From Methylomonas sp. (lineage in GTDB: Bacteria > Pseudomonadota > Gammaproteobacteria > Methylococcales > Methylomonadaceae), in the NCBI GenBank assembly GCA_002929135.1, contig PESC01000057.1, positions 1-63,757 of the forward strand: a stretch of DNA of 63,757 bases. Direction: 5' to 3'. The translations under genes were made by a program, and so were the position numbers. A model generated the notes under the pieces. It was not told where the DNA came from. It was given only the letters and a program-made list of their open reading frames with translations, and did no database searches. Of the stretch, positions 1-63,757 are shown piece after piece (position 1 is the stretch's first letter; each line of letters starts with the position of its first letter).

Positions 1-45
1 CAAGTGCCATCCGACGATAGAAGACAAGAGTCAATTACGATGCGC

Positions 46-624
46 CTACTTGAACGGCATGATCTGCAAGCCGACCAGAATCATATCGTCTTCCGACTTG
101 ACCCAGGCGATTCGGCCCAGCGCGGCCAGGCCCAGTTCGTTGATTTGCAGCTTGACCGGCACATCGACCCTGACACCAGGATGCTGAACCGCCAGACGCA
201 CACACAAACCTTTCAGTGAGCGGTTCACACCTTCCACATGCAACCTGTCCTTGTCGATGAACAATTCGACGGCGAAGGGTTCGGTCTTGCGATAGCCCCG
301 ACGCTTGAGCCAGAGCTTGTGTGCATTGTGCACCACCGAGAGGAACTCCAGCCCCATCAGGATACGTTTGCGTTCGCCGCGTACCCAGACCACATTCACC
401 TCCCCGGCCAGCATCAATTCCTCGATGAAAATCTCGGCAGTTCTGTCTTCCCGCAACAGATTTTCGAAATCATCAGCGGTGGCCAGCAAAGCGCCGGGAA
501 CGACTTCGATCATGGCGCCTTTCACCGAAACGTCGTAACAATTGAAACGCAGCATTTCGCCGCCGACGCTCAATGTGCCGACTGCATTGAAACTTTTTCG
601 ATAGTCTTTGCGTTCTCTAAACAT
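46..624 (-). CDS. Tandem PilZ-domain protein
   Basis: 192-residue soluble protein. Two PilZ-like halves are visible: an N-terminal one opening with RERKDYRKSF (the RxxxR c-di-GMP arginine motif) followed by DVSVKGAMI (the D/NxSxxG motif), and a second half containing KTEPFAVELFI and NRSLKGLCVRL. PilZ domains bind cyclic di-GMP and usually act as effectors of motility, adhesion or polysaccharide output; the specific target cannot be read here. The ATG at 624 is preferred over a TTG ten codons upstream because GAGGG lies about eight bases before it and the PilZ motif begins at residue 2. It lies downstream of metZ on the same strand. PilZ assignment is good; function is unassigned. Confidence 0.75.
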   Translation of the reverse strand: MFRERKDYRKSFNAVGTLSVGGEMLRFNCYDVSVKGAMIEVVPGALLATADDFENLLREDRTAEIFIEELMLAGEVNVVWVRGERKRILMGLEFLSVVHNAHKLWLKRRGYRKTEPFAVELFIDKDRLHVEGVNRSLKGLCVRLAVQHPGVRVDVPVKLQINELGLAALGRIAWVKSEDDMILVGLQIMPFK

Positions 625-720
625 GGCGGAATATGCCCTCTTTGCGAAAGTCAAGCCTAAGATAGCCGATTTTCAACGATCCAATGACCGATGATCCAAC
701 CGAACCGACTGCAACCGCCG

Positions 721-1902
721 TCACAAACCATTCAACAAGTCGGCCTTGATGTCGGCCAGATGTTCCAGCCCCACCGAAATACGAACCAGGCCATCGCTGA
801 TACCGGCATCGCTGCGGGCTTCCGCTGTCAGGCGGCCATGGGTCGTCGTTGCGGGATGGGTGATCGTGGTTTTGACGTCGCCCAGATTGGCGGTGATCGA
901 CAGCAAGCGGGTCGAATCGATCAGCCGCCAGGCATGCGCCTGACCGCCGGTCAGTTCGACACTCACCACCGCACCGAAATGGCTTTGCTGGCGTCTGGCA
1001 AGTTTGTGCTGGGCATGGGTGGGCAGGCCCGGATAGTGAACCTTGGCAACCCCCGGCTGCTCAACCAGCCATCGAGCCAGCTCAAAGGCATTGTCGCAGT
1101 GGGCTTTCATGCGTAATGCCAAGGTTTCCAGGCCCGAGATGAATACCCAGGCATTGAACGGACTCATGCAGGCGCCGCCGGTGCGCAAATAAGGATAAAT
1201 ATCCTTCTCGATCAGCGCCTCGCTGCCCACCACCGCGCCGCCAACGCAACGACCGTGGCCATCGATGAATTTGGTGGCGGAATGAATCACCAGATCGGCG
1301 CCAAGCGCCAAGGGTTGTTGCAGCACCGGCGTACAGAAACAGTTATCGACGATCAACAGACAACCATGACGATGGGCCATATCGGCCAAAGCACGGATAT
1401 CGGCGATTTCGATCAAGGGATTCGACGGCGTCTCCAGAAACAGAAAGCGGGTATTGGGCTTGATGGCCGCCTCCCAGGCGACCAGGTCGGTCAGCGCGAC
1501 GAAATCGGTTGTTACGCCAAACTTGCCGAAGTAATTCTGAAACGTCAGAACCGTGTTGCCGAACACGCCGCGCGAACACACGACATGGTCGCCCGCCTTC
1601 AACAAGGCCATGCCGACTGCCATGATTGCCGCCATACCCGACGAGAACGCCAGACAACGCTCGCCGCGCTCCATCAGCGCCAACCGCTCCTGAAACACCC
1701 GCACCGTCGGATTGGTGAAGCGGGAGTAGATGTTGCCAGGTTGTTTACCGGTGAAGCGCAATGCCGCCTGTTCGGCTGATTCGAACACATAGCTCGATGT
1801 CATGAAAAGCGGCAGGCTGTGTTCGTCTTCGTGGCTACGCTGTTGACCGGCGCGTATCGCCTGGGTTTCCAGCGCATAGTCCTGCCATCCGGGGTCGGTC
1901 AT
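721..1902 (-). CDS. metZ: O-succinylhomoserine sulfhydrylase
   Basis: 393-residue PLP enzyme of the Cys/Met metabolism family, making homocysteine from O-succinylhomoserine and sulfide in methionine synthesis. The PLP-binding lysine is K211 in SATKFIDGHG, and the family signatures YSRFTNPT and FSSGMAAI are present. The start at 1902 is chosen because it lies 10 bases after the purF stop with GTGAGAAA just upstream; an in-frame extension to 2013 would run inside purF and has no family match. Position directly after purF is the usual Pseudomonas-type arrangement, which favours metZ over metB or cystathionine lyases of the same fold. Confidence 0.92.
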   Translation of the reverse strand: MTDPGWQDYALETQAIRAGQQRSHEDEHSLPLFMTSSYVFESAEQAALRFTGKQPGNIYSRFTNPTVRVFQERLALMERGERCLAFSSGMAAIMAVGMALLKAGDHVVCSRGVFGNTVLTFQNYFGKFGVTTDFVALTDLVAWEAAIKPNTRFLFLETPSNPLIEIADIRALADMAHRHGCLLIVDNCFCTPVLQQPLALGADLVIHSATKFIDGHGRCVGGAVVGSEALIEKDIYPYLRTGGACMSPFNAWVFISGLETLALRMKAHCDNAFELARWLVEQPGVAKVHYPGLPTHAQHKLARRQQSHFGAVVSVELTGGQAHAWRLIDSTRLLSITANLGDVKTTITHPATTTHGRLTAEARSDAGISDGLVRISVGLEHLADIKADLLNGL

Positions 1903-1912
1903 GTCGGGTTTC

Positions 1913-3415
1913 TCACTGACTGGCTGCGGTGACGCTGCGGTTATTGCGCCGTTCCTGGGCATGATCGTTACGCAGGGCCTCGATACGGGCGAGATAGTCG
2001 TCGCCGATGTCACCGGTGACGTACTCGCGGCTGAAGCACGAGGTATCGAATTGCGCGATCGCCCGGTTGCCCTTGCCTACTGCATCGATCAGGTCATCCA
2101 GGTCTTGATAAATCAGGCGGTCGGCACCGATGGCCTCACAAACCTCCGCCTCGCTACGACCATGGGCGATCAGCTCATGCGCCGCCGGCATGTCGATGCC
2201 GTAGACATTGGGATAGCGCACCGGCGGTGCCGCCGATGCGAAATAGACGTGTTTGGCACCGGCTTCGCGCGCCATCTGGATGATCTGCTCGGAAGTGGTG
2301 CCGCGCACCACGGAATCGTCCACCAGCAATACGTTCTTGCCGCTGAATTCCAGGGCAATGGCGTTGAGTTTCTGCTTCACCGATTTTCGGCGCATTTTCT
2401 GGCCCGGCATGATGAAGGTGCGGCCTATGTAGCGGTTTTTCATGAAGCCTTCGCGGAACTTGACCCCTAAATCCTGGGCGATTTGCAGCGCCGCCGTGCG
2501 GCTGGTGTCGGGAATCGGAATCACCACGTCGATGTCGTGATCGGGCCAGTCACGCAGAATTTTTTCAGCCAGCTTATGACCCATGCGCATGCGGGCCTTG
2601 TAGACCGAAATGTCGTCGATGATGGAGTCTGGCCTAGCGAAATAGACGTATTCGAAAATGCACGGACTATGGTTGATTTTTTCCGCACATTGCCGGGTAT
2701 GAAAGGTGCCGTTGGCCTCGATGAATACGGCCTCGCCGGGAGCGATGTCGCGTAGCAGTTTGAAATCGAGCACATCCAGCGCCACGCTTTCCGAGGCCAT
2801 CATGTAATCGGTCGAGCCATCCTCATTATTGCGTTCGCCGAACACGATGGGGCGTATGCCGTTGGGGTCGCGAAAGCCCAGAATGCCGTAACCGGCAATC
2901 ATGATGACCACGGCATAGGCACCCCGACAACGCCGGTGCACACCGGATACGGCCTCAAACACATCGTCCACCGTCAGCGTCAGACGGCCCGCCTGTTGCA
3001 ACTCGTGGGCGAATACGTTGAGCAGGACTTCGGAATCGGAATCGGTATTGATATGGCGTTGGTCGTCGACGAACACCTGGACTTTCAACTCCTCGGCGTT
3101 GGTCAGATTGCCGTTGTGCGCCAGCGCCAGACCGAACGGCGAATTGACATAAAACGGCTGGGCTTCTGCCGAACTGGTGCAACCCGCCGTCGGATAGCGC
3201 ACATGGGCAATACCCATATTGCCCTTGAGTTTGAGCATCTGCTTGCTGGAAAACACGTCGCGGGCAAGCCCGTTGTCCTTGCGCAGATGCAGCCTGGAGC
3301 CTTCGCAGGTTGCGATGCCGGCCGCATCCTGGCCACGATGCTGAAGCACCATTAAGGCTTCATATAGCTCCTGGTTGACATTCTGATTGGAAACGATTGC
3401 GGCGATACCACACAT
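1913..3415 (-). CDS. purF: Amidophosphoribosyltransferase
   Basis: 500-residue glutamine PRPP amidotransferase, catalysing the first committed step of purine synthesis (PRPP plus glutamine to phosphoribosylamine). The start is fixed by MCGIAAIV: Cys2 becomes the N-terminal nucleophile of the Ntn glutaminase domain once Met is removed. The glutaminase half is followed by a type I phosphoribosyltransferase domain with the PRPP loop [13 protein letters not shown] near residue 363. Upstream in-frame codons to 3538 overlap cvpA and would block maturation of Cys2. It lies 23 bases after cvpA, the conserved cvpA-purF pair. Confidence 0.96.
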
Positions 3416-3438
3416 AACAAACCCAAAAGTTGAGGTAA

Positions 3439-3957
3439 CTATCGATAATTGATGTAACTGGCAAGATCGGACGGCACATGCTGCTTCAACCAGACGGCTA
3501 ACGTCTGGAATGGCGGAATCAGTAGCGATTGTTTCCACCAGCCATCCTCGGGTAAGGGGGTCAGCCCTGCCAGCATGACCATCAGCGCTACCAGTACCGC
3601 ACCACGCACCATGCCAAACACCATGCCCAGCAGCCTGTCGGTTCCGGTCAAGCCGGTTTTTTCGATCAGTTGGCCGAGGATGAAGCCTATCAGGCTACCC
3701 AGCATCAGCGTGATGACGAACAACGCCAGAAACGCTGTGGCGATTCTGGCCGAAGGGTAGGTAATGCTGTCCTGCAACAGCACCGAAAAATCCCGGCTGT
3801 AGTGCATGCCGACGCCGATGGCCACAGTCCAGATGGTCAGCGCGAACACTTCGCGAATCAGGCCGCGCCAAAGCCCCATCACGCAGGACAGTGCGACGAT
3901 GGCGGCGATCAGGTAATCCACCCACACCATCTTGTCGATTGGCATTACATCCAGCAT
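3439..3957 (-). CDS. cvpA: CvpA family inner-membrane protein
   Basis: 172-residue integral membrane protein with about four hydrophobic helices ([65 protein letters not shown]). The family is known from colicin V production and, in several bacteria, from envelope stress or bile resistance; the biochemical role is not settled. The signature WRGLIREV after the first helix is typical. Three in-frame ATGs (3957, 3945, 3930) are possible and no Shine-Dalgarno decides among them. It sits between dedD and purF as in many gammaproteobacteria. Confidence 0.9.
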
Positions 3958-3986
3958 GGGATAGCCCGTTGGATATGTTCAGGAGA

Positions 3987-4775
3987 TTATTCGTCGCCGG
4001 AGATGAAACTACTGACGTTGATCTGCGCCAGCTTGTTCTTGACGGCTTGCGCCTTGGCCTTGTCCAGCATAGGCCCTACCCTAACCTTGAACACCGGCCC
4101 TTTGTCACTCGCCACTTCCTTGATGGATACGGCAAAGCCTTGCTGTTTGAGATTGTCGTGCAATGCCATGGCATTGACCTTCTGGCCGAAGCTGCCGACG
4201 TTCAGGTACAAACGGGTCACACCTGCTGCTGCGGGCGCTGGCATTGCTGTTGGGGCTGTTGCCGCCAGTGACTTGCTTGCGGCTTCGGCGGGTGCGGGTG
4301 TTTTCGCCGCCTTGGGTATCACGGGTGCCGGTGCTGGTGCGGGCGGCTGCACTGCTGCGGGTTTAGTTTTGGTGACCGGCGCGACGGGCGCTACGTCGTC
4401 TTCTGCCTCAGCAATCGCCATAGGCGCTTCTTTGACCGGCGGCTGATTTTTCGCGGTTGCCGGTTCGGTTTGCTTCTCGGTCAAGCGTAATTTAGTTTTA
4501 GGCGCGGGAAATTCTTCATCGCCTTCATCGACGAATGCGGGTGGCTGGCTGACCGGTTTCTCGGCGGGGGCATCGGTGGCGACATCCTCGACTTTCTCCG
4601 GCAGCGGCATGATCTCGACATCCTGGGCCTTGGCCGGCATTTCGGGAATTTTCAATTCGTTGACGGTTTTACCGGTTTCATCGATGGGGTCGTCGAACAG
4701 CATGGGGACAAAAATCGCCGCTAGTGCTGTGATGACGGCAGCGCCAATCAATCGTTGCTTCAATTCTTGATCCAT
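3987..4775 (-). CDS. dedD: SPOR-domain cell division protein, DedD-like
   Basis: 262 residues: a short cytoplasmic start MDQELKQRLIGA, one transmembrane helix (roughly residues 10-26), a long Pro/Ala/Lys-rich periplasmic linker, and a C-terminal SPOR domain from about residue 187 (RLYLNVGSFGQKVNA to the end). SPOR domains bind denuded septal peptidoglycan, so it probably localises to the division site. MDQ(E)LKQRLIGA is characteristic of DedD. GAGGTAA precedes the ATG and overlaps the end of folC, indicating coupled expression. Confidence 0.9.
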   Translation of the reverse strand: MDQELKQRLIGAAVITALAAIFVPMLFDDPIDETGKTVNELKIPEMPAKAQDVEIMPLPEKVEDVATDAPAEKPVSQPPAFVDEGDEEFPAPKTKLRLTEKQTEPATAKNQPPVKEAPMAIAEAEDDVAPVAPVTKTKPAAVQPPAPAPAPVIPKAAKTPAPAEAASKSLAATAPTAMPAPAAAGVTRLYLNVGSFGQKVNAMALHDNLKQQGFAVSIKEVASDKGPVFKVRVGPMLDKAKAQAVKNKLAQINVSSFISGDE

Positions 4776-4779
4776 AGGG

Positions 4780-6051
4780 TTACCTCGGGTCGAAATGGGA
4801 TAGACAGTCGGACACGAGCAAAAAAGACCCGAACACCAGGATCAAATCATCGGGGCCAGCCTGTAGCGTGGCCGCCGTGTACGTGTCGGCAAAATCGGCA
4901 TGACCGCCGTGTACCTTGGCGATGCCTTGCTGGACGAAATGCTGCATCAACAAGTCATGATCGGCAGCACGCGGGCTTTTCAACGGTGCCAAGTACCAGG
5001 TATCGACACGATCGCGCATCAAGCTCAGCACACTGGCGATGTCCTTGTCTTTCATGATCGCAAAAACCGCATGAATTCTGACAGCGGGGAAAGCGTCCTG
5101 CAAATAATCATGTAGTGTCGCCACTGCTTGCGGGTTGTGGCCAACATCGACCAGCACGGCAGGCGTACCGGCAAGCAACTGAAACCGCCCTGGCAGCCGG
5201 GTGGCGACCAGACCTTCGCGTATCGCCAGGTCGGCGACGGGCAGAATAGTTGCAATCGAACGCAAAGCCATGATGGCTGCCGCTGCGTTGCGATATTGAT
5301 GTTCACCTTGCAAAAACGGCTGGGGAAGATCATTGATTTGCCCGCCCTGCCCTATCCAGCGCCATACGCCTTGCTGTTTGACGTAACTGAAATCAGCCCC
5401 CAGCGCGAATAACCGGGCGCCTTTATCCTCGGCAACCTCGAATAGCGAACGTGGCGCCTGGTCGTCGCCGATGATGGCGGGGCGATCTGGCCGGAAAATA
5501 CCGGCTTTCTCCCGACCTATGGCGTCCACCGTACCGCCCAGCCACTCGACGTGATCCAAGCCTATGGTGGTCACGATGGCGGCATCGGCATCAATGATGT
5601 TGACGGCATCGAGGCGCCCGCCCATGCCGACTTCCAGTATCTGCACATCGACGTTGCGCCGCCGGAAAATATCCAGCGCCGCCAGGGTGCCAAATTCGAA
5701 ATAACTCAGGCTGGTTGCGCCGCGAACGCTATCGATGCGTTCGAAGGCAGCACAGATGTCGTCGTCAGCGACCGCTGAGCCGTCGATGCGGATGCGTTCG
5801 TTGTAACGGATGATGTGCGGCGAGGTGTAGGCGCCCACCTTGTAACCCGCCGCGCGGCACATCGATTCCAGATAGGCCACGGTGGAACCCTTGCCGTTGG
5901 TGCCGCCGACCGTCACCGTCACTGGCAAGACCTGGCCGCCCGCAAGCTGGCGAAATACCGCAGCAACACGCTCCAGCCCCAGATCGATGGGCCTTGGGTG
6001 ATACTGCTCCTGCCAGCGCAGCCAGTCATCTAACGAATCGAATCGCGCCAT
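4780..6051 (-). CDS. folC: Bifunctional folylpolyglutamate/dihydrofolate synthase
   Basis: 423-residue Mur-ligase-family enzyme that adds glutamate to dihydropteroate and to tetrahydrofolates. The ATP loop VGGTNGKGSTVAYLE lies near residues 48-62, and the folate-side motifs YTSPH and MGGRLDAVN are present. The C-terminal ligase domain contains VLVDVGHNPQA. Length is normal. The gene lies 14 bases after accD and 4 bases before dedD, inside the trp-acc-pur superoperon. Confidence 0.95.
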   Translation of the reverse strand: MARFDSLDDWLRWQEQYHPRPIDLGLERVAAVFRQLAGGQVLPVTVTVGGTNGKGSTVAYLESMCRAAGYKVGAYTSPHIIRYNERIRIDGSAVADDDICAAFERIDSVRGATSLSYFEFGTLAALDIFRRRNVDVQILEVGMGGRLDAVNIIDADAAIVTTIGLDHVEWLGGTVDAIGREKAGIFRPDRPAIIGDDQAPRSLFEVAEDKGARLFALGADFSYVKQQGVWRWIGQGGQINDLPQPFLQGEHQYRNAAAAIMALRSIATILPVADLAIREGLVATRLPGRFQLLAGTPAVLVDVGHNPQAVATLHDYLQDAFPAVRIHAVFAIMKDKDIASVLSLMRDRVDTWYLAPLKSPRAADHDLLMQHFVQQGIAKVHGGHADFADTYTAATLQAGPDDLILVFGSFLLVSDCLSHFDPR

Positions 6052-6065
6052 TGCAGGCTGAGGGT

Positions 6066-6983
6066 TCAGGGCAGGTCGGCATTGAGTGTGCTGATTGACG
6101 GGCTGACCAGGCTTGCGTCGGCATCGTGTTCAGCAGGGTAGAGAATCGCCAGCATGGCGGCGATTTTTTCCCGCATTTCTCGGCGATCAATAATCATGTC
6201 GATGGCACCGTGTTCCTGCAAGAATTCGCTGCGCTGAAAACCCTCGGGCAATTTTTCGCGCACGGTCTGTTCGATGACACGGGGACCAGCGAACCCGATC
6301 AAGGCATCGGGTTCGGCAACATTGATGTCGCCCAGCATAGCCAGGCTGGCAGACACGCCGCCCATGGTCGGGTCGGTCATGAACGAAATGTAGGGAATCC
6401 CGGCATCGGCCAGTTTGGTCAATGCCGCACTGGTTTTGGTCATTTGAAACAGGGAAAACAGCGATTCCTGCATACGCGCACCACCGCTGGCAGTAAATAC
6501 GATGAACGGTGCTTGCGCGGCCAGGCTTTCGTTGACACCGCGCACGAAGCGTTCGCCAACGACAGAACCCATCGAGCCGCCCATGAAGGAAAAATCGAAG
6601 GCGGCGGCTACGATGTCGCGGCCCTGCAAACGGCCTTTCATGACCACCAGCGCGTCGTTCTCGTTGCTTTGTTTCTGCGCCTGGCTGATGCGATCCTTGT
6701 AACGCTTGCTGTCCTTGAATTTCAGCGGATCGCTGGGCTTGAGGCCAGCACCGATTTCCTGGCGACCGTCTTCGTCGAGGAATATATCGAGCCGTTCGCG
6801 GGCAGAAATACGCAAATGATGGTCGCACTTGGGGCAAACGCTGAGGTTTTTCACCAGTTCGGCATTGAACAGGATGGCGTCGCAGCGCGGGCATTTATTC
6901 CACAGACCTTCGGGAACCGAGGTGCGCTTGGCTGCGCTGTCGGTTCGTATCACGGACGGTACTAATTTTTCAAACCAACTCAT
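6066..6983 (-). CDS. accD: Acetyl-CoA carboxylase carboxyltransferase subunit beta
   Basis: 305-residue subunit that, with AccA, transfers the carboxyl group from carboxybiotin to acetyl-CoA in fatty acid synthesis. An N-terminal zinc ribbon is visible with cysteines at 31, 34, 50 and 53. The crotonase-like core carries [12 protein letters not shown] and the oxyanion region TMGGVSAS. Length and start (MSWFEKL) match the family. It follows trpA by 24 bases, a conserved neighbour pair in gammaproteobacteria. Confidence 0.96.
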
Positions 6984-7007
6984 GGGTCGTCTACTCCGGC
7001 TGACTGA

Positions 7008-7811
7008 TTAACGGTCGATGGCATGGCGGATGGATGCGAGCAAGGTGATGATCTCGCTGCGAGCACGGCCAGGATCATCGAGATGGGCTTCTATCTTGCT
7101 TATCAACGCACTGCCTATCACCACGCCGTCGGCAAAGCCTGCAAGGGTTTCCGCCGTTTCAGCATCTTTGACACCGAAACCCACACCCACAGGCAGCGCA
7201 GTGTTCTGCCGGATCAACGCCAGTTTCTCCGCTACATCGCGGGTGTCGAGATGCCCGGCGCCAGTCACGCCTTTCAGCGAGACGTAATACAGATAACCGC
7301 TGCCGACCTCGTCCATTTTCCGCACCCGCTCGGCGCTGGTGTTGGGCGCCAGCAGGAAAATCTGATCGATGCCGCGAGCACGCAGCAAAGCCACGCATTC
7401 TGCGGATTCTTCCGGCGGCAGATCGACCGTCAGCACGCCGTCGATGTCAGCCCGCTGCGCGGCATTGGCAAAGTCTTCATAGCCCATGATTTCAATCGGG
7501 TTGAGATAACCCATCAGCACCAGTGGCGTAGTTTGATTGGTTTTGCGAAATTCCGTTGCCATGGCCAGGGTTTTGCGCAAACCCACACGGTGCGCCAGGG
7601 CACGCTCACTGGCCCGCTGAATGACGGGGCCGTCGGCCATAGGGTCGGAAAACGGCACACCCAGTTCGATGATGTCGGCACCGGCTTTGACCATGTCGTG
7701 CAGCATGGGCACGGTGAAGCCGGGTTCGGGGTCGCCAGCGGTGATGAACGGAATCAGCGCCTTGCGCCCCGAGGTTTTGAGTTGTGCGAATGTATGGTCC
7801 AGGCGGCTCAT
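7008..7811 (-). CDS. trpA: Tryptophan synthase alpha chain
   Basis: 267-residue TIM-barrel subunit that cleaves indole-3-glycerol phosphate to indole and glyceraldehyde 3-phosphate, passing indole to TrpB. Catalytic Glu49 ([11 protein letters not shown]) and Asp60 (MADGP) match the well-studied enterobacterial numbering, and the phosphate-binding end GFGVKDAET is intact. The start codon overlaps the trpB stop by four bases (ATGA), indicating translational coupling of the alpha-beta complex. Confidence 0.97.
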
Positions 7812-9010
7812 AAGCGGATGCCCTCACGCTGCATGATGGTGTGCATATCTTTGTCGCCACGCCCCGACAGATTGACGACGATGATGCGGTCTTTGCCCAG
7901 CGTGGGTGCCAGTTTAGCGGCGTATGCCAGCGCGTGACTGGATTCCAGTGCCGGGATGATGCCTTCCATGCGGGTCAGGGCATGGAAACCCTGCAAGGCT
8001 TCGTCGTCGGTGATGCTGACATAATCAGCCCGACCGATGTCTTTCAACCAGGCGTGTTCCGGCCCGACGCCGGGATAATCCAGACCGGCCGAGATGGAAT
8101 GGGTTTCGATGATTTCACCGTCGTCATCGGCCATTAGATAGGTACGATTGCCGTGCAACACGCCAGGGCGACCCGCCGACAAGGGCGCCGAGTGACGCCC
8201 GGTGGCTATGCCGTCGCCTGCGGCTTCGACGCCATAAAATTTGACGGATTCATCGTCGATGAAGGGGTAAAACAAGCCAATGGCATTGGAACCGCCACCG
8301 ACACAGGCCACCAGCGCATCCGGCAAACGCCCGGTTTGGGCCAGGCATTGCTGCTTGGCTTCACGGCCTATCACGGCCTGGAAGTCGCGCACCATGGCGG
8401 GATAGGGATGAGGGCCTGCGACGGTGCCTATGATGTAAAAAGTGTCGTCGATGTGGGTGACCCAGTCGCGCAAGGCTTCGTTAAGGGCATCCTTGAGGGT
8501 TTTCGAACCCGACTCGACCGCAACCACCGTCGCACCCAGCAATTTCATGCGGTATACGTTCAGGGCCTGACGGGCAACATCGACCGCGCCCATGTAAACC
8601 ACGCATTCCAGCCCCAGCCGCGCTGCCACCGTGGCAGTGGCGACACCGTGCTGACCGGCGCCGGTTTCGGCGATGATGCGGGTTTTGCCCATGCGTTTGG
8701 CCAGCAAGGCCTGGCCTACCGTGTTGTTGACCTTGTGAGCGCCGGTGTGATTCAGGTCTTCGCGCTTCAGGTAAATCTGAGCACCGCCCAGTGCCTGGCT
8801 CCAGCGTTGCGCGTGGTACAGCGGCGATGGCCTGCCGACGTAATCGCGCAGATCGGCATCCAGCTCGGCGATGAATTCGGGGTCTTGCAGATAGCGTTGG
8901 TAGGCCTGGTTGAGTTCGGTAATGGCCGGCATCAGCGTTTCCGCCACGAAAATACCACCGTAGGGGCCGAAATGCCCCCGGGCGTCCGGCATGTCGTAAT
9001 GATCTGTCAT
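7808..9010 (-). CDS. trpB: Tryptophan synthase beta chain
   Basis: 400-residue PLP enzyme that condenses indole with serine to tryptophan. The PLP lysine is K93 in [11 protein letters not shown], and the phosphate-binding glycine loop [10 protein letters not shown] is present. [13 protein letters not shown] at the N-terminus is typical of the TrpB1 family. It is followed by trpA with a four-base overlap and preceded by trpF at 39 bases. Confidence 0.97.
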
Positions 9011-9048
9011 CGTCGTGTTATGTCGCCTGGGTTTATGTCGTCTGGGTT

Positions 9049-9669
9049 TTATAGCGTTTGGTTGGTTTTTCTGATGAATTCCGCCATTTTGGCCGGGCTT
9101 TTGATGCCTTTGGCCACTTCCACACCGCTGCTGACATCCAGCGCGTAAGGTCTGACGCTGCGCACTGCGTGTTCGGCATTATCCGCTGTCAGTCCGCCTG
9201 CCAAAATCAGCGGCAAGGTCAGATCGTTCGGAATCAAATCCCAATCGAAGCGGCTGCCAGTGCCGCCCTGGACGCCTGGATGCCAGGCATCCAGCAACAG
9301 ACCGGCGGCATCGCCGTAGCCGGACTGGATTCGGGCCAGGTCGGTGCCAGGTTGCATGCGGATTGCCTTGATGTAGGCGCGATCGTACATGCGACATTGT
9401 TCGGGTGCTTCATCGCCATGAAATTGCAGGCAATCGATCCTGACCTTGGCCTGCACCGTGCGGATCCAGTCAGGCTCGGCATCGACGAACAAACCGACCA
9501 CGCTGACGAAGGCCGGTAACGCCGACACGATGTCTGCCGCAACCTCCACACCGATGTTGCGCGGGCTGGGCGGATAAAACACCAGCCCCATGGCATCCAC
9601 ACCCAGAGCCGCCGCTGCCAGTGCATCGTCTTTGCGTGTAAAGCCGCAAATCTTGACCCGTGTGCGCAT
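9049..9669 (-). CDS. trpF: Phosphoribosylanthranilate isomerase
   Basis: 206-residue TIM-barrel enzyme that performs the Amadori rearrangement of phosphoribosylanthranilate. The start at 9669 gives [16 protein letters not shown], with the catalytic Cys8 at the conserved position; a longer reading to 9861 adds 64 residues with no family counterpart. The C-terminal LAGGLTADN and LDVSSGVE motifs (catalytic Asp, phosphate binding) are intact. First gene of the trp-acc-pur run in this window; the usual upstream partner truA is absent here. Confidence 0.95.
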
Positions 9670-9766
9670 GACTCCGCCCGAAAAAAAGTGCGCAAGCATA
9701 TCACAAGACACCAGGCTTGCAGACGCAGCGTTGCGGCACGATCGTTTTCTCCCGGCCCGTCGCCTG

Positions 9767-10447
9767 TCACGGATGATGGTCGTGACCGACACCTGGGTGT
9801 TGATCGGGGCTGGCATCGCCTTCGTGCAGATGCTGCTGAGCGGCGGCCTCGTTCCCTGCATCGGCCGCTTCGACTGCTACACCAAATTTGTAGACCATAT
9901 AACCACCCAGATCGGCGGTAAGCAACAACAATGCCACCAGTATCGATGCCAGGCTCAGAAACAACCCATTCCCCCGCCCTGCCCGTTCAACCTGGCCGAA
10001 CCAGCGCCAGATCGACAGCGCCAATGCCATCGAAAACACCGAGATGCCCAGATGCTCGTGACGCTCCATGATTTCATGCACCTCACCGCCATGCGCCACC
10101 GTACCTGCAGCTATCAAACCGGCAATCACCGTGATACCGGCAAACAGCGTGCCCAGGTAGAGCAGGCCCGAGGCAAACCTGCGCCATTCGGTTTTACGCA
10201 AAGCCACACCCAGCACATCGGCCAGCAGAAACAGCGACAACAAGGCGATGGGAAAATGCACCCAGAGCGGATGCAGGTTGCGCATGGTGGCAAGCCCCGG
10301 CAGCAACCGGGTAACCATGTCAGCGGGCGACAACGTCACCAGGGTTTCGACAAAGGTCAAAATACCGGCAACCATCCCGGCGATACCATCGCCCGAATCG
10401 CCGCCGCCATGCACCGCAAACTGTAAATCCTGTACCAGATCAATCAT
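9767..10447 (-). CDS. DUF2231 family membrane protein
   Basis: About 226 residues. The core carries NLHPLWVHFPIALL, the signature of DUF2231 proteins, followed by at least four hydrophobic helices and conserved histidines (HGGEVHEIMERHEHLG). The family is often proposed to bind haem or take part in respiratory electron transfer, but the role is unproven. The C-terminus is hydrophilic and His-rich (GVGHDHHP), which could bind metal. The ATG at 10447 is preceded by AGGGGGG at good spacing; a GTG one codon upstream is the alternative. Located between trpF and apbE on the same strand. Confidence 0.75.
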   Translation of the reverse strand: MIDLVQDLQFAVHGGGDSGDGIAGMVAGILTFVETLVTLSPADMVTRLLPGLATMRNLHPLWVHFPIALLSLFLLADVLGVALRKTEWRRFASGLLYLGTLFAGITVIAGLIAAGTVAHGGEVHEIMERHEHLGISVFSMALALSIWRWFGQVERAGRGNGLFLSLASILVALLLLTADLGGYMVYKFGVAVEAADAGNEAAAQQHLHEGDASPDQHPGVGHDHHP

Positions 10448-10502
10448 CACATCCCCCCCTGTTTTTTATGTGAAATCGTCGTGCAAACCAGACCGCACGG
10501 CA

Positions 10503-11519
10503 TTACTCGATTTTCAAACCCGCTGTCTTCAGCGCATCCGACCAGGTTTCGTGCAAGGCCTGCGCCTGATGCTGAACAAACAACGCCTGCAAGCGATGGC
10601 GATTGGCCAGCGCCATGCCCTGCTGCTGGCCAACGCACAACAGCGCGGTCGACCAAGCATCCGCCACCACCGGATTCTCATGTATCACCGTCACCGCAAC
10701 CAGATCATGCTGCACCGGCCTGCCATCACGCGCATCCAGAATGTGGCTGTAACGCTGGCCGTCGTGGTCGAAATAGTGGCGATAGGTTCCCGACGTCATG
10801 ACGGCCATGGGTTTATCCAGCGGCAGGGTGATGATTTTCATCATGCGTCGCTCGCCGGGCAACGGCTTCTCGACCGCGATGCGCCAGGCGTTGCCGTTGG
10901 GCTTGTGACCATGGGTTTTGAGTTCGCCACCAATCTCGACCAGGTAGTCGTGTATACCGAAGCCTTCCAGCACCTCGGCGATTTTGCCAACGCTGTAACC
11001 TTGCGCCACCGACGACACATCGACTCGCAGGGACGGCTTCAGCTTGCGCAGATGGCGTTCATCGACAACCTCCAGCTTGTCCATACCCATCTGTGCACGC
11101 TGGGCATCCAGCTCGTTCTGGTCAGGCACATGCAGCTTGTCGGCCTGAAAACCCCAAAGTTCGAACAAGGGTTTGATGGTCAGATCGAAACAGCCCGCAC
11201 TGGCCAGACTGACCTGTCTTGCCACCGCCACCAGTTCGACGATGGCGGGATCAACCGCCTCGCTGGTGGTGGTCAGTGTGGCATTGAAGCGCTCGATGGC
11301 GGAATCGGCGCGGTAATTCGACAGCACCTTGTCGAGATCATCGAACGTCTGGCTCACCGCCGCTTGCACGTCGTCGCGGCTGATAGCAGCCGTCGTCCAG
11401 TAGCTGATGTTATAGGTCGTACCCTGTGCACCGCCCGACAAAACCTGGATGGGCGGTTCAGAGCAGGCGGCCAGCACCAGGGCCAGCAGCCCGGTCAGTA
11501 TCAACGGAAACTGTTTCAT
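10503..11519 (-). CDS. apbE: FAD:protein FMN transferase, lipoprotein ApbE
   Basis: 338-residue periplasmic flavin transferase that attaches FMN covalently to Ser/Thr of target proteins such as Nqr and Rnf subunits. The N-terminus is a lipoprotein signal, MKQFPLILTGLLALVLAAC, with Cys19 as lipidation site. Conserved ApbE motifs VEIGGELKTHG and SHILDARDGRPV (metal and flavin site) are present. The start at 11519 is chosen because it begins the signal peptide; codons up to 11615 overlap the next gene. No obvious flavinylated target lies beside it. Confidence 0.92.
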   Translation of the reverse strand: MKQFPLILTGLLALVLAACSEPPIQVLSGGAQGTTYNISYWTTAAISRDDVQAAVSQTFDDLDKVLSNYRADSAIERFNATLTTTSEAVDPAIVELVAVARQVSLASAGCFDLTIKPLFELWGFQADKLHVPDQNELDAQRAQMGMDKLEVVDERHLRKLKPSLRVDVSSVAQGYSVGKIAEVLEGFGIHDYLVEIGGELKTHGHKPNGNAWRIAVEKPLPGERRMMKIITLPLDKPMAVMTSGTYRHYFDHDGQRYSHILDARDGRPVQHDLVAVTVIHENPVVADAWSTALLCVGQQQGMALANRHRLQALFVQHQAQALHETWSDALKTAGLKIE

Positions 11520-11557
11520 GACGTACTCTCGTTTCAGTTGTTGCGCGGCGATACCCG

Positions 11558-12136
11558 TCATCTGAGCAACGCCGATAAGGTCTTGAATTGGGGATGACGG
11601 GCATCTTGCAGCCACTCGAACAACACCGACTCGTAATTGACGATAACGACACCGGCCTGTCGCAATCGGGCCAGCGCATTGTCTTTATGCCGGGCAGAAC
11701 GCGAGCAAACACCATCCTCGACCACGAACACGGCATAACCCGCCGCCAGCAGTTCAAGCGCCGTCTGCAACACACAGACATGAGCTTCCTGACCTGTCAG
11801 CACCACCTGCGAACGGGCCGACACCTGCAAGGCCGCAATCAAGCCTTCGGCGCCGCAGCAGGAAAACGCCGTCTTGGCGAAACAGCGGGCAGCGTCCGGC
11901 ATGGCGTGCGCTATGTCGGCATGGCTGGCACCCAAACCTTGTGGATATTGTTCGGTCAGCAGCACCGGAATCGCCAGTGTCTCAGCAGCCGCCAGCAGCT
12001 TCACTGTGTTCGCCGTCACCTCCTGCGCATCGCTGTCCGCCATGGCCGACAGCAAGCGGGTTTGCACATCGATTACCAGCAACAGGCTTTGTTCGGCGGA
12101 TAGCAGGCCGGGGTGGCGGGCAGTTCGATCAACCAT
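11558..12136 (-). CDS. Isochorismatase-family cysteine hydrolase
   Basis: 192-residue hydrolase of the isochorismatase/nicotinamidase fold. The catalytic triad is visible: Asp23 in [11 protein letters not shown], Lys88 in FAKTAFS and Cys121 in [10 protein letters not shown]. Substrate cannot be assigned; no nicotinamidase-type metal triad is evident. It overlaps smpB by eight bases at its start, so the two are co-transcribed. The ATG at 12136 is the only good start. Confidence 0.82.
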
Positions 12137-12614
12137 GCTTCATGATCCTGGCTTTCTCACGCTGCCAATCCTTGTCTTTCGACGCCGCGCGCTTGTCGTG
12201 CAGCTTCTTGCCCTTGGCCAGGCCAATTTTGAGTTTGGCGCGTCCGCGTATCCAGTACATGGCCAGCGGAATCAGGGTGTAGCCTTTGCGCTCGACGGAA
12301 CCTATCAGCCGCGACAGTTCGCGCCGGTGCAGCAGCAGCTTTTTTCGCCGCACCGCATCGGGGTTGACGTGGGTCGATGCCGACAGCAATGGCGATACGT
12401 GGGCGCCGCTCAACCAAGCTTCGCCGCGCCTGATTTCCACGTAGCTTTCCTTAAGCTGAACCCTGCCGTCGCGCAGGCTTTTGACTTCCCAGCCTTCCAG
12501 CACCATACCGGCTTCGAAGGTTTCTTCGATGGTGTATTCATGGCTGGCCTGGCGGTTGACGGCGATGGTGTTGTCGGTCTGTTTGCTGTCCTTTTTGGAT
12601 TTCTTGGCGGCCAT
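12129..12614 (-). CDS. smpB: SsrA-binding protein SmpB
   Basis: 161-residue tmRNA-binding protein needed for trans-translation rescue of stalled ribosomes. The beta-barrel core shows [16 protein letters not shown] and the ribosome-contacting C-terminal tail is basic ([23 protein letters not shown]). Length is normal. The gene is divergent from the sodium symporter at 12726. The ssrA RNA gene itself was not seen in this window. Confidence 0.96.
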
Positions 12615-12725
12615 GGGCTGGGGCTATATTTTGACTGACTGAAAATAATAATTTTGCTATTTTACCCGACCCGCTTGCAAACCACCGGTTCAATCAATCC
12701 ACCAACTCAATCAGCCCTCACAACC

Positions 12726-14084
12726 ATGGCTAACACATCCCGCTCGATACACGGCCAATGGTCGTCACGTTTCGCTTTCATTCTGGCAGCCACGGGGTCC
12801 GCAGTGGGCTTGGGCAACATCTGGAAGTTCCCCTACATCACCGGCGAAAACGGCGGCGGTGCTTTCGTCATGGTTTACCTGGCCTGTGTCGCCGCGCTGG
12901 GCATACCGATCATGATCGCCGAAATCATGCTGGGCCGACGCGGGCGACAAAGCCCCATCAACACCATGCAAAGCCTAGCGCAAGAGGCGGGCCGGGACCC
13001 GCGCTGGCATTACCTGGGCTGGAGCGGCATGATCGCCGGTTTTCTGATCCTGGCCTATTACAGCGTGATCGCCGGCTGGGCGATGGCTTACATCTTCAAG
13101 GCGTTTTTCGGCGCCTTCATCGGCAGCGACGCCATTGAAATCAAACAGTTGTTCGATGATCTGATGGCCAAGCCGACCCAACAGATTTTCTGGCACTCGG
13201 CCTTCATGTTCCTGACCATGGCCGTCGTCATGCGCGGCGTTCAGGGTGGCCTGGAAAAAGCCGTGCGTTTTCTGATGCCAACGCTATTCGTGTTACTGGT
13301 GGTTCTGGTTGGCTATGCCATGACCACGGGCACCTACGATCAGGGCGTCGATTTCCTGTTCACACCCGATTTCAGCAAAATCGACGCCGATGCCGTTTTA
13401 ACAGCAATGGGCCATGCTTTTTTCACCCTGAGCCTGGGCATGGGTGCCATCATGATTTACGGCTCGTATCTGCCGGGCGATGTCTCGATTGCCAGAACCA
13501 CGTTCTACATTGCCGGTGCCGATACCGTCGTCGCCCTGCTGGCCAGCATTGCCATTTTTCCACTGGTATTCGCCAACAACCTGGAAGTCGGCGCAGGCCC
13601 TGGCCTGATTTTCCAGACCCTGCCGCTGGCTTTTGGCCAGATGACCGGCGGCTGGCTGTTTGGCATCGTGTTTTTCGTCCTGCTGTTTTTTGCCGCCCTG
13701 AGTTCGTCGATTTCGCTGATAGAACCTGCCGTGGCCTGGCTGGTTGAAAACCGCGAGATCGAGCGGCACCAGGCCTGTGTGTGGTCTGGCTTGAGTTGCT
13801 GGGCACTGGGCGTGGCCGTGGTGTTTTCGTTCAATGTCTGGTCGGATGTCACCCTGTTCGGCAAAAACCTGTTCGAACTGCTGGACTACCTCACCGCCAA
13901 CCTGTTGCTGCCGCTGGGCGGCATGGCCATTGCCATTTTCGTCGGCTGGCAGATGCAGCGTCACCATGCCGAACAGGAACTGGCGTTGCCGTCGTCGGGT
14001 TTCGATGTTTGGTATTTGCTGATTCGATACCTGGCACCAGCGGCAGTGTTCCTGGTGTTCCTGCATGTGGCAGGCATACTGTGA
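12726..14084 (+). CDS. Sodium-dependent symporter, SNF/NSS family
   Basis: 452-residue transporter of the neurotransmitter:sodium symporter family, probably importing an amino acid with Na+. Helix 1 carries ATGSAVGLGNIWKFPYITG with the unwound GLGNIWKFP segment that coordinates sodium and substrate in LeuT-type proteins. About 11-12 hydrophobic helices follow. The start at 12726 (MANTSRSIHGQWSSR) fits the usual short cytosolic N-terminus. The stop overlaps the ratA start by one base (TGATG). Substrate unknown. Confidence 0.9.
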   Translation: MANTSRSIHGQWSSRFAFILAATGSAVGLGNIWKFPYITGENGGGAFVMVYLACVAALGIPIMIAEIMLGRRGRQSPINTMQSLAQEAGRDPRWHYLGWSGMIAGFLILAYYSVIAGWAMAYIFKAFFGAFIGSDAIEIKQLFDDLMAKPTQQIFWHSAFMFLTMAVVMRGVQGGLEKAVRFLMPTLFVLLVVLVGYAMTTGTYDQGVDFLFTPDFSKIDADAVLTAMGHAFFTLSLGMGAIMIYGSYLPGDVSIARTTFYIAGADTVVALLASIAIFPLVFANNLEVGAGPGLIFQTLPLAFGQMTGGWLFGIVFFVLLFFAALSSSISLIEPAVAWLVENREIERHQACVWSGLSCWALGVAVVFSFNVWSDVTLFGKNLFELLDYLTANLLLPLGGMAIAIFVGWQMQRHHAEQELALPSSGFDVWYLLIRYLAPAAVFLVFLHVAGIL

Positions 14085-14521
14085 TGGTTACCGTGGTACA
14101 GAAAAGCGCACTGGTCAAATTCTCGGCCAGACAGATGTTCGACCTGGTCGACGACATCGAGTCCTACCCCCAATTCCTGCCCTGGTGCAGCGGCAGCCGC
14201 ATCCTCAAACGCCAGGATAATGTCATCGAAGGCCAGATCGACATCGCCAAGGCCGGGTTTCACAAATCGTTCACCACCCGCAACGTCGTCGACCCGGGCG
14301 GGCGCATCACCATCAGCCTGCTCGATGGCCCGTTCAAATCACTGGAAGGTTTCTGGAATTTCATGCCGCTGCGCGAAGATGCCAGCAAAATCTCGCTGGA
14401 CCTGGAATTTGAAATCGCCAGTGCCTTTGCCAGCCTGGCCTTCGGCCCGGTGTTCAACCAGATATGCAACACCATGGTCAGCTCGTTCACCCAACGCGCC
14501 AAAGCGGTCTATGGCGGCTGA
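14084..14521 (+). CDS. ratA: RatA-family START-domain protein (COQ10-like)
   Basis: 145-residue polyketide-cyclase/START-domain protein. The signature FDLVDDIESYPQFLPWC near residues 19-35 is diagnostic of the RatA/COQ10 family. E. coli RatA was described as a toxin blocking 70S assembly, whereas the mitochondrial homologue binds ubiquinone; a quinone-related role is equally plausible here. The ATG shares a base with the symporter stop, and the next gene ratB overlaps its end by 11 bases. Confidence 0.9.
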   Translation: MVTVVQKSALVKFSARQMFDLVDDIESYPQFLPWCSGSRILKRQDNVIEGQIDIAKAGFHKSFTTRNVVDPGGRITISLLDGPFKSLEGFWNFMPLREDASKISLDLEFEIASAFASLAFGPVFNQICNTMVSSFTQRAKAVYGG

Positions 14522-14786
14522 TGTCATTGAAGTCGAAGTCGCTTACGCCACACCAGCGCAGCAACTCGTCATCCCGCTCAGCTTAGAGCCAGGCAGCACC
14601 GCCGAACAGGCCATTCTGGCCTCCGGCCTGTTGCAGCACGTCCCCGACATCGATCTCGACAACCAGCCCATCGGTATTTTCGGCCAGCCCTGCAAACGGC
14701 AGCACATCGTCCAGACCGGTGACCGAATCGAAATCTACCGGCCTTTGCCAAAAGACCCGATGAAGGCGCGAAGGTTGAGGGTATAG
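14511..14786 (+). CDS. ratB: RnfH/RatB ubiquitin-fold protein
   Basis: 91-residue beta-grasp protein of the RnfH family, standard partner of ratA. It shows VEVAYATPAQQLVIPLSLEPGS (first strands and loop) and GDRIEIYRPLPKDP MKARR near the C-terminus, the most conserved part of the family. The biochemical role is unknown. The start ATG at 14511 lies inside the ratA end, in a different frame, indicating translational coupling. Confidence 0.88.
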   Translation: MAADVIEVEVAYATPAQQLVIPLSLEPGSTAEQAILASGLLQHVPDIDLDNQPIGIFGQPCKRQHIVQTGDRIEIYRPLPKDPMKARRLRV

Positions 14787-14945
14787 GACAAAGCCGGGAT
14801 TTTTGCTGCCGTACCCGGACAGGCGCAGAGCAGACAGGCGGGCTTCCACCCGGGCGAACGCTTACCCGGCGTGGTGTAGATTGCTGGTTCAGGCTCAGCA
14901 TGCCTTCCTTTGCTGGGCGTGGAAACGAGGGGCGAGGCACAACAA

Positions 14946-14975
14946 AAAAGCCCGGCTGCGCGCAACCGGGCTTTT
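14946..14975. terminator. Bidirectional intrinsic terminator
   Basis: A 10-bp perfect inverted repeat, AAAAGCCCGG and CCGGGCTTTT, closes a 10-base loop. The T-run is longer on the minus strand (six T), so it mainly ends the porin transcript, and it can also stop transcription from ratA-ratB on the plus strand. It lies between those convergent units. Confidence 0.8.
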
Positions 14976-14995
14976 GCTTGTGTGGCTGTTTAGAG

Positions 14996-15034
14996 CCGTA
15001 GGATGCGGTAAGCAACGCGCACCGCATCCTACGG
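14996..15034. repeat. REP-like palindromic repeat, copy 1
   Basis: A perfect 14-bp stem (CCGTAGGATGCGGT and ACCGCATCCTACGG) around an 11-base loop AAGCAACGCGC. A degenerate copy with the same loop sits at 16661-16698 on the other side of the porin gene. Form and location suit a REP/BIME-type dispersed palindrome. It could also affect the 3' end of the porin mRNA. Confidence 0.7.
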
Positions 15035-15046
15035 ACTGTTTAGCCT

Positions 15047-16489
15047 TTAGTAGTTGATCTGCAACTGGGTACGGATCAAATCGCCCGAGGCCTGTTTGAG
15101 GAAGTCGGGACTGGTCAAGCTGGCGACGTTGGTTCGGCTCATCGCCGAATAGGCCACGGTCAATTCCAGCGCCTTGTTGATCTGATACTCAACCCCGGCC
15201 TCGACCTCATCCACCTGCACCCGTGGCGCGTTGGCCGTAGCCTTCCAGGCACCGTCGTAGGTTTGCCATTTGACGTAAGGCGTCATGACGCCCTTGGTGC
15301 CAAAAACCTCATCCACCTTGTACATGGCCTGCACGTAACCGCCATTCAGACTCTCGCGCTCGATACGGTTGGTGGCGGTATTGAGCGTGGGCGACATACC
15401 CCAGTTCCATTCAGTCTGCACACCAAAGGGTTGTTGAAACAGCACGGCATGGACGTTGATGCGGTCTTCGCTGTTGTCGATTGGTGACCTTTGGGTAGGC
15501 GTCAAATTCTGCCGTCCCGAAATCGCATCCACACCCACTTCCAGCACCTGCTCCGGCATACCCAGCCAGTTGAGCTTGAACGGGTAGGCGGTATGCGCCA
15601 CCAGGTAAAGATTGTCGTTGTTTTCCCCCCGGTTGATCTGGCTGCCGTTGTAGACACCGGCACCCAGTACGCCGTAATCGCCCGAAGTTTTCAGGCCTTT
15701 TTTCGACAGACTTTTCCACAGCGACTGCACATGTTCCGGTGTCCAGTACGCCATCAAGCCGATGTCCCGTTCACTGGGCACGGCACTGTTCATGGCATCG
15801 GCCCGATCCAGGGCGATACGGTTGGACGATGATTGCAGGTTTTCCCAGCCAAACGGGATTTTCGATTGACCGGCGCGAATGCGGTATTCGTGGGCCTTGT
15901 CGAAATGCAGATCGAAATAAGCGTCGCGCAACTGGGCAAAGCCCTGGCTGCCACCGGTTTCGGTGGCTAAATCTGGCTGAATATACATCGAGATGTAGTC
16001 GTTGATGTCGCCCGAGAAAATCAGACGTATCCGCCTGAAGAAGAAGCCCTGGTTGTTACCCACTGAACGGTCATGCACATTCCGTAGCTCGGGGTCGCCG
16101 GCTATCCTGTCGCCCGACAGCATCTGGTTGTAGCGCAACTGGCTGTAACCGCGCAGGTTGATCTTGTTGAACCACTTTTCGTCGGTTTTGATCTTGTCTT
16201 CGCGGGCGGCGTGCAGATGCTCTTCAATGGCTTTCAACTCGTTGGCTTTCAGCTCCAGGTCTTGCCTCATGTCGGCAATTTCAGCTTTTTCCTTATCCAC
16301 CTCCCTGGCGATTTCCTGGGTTTTTTCCTCCACCCGTTCGAACGCCCCCAGCTTGACCCGACCTTCACCCGGCTGGGCGAATATCTGCTGGGTTTTGGTA
16401 TCGACATACAAATCCAGCGCGAAAACCGGCGTAGCCAACCCGGCACCTAGAGCCGACAGCAATGCCAGCCTCAGCGTTGTTGTTTTCAT
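15047..16489 (-). CDS. Phosphate-selective porin O/P family protein with N-terminal coiled coil
   Basis: 480-residue outer-membrane beta-barrel. A Sec signal peptide occupies about residues 1-25 (MKTTTLRLALLSALGAGL, cleaved after VFA). Residues about 50-95 form a charged heptad-like coiled coil (VDKEKAEIADMRQDLELKA), then the barrel begins at KINLRGYSQLRYNQ. Barrel motifs FFFRRIRLIFSGDI and the C-terminal TQLQINY ending in aromatic Tyr are typical of OprP/OprO-like porins. GGAGAAAT precedes the ATG at 16489. Phosphate selectivity is a family name only; no pho genes lie nearby. Confidence 0.85.
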   Translation of the reverse strand: MKTTTLRLALLSALGAGLATPVFALDLYVDTKTQQIFAQPGEGRVKLGAFERVEEKTQEIAREVDKEKAEIADMRQDLELKANELKAIEEHLHAAREDKIKTDEKWFNKINLRGYSQLRYNQMLSGDRIAGDPELRNVHDRSVGNNQGFFFRRIRLIFSGDINDYISMYIQPDLATETGGSQGFAQLRDAYFDLHFDKAHEYRIRAGQSKIPFGWENLQSSSNRIALDRADAMNSAVPSERDIGLMAYWTPEHVQSLWKSLSKKGLKTSGDYGVLGAGVYNGSQINRGENNDNLYLVAHTAYPFKLNWLGMPEQVLEVGVDAISGRQNLTPTQRSPIDNSEDRINVHAVLFQQPFGVQTEWNWGMSPTLNTATNRIERESLNGGYVQAMYKVDEVFGTKGVMTPYVKWQTYDGAWKATANAPRVQVDEVEAGVEYQINKALELTVAYSAMSRTNVASLTSPDFLKQASGDLIRTQLQINY

Positions 16490-16660
16490 AATTTCTCCAG
16501 AACGACTCAAAAAACCGTGACAACCCGGTGTAAATCGCAGCCAGATCGAAAGGTAGGCGCATTCTAGAAATGGAATGTGACAGCTTTGTTACAGATGCTG
16601 CAATAAAACCGTCATTTGTTGCTGGTTTGCAAGTTTTTGTGGCGTAACTGGCAAAATAGT

Positions 16661-16698
16661 CCGTAGGTGCGGCAAGCAACGCGCACCGCCCGCTATGG
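16661..16698. repeat. REP-like palindromic repeat, degenerate copy 2
   Basis: CCGTAGGTGCGG, then AAGCAACGCGC as loop, then a decayed right arm. It matches 14996-15034 in left arm and loop, with substitutions in the right arm. The two copies bracket the porin gene. Confidence 0.6.
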
Positions 16699-16723
16699 TT
16701 CCTGCTCTCGGACAGCCTTCTAG
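16697..16723. repeat. Dispersed 27-base repeat, copy A
   Basis: Contains TTCCTGCTCTCGGACAGC and ends CTTCTAG. It matches 28061-28087 at 24 of 27 positions, and its TCTCGGACAGCCTTCTAGG part resembles 49922-49941. It looks like a solo terminal-repeat end of a small mobile element. Confidence 0.55.
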
Positions 16724-16815
16724 GCGGGCCTGGGCTTTCGCCCGAGCGCATTTCGTCTACAATCAACGACCATCATTTACCGTTTCATCAAGTTCAGTCA
16801 GCGCAAAGGCTAACC

Positions 16816-18750
16816 ATGGGAAATCTGCAATTCAAAGATCAGTTACACGAGTATGCACATTGGCGTGAGCAACTGATTCAATCGATCGAACTGTATCGCG
16901 AGTGGCGCAACCGCTATAAATTGAATGATCCGCAAAGTACCGATGCCTTGTTGAACAGCCTGCAAGGCTTAGGACACGACCGTGTCACGCTGGCATTCGT
17001 CGCTGAATTTTCCCGTGGCAAAACCGAGCTGATCAACGCGCTGTTCTTTGCTGAAACCGGTGTGCGCTTGCTGCCGTCATCGCCTGGCCGCACTACGATG
17101 TCGCCAACCGAGTTGTTCTGGGACGAGGCAGGCGGCAACTATATTCGCTTGTTGAACATCGAAAGCCGCCTGGAAGAGCTTTCTCTGCTGGACTACAAAC
17201 GCCATCCCGGCCGCTGGACCCAGATCGATCTCAACATCGATTCGCCGACACAAATGCAGGAAGCCTTCAAGGAGCTGGTTGCCACCAAGCGGGTGACGCG
17301 GGAAATGGCCGACAAGCTGGGGTTGTGGAACGAACGCGAGGCGGCGGAACAGGGCATCATCAATCCAGAGTATGTCGAGGTGCCGTGCTGGCGACATGCG
17401 CTGATCAGTTTCCCGCACCCTTTGCTGAAAGAGGGGCTTTGCATACTCGACACGCCGGGCCTCAACGCCCTGGGTACCGAGCCTGAGCTGACCCTGAGCA
17501 TGTTGCCGAATGCGCAGGCTATCGTTTTCGTGCTGGCAGCCGATACCGGTGTTACCAAAAGCGATCTGGAAATGTGGCGTAGCCATGTTTGCGGTGCGCG
17601 CGGCCAGCGTCGCCAGGGCCTGGCTGTGGTCATGAACAAAATCGACTCGATGTGGGACGATCTGGCGGGTGAAAGTGGTTATGACGCATCGATTCAAAAA
17701 CAAATCGATAGCTCGGCGAGTATTCTGGGTCTGGATCGACAGCTCATTTTCCCGGTATCTGCCAAGCAGGCTTTGCTGGCCAAGGTCAAAGGCGATGACA
17801 ATCTACTGGAAAAAAGCCGGTTGAAAACGCTGGAGCATTATCTGTCGGCAGATATTCTCGATCAACGTCGCGAGATTCTGAAATCCATGGTCGATAAGGA
17901 TATTGGTTTTCTGGTCAATGAATCATTGAAGCTGATGAATACCAAAGTCAACAATGCCGACAAGCAGCTAGACGAATTCAAACAAATGGATTTCGAAAAT
18001 CAGGAGATGACCGGCAAATTGATGGCAGAAACCCGTGATCGGCAGAATGCCTACATGGCCAATATCGAGAGCTTCCAAGCCAGCCGTAAAGTCTTCGCCG
18101 TACAAGCCAGAATGCTGGTCGATTCTTTTGCCAGGGATCGCATAGACGACATCATGCGCCGCACCCGCGAGGAAATGAGCAAAAGCCTTACGACCTATGG
18201 CATGAAGCAGAGTATGCGCAAGCTGTTCGACGAGTTGCGCGATTTGTTGCAGGATTCGGTTGAAACCACCGAAGAAACCCGGCGCCTGATAAAGGCCATA
18301 CACAAGAAATTTCAGGAAGAGTACGGCTTCAAGGAAATCGAGCCGCAGTTGTTTTCCATCAAGCAGTATCAGTTCGAGCTGGAACGGATTTTCGAAGAGG
18401 GTGAAACCTTTCGCAATAGCGCACGCACCACGATGACCGAGCAAAGCGTGGTCATCAACAAGCTGTACAGCACACTGATTGCCAAGGCACGAACCATTTT
18501 GCAGCAAGCACATGGCGACGCGGCAACCTGGAGCAACAGTGTTCTAACGCCGTTGATGCATCAGATCAAGGATCACAAACGCCAGATCGAAAGCCGCTTG
18601 ATGATGCTGCGTAAAATCAACGAATCCAAAGGCTCGGTCTACGAAAGCATTGCTCAGCTCGAAGCCGAGCTGGCGTCATTGCAACAGCAAAAACAGGAAT
18701 TGCTGGCAATAGTCAGCGCAATGCAGATCGACAGCGGGTTAACGACATAA
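16816..18750 (+). CDS. Dynamin-like GTPase
   Basis: 644-residue large GTPase. The G domain occupies about residues 55-320: P-loop region AEFSRGKTELINALF (63-77), switch I around GRTTMSPTEL, G3 ILDTPGLNAL near 211, and G4 VMNKIDSMWDD near 274. The rest is helical, with an end-terminal coiled coil (SIAQLEAELASLQQQKQELL). Bacterial dynamins remodel or protect membranes; no transmembrane or paddle segment is obvious. Oddity: the first P-loop residue, normally Gly, is Ala63, though GKT is intact. The gene stands alone, convergent with yicC. Family is clear; role unknown. Confidence 0.85.
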   Translation: MGNLQFKDQLHEYAHWREQLIQSIELYREWRNRYKLNDPQSTDALLNSLQGLGHDRVTLAFVAEFSRGKTELINALFFAETGVRLLPSSPGRTTMSPTELFWDEAGGNYIRLLNIESRLEELSLLDYKRHPGRWTQIDLNIDSPTQMQEAFKELVATKRVTREMADKLGLWNEREAAEQGIINPEYVEVPCWRHALISFPHPLLKEGLCILDTPGLNALGTEPELTLSMLPNAQAIVFVLAADTGVTKSDLEMWRSHVCGARGQRRQGLAVVMNKIDSMWDDLAGESGYDASIQKQIDSSASILGLDRQLIFPVSAKQALLAKVKGDDNLLEKSRLKTLEHYLSADILDQRREILKSMVDKDIGFLVNESLKLMNTKVNNADKQLDEFKQMDFENQEMTGKLMAETRDRQNAYMANIESFQASRKVFAVQARMLVDSFARDRIDDIMRRTREEMSKSLTTYGMKQSMRKLFDELRDLLQDSVETTEETRRLIKAIHKKFQEEYGFKEIEPQLFSIKQYQFELERIFEEGETFRNSARTTMTEQSVVINKLYSTLIAKARTILQQAHGDAATWSNSVLTPLMHQIKDHKRQIESRLMMLRKINESKGSVYESIAQLEAELASLQQQKQELLAIVSAMQIDSGLTT

Positions 18751-18823
18751 ACGGTCGGTTGGACAGACTGCTGGATAGGCTTGACTTGGAATAACGGCCA
18801 TCTGGCAGAATTCGACAGCTGCT

Positions 18824-19687
18824 TCACTCAATGTTCTGGATTTGTTCGCGCATTTGCTCGATCAATACTTTCAGGTCGATGGAAATTTGTGTCATTTCAC
18901 GGTCAGCGGATTTCGACCCCAAGGTATTGGCTTCACGGTTCATTTCCTGCATCAGAAAGTCCAGACGACGCCCCTGGGGTTCGGGTTTTCTCAGCACGCG
19001 CAGCACTTCAGCCACATGGGTTTGCAAACGATCCAGTTCTTCAGCAACGTCGAGTTTCTGTGCCAGCAGCACCAGTTCTTGCTCCAGACGGTCGAAATGA
19101 GGCTCGGCAACCAGCTCTGTCACGCGCGACATCAGCCTGTTGCGCAGATTGTCCAGCACCTCGGGCATACGGCGATGCGCGACATCGACCAGCTCGATCA
19201 CTTTTTCGCAGCGTTCGCTAATCAACGCAGCCAGTTGATTGCCCTCACCGCTACGGTATTCCAGCAGTTTGTCCAGCGTGGTGTCGATCAAGGCGATGAC
19301 GTTGTGGCGCAGCTTGTCTTTATCGACCTCGTTTTCCTGTTGCACCCCCGGAAACGCCAATATGTCCAGTGCGGAAAAGGCGCGTGCGTTATGCATGCAG
19401 CTTTCGATGGCCGCAGTTGCGGCCAGTAATTTTCGTACTGTTTCCAGGTTGATGTCGAAGTGCTGGCTGTCTGCCTGTCTTCTGTAGTTGAGGCTGCATT
19501 CGATTTTGCCGCGCTTGAGCTTGTCAGCGATCAGGTGTCTGGCATCGGATTCCAAAAAGCGCAAACGTTCGGGGAGTTTGATGTTGACATCGCTGTAGCG
19601 GTGGTTGACCGAGCGTAGTTCGCAGAGAATGGTCAGGTTGTCGACAGTGATTTCGCCGTCGACAAAAGCGGTCATGCTTCGAATCAT
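18824..19687 (-). CDS. yicC: YicC-family endoribonuclease/stress protein
   Basis: 287-residue protein with the family hallmarks MIRSMTAF at the N-terminus, ELRSVNHRYSDVNIKLPE and the C-terminal RRLDFLMQEMNREANTLGSKS. E. coli YicC has been reported to act as an endoribonuclease influencing small-RNA turnover; older work linked it to stationary-phase survival. The start matches the family exactly. It is divergent from the Ser/Thr kinase gene with 44 bases between, so the promoters face away from each other. Confidence 0.92.
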   Translation of the reverse strand: MIRSMTAFVDGEITVDNLTILCELRSVNHRYSDVNIKLPERLRFLESDARHLIADKLKRGKIECSLNYRRQADSQHFDINLETVRKLLAATAAIESCMHNARAFSALDILAFPGVQQENEVDKDKLRHNVIALIDTTLDKLLEYRSGEGNQLAALISERCEKVIELVDVAHRRMPEVLDNLRNRLMSRVTELVAEPHFDRLEQELVLLAQKLDVAEELDRLQTHVAEVLRVLRKPEPQGRRLDFLMQEMNREANTLGSKSADREMTQISIDLKVLIEQMREQIQNIE

Positions 19688-19731
19688 TTTTCACCTATAA
19701 TCGCCGCGACAGTCGCCCGTCGCATCTTGAA

Positions 19732-20634
19732 ATGGCCGGATATTACGATCCAGAAACCTATCCACAGCAGTGGAACTACTTGCAATCCGGCACGATTATA
19801 GATCAGTACATGATCGAGCGTGAGCTTGCGCACGGTGGCTTCAGCTCGGTTTACCTGGCACGGCAACTGGCCGATCAGGTGCAGGTGGCCATCAAGGAAT
19901 ACTTGCCGCGCAAGCTGGCGCACCGTACCTGGAACAATATCGTCGTACCCAACAGCGAAGATACCCGTCCTCTGTTCATGCGTGGCCGCGCCCTGTTTTT
20001 CGAAGAAGCCAAAGTGCTGGCCACGCTGAAACATCACAACATCGTCGAAGTCATCAATTTCTTTCAGGCCAACGAAACCGTCTACATGGTGATGACCTAC
20101 GATTACGGCATCACGCTCGATAAAATCCTGCATAAAAAACGTCTGCCGATTACCGAGGCTTTTCTGTTGAATGTGTTCAAACTGTTGCTGAATGGTTTGG
20201 CTGTCGTTCATGAGCAAGGCCTGGTTCATCTGGATATAAAACCGGCCAACATCCTGATCCGTACACAATTCGATCCGCTTCTACTGGATTTCGGCGCCAT
20301 TCGCCGCTTTCCCACGGGTAAATCCGTGCGCGCCAAGGTGCTGACCAACGGTTTCTCGCCGATCGAGCAGTATCATAATAGCCACGGTGAAATTGGCCCT
20401 TGGTCGGATATTTATGCCGTAGGCGCCAGCATGCGGGCTTGTCTGGACATGAAAATTCCACCCAATTCTAATGACCGACATCCCAATGACGAGCTGGTGT
20501 CGGTCGCCAGGCTCTACAAACGCAGATTTCCCCATGATTTATTGCAAGCCATTGATTGGGCCATGGCCGTTCAGCCACAAGACCGACCGCAATCGGTCGG
20601 CGCGTTGCAGAACGCTCTGGTAATTACAAATTGA
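19732..20634 (+). CDS. Serine/threonine protein kinase
   Basis: 300-residue cytosolic Hanks-type kinase with no transmembrane or sensor domain. The glycine-rich loop is ELAHGGFSSVYLA, the ATP lysine K55 (VAIKEY), the catalytic loop VHLDIKPANIL with Asp168, Lys170 and Asn173, and the metal motif DFG at 186-188. The catalytic loop reads HLD instead of HRD, so activation-loop control is probably not of the classical RD type. A substrate-recognition motif GFSPIEQY follows. Such a kinase beside yicC is a recurring proteobacterial arrangement; substrates cannot be inferred. Confidence 0.9.
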   Translation: MAGYYDPETYPQQWNYLQSGTIIDQYMIERELAHGGFSSVYLARQLADQVQVAIKEYLPRKLAHRTWNNIVVPNSEDTRPLFMRGRALFFEEAKVLATLKHHNIVEVINFFQANETVYMVMTYDYGITLDKILHKKRLPITEAFLLNVFKLLLNGLAVVHEQGLVHLDIKPANILIRTQFDPLLLDFGAIRRFPTGKSVRAKVLTNGFSPIEQYHNSHGEIGPWSDIYAVGASMRACLDMKIPPNSNDRHPNDELVSVARLYKRRFPHDLLQAIDWAMAVQPQDRPQSVGALQNALVITN

Positions 20635-20683
20635 AAGCACACCGTTACCAAGTTCCGCATGATTGCCGTTCCGTAGATTCTGC

Positions 20684-21694
20684 ATGTCTGACTCAATCAC
20701 CTCACCCTTTCCCGATTCCAACATCAATCAACTCAACACTCACAGGTTCTGTGTTGCGCCCATGCTGGATTGGACGGATAAGCATTGCCGGTATTTTTAC
20801 CGGCAGCTATCGCGGCATGCCTATCTGTACAGCGAGATGGTGACTACGGGGGCGATTCTTAACGGCAGCAGGCAGCGGCATCTGGCGTTCAATGCTGACG
20901 AGCATCCACTAGCGTTGCAACTGGGTGGCAGCAATTCGGGCGAGTTGGCGGCGTGTGCGCGCATGGGTGAAGAGTACGGTTACGACGAAATCAATCTCAA
21001 TGTCGGCTGCCCCAGCGATCGGGTGCAAAACGGTCGTTTCGGTGCTTGTCTGATGGCCGAGCCGTCGTTGGTGGCCGATTGCGTGGCGGCGATGCAGCAA
21101 GCGGTGTCGATACCGGTGACGGTGAAGTCGCGCATCGGTATCGACGACAGGGATTCTTATGCCGAGCTGACCCAGTTTGTCGAGACGGTGGCGGCGGCGG
21201 GTTGTACAACGTTCATCGTCCACGCCCGCAAAGCCTGGCTAAACGGCTTGTCGCCCAAGGAAAACCGCGAGATTCCGCCGCTGCGTTACGATGTGGTGAC
21301 ACAGTTGAAGGCCGATTTCCCGGCATTGGATATCGTATTGAATGGTGGCATTACCGGCATCGAGCAATGCCTGGCTTTGTTGCAGCATTTCGACGGCGTC
21401 ATGCTGGGGCGCGAGGTGTATCACAACCCGTATTTGCTGGCGGCAGTCGATACAGCAATCTACGCTGCCGATGCGCCGGTTAAATCACGCCAGGCCGTGG
21501 TTCATGCCATGCTGCCGTACATCGATGAGGAATTACAAAAAGGTGTCAGGCTTAATGCCATCACCCGCCACATGCTGGGTTTGTTTCACGGCGAGCCGGG
21601 CGCACGGGCATGGCGGCGCCATCTCAGCGAGCACGCAAACCGTGCCAATGCTGGCTCCAGACTGGTGCTCGACGCCTTAGACTTTACAAGGTGA
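20684..21694 (+). CDS. dusA: tRNA-dihydrouridine(20/20a) synthase
   Basis: 336-residue FMN enzyme reducing uridine in the tRNA D-loop. Motifs: FCVAPMLDWTDKHCRYF at the N-terminus, LNVGCPSDRVQNGRFGACL containing the catalytic cysteine, FIVHARKAWLNGLSPKENR and LNGGI. The DusA-specific run HARKAWL(N/Q)GLSPKENRxIPPL separates it from DusB and DusC. The ATG at 20684 is chosen; a start seven codons earlier is possible. It follows the kinase by 49 bases. Confidence 0.93.
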   Translation: MSDSITSPFPDSNINQLNTHRFCVAPMLDWTDKHCRYFYRQLSRHAYLYSEMVTTGAILNGSRQRHLAFNADEHPLALQLGGSNSGELAACARMGEEYGYDEINLNVGCPSDRVQNGRFGACLMAEPSLVADCVAAMQQAVSIPVTVKSRIGIDDRDSYAELTQFVETVAAAGCTTFIVHARKAWLNGLSPKENREIPPLRYDVVTQLKADFPALDIVLNGGITGIEQCLALLQHFDGVMLGREVYHNPYLLAAVDTAIYAADAPVKSRQAVVHAMLPYIDEELQKGVRLNAITRHMLGLFHGEPGARAWRRHLSEHANRANAGSRLVLDALDFTR

Positions 21695-21734
21695 TGGGGT
21701 ATACTCCCGCCATTTTTTTACGTGGGGACGATAG

Positions 21735-22280
21735 ATGGAAGAATACTTTGCCAAAATCATCGAGGCGATCGGTGAAGACCTGACCCGGGAAGGTCTGAGA
21801 GATACGCCGAAGCGAGCGGCGAAAGCGTTCAAATTCCTCAATAACGGTTACGAGAAAACGCTGGACGATGTTCTGAACGGCGCAATTTTCGAAGCCGATA
21901 CTGAAGATATGGTCATCGTCAAGGACATCGAGCTGTATTCCTTGTGCGAGCATCATTTGTTGCCATTCATCGGCAAATGCCACATCGGTTATCTGCCGCA
22001 AGGCCGGGTTGTGGGCTTGTCCAAGCTGGCGCGCATCGTCGATATGTACGGGCGGCGTTTGCAGATTCAGGAGCGACTGACACGGCAAATCGCAGCCGCA
22101 GTCGAAAACGCCATCAATCCCCGTGGCGTGGCTGTAGTCATCGAGGCCAAGCATTTGTGCATGATGATGCGCGGCGTCGAAAAGCAGAACTCGGTGATGA
22201 CGACCTCGGCCATGACCGGTGTTTTCCGCGAGGAAATCAGCACCCGCTCCGAATTTCTCAACCTCATCAATCGCAAATAA
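21735..22280 (+). CDS. folE: GTP cyclohydrolase I
   Basis: 181-residue enzyme converting GTP to dihydroneopterin triphosphate, the entry to folate and pterin synthesis. The zinc ligands Cys71 and His74 ([11 protein letters not shown]) and Cys142 ([10 protein letters not shown]) are present, plus the catalytic region [17 protein letters not shown]. Length matches the short FolE form. It is followed 20 bases later by hemH. Confidence 0.95.
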
Positions 22281-22300
22281 ACCGACGAGGACAAACCGCC

Positions 22301-23296
22301 ATGGCCGAACCACACGCAAACAGGAAAGGCTTGCTGCTGGTCAATCTGGGGTCGCCGACCGCTGCCAGCATCCGTGAAGTACGCCGCTTCTTGCGCGAGT
22401 TTTTGAGCGATCCCCGTGTGGTGAATCTGCCAAGACCACTGTGGTGGCTGATTCTCAATCTGTTCGTGCTGCCATTCCGTCCGCGCAAGTCGGCTCATGC
22501 CTACCGGGCAATCTGGACGGAGAAAGGTTCGCCGCTGGTCGTATTTACCCAGCAATTGACTGACAAACTTGCCGCGCATCTGGCGCACCCATTGAGTCCA
22601 TCGCATCAGGCCTGGCTGGTCGATTGCGCCATGCGTTACGGCAAACCGGCACTGCGTGAAAAGCTGCAAGCCTTCAAGCAACAAGGTGTCAACGAAATCG
22701 TCGTGCTGCCGATGTATCCACAGTATTCGACGACGACCACGGCGTCGATTTTCGATGCGGTGTCCGACGAGTGTGCAAGCTGGTGGCAAATGCCGTCGTT
22801 GCGTTTCATCAGCGATTACCACCAGTCGCCGGTTTACATCAAGGCCATCGCCGATTCCGTGCGCACTCACTGGGACGAACACGGCCAGGCCGAACTGTTG
22901 CTGATGTCGTTTCATGGCTTGCCCGCCAAGCTGACCACACTGGGCGACCCTTACTATCATCATTGCCAGACTTCGGCGCGGCTGATTGCGGATGCACTGG
23001 GTCTGCGCGACAACCAGTGGCGCTTGGTGTTCCAGTCGCGCTTTGGCAAGGCCGAGTGGCTGAAGCCTTATTGTGTGGATGAGCTTAAAGCCTTGCCAGG
23101 ACAGGGCATCAAGTTGATCGATGTGGTTTGTCCAGGATTTGCGGTGGATTGTCTGGAAACCCTGGAAGAAATCGCGATGGGCAACAAAGAAATTTTCATT
23201 GCTGCGGGCGGCAAAGGCTATCGCTACATTCCGGCGTTGAATGACAGCGACGCCCATGTTGCCGTCATGGTCGATCTCATCAAAACCGCGAACTGA
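22301..23296 (+). CDS. hemH: Ferrochelatase
   Basis: 331-residue enzyme inserting Fe2+ into protoporphyrin IX as the last step of haem synthesis. Family motifs: GLLLVNLGSPTAASIREVRRFL, LPMYPQYSTTT, SFHGLPAKL with the catalytic His, and the C-terminal VVCPGFAVDCLETLEEI. The ATG at 22301 follows GACGAGGACA and is preferred to an in-frame extension that would run through folE. Probably soluble or peripheral at the inner membrane. Confidence 0.95.
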   Translation: MAEPHANRKGLLLVNLGSPTAASIREVRRFLREFLSDPRVVNLPRPLWWLILNLFVLPFRPRKSAHAYRAIWTEKGSPLVVFTQQLTDKLAAHLAHPLSPSHQAWLVDCAMRYGKPALREKLQAFKQQGVNEIVVLPMYPQYSTTTTASIFDAVSDECASWWQMPSLRFISDYHQSPVYIKAIADSVRTHWDEHGQAELLLMSFHGLPAKLTTLGDPYYHHCQTSARLIADALGLRDNQWRLVFQSRFGKAEWLKPYCVDELKALPGQGIKLIDVVCPGFAVDCLETLEEIAMGNKEIFIAAGGKGYRYIPALNDSDAHVAVMVDLIKTAN

Positions 23297-23326
23297 ACAC
23301 CGCCGAAACTAGGCTGGAGAGGCATC

Positions 23327-24922
23327 ATGGGACAGAGTATTTTACAAGGCTGGAATGAGCAATGGCCGACGATACGCTCGACGCAGCCGTTGCCGACCGG
23401 CGAGGGTGTGCTGGATCAGGGCGCTTTCACTACGCTGGAAGTCGATGAACTGTTCGATTACGTCAACCACGCCCGCACCGTGGTCGGCCAGGCGGTGCTG
23501 TATCGGTCACTGGCGCAACCCTTGAATGACCTCGATGCCATCGCCGCCAAGCAGGATGCGATGCGCGAAATTCGTGACCATCCGGCGGTGCGCGACAATA
23601 TCGAAAACATCGTGGCGCAGGCTGCTGCAACCGAGAGGCACTTGCATCTGTTGCTGTTTGGCGAATTTTTGGGCGGCTTCGGCACCGCGCGGGAAGATCA
23701 CCAGATCGAAGGTTACGGTTACAAGCAATACCGGCGCGGCATTCGCCTGGCGCTGAATCTGGTGGCTGCCATCCAACATTCCGGCAAGCCACAGTCGGCC
23801 TACTTGCAGGGCGTGTTCGACCGCATTGCGCGGTTTGCCGACAGCAAGGCTTACTCGCTGATGGTGGGACCGGTCTACAACAGCGAAAATGGCCTGCAAA
23901 GCAAGGAAGAACGCAAGCACTCGTTTTCACCGGCGACCATTTTCCGACCAACCCTGTTCAAGCCGTTGTTGCTGGCGCTAATTACCGCTGCAATCTGGGG
24001 CGTGATACAGATTTTCCCGACCGATTTGTTCCAGTTCAGTCGTGACGGCCTGTCGGTGGCATCGGTATTCTTCCTGCCGCTGATTCTGGCCTACATTCCA
24101 ATAGTGGGCGGTTACGACCGCGACCACTGCATCATTCCGCTGCGCGACATCTACAGAAAATCCGAGACGTTAGGTGATTTGCTCGATGCACTGGGCCAAC
24201 TGGACGAGCTGTTGGCGTTCATCAAATATGCGGAAAATTTTGGCAGCGATACGATATTGCCCGAACTGCACCGCAACGAGCATCACGCCATGCAGCTGAC
24301 GGCGGCGAAAAATCCGGTACTGGGCAAACAAAATCCGGCGTATGTCGCCAACGATTTCACGATGGACAGCGAGCGGCTGGTTTGCATAACAGGCCCCAAC
24401 AGCGGCGGCAAGACGGCATTCTGCAAGACTGTTGCCCAGATACAGTTGCTGACGCAAATCGGTTGTCCGGTGCCTGCTCAAGCTGCCCGCCTGACCGTCG
24501 CCGACCGGGTGTTTTATCAGGCACCGCAAATCAGTCACCTCGACGACGGCGAAGGCCGTTTCGGCACCGAACTGAAACGCACCCGCGACATTTTCCTGGC
24601 ATCGACGGCAAACAGCCTGGTCGTACTCGATGAAATGGCAGAAGGCACCACTTTCGAAGAAAAAATGCAATCTTCGATCGACGTACTCGACGGATTTTAT
24701 CGCAAGGGCAACAGCACGGTACTCATCACCCACAATCACCAATTGGTCGACGTATTTGTCGGCAAACGCATCGCCACACCCAAACAGGTGGAATTTGCCG
24801 ATGACCTGCCGACATTCCGGCTGATAGCGGGCATTTCCCGTGTCAGCCATGCCGACCGGGTGGCGAAGAAAATCGGCTTTTCCAAGCAGGACATCGACAA
24901 CTATCTGGCGGGATCATCATGA
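23327..24922 (+). CDS. MutS-family ATPase with two predicted membrane helices
   Basis: 531 residues. The C-terminal MutS ATPase domain has Walker [17 protein letters not shown] (354-369), a D/E loop, and Walker [17 protein letters not shown] (431-446), where MutS usually reads DE(I/L)GRGT. The N-terminal mismatch-recognition domains are absent; the middle carries MutS-core-like helices. Residues about 212-230 and 243-261 are hydrophobic and look like a membrane hairpin. It therefore resembles the short membrane-linked MutS-like proteins rather than repair MutS. The start has GGAGAGG upstream. It overlaps purT by four bases (ATGA). Confidence 0.82.
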
Positions 24923-26130
24923 ACATCGGTACGCCGCTCAGCAAAAATGCAACCCGCGCCCTGCTGCTCGGCAGCGGCGAGCTGGGCAAGGAAATCGCGA
25001 TTTGCCTGCAACGTTATGGCGTGGAAGTAATCGCCGTCGATCGTTACGCTGATGCGCCCGCCATGGCGCTTGCGCATCGCAGCCATGTGATCGACATGAC
25101 CTGCGGTCAGGCCGTGAAAGCCTTGCTGGCCGCTGAAAAGCCGCATTTCGTCATCCCCGAACTGGAAGCCCTGGCCACCGACGCCCTGGCCGAGATCGAA
25201 GCCGAAGGTAGCATTACCCTGGTACCCAACGCGCGCGCCATCCAGTTGACGATGAACCGCGAAGGTATACGGCAATTGGCAGCGGAAATCCTGGGGCTGC
25301 CGACATCGATCTATGCGTTTGCGCAAACCTTCGAGCAATTGCAAACAGCGGTTGACCAGCACATTGGCTATCCTTGCTTCATCAAACCCACCATGTCGTC
25401 GTCCGGCAAAGGCCAGTCCATGGTCAGCGGGCCTGATGACTTGCGCACGGCCTGGGACTACGCCAAATCGGCAGGGCGCACCGACACGGGCCGGGTCATC
25501 GTCGAGGGCAGGATCGATTTCGATTTCGAAATCACCTTACTGACGGTACGGGCGAGAAATCCGGATGGTAAGGTCGTTACTCATTTCTGCGAAGCCATAG
25601 GCCACAGACAGGAGCAAGGCGACTACCGCGAAAGCTGGCAGCCGCAACCGATGAGCGAAAAAGCCCTTGAAGCTGCCCGCACGATTGCCGAAAAAGTCAC
25701 GACGGCCCTGGGCGGTCTCGGCGTATTCGGCGTCGAATTGTTCGTAAAGGGCGACGAGGTCTGGTTTAGCGAAGTCAGCCCCAGACCGCACGATACCGGC
25801 ATGGTCACCATGGTCAGCCAAAGCCAGAGCGAATTCGAACTGCATGTGCGGGCGATACTGGGGCTGCCAGTGTCGACCGCGCTGGACAAAGTCGCCGCCA
25901 GTGCCGTCATCCTGGGCGGGGTGGACGGCGATGATGTGGTTTACAGCGGTGTAGACGACGCATTGAGTGTGCCGGAAACTGAAATTCGCCTATTCGGCAA
26001 GCCCGAGGCATTCGTCAGACGGCGCATGGGGGTAGCGCTGGCGACGGCGGCAACCCTGGAACAGGCAACATTGCGTGCCGTAACCGCCGCATCCCGGGTT
26101 AAACCGATGGAGGCGGTTGAGCCAACATAA
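24919..26130 (+). CDS. purT: Formate-dependent phosphoribosylglycinamide formyltransferase
   Basis: 403-residue ATP-grasp enzyme that formylates GAR with formate and ATP, bypassing formyl-tetrahydrofolate. The N-terminal pre-ATP-grasp domain shows [21 protein letters not shown], the ATP-grasp loop [12 protein letters not shown], and the metal-binding [17 protein letters not shown] and FGVELFV. Use of formate as C1 donor suits a C1-metabolising organism. It overlaps the MutS-like gene by four bases, so the two are translationally coupled. Confidence 0.95.
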
Positions 26131-26144
26131 AACGGGTGGTGGAA

Positions 26145-26717
26145 ATGAAGTTGTTGCAATTCAGCATGATGTTTTTCCTGGTTCTGCCAGCCGGTGCCGA
26201 CATTTACAAATACGTCGCCCCCGATGGTCGAACCTATTACACCGATGCCCCGACCAAAGGCGTCAACTACCGCTTGATTATTCGAACCCAGCCCAAAACC
26301 TACAAACACGATCTCAAACATCTATCGGCCAATAAAGCCCGCTTCAACGATCTGATTGCCCAGGCCGCCACACGCCACCAGCTAGACCCCAAACTGCTGC
26401 ATGCCGTGATCCAGGCCGAATCAGCCTACAACCCCCATGCGGTATCGTCGGCTGGTGCCGTTGGCTTGATGCAACTGATGCCGGATACCGCCAGACGCTA
26501 CGGCGTCAGCGATCGCCGCGATGCCGCGCAAAATATCGACGGCGGCACCCGTTATCTGAAAGACCTGCTGGCCCTGTTCAATTCCAACCTCCGTCTGGCC
26601 GTAGCCGGTTACAACGCCGGCGAAGGCGCGGTGATGAAATATCACAACACCGTCCCGCCCTATCCCGAAACCCAGAACTATGTTCAGCACGTCTTACGCC
26701 TGTACGGCAAGGGCTGA
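26145..26717 (+). CDS. Exported lytic transglycosylase (DUF4124 + SLT)
   Basis: 190-residue murein hydrolase cutting peptidoglycan between MurNAc and GlcNAc. A signal peptide (MKLLQFSMMFFLVLPAGA) is followed by a short DUF4124-like segment DIYKYVAPDGRTYYTDAP, then a Slt-type domain from about residue 68 with AVIQAESAYNPHAVSSAGAVGLMQLMP (catalytic Glu in QAES; shown motif split: AVIQAESAYN and AVGLMQLMP) and AGYNAGEGAV. The ATG at 26145 starts the signal peptide; a GTG three codons upstream is the alternative. It lies 14 bases after purT. Confidence 0.9.
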   Translation: MKLLQFSMMFFLVLPAGADIYKYVAPDGRTYYTDAPTKGVNYRLIIRTQPKTYKHDLKHLSANKARFNDLIAQAATRHQLDPKLLHAVIQAESAYNPHAVSSAGAVGLMQLMPDTARRYGVSDRRDAAQNIDGGTRYLKDLLALFNSNLRLAVAGYNAGEGAVMKYHNTVPPYPETQNYVQHVLRLYGKG

Positions 26718-26764
26718 ATCGCATCCCTCTGTTACGGGAAAAATTGCAACCAGGAACAACAGCA

Positions 26765-28087
26765 ATGACATGCCCCACGATTTGCCAGACCATTGCGTAC
26801 CAATGTCAGTTGTGGTTTCGGGTTTTGCTGCGGGAATACGGCGAGGGTGGTTTGCAGTTTCGTGCCATGAGCCTGGTGTACACCACCTTGCTGGCGCTGG
26901 CGCCGATGCTGGCAGTCGGTTTTTCGGTGCTGAAAGCCTTTGGCGTACACAACCAGATGCAGCCCATATTGTTCGAGTTGCTGGAACCTTTGGGGGACAA
27001 TGCTCAGGAAATCGGCGAAAACCTGACGGCTTTCGTCGAAAGCATCCAGGTGGGGGTTTTGGGTTTCGTCGGCTTTCTGCTGCTGTTTTACACCGCCACT
27101 TCGTTGCTGTACCAGGTGGAAGATTGTTTCAACCACGTCTGGCGTGTTACCAGCAAGCGGTCGCTTTATCGTCGTTTCAGTGATTACCTGACGGTAATCC
27201 TGATTGGCCCGGTGCTGGTGTTTTCCGCGATGGGTATCGCGACCACGATGAACGACGCAGAGCTAGTCAAACGGCTGGTGGCTATGGAACCTTTTGGTTC
27301 GCTTTACTACGGTTTTGGGCTAATTCTGCCCTATCTTCTGGCCATGGCAGCGTTCGGTTTCGTGATTGCGTTTGTGCCGAACACGCGGGTTGGCTGGTTG
27401 CCTGCGCTGTTAGGGGGCGGCATTTCGGCGCTGGCCTGGAAAGCTTGCGGCTTCCTGTTTTCAGTGTTCGTTGCCAATTCGGCGCAATACAGCGCAATTT
27501 ACTCCGGCTTTGCCGTCATTTTGCTGTCGATGATCTGGCTTTACCTGAGCTGGCTCATCTTGTTGCTGGGTGGTGTGATTGCCTTTCATATCCAGTTTCC
27601 GCGTTATCTGCGCTATGCCAGCCGTCACCCGGTGCTGAGCATCGTGCAGCAGGAGTGTCTAGCACTGCGCTTGATGTATGCCATTGGCCGCGATCATGGC
27701 CGCAACTGCGGCTTCAGCACCTTGCCCGCACTGGCCGATGAAGTCGACATACCCTGGGAGTGGGTGGACGATGTACTGGCTAGGCTGGCCGGTGCCGGGC
27801 TGTTGCTCATTTTCGATTCCGACCCCAAAACCTATGTCCTGGCCGACGACACCGATACCATACTGCTGCGCGACATCATCGGCGCAATCCGTCATGCCGG
27901 TCAGGAAAGCACAACCGCACTGGCGCCTTGCGATGGCCTGGTTCGCGCGTTCTGCTCGGCCTCTGAAAACGCATGGCTGACCGCGCTGGGGGAAACGTCT
28001 TTGCGAGACATGATGCAGCAGGGCGAAGCATCACGCCATGAATTGGCCACATTGCCCTACGGTTCCTCTTCTCGGACAGGCTTCTAG
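26765..28087 (+). CDS. YihY/UPF0761 family inner-membrane protein
   Basis: 440-residue protein (formerly annotated RNase BN) with about six transmembrane helices in the first 290 residues, including SLVYTTLLALAPMLAVGFSVL and the signature FYTATSLLYQVEDCFNHVWRV. The C-terminal ~150 residues are soluble, resembling a winged-helix fold. The RNase BN label is known to be wrong for this family; the function is unknown. AGGA precedes the ATG at 26765. The last codons and the stop TAG are supplied by a dispersed repeat at 28061-28087, so the natural C-terminus may have been replaced. Convergent with pyrE, two bases apart. Confidence 0.85.
   Translation: MTCPTICQTIAYQCQLWFRVLLREYGEGGLQFRAMSLVYTTLLALAPMLAVGFSVLKAFGVHNQMQPILFELLEPLGDNAQEIGENLTAFVESIQVGVLGFVGFLLLFYTATSLLYQVEDCFNHVWRVTSKRSLYRRFSDYLTVILIGPVLVFSAMGIATTMNDAELVKRLVAMEPFGSLYYGFGLILPYLLAMAAFGFVIAFVPNTRVGWLPALLGGGISALAWKACGFLFSVFVANSAQYSAIYSGFAVILLSMIWLYLSWLILLLGGVIAFHIQFPRYLRYASRHPVLSIVQQECLALRLMYAIGRDHGRNCGFSTLPALADEVDIPWEWVDDVLARLAGAGLLLIFDSDPKTYVLADDTDTILLRDIIGAIRHAGQESTTALAPCDGLVRAFCSASENAWLTALGETSLRDMMQQGEASRHELATLPYGSSSRTGF
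28061..28087. repeat. Dispersed 27-base repeat, copy B (inside the yihY-like 3' end)
   Basis: Contains TTCCTCTTCTCGGACAGG and ends CTTCTAG. It matches copy A at 16697-16723 at 24 of 27 positions. Here it is read as coding sequence (GSSSRTGF then stop) of the YihY-like gene. Confidence 0.6.
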
Positions 28088-28089
28088 CA

Positions 28090-28728
28090 TCAAACACCGT
28101 ACTGCTGACGATACCCCCGGATGATTGGCAACTTGTCGGCATACGCCGGATTGTGCTCGATGAACTCGATGATGTCGGCCAATGCAATGATGGCAACGAC
28201 AGGCATACCAAACTGCGCCGATACCTCCTGCACCGCTGAACGCTCGTTCAAACCTTTTTCCTGCCGATCAAGCGCGATCAACACACCGGCCGCCGTTGCA
28301 CCGGCCTGCGCAATGATGTCGACCGACTCCCTGACCGAGGTACCGGCGGTGATGACATCATCCACGATCCATACCTTGCCTTGCAGCGGCGCACCGACCA
28401 GCACCCCGCCTTCGCCGTGTTCCTTGGCCTCCTTGCGGTTGAACGCAAACGGCATATCACGCTGCAACCGCGAATAGGCGATGGCCGTGGCACTGACCAG
28501 CGGAATGCCTTTGTAGGCCGGGCCGTACAACACATCGACCTGGGCATTGGCTTGTATCAAAGCCTGGGCGTAAAACTGGCCCAGTTTGTCCAGCCGGGCA
28601 CCGGTATTGAACAAGCCGGTATTAAAAAAATAGGGGCTGATGCGCCCGGATTTCAGTTGAAACTCACCGAATTTCAACACGCCGCAATGCAGTGCGTAGT
28701 CGATGAATTGGGTTTGGTAATCCAGCAT
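28090..28728 (-). CDS. pyrE: Orotate phosphoribosyltransferase
   Basis: 212-residue enzyme joining orotate to PRPP to give OMP in pyrimidine synthesis. FGEFQLKSGRISPYFFNTG at the N-terminus and the PRPP loop VWIVDDVITAGTSVRES are diagnostic. VLYGPAYKGIPL carries the orotate/PRPP contact region. Length is typical of the gammaproteobacterial form. Confidence 0.95.
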   Translation of the reverse strand: MLDYQTQFIDYALHCGVLKFGEFQLKSGRISPYFFNTGLFNTGARLDKLGQFYAQALIQANAQVDVLYGPAYKGIPLVSATAIAYSRLQRDMPFAFNRKEAKEHGEGGVLVGAPLQGKVWIVDDVITAGTSVRESVDIIAQAGATAAGVLIALDRQEKGLNERSAVQEVSAQFGMPVVAIIALADIIEFIEHNPAYADKLPIIRGYRQQYGV

Positions 28729-28778
28729 GATGGGTTGGGTGTGGGCTAAAAAAGCTGCGAATTATAAGCCGCGTCGTT

Positions 28779-29945
28779 TCACGGGACGAATTTTTCCAGA
28801 ATCGCATCGAGAAAATCCCAGCCACGTTCCGAACAGCGAACCACGCCATCGTCCATCAGCAACAAGCCCTGGCTCAGGCAATCTGCCAGCGCAGGCTGCA
28901 AATGATTGGCGTCCAGGCCCGTCAGCCGTTCGAACGCCCCGACCGCAAAACCCTCGCGCAAACGCAGATGATTCATCACGAATTCCAGCGGCAATTGCGC
29001 GACATCGATTGCATCGTATTTGGCTACCGATTCGCCGCGCAGATAGGCCTCCGGGTGGCGCGCCTTGGCCGTGCGGACGATGCCAGCAGGCAGCGACAGA
29101 GTGATCTTGCCGTGAGCGCCCGCACCTATTCCCAAATAATCGCCGAATTGCCAGTAATTCAGATTATGGCGACAGCGCAAACCCGAACGCGCATAGGCCG
29201 ACACCTCGTACTGCTGAAAACCGGCTGCTGCCCAGCGTTGTTGACAGGCTTTCTGCGTGGCAAAAATCGTATCGTCCGTCGGCAATTTCGGCGGAAACCG
29301 GTAAAACCAGGTGTTGGGCTCCAGCGTCAGTTGGTAAAACGATACATGCCCAGGGCTTAGGCTCAGCGCCGTTTCGACATCCGCCAGAGCATCATCGATA
29401 CGCTGGCCTGGCAAACCGAACATCAAATCCAGGTTGATATTGTCGAAGCCACTTTCCCGCGCCATAGCCACTGCGGCGATGGCTTCATCGCTGGAATGAA
29501 TCCGCCCCAGAGCATGGAGATGCCGGGCATTGAAACTCTGTACACCCATCGACAGCCGGTTTACGCCCAATTGACGAAAGGCCTTGAATTTCGCCGCTTC
29601 GACCGTTGCCGGATTGGCCTCCAGCGTGATTTCACAATCGTCCCGCAAGCGCAATCGCCGCGACACACCGGCCAGCAACCGTGCCAGCGCATCAGGTGAC
29701 ATCAGGCTGGGCGTGCCGCCGCCAATGAAAATCGATTCGACCGGCCTGTCGATGGCAAAGCGCCCAATGTCGGCGTCGAGGTCTGCCAGCACGGCATCGA
29801 CATAGGCCAGTTCCGGCATCCCGGCCTTGATCGCATGCGAATTGAAATCGCAGTACGGACACTTCTGAACGCACCACGGAAAATGAATGTAAAGACTTAA
29901 CGGCGGCAACACGCTGTAACCCCCCGTTGCTTGTGGTGTCGGCAT
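28779..29945 (-). CDS. hemW: Haem chaperone HemW (radical SAM)
   Basis: 388-residue radical SAM protein, related to HemN but acting as a haem-transfer chaperone. The cluster motif is CVQKCPYC with Cys25, Cys29 and Cys32 preceded by LYIHFPWC; HemW lacks the extra N-terminal region of true HemN oxidases. GGTPSLM and a C-terminal HemN-C-like domain (LPLEFVMNHLRLREGF) follow. In many relatives rdgB is adjacent; here the upstream neighbour is an R-M pair 12 bases away. Confidence 0.92.
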   Translation of the reverse strand: MPTPQATGGYSVLPPLSLYIHFPWCVQKCPYCDFNSHAIKAGMPELAYVDAVLADLDADIGRFAIDRPVESIFIGGGTPSLMSPDALARLLAGVSRRLRLRDDCEITLEANPATVEAAKFKAFRQLGVNRLSMGVQSFNARHLHALGRIHSSDEAIAAVAMARESGFDNINLDLMFGLPGQRIDDALADVETALSLSPGHVSFYQLTLEPNTWFYRFPPKLPTDDTIFATQKACQQRWAAAGFQQYEVSAYARSGLRCRHNLNYWQFGDYLGIGAGAHGKITLSLPAGIVRTAKARHPEAYLRGESVAKYDAIDVAQLPLEFVMNHLRLREGFAVGAFERLTGLDANHLQPALADCLSQGLLLMDDGVVRCSERGWDFLDAILEKFVP

Positions 29946-29957
29946 ATCCGTCCTGGC

Positions 29958-30821
29958 TCACACCGCCAGATCAAGCGGCAGGTCTGAAATGTCCTTGAGG
30001 CGATTGCCGTTGACCATCACCGCCAGAAGGTCGGCTGCGTCATCCATACCCAGAGCCATTACGGTTTCTTGCAGTTCGTAAAGGGCGAAGTGATACACAC
30101 AATCAATATCCCCGGTGCCCAGGGCAATGGAGGCAAGACGGCTCGGCGTTGGTTCGGCTGTCACAACCATGACATGAGGCAATCGCCCTTTGCGGTTGCG
30201 CACCAGGTTCAACGCTTCCGACCGGGCATTTTGTGCGCGGTCACTGCGGATCGTCCATTTGCAGGAAATGCTTGCATGCAGCAGCGGTCTGCCACCGTTT
30301 TTCTTTCGCAAGCTGGCAAGCGTGGCCACGCTGCCATCGACCAGGAGCACCGATGTATTGAGGGCGCTGTCATCCTCGGTGTCACGCGCTACGACAATAT
30401 CCGGCGTGATGGTGTAATCGCTGCCCAGTGCAGCGGCCAGTTCAGCATCGTTTTTGGCGGCACGATCCAGGGCAATCAAGTGTGCATATTGTTCATACCG
30501 GGCAATTTCCAGACGGTTACGCCCGGTAACTTGATGCACATCCCAAGCACCAGGGCGCAGGTGGTTCAACTTGAGAAAGGTTTCCTGCACGAAAGCCGCG
30601 CAGATGGCTTCGAACTGGTTGCCCGAGGTCTGACCCGCAATGCGCTCGCCTATGGTTTCAGCTTTGAGCAGATCGGCAATACCCTTGGCAATTGCCTTGC
30701 TTGTTGTGTTGCTGCTATCGGCGTTGCTGACTACCCCCAGGCTGTTGATGGTCAGGGTTGATTGCAGCAGCGAGGCATGGAACACCTTGCGAGCTTCGGC
30801 GAACTCGACAAGCCTTGTCAT
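29958..30821 (-). CDS. NgoMIV-like type II restriction endonuclease
   Basis: 287 residues. The active-site layout PD-x46-K-x13-E is seen: Asp141 in ITPDIVVARD, Lys188 in ISCKWTIRSD and Glu202 in ARSEAL; Ser186 and Glu71 (NQFEAI) also align. This spacing equals that of NgoMIV (D140, K187, E201, S185, E70, from memory), a tetrameric type IIF enzyme of the Cfr10I/Bse634I group that cuts G^CCGGC. GCCGGC specificity is therefore likely but inferred. The ATG overlaps the methyltransferase stop by one base (TGATG); a GTG one codon upstream is possible. Confidence 0.88.
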   Translation of the reverse strand: MTRLVEFAEARKVFHASLLQSTLTINSLGVVSNADSSNTTSKAIAKGIADLLKAETIGERIAGQTSGNQFEAICAAFVQETFLKLNHLRPGAWDVHQVTGRNRLEIARYEQYAHLIALDRAAKNDAELAAALGSDYTITPDIVVARDTEDDSALNTSVLLVDGSVATLASLRKKNGGRPLLHASISCKWTIRSDRAQNARSEALNLVRNRKGRLPHVMVVTAEPTPSRLASIALGTGDIDCVYHFALYELQETVMALGMDDAADLLAVMVNGNRLKDISDLPLDLAV

Positions 30822-31777
30822 CACGCCACCTTGAAGATGCGCTTCACCGCCAACGCCGCGAAAATCTGCCTGGCCACGGCGGCGGCGACCGGCGGCGGAA
30901 AGGCGTTGCCTATTTGTCGATAGGCAGCCGTCTTGCGCCCGGAGAATTGCCAGTCGTCGGGGAAACCTTGAATCCGGGCTGTCATGCGCGGCGTCAGGCG
31001 CGGCATGCCCACGAAGTCAGGCAGCGGAGCATCGTCCGATAAGCCCATGCCATCAACGCCCAAGGTGGCCCATGCACGTTTCGCGCGGGTTGGGCCAAGA
31101 TCTGGCCCGCCATGCTTCTTGGAACCACCTACCAAGGTCGGTGCAATGGCACTGGCTTGTTCGCGCCAGCGATCGGCGCCGCGCCAGCCGTTGGCCTTCA
31201 TCAAATCGTGCAGCAGATTACCTACGGTCAGTGGCTCAGTCTTGAGCGACTCCGGCCAGGAGAAGCCTGCGGCCAGTTCTTTGCGAATACCCACGAATAC
31301 CACGCGCGGGCGAAGCTGGGAAACGCCATAGTCCGAAGCATTGAGCAGTCGCCAGCCTGGCACATAGCCCAACGCCTTGAGCCGATTTTCCACCTTGTTC
31401 CGGTAATCATCAAAAACCGCATCGAGCAAGCCGCGCACGTTTTCGAGCATCACCGCCTGTGGGCGACACTCATCGACCAAACGAATGGCTTCGGGGAATA
31501 AATCGCGCTCATCGTTCGCACCAAGCTGTTTGCCGGCCTTGGAGAATGGCGGGCAAGGCACCCCGCCGGCTACCAGATCCATGCCTTTGTAAGCAATACC
31601 GCTGAACTGGCGCAAGTCGCCCTCAATGACATTCCAGGCCGGACGGTTGAGCCGCAGCGTTGCGCAAGCTGCCGGTTCCAGTTCGATCAGTGCGGCATGG
31701 CCAAAGCCCGCCATTTCCAACCCAAGACTTTGCCCGCCAGCCCCTGCGCACAGCTCCAGTGAAGTGAATTGACTCAT
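30821..31777 (-). CDS. DNA (cytosine-5) methyltransferase, partner of the NgoMIV-like endonuclease
   Basis: 318 residues with all key C5-methyltransferase motifs: I (LELCAGAGGQSLGLEMAG), IV (GGVPCPPFSKAGKQ with the catalytic Cys), VI (MLENVRGLL), VIII (QLRPRVVFVG), a short variable target-recognition region, IX (RMTARIQGFPDDW) and X (YRQIGNAFPPPVA). It should protect the site cut by the downstream endonuclease. The start is uncertain: ATGs at 31777 and 31801 lie in a 24-base tandem duplication; 31777 puts motif I at the usual distance. No controller gene is seen. Confidence 0.93.
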   Translation of the reverse strand: MSQFTSLELCAGAGGQSLGLEMAGFGHAALIELEPAACATLRLNRPAWNVIEGDLRQFSGIAYKGMDLVAGGVPCPPFSKAGKQLGANDERDLFPEAIRLVDECRPQAVMLENVRGLLDAVFDDYRNKVENRLKALGYVPGWRLLNASDYGVSQLRPRVVFVGIRKELAAGFSWPESLKTEPLTVGNLLHDLMKANGWRGADRWREQASAIAPTLVGGSKKHGGPDLGPTRAKRAWATLGVDGMGLSDDAPLPDFVGMPRLTPRMTARIQGFPDDWQFSGRKTAAYRQIGNAFPPPVAAAVARQIFAALAVKRIFKVA

Positions 31778-31812
31778 TTTGATTTTATTGAATTGGCTCA
31801 TTTTGATTTTCT
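31765..31812. repeat. 24-base tandem duplication covering the methyltransferase start
   Basis: Two adjacent 24-base units (31765-31788 and 31789-31812) differ at two positions. On the coding strand each carries an in-frame ATG giving MSQF, with NKIK between, so translation could begin at either. A recent slippage duplication is the simplest explanation. Confidence 0.85.
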
Positions 31813-31928
31813 GGCAACTATTCAGCATGTAAGGTGGAAAGAAGTCCATGCCATCATCTACAAGACTTCAAGTTTCAATGTGTACGGCAGAACCCGTGCG
31901 ACTTTGCCGTCCCCCCTCTTCTGGCCGT

Positions 31929-32969
31929 TCAGGATGATACGAAGATGTCGTCGGTTTGCGGTGGCAGTGCAGGCGGTTGCAAGCCGAAATGGCTGTAGGC
32001 CTTGTGGGTGAGCACACGACCGCGCGGGGTGCGCATGATGAAGCCTTGTTGCAGCAAGTAAGGTTCCAGCACGTCTTCGACGGTGCCGCGTTCTTCACTG
32101 ATAGCAGCGGCCAGGGTGTCCAGGCCGACAGGGCCGCCCTGGAAATGTTCGATCATCGCCAGCAGCAGCTTGCGGTCGAGCAGATCGAAACCGTTTTCGT
32201 CGATTTTCAGCATGGCCAGCGCGTGCTGGGCTATCGTGCGGCTGATGCTGCCATTACCTTCGACTTCGGCGAAATCACGTACCCGGCGCAACAATCGATT
32301 GGCGATGCGCGGCGTGCCACGGGAGCGGCAGGCGATTTCGCCCGCGCCGCCTTGATCGATCGAAATGCCCAACATGCTGGCCGAACGGGTGACGATGCTG
32401 GCCAGTTCGTCGACGGTGTAAAACTCCAGGCGTTGAACGATGCCGAAGCGATCGCGCAGCGGCGAGGTTAGAAGCCCTGCCCGCGTCGTTGCGCCGATCA
32501 GGGTGAAGGGCGGCAAATCCAGCTTGATCGAACGCGCCGCCGGGCCTTCGCCGATGATGATGTCGATTTGGTAATCTTCCATGGCTGGGTAGAGAACCTC
32601 TTCGACGACGGGACTCAGCCGGTGGATTTCATCGATGAACAACACATCATGCGCTTGCAGATTGGTAAGCAGCGCGGCCAGATCGCCGGCCCTGTCCAGC
32701 ACAGGGCCCGAGGTCTGCCGGATGTTGACGTTCATTTCGGCGGCGACGATATTGGCCAGCGTGGTTTTGCCAAGGCCGGGCGGGCCGAAAATCAGTACGT
32801 GGTCGAGCGCTTCGGCACGAGATACCGCCGCCTTGATGAATATCGCCATCTGTTGGCGCAACTCGGTTTGCCCGATGTAATCCTGCAAGCGTTTGGGCCG
32901 TATCGCCCGGTCGAAGCGCGCTTCGTCACCACCGGCCTGGGCCGTAATCAGACGGTCGCTTTCGATCAT
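31929..32969 (-). CDS. ruvB: Holliday junction branch-migration ATPase RuvB
   Basis: 346-residue AAA+ motor. The N-terminal [16 protein letters not shown], Walker [16 protein letters not shown], Walker [12 protein letters not shown], sensor [19 protein letters not shown] and a C-terminal winged helix ([12 protein letters not shown]) are intact. It overlaps ruvA by four bases. RuvAB pulls DNA through Holliday junctions during recombinational repair. Confidence 0.97.
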
Positions 32970-33571
32970 TTCAGCGTGCCTTTGAGCGCAAGGCGAATGA
33001 TGTCTTCGCAGCCCAGATCATCGCCTGCAATGGCTTGCACCATGCGTGTGGCGTCCTGCGGCTTGTAGCCCAGGGCACATAATGCCGACAGCGCTTCCTG
33101 CTTCGGACTGGCTGTAGATGACGCACGTTGTGTTTGGGGGCTGGCTGCCGACATCGATGCCTGATGCAAATCGGGCAAACGACCGCGCATGTCGATCAAC
33201 AAGCGTTCGGCAGTTTTTTGGCCGACGCCGGGCAAGCGCACCAGGGCTTTGGCATCGTTGCCATCGACACAGTGATGGAATTCGTCGACGGTCAGGCCGG
33301 ACAGAATGGTCAGCGCCAGTTTGGGACCGACACCATTGACCTTGATAAGCGCACGAAACAGGCTGCGCTCGACTTCGCTGCCAAAGCCGAACAGGCTGTG
33401 GGCATCTTCACGCACAATCAGATGGGTGAACAATTCGACGTTTTCTCCTGGCATCGGCAGGTTGTAGAACGTCGACATCGGCGCTTCGACTTCGTAACCT
33501 ACGCCCTGTACGTCCAGCAGCAGTTGCGGAGGGTTTTTCCTGAGCAGCCTGCCGCGCAGAAAGCCGATCAT
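32966..33571 (-). CDS. ruvA: Holliday junction DNA-binding protein RuvA
   Basis: 201-residue tetrameric junction binder. The N-terminal OB fold starts [12 protein letters not shown], the two helix-hairpin-helix motifs include [15 protein letters not shown] and [13 protein letters not shown], and a flexible linker leads to the C-terminal RuvB-binding domain ([12 protein letters not shown]). The ATG at 33571 overlaps the ruvC stop by four bases. An upstream in-frame extension overlaps ruvC and lacks family support. Confidence 0.96.
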
Positions 33572-34104
33572 GACATCGCCTGGCGCAAGCGTTCCGCCGT
33601 TTGCTGATAGTGGCTGTGACACAAGCCTATTGCCAGTGCATCACTGGCGTCGATTTGAATATCGCCCTGTACGGCCAGCAATACTTTCACCATGTGCGCC
33701 ACCTGCTGCTTTTCGGCGCTACCGCGCCCCACCAGCGCCTGTTTGACCTGACGGGCGGCATATTCGAACACTGGCACCTGTTGATTCAGCGTCGCGCAAA
33801 TAGCTGCGCCCCGGGCCTGGCCCAGTTTCAAGGCCGAATCGGCGTTTTTGTGCATGAAAACCTGTTCGATGGCCATTTGATCCGGGCGATACAGTTGAAT
33901 GATTTCGCTGACGCCGTCGAAAATCTGCTTCAGCCGGGCGGGAAAGTCGTCGGTGTGCATGCGAATACAGCCGCTGGCGACATAACGCACACCGCGTGGC
34001 GACGTTTCGATGACGCCGTAACCCGTCAGCCGCGAGCCGGGGTCTATGCCGAGGATTCTGTTCAAGCCCTTGGGCTGCAACGACGACAAGCTGTCAGGCC
34101 GCAT
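33568..34104 (-). CDS. ruvC: Crossover junction endonuclease RuvC
   Basis: 178-residue resolvase with an RNase H-like fold. Catalytic acids: Asp21 in [14 protein letters not shown], Glu in [23 protein letters not shown] (quoted in parts: [11 protein letters not shown] and LGQARGA) and the C-terminal [12 protein letters not shown]. The start at 34104 gives about 15 residues more than typical, overlapping yebC by 11 bases; no internal ATG is nearer to the motif, so this start stands. Confidence 0.95.
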
Positions 34105-34852
34105 CGCCCAGCACGGCCATGATGTCGGCGCTGATGTCGGCGTTGCTGTAGACGGCCTGAACGTCGTCGAGGTCTTCCAGGCGCTCGATCAGTTTCAGCA
34201 TTTTTTCGGCGGCGTCGGCATCGAGTTCGGTCTGGGTGTCGGCATACAGCGTGATCTCGGCATTTTCCGGCATCAACCCGGCAGCAAGCATCACATCCTT
34301 GACCGATGAACAGGCATCGGGCGTCGTGAACACGTCGATCGAACCGTCGTCGTGGCTGATGACATCATCGGCACCTGCGTTCATCGCCGCTTCCATGACG
34401 GCATCCTCGTCGGCTTCATTGGCGAAACTGAGGATGCCAACCTTGCGGAACAGATAGGCTACCGAACCGTCGGTGCCCAGGTTGCCGCCGTGTTTGGCAA
34501 AGGCATGACGCACGTCGGCCACCGTACGGTTGCGGTTGTCGGTCAGGCAATCGATCATGATCGCCGTACCGCCGGGGCCGTAGCCTTCGTAACGCACCGC
34601 TTCGTAATGCACACCGTCGAGTGCGCCAATGGCTTTCTTGATGGTGTTGTCTATGGTGTCGCGCTTCATGTTGGCGCCCAACGCCTTATCAATAGCCGAA
34701 CGCAACGCCGGGTTATTCACAGGATCGCCGCCACCCGGCCCCTTGGCCGCAACGGTAATCTCACGAATGAGCTTGGTGAAGATTTTGCCGCGTTTGGCGT
34801 CCTGCGCACCCTTGCGATGCTTGATGTTCGCCCACTTGCTATGCCCTGCCAT
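34094..34852 (-). CDS. yebC: YebC/PmpR family protein
   Basis: 252-residue protein with the family start [21 protein letters not shown] and the acidic second domain [12 protein letters not shown]. Members were annotated as transcriptional regulators and more recently linked to relief of ribosome stalling at proline-rich motifs. It heads the yebC-ruvC-ruvA-ruvB operon, overlapping ruvC by 11 bases. Confidence 0.94.
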
Positions 34853-34887
34853 GGTTTCTCTCTAAATACTGCATACAAAATACTGCG

Positions 34888-35529
34888 CTACAACAAATGC
34901 GGCAAAACCGCCGTCAATGCAGCATCGTCGACGAATACGTCGGCCTGTTCTACCACCAGCGGGCGTTTGACGACGCCGCCGAAACCGATCATGAAGGCAC
35001 CGGCTTCCCGGGCTTCCAGATCGGTCTTGCCGTCGCCGACCATGGCCAACGCGGAAAAACGCATGCGCAGACGCCGACAAATCCGCGCCTTGCCGCCACT
35101 GACCGCCAGCGGCGACTGCCGGGCGAAATCGGCGTAAGCGCCCTGCTCGTCGAAAAACACATCCACCGCATGTACCTGGTCATCGGCAATGCCCAGCAAG
35201 GCGGCCAGCGGCAAAATCGCCTGACGCAAGCCACCGCTGATGATGTGTACCGGCTTGCCGTGCTCGTGCAAGGTGCGTATGGTTTCGGCGGCGCCCTCGA
35301 CCATTTCCGCGATGTAGAGTTTTGCCAGCCAGTCCATGCTGGCTTGGTCGGGCTTTATCAGCTCCAGGCGACGGGCGTAGACCTCTTCCAGTCGCAATTC
35401 ACCGTTCATCGCGCGGTCGGTCAGCGCCGCAACCTCGTCGAACAGGCCACCGTGCCGCGCCAGTTCGTCTATGCCTTCGACCCGGCTGAGGGTGCTGTCG
35501 CAATCGAAGCAGACAATGTCGAAGCTCAT
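34888..35529 (-). CDS. serB: Phosphoserine phosphatase-like HAD hydrolase
   Basis: 213-residue HAD-superfamily phosphatase. Motif I is FDIVCFDCDSTLSRVEGIDEL with nucleophile Asp9 and acid Asp11; motif II is HIISGGLRQAI; motif III lies around GGKARIC; motif IV is AMVGDGKTDLEA. The glutamate in VEGIDEL is typical of phosphoserine phosphatases. The ATG at 35529 overlaps the serA stop by four bases, which strongly supports its role in completing the phosphorylated serine pathway. Shorter than ACT-domain SerB, as in plants and several proteobacteria. Confidence 0.88.
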   Translation of the reverse strand: MSFDIVCFDCDSTLSRVEGIDELARHGGLFDEVAALTDRAMNGELRLEEVYARRLELIKPDQASMDWLAKLYIAEMVEGAAETIRTLHEHGKPVHIISGGLRQAILPLAALLGIADDQVHAVDVFFDEQGAYADFARQSPLAVSGGKARICRRLRMRFSALAMVGDGKTDLEAREAGAFMIGFGGVVKRPLVVEQADVFVDDAALTAVLPHLL

Positions 35530-37109
35530 AACACGATCTGCCGCGCCGAGTGCACCGCCGACAATTCGCATACGCCTTCGAGTACATCGTCATCCAGCGG
35601 ATCGGAAACGCTGATGACCATCATCGACAGCTGGTTTTCGTCGGCGATACCCACCTGCATACGGGTGATGTTGATGTCGGCGGCGCCCAGTATCGCGCAA
35701 ATCGACGCGATCACGCCCGGCCTGTCCTCATGCCGGGTTATCAGCAAAGTGCCTTGCGGCACCACTTCGATTTCGAAATGGTTGACGGCTACCAGACGGG
35801 GATGGTGGTCGCCCAGCAAGGTGCCGACCAAGGAAGTCGAACCCTGGGCGCAATGGCCGGTGATCTTGATTAACGATTGGTAGCCTTCCGAGGCGTCAGA
35901 TTGCGACTCGATCAACACCAAACCTTGGCGTTTGGCAATGCTGTCGACATTGACCCGGTTGACCGGTGTGGAGAACTGGCCTTCGAGCAGCCCCACCATG
36001 GCTTCGGTCGAAATCGGCCTGATTTTGGCTTGCGCCGCCTTGCCGAACACCGCCACCTCCAGCTTCAGCACCGGTTGGTCGAGCAAACCAAACAACACCT
36101 TGCCCAGAATGTGCGCCAGATTCATGAAAGGCTGCGCCAGTCTCAGTTCATCAGCCGACAAACGCGGCATGTTGAGGGCATTGACCGCCTCGCCGGTTTG
36201 CAGGTATTTGACGACCTGGCGGGCAATTTCGACACTGACCGCCACTTGGGCTTCCTTGGTGGAAGCGCCCAGATGCGGGGTGAATACGATGTTGTTCAGA
36301 GCTAGCAGCGGCGAATCGGTGGGCGGTTCGTTTTCGTAGACATCGAGCGCGGCACCGGCGATGCGACCATCTTTCAGCGCCTGGTACAGCGCGGCTTCAT
36401 CCACCAGGCCACCGCGTGCGCAGTTGATGAGACGTGCGGATTTTTTCATCAGTGCCAGTTGTTCGCGACCGATGATGTTGCGGGTCTTTTCCAGCAAAGG
36501 GCAGTGCAGGGTCAGGTAATCGGCCTGTTTCAGCAAGGTGTCCAGATCGACCATTTCGGCGCCGTGGTTTTCGAAAATATCGGGTGCAACGAAAGGATCG
36601 TAGGCAATCACCCGCATACCCAAGCCTTTGCCGCGCGACGCCACGATACGGCCTATGGTGCCGAAGCCCAGAACGGCCAGGGTTTTATGGTTGATTTCCG
36701 CGCCCATCAGTTTGGATCGCTCCCATTTGCCTTCGCGTACCGATTGATTGGCCACCGGCAGGTTGCGGCTCATCGACAGGATATGGGCAATCGCCAGTTC
36801 GGCGGTGGTGGTGGCGTTGGCATCGGGGGTGTTCATGACGATGACGCCCTGCTCCATCGCAACATCGAGATCGACATTATCGACGCCTATGCCGGCGCGA
36901 CCGACAACTTTCAGGCGTTTGGCAGCGCATAAAACCCGTTCGGTCACCTGGGTGTCGCTGCGGATCAGCAAGGCATCGTAATCCGCAATGATTTCGCACA
37001 ATTCGTCTTCGGACAGTCCGGTTTGAATGTGGATATGAATGTCATCCTGCTCATTCAGAAAATTGATGCCGTCTTCAGCGAGCTTGTCGGAAATCAGTAT
37101 TTTTTTCAT
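35526..37109 (-). CDS. serA: D-3-phosphoglycerate dehydrogenase
   Basis: 527-residue long-type PHGDH, oxidising 3-phosphoglycerate as the first step of serine synthesis. The Rossmann loop VLGFGTIGRIVAS has Gly148, Gly150 and Gly153; RAGIGVDNVDL and the catalytic HLGAST are present; an ASB domain and a C-terminal ACT domain (LITRHEDRPGVIASICAIL) follow, implying serine feedback control. The ATG at 37109 (MKKILISDKL) is preferred to a TTG two codons upstream. Confidence 0.95.
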   Translation of the reverse strand: MKKILISDKLAEDGINFLNEQDDIHIHIQTGLSEDELCEIIADYDALLIRSDTQVTERVLCAAKRLKVVGRAGIGVDNVDLDVAMEQGVIVMNTPDANATTTAELAIAHILSMSRNLPVANQSVREGKWERSKLMGAEINHKTLAVLGFGTIGRIVASRGKGLGMRVIAYDPFVAPDIFENHGAEMVDLDTLLKQADYLTLHCPLLEKTRNIIGREQLALMKKSARLINCARGGLVDEAALYQALKDGRIAGAALDVYENEPPTDSPLLALNNIVFTPHLGASTKEAQVAVSVEIARQVVKYLQTGEAVNALNMPRLSADELRLAQPFMNLAHILGKVLFGLLDQPVLKLEVAVFGKAAQAKIRPISTEAMVGLLEGQFSTPVNRVNVDSIAKRQGLVLIESQSDASEGYQSLIKITGHCAQGSTSLVGTLLGDHHPRLVAVNHFEIEVVPQGTLLITRHEDRPGVIASICAILGAADINITRMQVGIADENQLSMMVISVSDPLDDDVLEGVCELSAVHSARQIVL

Positions 37110-37205
37110 CGTCAATGATGGGAAACGTTGGATAAGATGCGCATCTTAACAGCTTTGATCGCTCCACAAGCCGCATAGCTGCGGCCCGCACCCACACTGG
37201 TCGCC

Positions 37206-37697
37206 ATGAAATCGATTCGAATTCCCGGCAAAATCGCCGTTATCCTGATACTCATTCTGGCCATTGCCTACTCGCAAATGGCATCTGTCACCCCCGCACC
37301 CGACATTCGCTTTACCACCATCAAGGGCGAGCAATTGTCACTGGCCGATTTGCGCGGCAAACCGGTGCTGGTGACATTTTGGGCAACCGACTGTCCGGGT
37401 TGTATCAGGGAAATACCGCATCTGATTGCGCTTCAGCAGGAATTCGCCCCATCCGGCCTGGCCATCGTCGCCATCGCGATGGATTACGACCCGCCCAACC
37501 GTGTCGTTGCCATGGCTGAACAAAAACAACTGCCCTACTACGTCACCCTCGATCCTGACGCATCCCATGCCCGGGCGTTTGGCAACATCCGCCTGACCCC
37601 GACGACGTTTCTGATCGATCGCGCAGGCCACATCGTCTGGCGGACAGTGGGTGTATTCGATCTCGACGAGATGCGTCACCGACTGACGCGCTTGTAA
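37206..37697 (+). CDS. TlpA-like membrane-anchored thioredoxin-fold protein
   Basis: 163 residues: an N-terminal signal anchor (KIAVILILILAIAYS) followed by an AhpC/TSA-like thioredoxin domain with the redox motif DCPGC in VTFWATDCPGCIREI and the cis-proline region LTPTTFLID. Probably acts in the periplasm, reducing or exchanging disulfides, for example in cytochrome c maturation; no partner lies nearby to specify this. CPGC rather than CPPC or CxHC is a mild oddity. Confidence 0.85.
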   Translation: MKSIRIPGKIAVILILILAIAYSQMASVTPAPDIRFTTIKGEQLSLADLRGKPVLVTFWATDCPGCIREIPHLIALQQEFAPSGLAIVAIAMDYDPPNRVVAMAEQKQLPYYVTLDPDASHARAFGNIRLTPTTFLIDRAGHIVWRTVGVFDLDEMRHRLTRL

Positions 37698-37721
37698 ACC
37701 GGCAGCCGATACCAACGAAAA

Positions 37722-37755
37722 AACCCCGGTGCAGCTTGTAGCCACGACCGGGGTT
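37722..37755 (-). terminator. Intrinsic terminator downstream of the PEP-CTERM gene
   Basis: Inverted repeat AACCCCGG (37722-37729) and CCGGGGTT (37748-37755). On the minus strand the stem is followed by six T, so it should end the transcript from the gene at 37865-38791. It is also placed to act weakly on the thioredoxin transcript arriving from the left. Confidence 0.7.
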
Positions 37756-37864
37756 AAACGCTTTTCCACTCCCCGCCCTACGCGGAACCCGTATCTGCCT
37801 TTAGGCGAAATGCGGCCTACGATAAAACGTCATAGAAAACGGAAGCTGGAACAGGTAATCGCCA

Positions 37865-38791
37865 TCAGGCAACGTGCTTACGTCTGCTCACACCAACCAG
37901 GCCAACCAAGGCCGAACCAAACAACCAAACTGCGGCTGGCACGGGCACGGGTCTTACCGTCAACGCGACATTGAAACCTCTTACGCCTTGATCCAGCGCG
38001 CTGTGAGCACCGGCATAAGCAAAGCTGGTGCCGCCATGAACATTGGGGTTACGGGTGGTGAGATTGGTGACGTTGGGAATGCCATCGAACCGGGTGCCAC
38101 CGACGACGAGGGAGTACCAGCCCGGGCTTAGCAGAATATCGGTCAGCGAAACGGTATTTCCCGTCAGAGTGGCTGCCGAGTGGCCGGTGAAGAACTGGGT
38201 GTTGATTTGATTGTTGTCAGTAGCCATCGTGATGTTGCCATTGGCTACGAACAAACCTTCCTTGCCCTGCAAGTGGGCAGGTGTCATAACTCCACCGGTA
38301 GGCCAGTCGTAGGAGGATTGCGGTACCAGGGTGTGATCGCGCCAGGCCTCGTAGACATTCGAGGCATTGTTCGGATTGTTGTTGACGCCACTGCCACTAT
38401 AGATGGAAAAGCCGGGGTTCAAATCGCCCAAGCGGGTAACGACGTTGTTATTGGTCGTGTTGCGCGAGAAATTTTGTGCATCCACCGTCACGCTGACCCA
38501 GGAAGCCTGATCCAGGTAAAACTTGGTGAAGCGTACGCGGTGGCTATCGCCCCAGTCATCGTAGGCGCCGAACGGAAACCCAGCGCTGCTGAAGCCATCC
38601 ATCCAGCCGAAGTTGCTGGTAACGTCACCGCGATCATAGACATAGGTAGTCGAGCCATTGGCATTGGCGGTCGACGAAGTGGCGTCGGTAATCAAATCCC
38701 GTCCGCGCCAGCCCACATGGGCAGATGCCATGTCGGTTGTCATTAGCAGCGCCATTAGTGATGCGGTTTTCAGCAGAAAATGCTTTTTCAT
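37865..38791 (-). CDS. PEP-CTERM-type sorting domain protein
   Basis: 308-residue exported protein. Residues 1-24 form a signal peptide ending MASA. The body is Asn/Thr/Gly-rich and beta-strand-like, with no recognised enzymatic motif. The C-terminus is a PEP-CTERM variant: VPVPAAVWLFGSALVGL then SRRKHVA, i.e. proline-containing motif, transmembrane helix and basic tail, the substrate signature for an exosortase and surface polysaccharide-linked export. AGAGGA precedes the start. No exosortase is in the window. Function unknown, probably cell surface or extracellular matrix. Confidence 0.82.
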   Translation of the reverse strand: MKKHFLLKTASLMALLMTTDMASAHVGWRGRDLITDATSSTANANGSTTYVYDRGDVTSNFGWMDGFSSAGFPFGAYDDWGDSHRVRFTKFYLDQASWVSVTVDAQNFSRNTTNNNVVTRLGDLNPGFSIYSGSGVNNNPNNASNVYEAWRDHTLVPQSSYDWPTGGVMTPAHLQGKEGLFVANGNITMATDNNQINTQFFTGHSAATLTGNTVSLTDILLSPGWYSLVVGGTRFDGIPNVTNLTTRNPNVHGGTSFAYAGAHSALDQGVRGFNVALTVRPVPVPAAVWLFGSALVGLVGVSRRKHVA

Positions 38792-39160
38792 AAATCCTCT
38801 TTTGTCTGTGATTATTTAGGTGAAGCGTTATGGAACTTGAACCAAAACTCAATCAGCTTCGGCAAAGTCACATTCATGATTCGTGCCAAATCAATCACAC
38901 CCTTTCATTTACTGAAACAATTAACACTCCAAACATGGGAACGTGAACAATATCTAAATTAAACTATGTTAAACACCTTGCCGCACGCGAAATAACCTAG
39001 TCAAGCTCTCAGTTTCAAACCACCGGGCAACTATCGGTTTGAATCCATCGGCGCACCTCGATTCTTGTGAGTAAACGGCTTCATGGTGTACAAAGCGGCC
39101 ACGGGGGCGGGCCGGATTGGCTACGCCGGGTTTCAGCATGGCAATCATCCAAAGGTGAGT
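38792..39160. other. AT-rich intergenic region between PEP-CTERM gene and nifJ
   Basis: About 369 bases between divergent genes, clearly AT-richer than its surroundings around 38790-39000. It should contain promoters for both. No gene, tRNA or repeat was recognised, and no promoter pair could be placed with confidence. AAAGGTGAG just before 39161 is the likely nifJ ribosome-binding site. Confidence 0.5.
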
Positions 39161-42100
39161 ATGCAAACACAGCAGACAGTGACGATAGACGGCAACCAGG
39201 CCGCAGCCGGGGTTGCGCACAAGCTCAGCGAAGTCATCGCGATTTATCCGATCACGCCGTCGTCGGCCATGGGCGAATGGGCGGATGAATGGTCATCGCA
39301 AGGCCAGAAAAATCTGTGGGGTACGGTGCCGCAGGTGATCGAGCTGCAAAGCGAAGGCGGCGCGGCCGGTGCGATACACGGCGCCTTGCAGACCGGCGCA
39401 CTGGCGACCACCTTCACCGCATCGCAGGGGTTGTTGCTGATGTTGCCTAATATGTACAAGATTGCTGGCGAACTGACGCCTGTAGTGTTCCACATTGCCG
39501 CCCGTGCGCTGGCAACGCAGGCCTTGTCGATTTTCGGCGACCACAGCGACGTCATGTCGGCCCGTATGACCGGTTTTGCCATGCTGTGTTCGAATTCGCC
39601 ACAAGAGGTGCAAGACCTGGCCGCGATCGCCCATGCTGCCAGCCTGGAAAGCCGGGTGCCGTTCATGCACTTTTTCGACGGCTTCCGTACCTCGCACGAA
39701 GTCGTCAAGCTGGCTGCGCTGGATGACACGACACTGCGCGCCTTGATAGACGACGAACAGGTATCGGCGCATCGGGCGCGTGCCCTGACGCCAGACCAGC
39801 CGGTGCTGCGCGGCACGGCACAGAATCCCGACGTCTATTTCCAGTCGCGCGAGGCCGCCAACCCGTTTTACGACCGCCTGCCCGCTATCGTCCAGCGCGT
39901 CATGGCGCGTTTTGCCGACTTGACCGGGCGTCACTATCGACTGTTCGATTACGTCGGCGCTGCCGATGCCGAACGGGTGATCGTGATGATGGGGTCGGGC
40001 GCCGAGGCGGCTGAAGAAACCCTGGACTATCTCAATCGTCAGGGCGAAAAAACCGGTCTGGTGAAAGTGCGGCTGTACCGGCCATTCGATGCCGATGCCT
40101 TGCTGGCGGCCTTGCCGACCCAGTGCCGGGCGATTGCGGTGCTGGATCGCACCAAGGAACCCGGCGCCGACGGCGAACCACTTTACAAAGACGTGCTCGG
40201 TGCCATTGCCCGCCACGTCATGCAGGGGGGCTGGCATTTTGCCATGTTGCCGCGCGTGATCGGCGGACGCTACGGGCTGGCCTCGAAAGAGTTCACGCCG
40301 GGCATGATCAAGGCGGTATTCGACGAACTCAAGCAAAGCCAGCCGAAAACCCCGTTCACCATCGGCATACACGATGACGTGTCGGGCAGCAGTCTGGACT
40401 GGGATACCAGTTTCCGCACCGATGTCCACGACGACACTTTTCAGGCCATGTTCTACGGCCTGGGCAGCGATGGCACGGTCAGCGCCAACAAGAACAGCAT
40501 CAAGATCATCGGCGAGGAAACCGAACTCTACCCCCAGGGTTATTTCGTCTACGACTCGAAAAAATCCGGCGCGGTGACGGTATCGCACTTGCGCTTCGGC
40601 CCCAGGCCGATCAAATCGACCTATCTGATCGGCGACAACGACGCCGATTTCATCGCCTGCCATCAAGCTATTTTTCTGGAACGCTACGACATGCTGGCCT
40701 ATGCTGCCGACGGCGCGGTGTTTCTGCTGAATTCGCAGCAAGCGCCGGAGCGGGTTTGGGACAGCCTACCGCAAACCCTGCGGCAACAAATGCTGGCCAA
40801 ACGCATCCATTTTTACGTGATCGATGCCTATGCAGTGGCCGAACGATGCGGCATGGGCAAGCGCATCAACACCGTCATGCAAACCTGCTTCTTCGCGATT
40901 TCCGGCGTATTGCCCAAAGACCAGGCCATCGCTGCCATCAAACGGGCGGTGGAAAAAACCTATGGACGCAAAGGCGAGCGCATCGTCGAACTCAACTTCA
41001 AGGCCATAGACGAAACCCTGGCTGGGTTGCATGTGGTCAATCTACCGGACAGCATAAGCCGCGTGTTCGAACCCAGCGCAGCCATGGCCAGCGCAGTGCC
41101 GGATTTCGTCCGTCGGGTTACGTCCGAAATCATCGCCGGACGCGGCGACCGGCTGCCGGTCAGCGCCCTGCCGGTGGACGGCACTTTTCCGACCGGCACC
41201 TCGGTGTATGAAAAACGTAATCTGGCGCTGGAGATTCCGGTCTGGGAAACCGATTTGTGCACCCAGTGCGGCAAGTGCGCGATGGTGTGTCCCCATGCCG
41301 CGATCCGCAGCAAAATCTACCCGGTCGAGGCACTGACGACCGCACCCGACAGCTTCAAACACGCCGACATGCTGGGCAAGGATTTTCCAGACGGTCTGGC
41401 CATCAGTTATCAGGTGGCGCCAGAGGATTGCACCGGTTGCAGTTTGTGTGTCGACATTTGCCCGATTCGCGACAAAACCAACGTCAGCCGCAAGGCGTTG
41501 AACATGCGGGCACAAGCGCCATTACGCGAGCAGGAACGCTACAACTGGGATTATTTTCTGTCGCTGCCGGAATACGACCGCACCCGGCTCAAAACCAACA
41601 CCATCAAAGGCGCGATGGTGTTGCAGCCCTTGTTCGAATTCTCCGGCGCCTGTGTCGGTTGCGGCGAAACACCGTATGTCAAACTGGCATCGCAGTTATT
41701 CGGTGACCGCATGGTGGTCGCCAACGCCACCGGTTGTTCGTCGATTTACGGCGGCAATCTGCCAACCACGCCCTGGAGTAAAAACGCCGAGGGCAGAGGG
41801 CCAGCCTGGAGCAACTCCTTGTTCGAGGACAATGCCGAGTTTGGTTTGGGCATGCGGGTTGCCATCGACCGCCAGGCCGAATTTGCCGCCGAATTGCTGA
41901 CCGGTTTGCGTGATGAGCTTGGTGGCGAATTGACCCACGCCCTACTCCATGCCGACCAGTCCGACGAAGCAGGCATACACGAACAACGCCAGCGCGTGGC
42001 CGAACTGAAACAGCGGCTGGCGGGCATCGACCAACCCAACGCCAAGACCTTGCTGGAACTGGCCGATCATCTGTGCAAGAAAAGCGTCTGGATCATAGGC

Positions 42101-42802
42101 GGCGACGGCTGGGCCTACGACATAGGCTATGGCGGGCTGGATCACGTACTGGCCAGCGGTCGCAATGTCAACATCCTGGTACTGGACACCGAGGTGTACT
42201 CCAACACCGGCGGCCAGACTTCGAAAGCCACGCCGCTGGGCGCGGTGGCGAAATTCGCCGCCAGCGGCAAGGCAACCGCCAAAAAGGATTTGGCCCTGCT
42301 GGCGATGGATTACGGCAATGTCTACATCGCCCATGTGGCTTATGCCGGTAAGGACACCCAAACCCTCAGCGCCTTCCTGGAGGCCGAAGCCCACGACGGG
42401 CCATCCATCATCATCGCCTACTCGCCGTGCATCGCCCATGGGGTCGATATGTCCAACAATCACAGGCAGCAAAATCTGGCGGTGAAAAGTGGACACTGGC
42501 CGCTGTTCCGCTTCAATCCCAACCGCATCAAACAGGGCAAGAACCCGATGCAGCTGGATTCGGCAGAACCCTCGGTGCCGTACCGCGATTTCGTGATGAG
42601 CGAAACCCGCTTCAGCATGTTGTGGCAATCGCATCCCGACGCCGCCGAAGCCTTTTTGCAGCAGGCGCAACAAGATGTGCGCAACCGTTACCGTTATTAC
42701 AAGCAATTGTCGACGCTGGAATGGAGCGAAACCACCAGCGCACCCGCCGTCAAGGCACAATTATTGACCGAAGCCGCCAGGCAGGAGAACCACCATGATT
42801 GA
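39161..42802 (+). CDS. nifJ: Pyruvate:ferredoxin (flavodoxin) oxidoreductase
   Basis: 1213-residue single-chain PFOR interconverting pyruvate plus CoA with acetyl-CoA, CO2 and reduced ferredoxin/flavodoxin. N-terminal IAIYPITPSSAMGEWADEW (pyrimidine domain), a gamma-like domain around FGPRPIKSTYL, two [4Fe-4S] motifs CTQCGKCAMVCP (near residue 700) and CTGCSLCVDICP (near 757), then the TPP domain with CVGCGETPY and GDGWAYDIGYGGLDHVL. The start at 39161 is supported by its ribosome-binding site; the longer frame to 39083 lacks homology. It overlaps the next gene by eight bases. Oxygen-sensitive in most hosts, hence notable in a probable aerobe. Confidence 0.95.
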   Translation: MQTQQTVTIDGNQAAAGVAHKLSEVIAIYPITPSSAMGEWADEWSSQGQKNLWGTVPQVIELQSEGGAAGAIHGALQTGALATTFTASQGLLLMLPNMYKIAGELTPVVFHIAARALATQALSIFGDHSDVMSARMTGFAMLCSNSPQEVQDLAAIAHAASLESRVPFMHFFDGFRTSHEVVKLAALDDTTLRALIDDEQVSAHRARALTPDQPVLRGTAQNPDVYFQSREAANPFYDRLPAIVQRVMARFADLTGRHYRLFDYVGAADAERVIVMMGSGAEAAEETLDYLNRQGEKTGLVKVRLYRPFDADALLAALPTQCRAIAVLDRTKEPGADGEPLYKDVLGAIARHVMQGGWHFAMLPRVIGGRYGLASKEFTPGMIKAVFDELKQSQPKTPFTIGIHDDVSGSSLDWDTSFRTDVHDDTFQAMFYGLGSDGTVSANKNSIKIIGEETELYPQGYFVYDSKKSGAVTVSHLRFGPRPIKSTYLIGDNDADFIACHQAIFLERYDMLAYAADGAVFLLNSQQAPERVWDSLPQTLRQQMLAKRIHFYVIDAYAVAERCGMGKRINTVMQTCFFAISGVLPKDQAIAAIKRAVEKTYGRKGERIVELNFKAIDETLAGLHVVNLPDSISRVFEPSAAMASAVPDFVRRVTSEIIAGRGDRLPVSALPVDGTFPTGTSVYEKRNLALEIPVWETDLCTQCGKCAMVCPHAAIRSKIYPVEALTTAPDSFKHADMLGKDFPDGLAISYQVAPEDCTGCSLCVDICPIRDKTNVSRKALNMRAQAPLREQERYNWDYFLSLPEYDRTRLKTNTIKGAMVLQPLFEFSGACVGCGETPYVKLASQLFGDRMVVANATGCSSIYGGNLPTTPWSKNAEGRGPAWSNSLFEDNAEFGLGMRVAIDRQAEFAAELLTGLRDELGGELTHALLHADQSDEAGIHEQRQRVAELKQRLAGIDQPNAKTLLELADHLCKKSVWIIGGDGWAYDIGYGGLDHVLASGRNVNILVLDTEVYSNTGGQTSKATPLGAVAKFAASGKATAKKDLALLAMDYGNVYIAHVAYAGKDTQTLSAFLEAEAHDGPSIIIAYSPCIAHGVDMSNNHRQQNLAVKSGHWPLFRFNPNRIKQGKNPMQLDSAEPSVPYRDFVMSETRFSMLWQSHPDAAEAFLQQAQQDVRNRYRYYKQLSTLEWSETTSAPAVKAQLLTEAARQENHHD

Positions 42803-43808
42803 TTTGACGACCGATTATCTCGGCCTGACATTGGCGCACCCGTTGGTGCCGTCATCATCGCCGATCAGCCGCACACTGGACGGCGCCCGCAGGCTGGAAG
42901 ACGCCGGCGCCTCGGCGCTGGTGCTGCCGTCGCTGTTCGAGGAAAAGATCGACGCCGAAATGCAGCACATGGTGCGCTTCCTGTTCGGCCAGGGCACAGG
43001 CTACGGCGAGGCCGACTCGTTTCACCCCATGCCGGGCGCCCTGCAAAGCTATCAGGAGCAGTATCTCGACAATCTGCAAGCGATCAAGTCGGCATTATCG
43101 ATACCGGTGATTGCCAGCCTGAACGGCACCACGTCGGGCGGCTGGATCGAATACGGCCTGGCTTTGCAGCAGGCAGGCGCCGATGCGCTGGAACTCAACG
43201 TGTATTACCTGGCGGCCAATGCCGACGATACCAGCGTGGCGGTCGAGCACCGTTATCTGGAAATTTTGCAGGCACTGCGGGCCAAGGTGGCGATACCGCT
43301 GGTAATGAAACTGTCGCCGCAATTCAGCTCGCCGATCAATTTCGCCCAACGATTACAGGCTGCCGGTGCCGACGGCATTGTGCTGTTCAACCGTTTTTAT
43401 CAGCCCGACATCGATCTGGAAACCTTGCAGGTAGTGCCCAAGCTGGAACTGTCGACACCGTCAGAGGCACTGCTGCGCATACGCTGGGCTGCACTGATGC
43501 ATGGCCGGATCAACATGTCGCTGGCCGTCACCGGCGGCTTTCATCAAACGCCCGACATCATCAAAGCCTTGCTGGCCGGGGCCGATGTCGTCCACCTGTG
43601 TAGCGTGTTATTGCGTGAAGGCACGGCACGCATCGGCCAGATGCGTGCCGAATTGGCACTATGGCTGGAACAGCATGACTACGCCTCGGTACGGCAAATG
43701 CAGGGCAGCGTCAGCCATCAACACGCTGTCGATCCCGGCGCTTACGAACGGGCAAACTACATGCACGTACTCGACAGCTACACCCCGGCCAGCGGGGTGT
43801 TGTGGTAA
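42795..43808 (+). CDS. Dihydroorotate dehydrogenase-like flavoprotein
   Basis: 337-residue TIM-barrel protein of the DHOD superfamily (MIDLTTDYLGLTLAHPLVPSSSP at the start in two parts; phosphate-binding end VTGGFHQTPDI). Motifs IASLNGTTSGGWIEYG and LELNVYYLAAN correspond to the FMN and substrate regions. It is unlikely to be the biosynthetic PyrD, because the pairing and eight-base overlap with nifJ points to a redox role linked to pyruvate oxidation. The same nifJ plus DHOD-like pairing occurs in several other bacteria (recalled, not searched). Substrate unknown. Confidence 0.82.
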   Translation: MIDLTTDYLGLTLAHPLVPSSSPISRTLDGARRLEDAGASALVLPSLFEEKIDAEMQHMVRFLFGQGTGYGEADSFHPMPGALQSYQEQYLDNLQAIKSALSIPVIASLNGTTSGGWIEYGLALQQAGADALELNVYYLAANADDTSVAVEHRYLEILQALRAKVAIPLVMKLSPQFSSPINFAQRLQAAGADGIVLFNRFYQPDIDLETLQVVPKLELSTPSEALLRIRWAALMHGRINMSLAVTGGFHQTPDIIKALLAGADVVHLCSVLLREGTARIGQMRAELALWLEQHDYASVRQMQGSVSHQHAVDPGAYERANYMHVLDSYTPASGVLW

Positions 43809-43849
43809 GGAGCTGACACCGGGCAGCAATCCGCTGCCCGTGGGTACAA

Positions 43850-43945
43850 AGTCTGGCTTTCTGGTTCCCACGATCTCTGCGGGAACCCATGCGACCGCCG
43901 ATGATGCCCGTATGCATTCCCACGCAGGCGCATGAGGGAGCGTGT
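43850..43945. repeat. Degenerate dispersed intergenic repeat
   Basis: Contains TTTCTGGTTCCCACGATCTC, then GCGGGAACCCATGCG, and GCATTCCCACGCAGG. The first part recurs in inverse orientation at 49942-49962 with few changes, and a CTCTGCGTGGGA fragment lies near 52010. GGTTCCC and GGGAACC can pair. Looks like a decayed intergenic repeat family. Confidence 0.5.
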
Positions 43946-44017
43946 GCTATAGTCTGCGGCCTTTTGGGGCTTGATCGCCCTGTTTTTGCATTGTTCGACA
44001 CGATACGGTTAAGCGTA

Positions 44018-44146
44018 ATGCTGGGTTTTTACTTGAGATTGAGCGTTCTGTTGCTGGTTTTATTTGTCCAGGCCTGCGGACAAATCGGCCCGCTTTATTT
44101 ACCCGACGCGCCGCCGCCGGTGCATGTTCCCAAAGACGATAAGTAA
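44018..44146 (+). CDS. lptM: Small lipoprotein LptM (YifL-like)
   Basis: 42-residue lipoprotein: hydrophobic signal MLGFYLRLSVLLLVLFVQAC with the lipidated Cys followed by GQIGPLYLPD, the conserved core of the YifL/LptM family (CGxxGPLYxP). In E. coli LptM assists oxidative maturation of the LPS transporter LptD. It sits three bases before lysA, the conserved lptM-lysA-dapF order, which supports the call despite the small size. Confidence 0.88.
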   Translation: MLGFYLRLSVLLLVLFVQACGQIGPLYLPDAPPPVHVPKDDK

Positions 44147-44149
44147 TCC

Positions 44150-45400
44150 ATGGATAGTTTTCACTATCGGCAAGGTAAATTATTTGCCGAAAATATCGAT
44201 GTTGCCGCCATTGCCGCCAGGTTTGGCACACCGTGTTACATCTACTCACGCTCGGCCATCGAGCGGCAGTGGCGGTCCTTCGACGCTGCCTTCGCAAATC
44301 AACCGCACCTCATCTGTTATGCCGTCAAAGCCAATTCCAACATTGCAGTGCTGAATGTCCTGGCACAACTGGGTTCGGGTTTCGATATCGTATCCGCTGG
44401 CGAATTGCAGCGGGTTAGGGCTGCGGGCGGCGATCCGGGCAAGGTCGTGTTTTCCGGCGTCGGCAAGCGCGAGGACGAGATTCGCCTGGCCTTGAGCACC
44501 GGTATTCGCTGCTTCAACGTCGAAGTGGCGGGCGAGCTGGATCGTATCGATCGCATCGCGGGCGAGATGGGCTTGAAAGCGCCGGTTTCGTTCAGAGTCA
44601 ACCCTGATGTCGATGCACAAACCCATCCCTACATTTCAACCGGTTTGAAAGAAAACAAATTCGGTATCGACATTGACACGGCGGCCTTGGAATATCGGCG
44701 GGCGGCGGCGATGAAGCATATCGAAATCAAGGGTATCGATTGCCACATCGGCTCGCAACTGACGCAGACCGCGCCGTTTCTCGATGCGCTGGACAGAGTG
44801 CTGGTGCTGCTGGAAACCTTACGCAACGATGGTATTGAAATCGACCATCTCGACCTGGGCGGTGGCCTGGGCATCTGCTACCGCGATGAACAGCCACCTT
44901 TGCCCGAAGATTACGTCGCCGCGTGTTTGCAGAAACTCAAGGGCTACGATCTCGACATCTTTCTGGAGCCGGGCCGGGCCATCGTGGGTAACGCCGGCAT
45001 TCTGGTCACCAGGGTCGAATACCTGAAACCAACGCCCGGCAAAAATTTTGCCATCGTCGATGCCGCAATGAATGATCTGATCCGGCCTGCACTCTACGGT
45101 GCCTGGCAGGACATCGTGCAGGTGAACCAGGCGGCGGAAGCGGCAGAACCTATGGATTGGGACATCGTCGGGCCTGTCTGCGAAACCGGCGATTTTCTGG
45201 GAAAACAACGCAATCTGGCATTGGCAGCGGGCGATCTGCTGGCGATAAAGTCGTCCGGGGCTTACGGCTTCACCATGAGTTCCAACTACAATTCGCGGCC
45301 ACGCGCTGCCGAAGTCATGGTAGCGGGCGACCAATGCCAACCCATCCGGGCACGGGAAACCGTCGAGTCGCTGTGGGCTGGCGAACGCATCATGGATTAA
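44150..45400 (+). CDS. lysA: Diaminopimelate decarboxylase
   Basis: 416-residue PLP enzyme of the alanine-racemase fold, converting meso-diaminopimelate to lysine. The PLP lysine is Lys60 in ICYAVKANSN; SGGEL-type region reads FDIVSAGELQRV; HIGSQL and the C-terminal VGPVCETGDFLGK with catalytic Cys are present. It follows lptM by three bases and precedes dapF by six. Confidence 0.96.
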   Translation: MDSFHYRQGKLFAENIDVAAIAARFGTPCYIYSRSAIERQWRSFDAAFANQPHLICYAVKANSNIAVLNVLAQLGSGFDIVSAGELQRVRAAGGDPGKVVFSGVGKREDEIRLALSTGIRCFNVEVAGELDRIDRIAGEMGLKAPVSFRVNPDVDAQTHPYISTGLKENKFGIDIDTAALEYRRAAAMKHIEIKGIDCHIGSQLTQTAPFLDALDRVLVLLETLRNDGIEIDHLDLGGGLGICYRDEQPPLPEDYVAACLQKLKGYDLDIFLEPGRAIVGNAGILVTRVEYLKPTPGKNFAIVDAAMNDLIRPALYGAWQDIVQVNQAAEAAEPMDWDIVGPVCETGDFLGKQRNLALAAGDLLAIKSSGAYGFTMSSNYNSRPRAAEVMVAGDQCQPIRARETVESLWAGERIMD

Positions 45401-45406
45401 CGGGCC

Positions 45407-46237
45407 ATGATGATCCGCTTCAGCAAAATGCACGGTCTTGGCAACGACTTTGTCGTCATCGATGCCATCAATCAATCCATCACGCTGTCGGCCAGCGCTA
45501 TTCGTTTCATCGCCGATCGTCATTTCGGCATCGGTTGTGACCAGGTTTTGCTGGTCGAAAAACCAGTCAGCAAGCAGGCCGATTTCAAATACCGGATTTT
45601 CAATGCCGATGGCTCGGAAGTGGCGCAATGCGGTAACGGCGCACGTTGCTTCGCCCGTTTCGTGCGTGAAAAAGGCCTGTCGGATAAAGACGTCGTGCGT
45701 GTCGATACCGATGCCGGACAACTGGTGCTGACCCTGGCTGCCGATGGCCAGGTGAGTGTCGACATGGGTGTACCCGAGCATGACCCGGCGCACATCCCGT
45801 TGGCGATAGCACAGCAATCGCTGCGCTATTCGTTGGACATCGCCGGAACGCCGGTCAGTTTCTATGCGGTGTCTATGGGCAACCCTCATGCGGTGATTCT
45901 GGTCGAGGATGTCGATAGCGCACCGGTGGCGTCATTGGGGCCAACAATCGAAAATCATCCCGCGTTTCCACAACGGGTCAACGTGGGCTTCATGCAGGTC
46001 ATCGACAACACACATATCAGCTTGCGGGTTTACGAGCGCGGCGCGGCGGAAACCCTGGCCTGCGGTAGCGGCGCCTGTGCTGCCGTGGTGGCGGGCATAG
46101 CATGGGGTTTGCTGGACAAGGCCGTCAGCGTGCGCCTGCCGGGTGGTTCGCTTGAAATCAGTTGGCAAGGCCCCGGCCAACCGGTTTTGATGAAAGGGCC
46201 AGCCGTTTGCGTTTATGAAGGAGAGATCGATTTATGA
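45407..46237 (+). CDS. dapF: Diaminopimelate epimerase
   Basis: 276-residue cofactor-independent epimerase converting LL- to meso-diaminopimelate, for lysine and peptidoglycan. The two catalytic cysteines are Cys75 (AQCGNGARC) and Cys219 (LACGSGACAA). The start may be either of two adjacent ATGs (45407 or 45410). The stop overlaps the next gene by four bases. Confidence 0.96.
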   Translation: MMIRFSKMHGLGNDFVVIDAINQSITLSASAIRFIADRHFGIGCDQVLLVEKPVSKQADFKYRIFNADGSEVAQCGNGARCFARFVREKGLSDKDVVRVDTDAGQLVLTLAADGQVSVDMGVPEHDPAHIPLAIAQQSLRYSLDIAGTPVSFYAVSMGNPHAVILVEDVDSAPVASLGPTIENHPAFPQRVNVGFMQVIDNTHISLRVYERGAAETLACGSGACAAVVAGIAWGLLDKAVSVRLPGGSLEISWQGPGQPVLMKGPAVCVYEGEIDL

Positions 46238-46905
46238 CCGAGGACGATGTTGCAGCTTATCTGCTTGAGCATCCTGATTTTTTTCAACGCCATCTCGATT
46301 TGCTGGAGCATCTGCACATTCCGCATCCCAGTGGCAATGCTGTTTCATTGATTGCCAAGCAGTTGGAAATTTTCAGAACCAAGCATCAGGAACAGGAAAA
46401 CCAGCTTTCGGCCTTGATCGACATCGCGCGCGACAACGACGCCGCATTCAGCCGCATGCACGAGCTTACTCTGGCAATGCTGGAAGCGGATGCGTTGGAA
46501 AACCTGGTAGCCAACCTCGACCACGTACTTGCCGAATGTTTCATGACCGATTTCGTGGCGCTGAAAATCGTAAGGGAAAATGGGCTATCGCCACTAAGCA
46601 ATCTGTTCGTGTCGCCCGACTGCGCCGATCTGAAACTGTTCAGTGAGCAACTGGCAACCAATCAGCCCAAATGTGGCCGCCCTACCCTGGCACAGGCCCG
46701 CTTCCTGTTTGGCGAACCCGCCGCCGAAGTGAAATCGTGCGCCATCATCCCCATGGTATTCGTCGATCTGCAAGCCTTGCTGGCCATCGGCAGCCGGGAG
46801 GACGGGCGGTTTCACTACTCGATGGGCAGTTTGTTTCTGACCCAGATGAGTAAAATTATCGCCACCCGGCTGATTTCCATTCTGCATCGGGAGATGGCGG
46901 GGTGA
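46234..46905 (+). CDS. DUF484 family protein
   Basis: 223-residue protein with the family signature LEHPDFFQRHLDLLEHLHIPH at the N-terminus (residues 8-27), a coiled-coil helix, and a GAF-like C-terminal half (CAIIPMVFVDLQALLAIGSRE region). It conventionally sits between dapF and xerC, as here, with four-base overlaps on both sides. Function unknown; the GAF-like fold suggests a small-molecule sensor or a partner of XerC. Confidence 0.9.
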   Translation: MTEDDVAAYLLEHPDFFQRHLDLLEHLHIPHPSGNAVSLIAKQLEIFRTKHQEQENQLSALIDIARDNDAAFSRMHELTLAMLEADALENLVANLDHVLAECFMTDFVALKIVRENGLSPLSNLFVSPDCADLKLFSEQLATNQPKCGRPTLAQARFLFGEPAAEVKSCAIIPMVFVDLQALLAIGSREDGRFHYSMGSLFLTQMSKIIATRLISILHREMAG

Positions 46906-47813
46906 ATGCCGAAGCCAGGCAATGGCTGCTGGGTTTCATGGATTTTCTGCAAGCCGAAAAACGGGTTTCCGGGCACACGTTGCAGAATTATTCACGCGAC
47001 TTGAACCGGATGCTGGCGTTTTTTCAGGAACAAGGCCTGACACATTGGCCGGAACTGAGTGTCAAGACCATCCGGCTTTATCTTGCCCAGCGCCATCGCG
47101 CCGACATCGCTGGAAAAACCTTGCAACGGGAATTGTCGGCATTGCGCAGTTTTTATCGCTTCCTGGTAAAAAGAGACTATCTGACCACCAATCCTGCCGC
47201 GCTGGTCAAGGCGCCGAAATCGCCCAAAAAACTGCCCAAACTGCTCGATGTCGATCAGGCCGCCGCCCTGCTGGATTGCCCGGCGAACAGCCTTTTGGAA
47301 ATCAGGGATCAGGCCATGTTCGAGTTGTTTTATTCGTCGGGTCTCAGGCTGAATGAACTGGTCAATATCGACTTGACCGACATCGACTTGACGGCTGGCA
47401 TGCTGCTGGTTCGGGTAGCCAAAGGCGGACGGCAACGCTGGCTGCCGGTGGGCAACAAAGCCATAACGGCCATCAAAGCCTGGATCGAGGTGCGCAGCGC
47501 CCCTGACAGCCCGGCGCTGTTCATCAACAAAATGGGCCGAAGATTAAGCACACGCAGCGTGCAATTACGCCTCGATCGCTGGTGCGAGAAAAATGGCTGC
47601 GAAACAACGCATCCGCACATGCTGCGGCATTCTTTCGCCAGTCATTTGCTGGAATCATCCCGTGATATTCGGGCGGTTCAGGAATTGCTGGGGCATCAGG
47701 ACATTGCCACGACGCAAATCTACACCCATCTCGACTTTCAACATCTGGCCAGTGTCTACGACTTTGCCCACCCACGGTCGAAAAAAACCAGGGATCCGGC
47801 CTCCGGGCAATGA
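46902..47813 (+). CDS. xerC: Tyrosine recombinase XerC
   Basis: 303-residue site-specific recombinase acting with XerD at dif to resolve chromosome dimers. Catalytic residues: Arg149 (SSGLRLNE), Lys174, His239 and Arg242 (HMLRHSFASHLL), His265 (LLGHQDIATTQ) and Tyr274 (QIYTH). The start is GTG at 46902, overlapping the DUF484 stop (GTGA). Gene order lptM-lysA-dapF-DUF484-xerC is conserved. Confidence 0.95.
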   Translation: MNAEARQWLLGFMDFLQAEKRVSGHTLQNYSRDLNRMLAFFQEQGLTHWPELSVKTIRLYLAQRHRADIAGKTLQRELSALRSFYRFLVKRDYLTTNPAALVKAPKSPKKLPKLLDVDQAAALLDCPANSLLEIRDQAMFELFYSSGLRLNELVNIDLTDIDLTAGMLLVRVAKGGRQRWLPVGNKAITAIKAWIEVRSAPDSPALFINKMGRRLSTRSVQLRLDRWCEKNGCETTHPHMLRHSFASHLLESSRDIRAVQELLGHQDIATTQIYTHLDFQHLASVYDFAHPRSKKTRDPASGQ

Positions 47814-47892
47814 CACCTGAATTCTGCCCGCTATGCCAGCATGTCGGTGTCCGCCATTATTCTCGCTCCTAAACTCTGCGTCACTGTCATTA

Positions 47893-47955
47893 AACGGCAT
47901 GGTGGAACGCTTCAACAGACGAATCAGCGAACTACTCCGACAGACTTGGCTAGAT
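47893..47955 (+). pseudogene. IS481-type transposase remnant
   Basis: A short stretch translates as [20 protein letters not shown], the C-terminal DDE-glutamate region of IS481/IS3-like transposases ([11 protein letters not shown]...). Sequence before it does not continue the transposase, so this is a debris fragment. It is in the same frame as prfC and lies about 50 bases before its start. Confidence 0.65.
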
Positions 47956-48003
47956 TCCGCAACGCGCCCTCGATCACTTGACCTCGTTACAGAACACATA
48001 ATT

Positions 48004-49602
48004 ATGCAAATTCAAACAAAGCAATCAATGGAATCCCCGGAATATAAGCGACGACGCACTTTTGCCATCATCTCCCACCCCGACGCCGGCAAAACCACCA
48101 TCACCGAAAAACTGCTGCTGTTTGGCGGCGCCATTCAGTTGGCAGGTTCGGTCAAAGGCCGCAAAGCCGCTCGCCATGCCACCTCTGACTGGATGGAAAT
48201 GGAAAAGGAACGCGGCATTTCCGTCACCACCTCGGTAATGCAGTTCGAACATGGCGGTGCCATCATCAACCTGCTCGACACACCAGGTCACGAGGATTTC
48301 TCGGAAGACACCTACCGTACATTGACGGCTGTCGACTCGGCGCTGATGGTGATCGACGTTGCCAAAGGCGTCGAGGACAGAACCATCAAACTGATGGACG
48401 TCTGCCGTTTGCGCGACACGCCTATCCTGACCTTCATCAACAAGCTCGATCGCGAAGGCCGAGAACCCATCGAATTGCTCGACGAAGTCGAAAGCGTGCT
48501 GAAAATCGAATGCGCGCCGATGACCTGGCCTATCGGCATGGGCAAACGCTTCAAAGGCGTGTACCAGTTATACAAAGACGAAATTCTGTTGTTCAACCCC
48601 CAACACGGCGGTCGCATTGCCGAATCGCAACTGGTCAAGGGCTTGAACAACCCGCACCTCGATGAATTGCTGGGCTTGCAGGCCGATGAACTGCGCGAGG
48701 AAATCGAACTGGTCAAAGGCGCCAGCCATGTATTCGATCTGGACAAATACCTGCGCGGCGAACAGACGCCTGTGTTTTTTGGCTCGGCCATCAACAATTT
48801 CGGCATCATCGAACTGCTGGACGCATTCGCCGAATATGCACCGCCACCGCGTCCGCGTCAGGCCGAACAACGCAAAGTGCACGCGGACGAAGAAAAATTC
48901 AGCGGCTTTGTATTCAAGATTCAAGCCAACATGGATCCCGCACACCGCGACCGCGTCGCCTTCATGCGCATTTGCTCGGGCAAGTTCGACAAAGGCATGA
49001 AGCTGTACCATGTCCGCCTCGGCAAAAGCATCCAGGTTGCCAACGCCATCACCTTCCAGGCCGACAGCCGCAAGACTGTCGAAGAAGCCTACGCCGGCGA
49101 CATCATCGGCCTGCACAATCACGGCACCATTCAAGTTGGCGACACCTTCACCCAGGGTGAAATCCTGAAATACGGCGGCATACCGTACTTCGCCCCGGAA
49201 CTGTTCCGCCGCGTGGTACTGAAAGACCCGTTACGCGCCAAAGCCTTGCAGAAAGGCCTGGTGCAGCTTACCGAAGAGGGCGCAACGCAGCTGTTCAAAC
49301 CTCTGAAAAACAACGACCTCATTCTAGGCGCAGTCGGTATTTTGCAGTTCGACGTCACCGCGCACCGCTTGAAACACGAGTACAACGTCGAGTGCGCCTA
49401 TGATGTGTCGCCTATCAACACCGTGCGCTGGGTCAGCTCGAACAATCCGGCCAAGCTCGAAGAATTCAGAAACAAGGCCTTCGAGAACCTGGCGGAAGAT
49501 GGCGGCGGCTATCTGGTCTACCTCGCCACCAGCCGCGTCAACCTGCAACTGACCGTAGAACGCTGGCCGGACATCAGCTTCAGCGCAACGCGCGAACTCT
49601 AG
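48004..49602 (+). CDS. prfC: Peptide chain release factor 3
   Basis: 532-residue translational GTPase that recycles RF1/RF2 from the ribosome. GTP motifs: [17 protein letters not shown] (G1), [25 protein letters not shown] (G3), [12 protein letters not shown] (G4). The C-terminal domains II-III are complete ([14 protein letters not shown]). The ATG at 48004 is chosen; the open frame continues upstream to 47833 only because it runs into transposase debris. Confidence 0.95.
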
Positions 49603-49647
49603 GGGGCTGCCTGTCCCCGCTTCATTTCGAGCGAGATTATTTGAAAA

Positions 49648-49782
49648 ATGTGGCTGGATAAAAGGCAAATGTCCGGTTTTTTGACCATTACACAAGCTAT
49701 CGACAGGGTAACCCAGCACGATGTCCTGGCTTGGTTTGGTCACTGCGGGTATCGTATCGAAGACGTGTGTGAAGCGCTGTAA
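49648..49782 (+). pseudogene. Possible transposase C-terminal fragment
   Basis: 44-codon frame, stop-bounded on both sides. Its end, HDVLAWFGHCGYRIEDVCEAL, resembles the C-terminal WFxHCGY motif of IS630-like transposases. The resemblance is from memory and short, so it is tentative. A chance frame is the alternative. Confidence 0.35.
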
Positions 49783-49815
49783 GCCTGTGTTATTTGAAAA
49801 GGTATCTTCCAGCTC

Positions 49816-49941
49816 CAGGGGCCTATCCGAGAATGCAAAACCTCAAAAATTAACCACAACATATAGTGTCTAAAGTCATATTAAACCACTACATGTGGTG
49901 CTAAAAATTTTGATAGCGCTATTCTAGGACAGCCTCCTAGG
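49816..49941. mobile_element. MITE-like element with imperfect terminal inverted repeats
   Basis: Left end AGGGGCCTATCCGAGAATG and the reverse complement of the right end (AGGAGGCTGTCCTAGAATA) agree at 14 of 19 positions. The interior is AT-rich, with AACCACAACATATAGTG and a near-repeat AACCACTACATGTGGTG. No coding capacity. The right end resembles the dispersed repeat at 16697 and 28061. Confidence 0.45.
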
Positions 49942-49965
49942 AGACCTTGGGAACCAGAAAACCCA

Positions 49966-51855
49966 TCAAACATCGGCCAGATTGCCCCTGTCTTCCAGCC
50001 AGCTCTTGCGGTCGGATGCACGTTTTTTGGCCAGCAGCCTATCCATGCCTTCAAAGGTTGCTTGGTGATCATCGACCGTCAGTTGCACCAGGCGCCGGGT
50101 ATCCGGGTTCATCGTGGTTTCACGCAATTGTGACGGGTTCATTTCACCCAAGCCTTTGAAACGCTGGATATTGACCTTGCCGCTGAGCTTTTCGGCTTCG
50201 ATGCGCGCCATCACCCCCAATCGTTCCGACTCATCCAGTGCGTAAAACACCTGTTTGCCGACATCGACGCGGTACAGCGGCGGCATCGCCACAAACACAT
50301 GGCCGGCGTCGACCAGCGCACGAAAATGCTTGTAAAACAAGGCACAAATCAAGGTGGCAATGTGGTTGCCGTCGGAGTCGGCATCGGCCAGGATGCAGAT
50401 TTTGCCGTAACGCAGGTTTTGCAGGTCGTTGCTGTCGGGTTCCATGCCCAATGCCACCGCAATGTCGTGCACTTCCTGCGAGGCCATGACGTCGCTGGAA
50501 TCGACTTCCCATGTATTCAGGATTTTGCCGCGCAGCGGCATGATGGCCTGATATTCGCGGTCGCGCGCCTGCTTGGCCGAGCCACCGGCCGAATCGCCTT
50601 CGACCAGAAACAGCTCGGTGCGGCTGAGGTCTTGCGCCGAACAATCAGCCAGTTTGCCGGGCAGCGCCGGGCCGGACGTGATCTTCTTGCGGACGATTTT
50701 CTTGGCCGATTTCAGACGTTTCTGCGCACTAGCCAGAATGATTTCGGCGATTTTCTCGCCTTCCCTGGGGTGCTGGTTCAGCCATAAACTGAAGGTGTCC
50801 TTGGCGACGCCTGACACAAAGGTCACACATTCACGCGAACTCAAGCGCTCTTTGGTCTGGCCGGAAAATTGCGGGTCTTGCAGTTTCACCGACAGCACGA
50901 AATGGCAGCTTTCCCAGACGTCTTCCGGCGCAATTTTGATGCCACGCGGCAGCAGATTGCGAAAATCGCAGAACTCGCGCATCGCCTCGGTCAAACCGGC
51001 ACGCAAGCCATTAACATGAGTGCCGCCCTGGGCCGTTGGCACCAGGTTGACGTAACTTTCGGCAACGGCTTCCGCTAGGCTGTCCTGTGTCCAGACGATG
51101 CCCCATTCCACCGCCTCATTGCTGGCCACCATATGAGCCATGAACGGTGGCTGCGGAAAAATCTCGGCATCGCCGACGCGATCCAGCAAGTAATCCTGCA
51201 AGCCATTCTGATAACACCACTCGATGCGTTCGTCGCTGAGTTCGCAATTCAGCACGATTTTCAGCCCCGGACACAACACCGCCTTGGCACGTAACACATG
51301 CTTCAATTTGGCGACCGATACCCGATTGGAGTCGAAATACTGGCTGTCCGGCCAGAAATGGACACGGGTGCCGGTGTTGTGCTTGCCAACCGTGCCGATT
51401 TGTTGCAACTCGCCGATTTTGTCGCCACCGGCGAACTGCATCTGGTAGACGCCGCCGCCGCGCCTTATCTCAACCAGCAGCTTCTCGGACAAGGCATTGA
51501 CCACCGAAACACCAACCCCATGCAAACCACCGGAAAACTGGTAGTTCTTGTTGGAAAATTTGCCGCCGGCATGTAAGCGGGTCAGGATCAGTTCCACACC
51601 AGGGACGCCTTGTTCCGGGTGGATGTCGACCGGCATGCCGCGACCATCGTCAACGACCTCAATCGAACCGTCTTTGTAGAGACTCACCTCGATGGTTTTG
51701 GCGTAACCGGCCAAAGCCTCGTCGACGCTGTTGTCGATCACTTCCTGCACCAAATGGTTGGGCCGTGTGGTATCGGTATACATGCCAGGGCGCTTGCGTA
51801 CCGGATCCAAACCGCTCAATACCTCGATCGCGGCAGCGTTGTATTCTTGATTCAT
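49966..51855 (-). CDS. parE: DNA topoisomerase IV subunit B
   Basis: 629-residue GHKL ATPase subunit that pairs with ParC to decatenate chromosomes. Key motifs: VRKRPGMYTDT, EVIDNSVDEALAGY, VVDDGRGMPVDIH, GGLHGVGVSVVNALS, and the Toprim EGDSAGGSA and ILADADSDGNHI. Sequence such as EVLSGLDPVRKRPG at the N-terminus favours ParE over GyrB; the length (about 630) also does, as GyrB is longer. The ATG at 51855 is chosen over a TTG four codons upstream. parC is not in the window. Confidence 0.93.
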   Translation of the reverse strand: MNQEYNAAAIEVLSGLDPVRKRPGMYTDTTRPNHLVQEVIDNSVDEALAGYAKTIEVSLYKDGSIEVVDDGRGMPVDIHPEQGVPGVELILTRLHAGGKFSNKNYQFSGGLHGVGVSVVNALSEKLLVEIRRGGGVYQMQFAGGDKIGELQQIGTVGKHNTGTRVHFWPDSQYFDSNRVSVAKLKHVLRAKAVLCPGLKIVLNCELSDERIEWCYQNGLQDYLLDRVGDAEIFPQPPFMAHMVASNEAVEWGIVWTQDSLAEAVAESYVNLVPTAQGGTHVNGLRAGLTEAMREFCDFRNLLPRGIKIAPEDVWESCHFVLSVKLQDPQFSGQTKERLSSRECVTFVSGVAKDTFSLWLNQHPREGEKIAEIILASAQKRLKSAKKIVRKKITSGPALPGKLADCSAQDLSRTELFLVEGDSAGGSAKQARDREYQAIMPLRGKILNTWEVDSSDVMASQEVHDIAVALGMEPDSNDLQNLRYGKICILADADSDGNHIATLICALFYKHFRALVDAGHVFVAMPPLYRVDVGKQVFYALDESERLGVMARIEAEKLSGKVNIQRFKGLGEMNPSQLRETTMNPDTRRLVQLTVDDHQATFEGMDRLLAKKRASDRKSWLEDRGNLADV

Positions 51856-52060
51856 CGTTGGTTTCAAAAAGAAAAAAGGGGGCTTTTACGCCCTTACCCC
51901 TCAGAGAGAGAGCGAAGCGAGGGTTTAGGGTTGGGGATGAAGAGCGATGAAAGCCAAATCAAAACGTAACAGTTTGTTTTTAATGAACATTTTCTGGCTA
52001 AATGGCCATGACGCTCTGCGTGGGAGCGGGAAAGGGCTAGCCATCGCCAATCAGTGATGC

Positions 52061-52855
52061 TCAACCGCTCAAATCCTGTTTCCACAAGAAACGGATAGCT
52101 TTGAACAGCAGGAAAACACCCAGCGCAATCCCTAGCGAATACAGAATGTTTTTGATCGTCAAATGACGCATCACCCTCAGCAACGTGGGGTCTATTTCGG
52201 TATTGCCAGCGGCTGCCTGCCGGGAAAACTCCTGCAATTCCTTCGAATCGAAATCGGTTTTCAGCGCAGTCGATGCCTCGAACGCCGTCTGCGTCAATCC
52301 CTGTCTTTCCCCAAACAGACGAGCATTCACGGCTTGACTCAGTCCATTTAATGCTTGGGTAAAGCGGTTGTCCTTTCCGAATCCATGATCGTCGAGCGTG
52401 ACGTAAACCCACTGGTCCAGGGCCTTGATCGTCATATAGGCCGCCGCCAATTGGTCGTAATTCTCATAACCCAGCGTATCTTGCAGTTCGGAGTGCCAAT
52501 CCACAGCCGGGTAAGAATCCGTCACCGGGCTGCTTGGCGTGGCGGTTTGACGCTCATTGCGGCCCTGGTCTTGTATCGGGGAATGACCGGCACCAGGTGA
52601 CGATGGTTTGGAGCCAGTCTGAATATCAGCGGGGCGGCACGAAACACTGGCATTGGCATTGGCATTGGAAGCCGGGGAATGGGTGGTGCCTGCCCGCTCA
52701 TCGCATGACGTGGCAGCATCATGCGCTGCTGTCGATGGTGATAGTGCGGAATGGTCGATCTGTTCGCCCAACAAGGTATCGGTCAGCGACCTGTCGGTTG
52801 CCATCGACAATCGACAGGTCATCAACAAACCCAACACCAATAGTAGCCCTCTCAT
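52061..52855 (-). CDS. Unrecognised exported protein with C-terminal membrane helix
   Basis: 264 residues, not recognised. A signal peptide (MRGLLLVLGLLMTCRLSMA) is followed by a low-complexity Ser/Ala/Pro/Asn segment to about residue 110, including a short NANANA run from repeated GGCATT-type hexamers. A folded region from about 115 to 220 contains DYGYENYDQLA-like and ALDQWVYVTLDDHGFG sequence. A single transmembrane helix near the end (NILYSLGIALGVFLLFKAIRF) leaves a short basic tail. Lies between parE and trpS on the same strand, with no clear functional link. Topology would place the body in the periplasm. Confidence 0.7.
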   Translation of the reverse strand: MRGLLLVLGLLMTCRLSMATDRSLTDTLLGEQIDHSALSPSTAAHDAATSCDERAGTTHSPASNANANASVSCRPADIQTGSKPSSPGAGHSPIQDQGRNERQTATPSSPVTDSYPAVDWHSELQDTLGYENYDQLAAAYMTIKALDQWVYVTLDDHGFGKDNRFTQALNGLSQAVNARLFGERQGLTQTAFEASTALKTDFDSKELQEFSRQAAAGNTEIDPTLLRVMRHLTIKNILYSLGIALGVFLLFKAIRFLWKQDLSG

Positions 52856-52888
52856 GTAGCCCCCTTACCACGAAAAGCCGGATTCAGC

Positions 52889-53908
52889 CTATCGTCCTGT
52901 TGCCATTGCCGAAATACCCACCGCCGACCTCAAACGCTTGATGAACGGTCGGCTGATGGCCCTGGCCTTTTCGGCGCCTTCCTGCAACTGCTGCTCGATA
53001 TGATCCGGCGCTTGCAACAAGGCTTCGTAGCGTTCGCGGGCGGGTGCGATTTCTTCGTTGATTTTCTCGAACAGAATCTGCTTCATTTCGCCCCAGCCTA
53101 TGCCTTGGGCATAGCGCTGACGTATGGCTTCTACGTCGTGATGATGGGCAAATGCCTGATAAATGCCGAACAGTGTGCAACCTTCCGTGTCTTTCGGCTC
53201 GCCCGGCTCCAGCGAATTGGTCTTGATCTTGTTGATGAGCTTGCGCAATGTCTTTTCCGGCTCGAACAAGGGGATGGTGTTGTTGTAACTCTTGCTCATC
53301 TTGCGGCCATCGAGTCCGAGCAAGGTTGCGGCGGCGTCATCCAGCACCGCCTCGGGCAAGACGAAATGCTCGCCGTAGATGTGGTTGAAGCGGCTGGCAA
53401 TGTCGCGCGCCATTTCAATGTGTTGGATCTGATCTTTACCCACCGGCACTTTGTTGGCGTTGAACAGCAGAATATCCGCCGCCATCAGGACGGGGTAGCT
53501 GAACAAGCCCATGGTGATACCTTTGTCGGGGTCGCTGCCGTCTGCTTCCTCGTTCTCGGCCACCGCCGCCTTGTAAGCATGGGCGCGATTCATCAGGCCC
53601 TTGGCGGTCACGCAAGTCAGCATCCAGGTCAGCTCCAGAATTTCCGGCACGTCGGATTGCCGATAAAACACCGCGTTCGAGGTATCCAGCCCCAGCGCCA
53701 GCCAGGTTGCGGCAATTTCCAGACTCGATTGCTTGACCCTGGCCGGTTCGTTGCACTTAATCAGTGCATGGTAGTCGGCCAGAAAGTAGAACGGCCAGAC
53801 ATGCCCATCCTTGCTGGCCTGAATCGCCGGACGAATCGCACCGGCGTAATTACCCAAATGCGGCGTCCCCGTAGTGGTGATACCGGTCAGAACAATCGAT
53901 TTGTTCAT
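52889..53908 (-). CDS. trpS: Tryptophanyl-tRNA synthetase
   Basis: 339-residue class I aminoacyl-tRNA synthetase. The HIGH-like signature is TGTPHLGN (residues 13-20) and the KMSKS loop is GRKMSKSYNNTIPLF. The start at 53908 has AAGGAG at good spacing; an upstream in-frame ATG six codons away has none. Compact form typical of many proteobacteria. Confidence 0.94.
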   Translation of the reverse strand: MNKSIVLTGITTTGTPHLGNYAGAIRPAIQASKDGHVWPFYFLADYHALIKCNEPARVKQSSLEIAATWLALGLDTSNAVFYRQSDVPEILELTWMLTCVTAKGLMNRAHAYKAAVAENEEADGSDPDKGITMGLFSYPVLMAADILLFNANKVPVGKDQIQHIEMARDIASRFNHIYGEHFVLPEAVLDDAAATLLGLDGRKMSKSYNNTIPLFEPEKTLRKLINKIKTNSLEPGEPKDTEGCTLFGIYQAFAHHHDVEAIRQRYAQGIGWGEMKQILFEKINEEIAPARERYEALLQAPDHIEQQLQEGAEKARAISRPFIKRLRSAVGISAMATGR

Positions 53909-54121
53909 GCTACTCCTTGAAAACACTGGAAAATCCGAATGAATAGAGCCAAATTCTACACAAAACGCCAGCGACCGTCAGGTCATTACCTGCGACAAAC
54001 CCAGAAAACACGGGATTTCAGGCCGTCACCGCACTCTCGAACAAAGCTTCGACCCAAGCGGTTTCCATCATTTGTAGTAAACTCCTTGGGCATTTTTAAA
54101 CGCGCAAACCGGAGGCTATTC

Positions 54122-54421
54122 ATGCTGACTCATGACGAAAAACGCGATTACATCCGCATGGATGTCGACTGCGACCTGACGTACAAACAAGCCAATACCG
54201 ACATTGCAAAAACCGGTCGCTGCACCACACTCAGCGGTGCCGGGGTTTCGTTTATCGCCGATCAGCCACTTGAAGCGGGTAACGCCATCGAAATCAGCGT
54301 GATCCCGAAAAACAATCTGACGCCGCCGATGACCGCCTTCGTCGAAGTGGTGCGTGTCGTCAGACAAAACGACGGCCAATATGAAATCGCCGGCGTCATC
54401 AAAGGCATCAAGGGCAATTAA
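54122..54421 (+). CDS. Small single-domain PilZ protein
   Basis: 99-residue protein that is essentially one PilZ domain: EKRDYIRMDVDCDL carries the RxxxR-like arginine motif and TTLSGAGVSFIADQPL the D/N-x-S-x-x-G-like motif (here TLSGAG). CGGAGG precedes the ATG at 54122. It probably binds cyclic di-GMP. The first motif residue of the second element is Thr, so binding strength is uncertain. Followed 49 bases later by queD. Confidence 0.78.
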   Translation: MLTHDEKRDYIRMDVDCDLTYKQANTDIAKTGRCTTLSGAGVSFIADQPLEAGNAIEISVIPKNNLTPPMTAFVEVVRVVRQNDGQYEIAGVIKGIKGN

Positions 54422-54470
54422 ACTTTCCACTCAACTGGTTAACCGCCCAACCGACAGGGACGCTCGCACC

Positions 54471-54875
54471 ATGTACTCCATCACCAAAGAAATCTATTTC
54501 TGTTATGGCCACCGACTGATGAACCACCCCGGCAAGTGCAAAAACCTGCATGGTCACAGCGTCAAGGCCGCCATCACCATCAAGAGCGCAACCCTGGATG
54601 ACCAAGGCATGGTCTGCGACTTTGCCGATGTCAAAGCCGCCGTCGAAGCCTTCATCGACGAACACCTGGATCACAATTTTTTACTGCACAAGGACGACCC
54701 CCTCATTCCGGCACTCGTTGCAGGCAACGAACGCTTCCTGGCCATCGACGAACACCCGACCGCCGAAGTCCTGAGCAAAATGATTTATCAACACCTGCAA
54801 AGCCAGGGACTGGCCGTCGAACAGGTGGTACTCTGGGAAACCGCCAGCGCCAGCGCCTGCTACACGGAAAATTGA
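54471..54875 (+). CDS. queD: 6-carboxy-tetrahydropterin synthase (QueD family)
   Basis: 134-residue PTPS-fold enzyme converting dihydroneopterin triphosphate to 6-carboxytetrahydropterin in queuosine/7-deazaguanine synthesis. Zinc histidines His14, His27 and His29 lie in YGHRLMNHPGKCKNLHGHS and the catalytic Cys23 in between. The distal Asp-His (DHNFLL) and Glu (LWETASASACY) are intact. The ATG at 54471 starts the family sequence. It lies four bases before the DUF1249 gene. Confidence 0.92.
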   Translation: MYSITKEIYFCYGHRLMNHPGKCKNLHGHSVKAAITIKSATLDDQGMVCDFADVKAAVEAFIDEHLDHNFLLHKDDPLIPALVAGNERFLAIDEHPTAEVLSKMIYQHLQSQGLAVEQVVLWETASASACYTEN

Positions 54876-54879
54876 GGCC

Positions 54880-55323
54880 ATGGCCCAACTCAAGCCGGTC
54901 AATACCTCGCTATGCCTGGAAAAAGTCTGCGAAGCCAATTATCAAAAGCTGTTCAAATTGATTCCCGATTTACGCTCATTCGAAAATAGCGCCGTCGGTC
55001 TGACACCCGACCAACCCACACTTTACCTGAGCATCCTGGAGCGCAAACCCTACACGCTGACCATAGAGCTGAGCCATCGCTTCCGCCACCATCTGACCGA
55101 ATCGATGACGCCTGCCGTGACCATCCGGGTTTATCTCGACGCCCGCCTGGCCGAAGTCATCCACGACAGCGACCGCCCGCCGGTGGATAAGGTGTACCAG
55201 AATCCGGCAAACGCGCTGGAAATCCAGGACTACAAATGGCGGTTGAATTATTTTTTGCAGAAATGGCTGGATCACTGCCTGCAAGGCAACTACCGCTTCA
55301 GTATCGAACGCTGCGCGGCTTAG
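54880..55323 (+). CDS. DUF1249 family (YqiB-like) protein
   Basis: 147-residue cytosolic protein. [32 protein letters not shown] and the tail EKWLDHCLxGNY-like [14 protein letters not shown] match the YqiB/DUF1249 family, whose function is unknown. It overlaps the convergent recQ stop by four bases. Start follows the queD stop directly. Confidence 0.85.
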
Positions 55324-57464
55324 GCTGTTCGATACCGCAATGCCGCCCGTACACAACGTAACACCCCATAACCGTACACACCGTCAAACTGTTGATAGAG
55401 CGGTTTCAGAGCATTGCGCTGGCTTCCCGGCATCGCCAGTAATGCCGACTCGATGGTCGCAAGCTCAGGTGCAGGCAAATCGATAACATCCTCGAAACGC
55501 ACCATGCCCGCTTCCAGGCCTTTTGCCAAATGGGTGTAAATGGTATCGACGGCCAAGCCGCGCCGGTCGGCAACCTGTTCGACACTGAAACCCAACTGAA
55601 AACACGCCAGTGTCTGTGACACCGTATCGTCGGCATGACCCGCTTCGCCGTGGCGATCATCGAATTGCGCCAAAACCGCCAGAAAATCGTCACCGTACAG
55701 GTCGAGCTTGCGCTGACCTATGCCTGCAATCATGGCCAACTGCTGATGATTGCGTGGCCGCTGCTCCACCATCGCCATCAAAGTGGCATCGTGAAAAATG
55801 ACGTAAGGCGGCACATCCTGCGCCTCGGCCAACGTCCGACGTTTGGTGCGTAGCGCGTTCCACAGCGCGGTATCGGCATCGCGCACTGCCTGTCGCCCAT
55901 CTGGCCTGTTTGCCTTGAGCTTCACCCCCTGTACATCCTTGCGCAGCATCAAGGTTTGTTCACCGCGCAAAACCGGACGACAGGTATCGGTGAGTTTCAA
56001 AGCGCCGTGCGCCTCGAAGTCGATCGCCACCAGCGATTTAGCCACCAGCTGGCGAAATACCGAACGCCACTGTTTTTCATCCAGCCCCTTGCCTATGCCG
56101 AAAGTCGATTGCCGGTCATGGCCAAACTGGCGGACACGTTCATCCGGCTTGCCGCGTAACACATCGATCAGATAATTGACGCCAAAACGCTGACCGGTAC
56201 GGTAGATGCACGACAACGCCTGTTGCGCGGCAACACTGCCATCCCAGGTCTCGACCGGCTCCAAACAGGTATCGCAATTGCCGCACGGCTGCGCCAGTTT
56301 ATCGCCATCGCCGAAATAGGCCAGCAAGGCCTGGCGCCTGCAACTCACTATTTCACACAAGGCCAGCATGGCGTCCAGCTTGTGCAGTTCGACACGTTTA
56401 TGCGCATCATCGGCACCCGATGCCGACAGAATCTGCCGCAATGTCAGCACATCCTGCAAGCCATAAGCCATCCAGGCATCGGCGGGCAAGCCATCACGAC
56501 CGGCACGACCGGTTTCCTGGTAATAAGCCTCAATGCTTTTGGGTAAATCCAGATGGGCTACGAAACGCACGTTGGGTTTGTCGATGCCCATGCCAAAGGC
56601 AATGGTTGCCACCATAATCAGGCCGTCTTCCATCAGGAACCGGTGTTGATTGACGCGGCGTTCGTCGTTACTCATGCCCGCATGGTAAGGCCGTGCACGA
56701 AAACCTTTTTCATTGAGCCATGCCGCAGTTTCCTCGACTTTGCGCCGCGACAGGCAATAGACGATGCCACTATCGCCCCCATGCTCGTTGCGCAAAAACG
56801 CCAGCAATTGCTGGCGAGGATTATCTTTTTGCACAATGCGGTAACGTATGTTGGGCCGGTCGAAGCCACTGACGTAAACCTTGGCCTGCTCCAGCGCCAG
56901 ACGGTAAATGATTTCCTCGCGCGTGCGCACATCAGCGGTAGCCGTCAGCGCGATGCGCGGCACAGTCGGAAACAGCTGATGCAGAACCGACAACTGCAAA
57001 TAATCGGCCCGGAAATCATGCCCCCACTGCGACACGCAATGGGCTTCGTCTATGGCAAATAAAGCAATGCGGCAGCGGGCGAGCAAGGCCTGCATTCTTG
57101 GATTCGACAGGCGTTCGGGTGCGATGTAGAGCAAATCCAGATCACCCGCCAGCAAGGCCTGTTCGGTAAGCCGTGACTGTTCCTGGCTCAATGCCGAATT
57201 CAGATAGGCCGCCCGCACACCGAGCTGATGCAACGCATCGACCTGGTCCTGCATCAGTGCAATCAACGGCGAAATCACAATGCCGACACCCTCGCGTACC
57301 AGGGCAGGAATCTGATAGCACAGTGATTTACCGCCACCAGTCGGCATCAGCACCAGCACGTCACACCCGGCAATGACATCGTCGATGATGGCACCCTGAT
57401 GACCACGAAAACTGTCGTAGCCAAAAACGGTGCTCAGCGTGTGCAACGGGGAAGGAAGAGACAT
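55320..57464 (-). CDS. recQ: ATP-dependent DNA helicase RecQ
   Basis: 714-residue superfamily 2 helicase. Walker [14 protein letters not shown] (41-53), DEAH box [16 protein letters not shown], motif [15 protein letters not shown], then the zinc-binding RQC domain with [10 protein letters not shown] and a C-terminal HRDC domain ([15 protein letters not shown]). The ATG at 57464 matches the family start; upstream extension to 57596 overlaps the terminator of the RuMP cluster. Overlaps DUF1249 end by four bases, convergent. Confidence 0.95.
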
Positions 57465-57592
57465 TGAAAGAAATAGGGATGAGGCAAAACAGCAGCCATT
57501 AAACCATAAGGCCACCCGCTGAAAATGCCTTGAAAACCATAGCGACCAGACATCGCCTGGCAATAAATGACGATATGAAAAAGCAAGAAGAG

Positions 57593-57623
57593 GCACTGCG
57601 GAAGCAGGGTGCCTCCGCAGTGC
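57593..57623 (-). terminator. Intrinsic terminator after fba
   Basis: Perfect 10-bp stem GCACTGCGGA and TCCGCAGTGC around an 11-base loop. On the minus strand it is followed by a T/C-rich stretch ending TTTTT. It closes the RuMP cluster and separates it from recQ. Confidence 0.7.
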
Positions 57624-57638
57624 TGATACGAACGAGAC

Positions 57639-58715
57639 TTACAGTGTATTGACCGCGTTCAATTCCTGGAAAGCTTGTTGCAGGCGCACAATCATGCCTT
57701 CTTGGCTAGCGCGTTGCCATACACGAGGGTCATAAAACTTTTTGTTGGGCTTGTCGGCGCCATCGGGGTTGCCGATCTGGCCTTGCAGATAGCCCTCGTT
57801 TTTCTTGTAATAGTTCATCACACCTTCCCAAGATGCCCATTGGGTATCGGTATCGATGTTCATCTTGACGACGCCATAGCTGATGGACTCTTTGATTTCC
57901 TCAGGCGAAGAGCCCGAGCCGCCATGGAATACGAAAGTCAGCGATTTGGCCGGTAAGCCAAATTTTTCCGATACGTATCTTTGTGAGTTATCGAGAATTT
58001 TCGGGGTCAGTTTGACATTGCCTGGCGAGTAGACGCCGTGCACATTGCCAAATGAGGCTGCGATGGTGAAACGGTGGCTGATTTTGCTCAAATGTTCGCA
58101 AGCGTAAGCCACATCTTCCGGCTGTGTATACAACGCGGAGTGATCCATGCCCGAGTTGTCGACACCGTCTTCCTCTCCACCGGTACAACCCAGTTCGATT
58201 TCCAGCGTCATGCCCATTTTCGACATGCGCTCCAGGTATTTACCGCAGGTTTCGATGTTTTCTTCCAGGCTTTCTTCAGACAAATCCAGCATGTGCGAGC
58301 TGAACAAAGGCTTGCCGGTGGCGGCAAAGTGTTTTTCACCTTCATCCAGCATGCCATCAACCCATGGCAGCAATTTTTTGGCCGCATGGTCGGTATGCAG
58401 TATGACGGGAACGCCGTACAGTTCAGCCATTGCATGAACGTGGCGGGCACCGGAAATCGCGCCAGCGATGGAGCAGCCCTGGCCTTCCAGTTTCAAGCCT
58501 TTACCGGCAACAAATGCGGCACCACCATTCGAGAACTGGATGATGACGGCTGATTTTGCTTTTGCGGCGGCTTCTAGTACCGAGTTGATGGTATCGGTGC
58601 TGATGACATTGACTGCCGGCAGCGCAAAGTTGTTTTCCTTGCAGATCGAGAAGATTTTTTGCACATCTTCACCGGTGACTACGCCGGGTTTTACTACATC
58701 TAAAATTTTTGCCAT
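57639..58715 (-). CDS. fba: Class II fructose-bisphosphate aldolase
   Basis: 358-residue zinc aldolase acting in the cleavage part of the RuMP cycle and in gluconeogenesis. Asp109 and the zinc His110 (VILHTDHAAKKL) match the E. coli FbaA numbering; SSHMLDLSEE and the phosphate-binding FVFHGGSGS are present. Last gene of the cluster hps-phi-tkt-orf-tal-fba. Confidence 0.95.
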   Translation of the reverse strand: MAKILDVVKPGVVTGEDVQKIFSICKENNFALPAVNVISTDTINSVLEAAAKAKSAVIIQFSNGGAAFVAGKGLKLEGQGCSIAGAISGARHVHAMAELYGVPVILHTDHAAKKLLPWVDGMLDEGEKHFAATGKPLFSSHMLDLSEESLEENIETCGKYLERMSKMGMTLEIELGCTGGEEDGVDNSGMDHSALYTQPEDVAYACEHLSKISHRFTIAASFGNVHGVYSPGNVKLTPKILDNSQRYVSEKFGLPAKSLTFVFHGGSGSSPEEIKESISYGVVKMNIDTDTQWASWEGVMNYYKKNEGYLQGQIGNPDGADKPNKKFYDPRVWQRASQEGMIVRLQQAFQELNAVNTL

Positions 58716-58740
58716 GATACTAACCTATTGATAATGAAAG

Positions 58741-58768
58741 AAGGCCGCGTACTTGATTCGGCGGCCTT
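58741..58768. other. Hairpin between tal and fba
   Basis: Inverted repeat AAGGCCGC and GCGGCCTT with a 12-base loop. The downstream T-run on the minus strand is poor, so it may be a processing or stability element more than a terminator. Confidence 0.55.
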
Positions 58769-58827
58769 GGCATTTAGGGCGATGTCACGCGCGTGTCGTC
58801 ATGCGCGTGATCTTTGCCACTCTGAAA

Positions 58828-59817
58828 TCAAGCTTCCAAAGCAGCCAAACGATCGGCCAGCAGTTTTTCCAATGTTTCCAGTGCTTTTGCGAAACCGTCG
58901 ATACCTTCAGCCAGTTTGTCTTTTGCCATGCGGTTTTCGTCGTGCATACGGTCGAAAGTCGCTTTGTCGACGCTGATTTTTTCGATATTGACACTGGCCG
59001 CATGAACCGGATCCAGTTTGCGCGGCAGTTCAGCTTCGATGGATTGCAGTTCGGCCAACAAAGACGGCGCGATAGTCAACAAGTCACAACCTGCCAATTC
59101 GGTGATTTCACCGATGTTGCGGAAGCTGGCACCCATGACTTCGGTTTTGTAACCGAACTTTTTGTAGTAGTTGTAAACCTCGGTAACCGACAATACACCG
59201 GGGTCTTCGTGTGGCGCATAGGAATCACGACCGGTGTCTTTTTTGTACCAGTCCAGAATGCGGCCTACGAATGGCGAAATCAGCTGAATGCCGTTCTCGG
59301 CACAAGCAATCGCCTGGTGCATGCCGAACAGCAAGGTCAGGTTGGTATGAATGTTTTCTTTTTCCAGCACCGCAGCCGCTTGAATGCCTTCCCAGGTAGC
59401 AGCAATCTTGATGAGAATACGTTTTTCAGTATCGATACCTGCCGCTTGATACTGGGCAATGATGTCGTGTGCCTTGGCAATAGTGCCTTCGGTGTCGTAG
59501 GACAAACGGGCATCGACTTCGGTAGAAACGCGGCCTTCAATGATTTCCAGAATTTTCAGGCCAAAAGAAACCGCGAGGCGATCGAACGCCAATGCAGCGA
59601 CTTCTACAGCGGATGCGCCAGCACCCAAGGTTGCACGGGCACTTTTCAAGGTGTCATCGACGATGCCTTGGTATTGCGGCATTTGCGCAGCAGCAGTAAT
59701 CAATGACGGATTAGTGGTCGCATCACGTGGCTTGAAGGTTTCAATTGCCTGAATGTCGCCAGTGTCCGCGACGACTACTGTCATCTCGCGGAGTTGTTCA
59801 AGTAGGTTTCTTGCCAT
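58828..59817 (-). CDS. tal: Transaldolase
   Basis: 329-residue class I enzyme for the carbon rearrangement stage of the RuMP cycle. The Schiff-base lysine is Lys137 in [22 protein letters not shown] near the N-terminus is the family signature. Length fits the classical TalB form. It lies downstream of a structured 245-base gap and upstream of fba. Confidence 0.95.
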
Positions 59818-60061
59818 GAAATTATCCTCGTTATTTAAATGTATGGGTTAAATCGGCGCTTTGCCGATCAAAAATGAAAACGCTAAGACACAAGCCAGGT
59901 TGCCAGAAACAAAAATCGCCACTCATTGCTCCCTGGATTTGCACATGGCAAATCGCGTCAAGGCGCAACTCGTGGCGATCTCCCGTGACCATTTTTAGCG
60001 GCTTTGGCGCTTTGACCTGGTGAATCCCCAATGAATTGTTACCAAGTCCTCGTGTGCGTCA
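59818..60061 (-). other. Structured leader/attenuator region upstream of tal
   Basis: 244 bases with several inverted repeats. ATCGCCAC (59915-59922) pairs with GTGGCGAT (59972-59979); between them GATTTGC/GCAAATC (59936-59954) forms an inner hairpin. On the minus strand the outer stem is followed by TTTTTGTTT, as in a terminator. A second hairpin ATCGGC-GCTTT-GCCGAT lies at about 59852-59868, nearer tal. No riboswitch class was recognised. Confidence 0.55.
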
Positions 60062-60736
60062 TCAAGATTTGTCGCGCAGGTATTTTTCGACACCGGTTGC
60101 GCTTGCAGCCGCTGCTGCCTTGTCTTTGACGATTTGTTTCGCCATATATTTCGCTACACCGGTCGCGGGTTGTTGTTCAGTTTGTTTTTCAAGGTATTTG
60201 GCGACGCCAGTTTTATTGGCGCCCATTTTTTCCAGATACTTTTCAACACCTGTCGATCCCGATACAGCAACGTCATCCGATGAAGCCGAACCCGATTTGA
60301 CTTTGGATTTTTTGTTAAAGACAAAGAAACCTGCAATGGCCAGAACGATCAGGCCAATCATTGAAAAATCGGAAGAACCTGCTTTTTCATTCTGAATGAC
60401 TTCATTGGAAACGCTGGCTGCCGATGCCGTCGCTTTAGGCGCAGATGACGAATCACTCGATGCGCTTGGCGCCGTGGAGGAATGTTTGTAGTCGGCATCG
60501 TGGTAAACCACTTTGGGTTTGTAATTGGTTGCCGGGTAATTGGCGTCATCTGCTTCAGCTTTAGCTTCGACTTTGGCAGCATCTGCCTCAGCCGGTTGAC
60601 TTTGACTTGCCGATGAATCGCTGTAAACCACCTTGGGCTGAAAATCCGTTGCGGGATAATCAGATTCGGCCATCACGGAAGTGCTAACCAGCAGTAATGT
60701 TGCCAGCGCAGCGTTGGTTAATGGATTTTTATTCAC
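60062..60736 (-). CDS. Unrecognised single-pass membrane protein with TGVxKYL repeats, in the RuMP cluster
   Basis: 224 residues, not recognised. Order: signal peptide (about 1-23, cleaved after SVMA); two repeats YPATDFQPKVVYSD (27-40) and YPATNYKPKVVYHD (67-80) separated by an Ala/Glu/Lys-rich stretch; a Ser/Ala-rich linker; a transmembrane helix FSMIGLIVLAIAGFFVF (about 124-140) with basic residues KKSKVK just after it; then four copies of TGV(E/A)KY(L/M) at 162, 176, 192 and 214. Topology implies repeats 1-2 outside, TGV repeats in the cytosol. GTG at 60736 with GAGGTGA upstream is preferred to a GTG at 60745. Lies between tkt and tal in the same orientation. Confidence 0.8.
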   Translation of the reverse strand: MNKNPLTNAALATLLLVSTSVMAESDYPATDFQPKVVYSDSSASQSQPAEADAAKVEAKAEADDANYPATNYKPKVVYHDADYKHSSTAPSASSDSSSAPKATASAASVSNEVIQNEKAGSSDFSMIGLIVLAIAGFFVFNKKSKVKSGSASSDDVAVSGSTGVEKYLEKMGANKTGVAKYLEKQTEQQPATGVAKYMAKQIVKDKAAAAASATGVEKYLRDKS

Positions 60737-60764
60737 GTTTCTCACCTCATTCGTTGAAACCTTA

Positions 60765-60794
60765 AATCGAGGCTTGGCTTGCCAAGCCTCGATT
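60765..60794. other. Perfect hairpin between tkt and the TGVxKYL gene
   Basis: 14-bp perfect inverted repeat AATCGAGGCTTGGC / GCCAAGCCTCGATT with a 2-base centre. On the minus strand it is followed by TTTAAGG, a weak T-run. Probable terminator or RNA-stability element just after the tkt stop. Confidence 0.6.
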
Positions 60795-60802
60795 CGTCAT
60801 AT

Positions 60803-62815
60803 TCAAAGCACCGCTTCGACGTTGGCGACGACATTATCGACAGTGAAGCCAAACTCTTTGAAGAGTTGACCTGCGGGCGCCGACTCACCGAAACGATCCA
60901 GCCCGACCACTCTGCCATGGCTGCCAGCGTATTTCCACCAGCCGTCGGTAACGCCAGCTTCAACCACGACACGACTGGTCACATTCGCAGGCAGAACGCT
61001 GTCTTTGTAGGCTGCGTCTTGTGCGTCGAAAACGTTGGTGGACGGCATGGATACCACACGGATGCTCTTGCCTTTGGCTTCCAGTACTTCTGCGGCTTTG
61101 ACGGCCAGTTCGACTTCGGAACCTGTGGCGATGATGATCGCATCTGGGGTACCTTTGCCATCTCTAAGAATGTAACCGCCTTTGCTGACTGCATCGATCT
61201 GCGCTTGGCTACGCGCCATGTGCGGCAGGTTTTGACGCGAGAAGATCAAAGTGCTTGGACCATCTTTGCGTTCAATGGCGGCTTTCCAGGAGATGGCCGA
61301 TTCCACTGCGTCGCAGGGGCGCCAGACCTGCATGTTGGGAATCATGCGCAGGGTGGCAGTTTGTTCAACCGGTTGGTGGGTTGGGCCATCTTCGCCCAAG
61401 CCAATGGAGTCGTGGGTATAGACGAATATGCCAGGGGCTTTCATCAATGCAGCCATACGCAGGGCGTTACGGGCGTATTCCGAGAACATCAGGAAAGTCG
61501 CGCCGTAGGGTTTGAAGCCGCCGTGCAGGGTAATGCCGTTCATGATGGCGCTCATGCCGAATTCGCGCACACCGTAGTAGACATAGTTGCCGTCAAAACC
61601 TGGGGCACATACGTCTTTGCAACCGGACCACAAGGTCAGGTTGGAACCAGCCAAGTCGGCAGACCCCCCCATCAGTTCAGGCAGCAAGGGACCAAAACCG
61701 TTAAGAGCGTTTTGCGAAGCTTTGCGGCTGGCGATGGTTTCGCCTTTTTCGTTGACGGCAGCAATGAAGGCATTGGCTTTTTCGTTCCAGTCTTTCGGCA
61801 GCTCGCCCGCCATGCGGCGTTCGAATTCTGCAGCCAATTGCGGATGGGCGGCTTTGTATTGAGCAAATTTTTCGTTCCAGGCAGCTTCCTGGCGCTCACC
61901 TTTGGCTTTCGCATCCCAACCAGCATAAATATCGGCAGGAATTTCAAAGGGCGCATGGCTCCAACCCAGATTTTCACGGGTAGCGGCCACTTCGGCTTCA
62001 CCCAAGGCAGCGCCATGGCATTCTTCTTTACCTTGTTTATTGGGTGATCCCCAGCCGATGATGGTTTGACAACAGATGATGGATGGTTTGTCTTTGACGC
62101 TACGGGCTTCATCTATGGCTTTTTTCACAGCCTCGGGATCGTGTCCGTCGACTTTCGAGATGACATGCCAGCCGTAAGCTTCGAAGCGTTTCGGGGTATC
62201 GTCATGGAACCAGCCGTGGACGTTACCATGACCGCGAACTTCGCCATCAATGGAAATGTTGTTATCGTCATAGAAGGCGATCAGTTTACCCAAACCCATG
62301 GAGCCGGCCAGTGAGCAAGCTTCGTGAGAAATGCCTTCCATCAAGCAGCCGTCACCTAGGAAGGCGTAGGTGTAGTGATCGACGATGTCATGCCCAGGGC
62401 GATTGAATTGTCCCGCTAGCGTGCGTTCGGCCAATGCGAAGCCGACGGCATTGGTGATGCCTTGCCCCAAAGGGCCTGTGGTGGTTTCGACACCATCGGT
62501 GTAGCCATATTCAGGATGTCCCGGCGTTTGGGAGTGTAATTGACGGAAGCGTTGCAGCTCTTCAACGGGCAAGTTGTAGCCCGACAGATGCAGCAACGAG
62601 TAAATCAGCATGGAACCGTGACCATTGGACAGAATGAAGCGGTCGCGATTGGCCCATTTCGGGTTATTAGGGTTATGACTAAGAACGTCGTTCCATAGTA
62701 CTTCTGCAATGTCCGCCATACCCATCGGGGCGCCTGGGTGCCCGGAATTGGCTTTCTGGACAGCGTCCATACTAAGGGCGCGGATGGCGTTCGCTAAGTC
62801 TCGGCGCGAAGGCAT
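60803..62815 (-). CDS. tkt: Transketolase
   Basis: 670-residue thiamine-diphosphate enzyme that regenerates ribulose 5-phosphate acceptors in the RuMP cycle. TPP motif [19 protein letters not shown]-terminal [19 protein letters not shown], and the C-terminal [15 protein letters not shown] are intact. AAGGAGA precedes the ATG. Lies between phi and the TGVxKYL gene. Confidence 0.96.
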
Positions 62816-62848
62816 GTAGGTCTCCTTAAATTGTATTTGCTAAGTTGA

Positions 62849-62871
62849 GTCTGGCGCTTTTACAACCAGAC
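62849..62871. other. Hairpin in the phi-tkt spacer
   Basis: Inverted repeat GTCTGG / CCAGAC with an 11-base loop, inside the 199-base gap between phi and tkt. The gap also holds a small ACACT/AGTGT repeat near 62917-62934. The gap probably has a tkt promoter; none was placed. Confidence 0.4.
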
Positions 62872-63014
62872 GTCAGTGAGATGAGGTTGGGTAAACCGTA
62901 AGGGGGCAGAGCCACACTATGCTTACAGTGTCTTCGAGTAATATCGATTAAATCTTGACATCGAGATACTCCGGCATGCAGCAAATTGTTTCAATGCAAG
63001 CCGGAGATGCCTGG

Positions 63015-63548
63015 TCATTCCAGGTTGGCGTGTCTTGATCTCATTTCTTCTTCCGGGATACCTTTCTCATGTATGACATGGGAAATGGTCGCTTCCAGGA
63101 AAAGCAGGGTAGACAGCTCGAACACCGTGCCCATGGGCATACCTCTTACTTTGCCATATTGCTCGGAGCGACCGATTTGCAAAGTAATATCCGCCATATC
63201 GCCGATAGTTGAGTCATTTTTCGCAGAAATCAGACAAATTTTCGCGCCGATCTCTTTCGCTCTTTTGGTGAATGCAATCAACTGCTCGGTTTCACCCGAA
63301 CCCGAAATAATGATCAGCAAATCGCCTGCTTTGATGCTTGGCGTTACGATTTCACCCACTACGCTGACATCGTAACCCGCATGCATGAGTCGCATGGCAA
63401 AGAAGTTACCCACCAACTTCGAGCGGCCCGCACCGGAGATAAAAACGCGCTTGGATTGGTCGAGCATGTCAACCAGATTTTTATCCTGCGTATCAGGCGT
63501 TGCTTCCAGTATGCTTGATATTTTGTTGATGACTAAATTCTGATGCAT
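63015..63548 (-). CDS. phi: 6-phospho-3-hexuloisomerase
   Basis: 177-residue SIS-domain enzyme isomerising 3-hexulose-6-phosphate to fructose 6-phosphate, the second fixation step of the RuMP pathway. SIS motifs: RVFISGAGRSKLVGNFFAM and LIIISGSGETEQLIAFTKRA (shown in parts SGAGRSKLVG and SGSGETEQL). It follows hps by three bases. Also named hxlB or rmpB. Confidence 0.93.
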   Translation of the reverse strand: MHQNLVINKISSILEATPDTQDKNLVDMLDQSKRVFISGAGRSKLVGNFFAMRLMHAGYDVSVVGEIVTPSIKAGDLLIIISGSGETEQLIAFTKRAKEIGAKICLISAKNDSTIGDMADITLQIGRSEQYGKVRGMPMGTVFELSTLLFLEATISHVIHEKGIPEEEMRSRHANLE

Positions 63549-63551
63549 GAC

Positions 63552-63757
63552 TTACACCGCTGCGGCTTCAACCAGTTCACGAATCTCACGAGCCGCTTCA
63601 GCAGGTGACGCTGCACCGTAGATTGCCGCACCGACAACGATGATGTTGGCACCGGCTTTGACGGTTTGATCGATGGTTGCCGGTTTGATGCCGCCAGCAA
63701 CGGAAACGCGAACGCTCAGGCCCAGTGAAGTTACTTCGTTCAAGTCGCCGAACGGGG
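63552..63757 (-). CDS. hps: 3-hexulose-6-phosphate synthase, C-terminal part (runs off the window)
   Basis: The last 67 or so codons of a gene whose start lies beyond the right edge. The visible end of the TIM barrel reads LSVRVSVAGGIKPATIDQTV and NIIVVGAAIYGAASPAEAA, the phosphate-binding loops of the OMP-decarboxylase superfamily branch that fixes formaldehyde onto ribulose 5-phosphate. Adjacency to phi supports the call. First gene of the RuMP cluster as seen here. Also named hxlA or rmpA. Confidence 0.9.
   Translation of the reverse strand, partial: PFGDLNEVTSLGLSVRVSVAGGIKPATIDQTVKAGANIIVVGAAIYGAASPAEAAREIRELVEAAAV

Follow-up and report, generated by a model that had tools for sequence, protein, structure and literature searches.

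Linkers of Rubisco are known from the pyrenoid (EPYC1) and from the carboxysome (CsoS2). To our knowledge, it is an open question how methylotrophs hand toxic formaldehyde, made in the periplasm, to the cytosolic enzymes of the ribulose monophosphate (RuMP) pathway. Hps of M. capsulatus is said to have been reported as particulate by Ferenci, Strom and Quayle in 1974.

Titles and abstract openings of the literature held nothing on point about a RuMP scaffold, a metabolon or membrane association in methanotrophs, and titles on mxa genes likewise held nothing on point. The duplicated Methylococcus RuMP cluster is given with its enzymes in two papers (PMC517821, PMC8527097). In another, fitness falls when guides target the RuMP operons MCA3040-45 and MCA3046-50 of M. 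capsulatus, though not gene by gene (PMC13108547). In a further paper 'metabolon' is a company name (PMC5802761). A string search of the available papers returned none of TGVxKYL, TGVAKYL, TGVEKYL, TGVARYL, TGVSKYL, TGVDKYL and YPAADFQPK.

In the present study a gene from the RuMP cluster of a Methylomonas was analyzed within a window of 63,757 nucleotides, by which the whole stretch of DNA under study is meant. The motif protein that it encodes belongs to an undescribed family, and sequence comparison leads us to propose, with middling confidence, that it is a membrane-anchored multivalent scaffold of the RuMP pathway. A conserved, unannotated multi-motif protein in RuMP operons offers a direct genetic handle on formaldehyde transfer.

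The motif gene and its protein

The following features, with residues numbered from the start at 60736, were assigned in the window:

57593..57623, minus strand: terminator-like hairpin 3' of fba (terminator search)
57639..58715, minus strand: fba, class II fructose-bisphosphate aldolase (NCBIfam TIGR01520, above cut-off)
58828..59817, minus strand: tal, transaldolase (NCBIfam TIGR00874, above cut-off)
60062..60736, minus strand: gene for the A-type motif protein, 224 aa plus stop, GTG start (ORF list, translation)
60077..60097, minus strand: motif 4, TGVEKYL, from residue 214 (sequence)
60143..60163, minus strand: motif 3, TGVAKYM, from residue 192 (sequence)
60191..60211, minus strand: motif 2, TGVAKYL, from residue 176 (sequence)
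60233..60253, minus strand: motif 1, TGVEKYL, from residue 162 (sequence)
60305..60373, minus strand: transmembrane (TM) helix, residues 122-144 (hydropathy, model, alignment)
60503..60538, minus strand: YPA repeat 2, YPATNYKPKVVY, residues 67-78 (sequence)
60623..60658, minus strand: YPA repeat 1, YPATDFQPKVVY, residues 27-38 (sequence)
60668..60736, minus strand: signal peptide, residues 1-23 (by eye; alignment)
60741..60748, minus strand: Shine-Dalgarno-like GAGGTGAG (sequence)
60765..60794, no strand: perfect 14-bp inverted repeat between tkt and the motif gene, without a T-run (sequence, folding)
60803..62815, minus strand: tkt, transketolase (NCBIfam TIGR00232, above cut-off)
63015..63548, minus strand: hpi (hxlB), HxlB (NCBIfam TIGR03127, above cut-off)
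63552..63757, minus strand: hps (hxlA), cut by the contig end (partial TIGR03128 match, E 2e-14, 53.7 bits, cut-off 200)

The whole open reading frame spans 60062-60745 (minus strand), and an upstream GTG would give 227 aa; the GTG at 60736 is preferred because the Shine-Dalgarno-like GAGGTGAG stands before it. The initial annotation had placed an unrecognised gene between tkt and tal and read from it a signal peptide, two YPATxxxPKVVY repeats, one TM helix and four TGV[EA]KY[LM] motifs spaced by 14, 16 and 22 residues. The NCBIfam matches of both neighbours bear out the placement, the residue positions give the same spacings, and the architecture was found again, with one TM segment (19-residue hydropathy peak of 2.12 at residue 122) and a signal peptide whose cleavage between …SVMA and ES… is assigned by eye only. 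No convincing known family was found in Pfam and NCBIfam at the thresholds used.

Three matches were rejected as identities. U1snRNP70_N (PF12220), a eukaryotic splicing family, scored 37 bits against a cut-off of 23 for the long relative L054, over a stretch that includes motifs, and was taken as a short-motif coincidence; for the window protein it was not listed at E up to 5. PF14960, below its cut-off in the same search, was likewise read as a short-motif coincidence. The LPXTG anchor (TIGR01167; 12.9 bits for the window protein, below the cut-off of 15.9) shares a hydrophobic helix followed by positive charges, but the helix of the window protein is internal, with about 80 residues of motifs after it.

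A chance origin of the repeats was rejected on two grounds: among 20,000 shuffles of the window protein 19,999 lacked the strict motif, one held a single copy and none two or more, and motif identity was 0.89-1.00 against 0.33, 0.41 and 0.29 in the three linkers, as calculated from 15 of the 19 alignment rows with four more distant rows omitted. A short motif conserved in several copies, set in linkers of low conservation, was thereby found, as looked for in a multivalent linker. A collection of 464 units from 80 distinct proteins gave the consensus [TS]-G-V-[ASE]-[KR]-Y-[LVMI]-x-[KR]-Q, part of which is fixed by the collecting pattern; G, V and Y are near-invariant and the commonest spacing is 20. 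All window ORFs of at least 60 aa were scanned and no second one carries the motif, so that it was rejected as a tag on the window's RuMP enzymes.

In 18 of 18 aligned A-type proteins (rows of profile A3) the 12 residues after the TM segment contain more K/R than the 12 before it. In sister proteins that consist largely of motifs no signal peptide is visible by eye; on both grounds the motifs are predicted to be cytosolic. The initial annotation had made this prediction and had regarded periplasmic motifs as fatal to its own idea; the bias in all 18 proteins points to the opposite side. Two structure models were obtained with low confidence, that of the window form with the TM helix at 122-144 and separate short helices at the motifs, that of the long form with helices along the chain. 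Neither supports a compact repeat fold (pLDDT 54 and 51, pTM 0.16 and 0.22), a result that shallow alignments can also give.

A strong hairpin of differing sequence occurred in the gap between tkt and the motif gene in nine of ten intergenic stretches, folded without a shuffle control, the exception being L067. The hairpin after tkt may set the expression of the motif gene apart; the window search found no minus-strand terminator-like site between the motif gene and tal. Both the window's hps (63552-63757) and a second hps on G000 C40 (1-191, L053) are cut by contig ends, as is to be expected where assembly breaks off at a gene with a second copy.

Linkage to RuMP genes and distribution

Families f1, f4 and f10 are those which we take to be Methylomonadaceae, Methylococcaceae and Methylophagaceae. 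The f1 sample comprised 24 other genera, with one genome per genus and the best listed match picked before its neighbours were seen; g34 and g37, with no listed place, were left out. The interval between tkt and tal holds the gene in all 24, with both neighbours seen in 21 and one side cut by the stretch or contig in L104, L108 and L127, and single loci of f3 (L128) and f5 (L067) agree with this placement. Of 13 f4 genomes, picked partly under the guidance of a nearby hps, 11 have hps directly downstream of the motif gene, and the remaining two, G105 and G046, have the motif gene between tkt and tal; in G039 one of two copies shows only YPA by the pattern used. In f10 a relative without the YPA/TM part stands before tal in 30/30 loci and is preceded by hps in 29 (L167 starts at the gene and gives no view of the hps side; L172 falls under the motif threshold). 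Two loci stand apart: L060, the second copy in G046, is not RuMP-linked and lies by purD, with rpiA 1.7 kb off, and L146 adjoins a contig end, its 6.9 kb containing no reference gene.

L065 (G052 C1) and L128 (G038 C285) are 99.955% identical over 11,200 bases, with the genomes assigned to different families. One of the two contigs is probably misbinned, and L065 was excluded from the motif count because of this near-identity.

The RuMP gene orders seen, with X for the motif gene, were hps-hpi-tkt-X-tal, tkt-fba-X-hps-hpi-tal, hps-X-tal-hps-hpi, hps-tkt-small-long and hps-small-long. The genes are thus encoded alongside RuMP enzymes, another property looked for in a multivalent linker. Were the gene a low-complexity passenger with no part in C1 metabolism, variable linkers and the lack of a known family would be accounted for, but this reading is scarcely credible where the motif is strongly conserved and the linkage is kept across families, gene orders and cluster duplication (in L104, L121, L129 and L130 the cluster is repeated with a motif gene per copy).

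The protein has matches in each of the 36 further genomes of its genus, in G033 only via other family members. In an order sample of 201 genomes profile A3 was found in 169 and HxlA above cut-off in 169 (both 162, HxlA only 7, A3 only 7, neither 25; Fisher p 1.7e-19, ignoring relatedness), a cross-count made by hand from two lists with 12 negatives by elimination. Profile A3 covers the YPA/TM part too, so that its matches do not count motifs. Five of the seven A3-only genomes are f1 genomes without a full-scoring HxlA. HxlA occurs in 9/10 genomes of f6, where the A3 match runs through the YPA/TM part and the motif is absent from the two proteins inspected. In the class sample (369 genomes) profile A1 was found in six and HxlA at E 1e-40 or better in five, these being the same five for both, plus the window's own, whose hps is cut; in G211 and G368 the A1 match is the linker of a kinase, yet a motif gene also lies between hps and tal in both. 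Within f10, 54 of 57 genomes match profile A6, some through the kinase only. A shorter profile, A7, was found in one genome of the phylum sample (299), the window's own, and f10 forms may escape it. Profiles A6 and A1 align over the motifs (97.7%, E 2.1e-12; profile comparison), as repeats can do without common descent.

The gene pmoA was absent in 11/11 f10 genomes tested, with 4/4 controls positive, which makes RuMP and not methane oxidation the common factor. This also bears on a reading that we consider very unlikely, in which the motifs are lipid-binding amphipathic helices, the proteins serve to shape or stack intracytoplasmic membranes in type I methanotrophs, and co-regulation explains why they are encoded near C1 genes. 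This would agree with the short helices of the models, with a hydrophobic moment of 0.40-0.51 for the motif peptides and with the TM segment of the window form; against it stand, besides the tested f10 genomes without pmoA, the near-invariant G, V and Y, which suggest specific recognition, and the f10 version TSVERYIQNQ, which is not cationic.

Forms of the family

Form A is that of the window, with signal peptide, YPA repeats, TM segment and motifs. Form B comprises tail-only long forms without YPA/TM, of 118-544 aa and 4-21 motif-like units by a loose pattern; its gene directly follows form A in 17 of the 24 other f1 genera, with 5-17 units each. In the Methylomonas genomes examined the second RuMP copy has the order hps-tkt-small-long (L054, L058, L068, L072), 'small' standing for a secreted protein, about 95 aa long, that has YPA repeats only. 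The window's own genome has its long form on contig C40, which starts inside the second hps and continues with small and long, with no tkt between. The long forms of L018 and L020 begin with a TM segment followed by KKDK, and six other tail-only forms have no 19-residue hydropathy window above 1.4. For forms without TM an amphipathic N-terminal anchor was rejected, N-terminal amphipathicity being not significant against shuffles (shuffle fraction 0.05-0.62).

Form C is a paralogue with signal peptide, TM segment and three motifs beside mxaD-/mxaB-like genes and MxaF (TIGR03075); the names mxaB, mxaD, mutS, purD and rpiA are our own assignments, in part read by eye. It is present in eight genomes of the window's genus (seven via profile A2 among 28, and G029), with an mxaD-like neighbour in 8/8 loci and MxaF in 7/8, the eighth lying on a 3.9-kb contig. 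A secreted Polyketide_cyc2 (SRPBCC) protein, probably MxaD, adjoins the paralogue in 8/8 loci (L056 5199-5720 and relatives). Form C also lies beside a response-regulator gene, which together with the single-pass architecture would suit a sensor or regulator of C1 metabolism whose periplasmic YPA part senses and whose cytosolic tail signals. To this we attach a slender likelihood, as split forms and forms that consist of the tail only (4-21 motifs, no YPA/TM) are common and domain searches found no output domain.

Form D (L138 7338-8171, L139 6478-7374) combines motifs with a C-terminal tail of conserved-looking, perhaps zinc-binding Cys/His; no Pfam family was found for these two proteins, and they lie away from C1 genes. 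Relatives with YPA repeats and TM but without the motif occur close to mutS in two loci, L059 and L066, and at a different place in L071. In f10 a CheA-like chemosensory kinase (Hpt, HATPase, CheW and receiver domains) carries the motif repeatedly in a linker that joins Hpt domains, with five to six TSVERYIQQQ-like copies in G211 and a few variants in G368 (L096, L097, L152, L154), and many f10 genomes have matches in such long kinase-type frames.

An exact motif-DNA pattern gave 67 matches in eight complete or near-complete genomes (61 at RuMP/mxa loci, 4 in form D, 2 elsewhere), against two for the reversed-pattern control in the same genomes. The motif might serve as an address tag that points to a general hub of cell organisation, such as a polar or membrane landmark, at which RuMP operons, mxa locus and f10 chemosensory kinase gather, and not as a ligand of a RuMP enzyme. 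Form D and the kinase-linker arrays, with long open frames matched in many f10 genomes, speak for such a tag, which is nevertheless unlikely: the motif co-occurs with HxlA in the class sample, no hub gene was found beside the RuMP/mxa motif loci, and in Methylomonas G014 13 of 13 motif-DNA matches fall at its two RuMP loci and its mxa locus.

A putative scaffold and its known counterparts

The initial annotation had suggested a membrane scaffold or recruiter for pathway enzymes, to be abandoned if homologues proved scattered without RuMP neighbours. Linkage to RuMP genes was found across several families and gene orders and, with the cytosolic prediction, strengthens the suggestion; the docking role itself stays a proposal, with a candidate for its partner. 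In the scaffold reading the YPA part would be periplasmic and the motifs cytosolic, each a short helix that may dock on a RuMP enzyme, and arrays of motifs would gather many enzyme copies. Form A would place these along the inner surface of the membrane, the side on which formaldehyde arrives from periplasmic methanol dehydrogenase; in some Methylomonas the paralogue next to mxaF would bring the same tail to the side that produces formaldehyde. The most likely candidate partner is Hps, which fixes formaldehyde, because it is found in every RuMP gene order seen. Against a scaffold count the 7/169 HxlA-positive genomes of the order sample without an A3 match, the RuMP lineage f6 with two proteins free of the motif, the f10 kinase-linker motifs, form D off C1 genes, the N-termini of forms without TM, which are not significantly amphipathic, the hairpin that follows tkt, and the low confidence of the models.

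More tentatively, and with some doubt, a formaldehyde-fixation metabolon can be envisaged, in which tail-only and membrane-spanning TGVxKYL arrays would concentrate Hps and partners as a membrane-bound cluster or condensate, with the mxa paralogue as its transmembrane link to methanol dehydrogenase; formaldehyde would thereby be caught at entry. If true, RuMP methylotrophs from two lineages of Gammaproteobacteria would have this organising layer in common. Should the motifs bind Hps, synthetic methylotrophy would find natural tags in them.

No sequence relation of the motif family to EPYC1 or CsoS2 was found, and it differs from both in its motif, its pathway and the TM helix of form A. What it shares with these Rubisco linkers is repeated short helical docking motifs, putative in the present family, between variable linkers, and genes encoded with, or products serving, a carbon-fixing enzyme; its chain may likewise be largely disordered.
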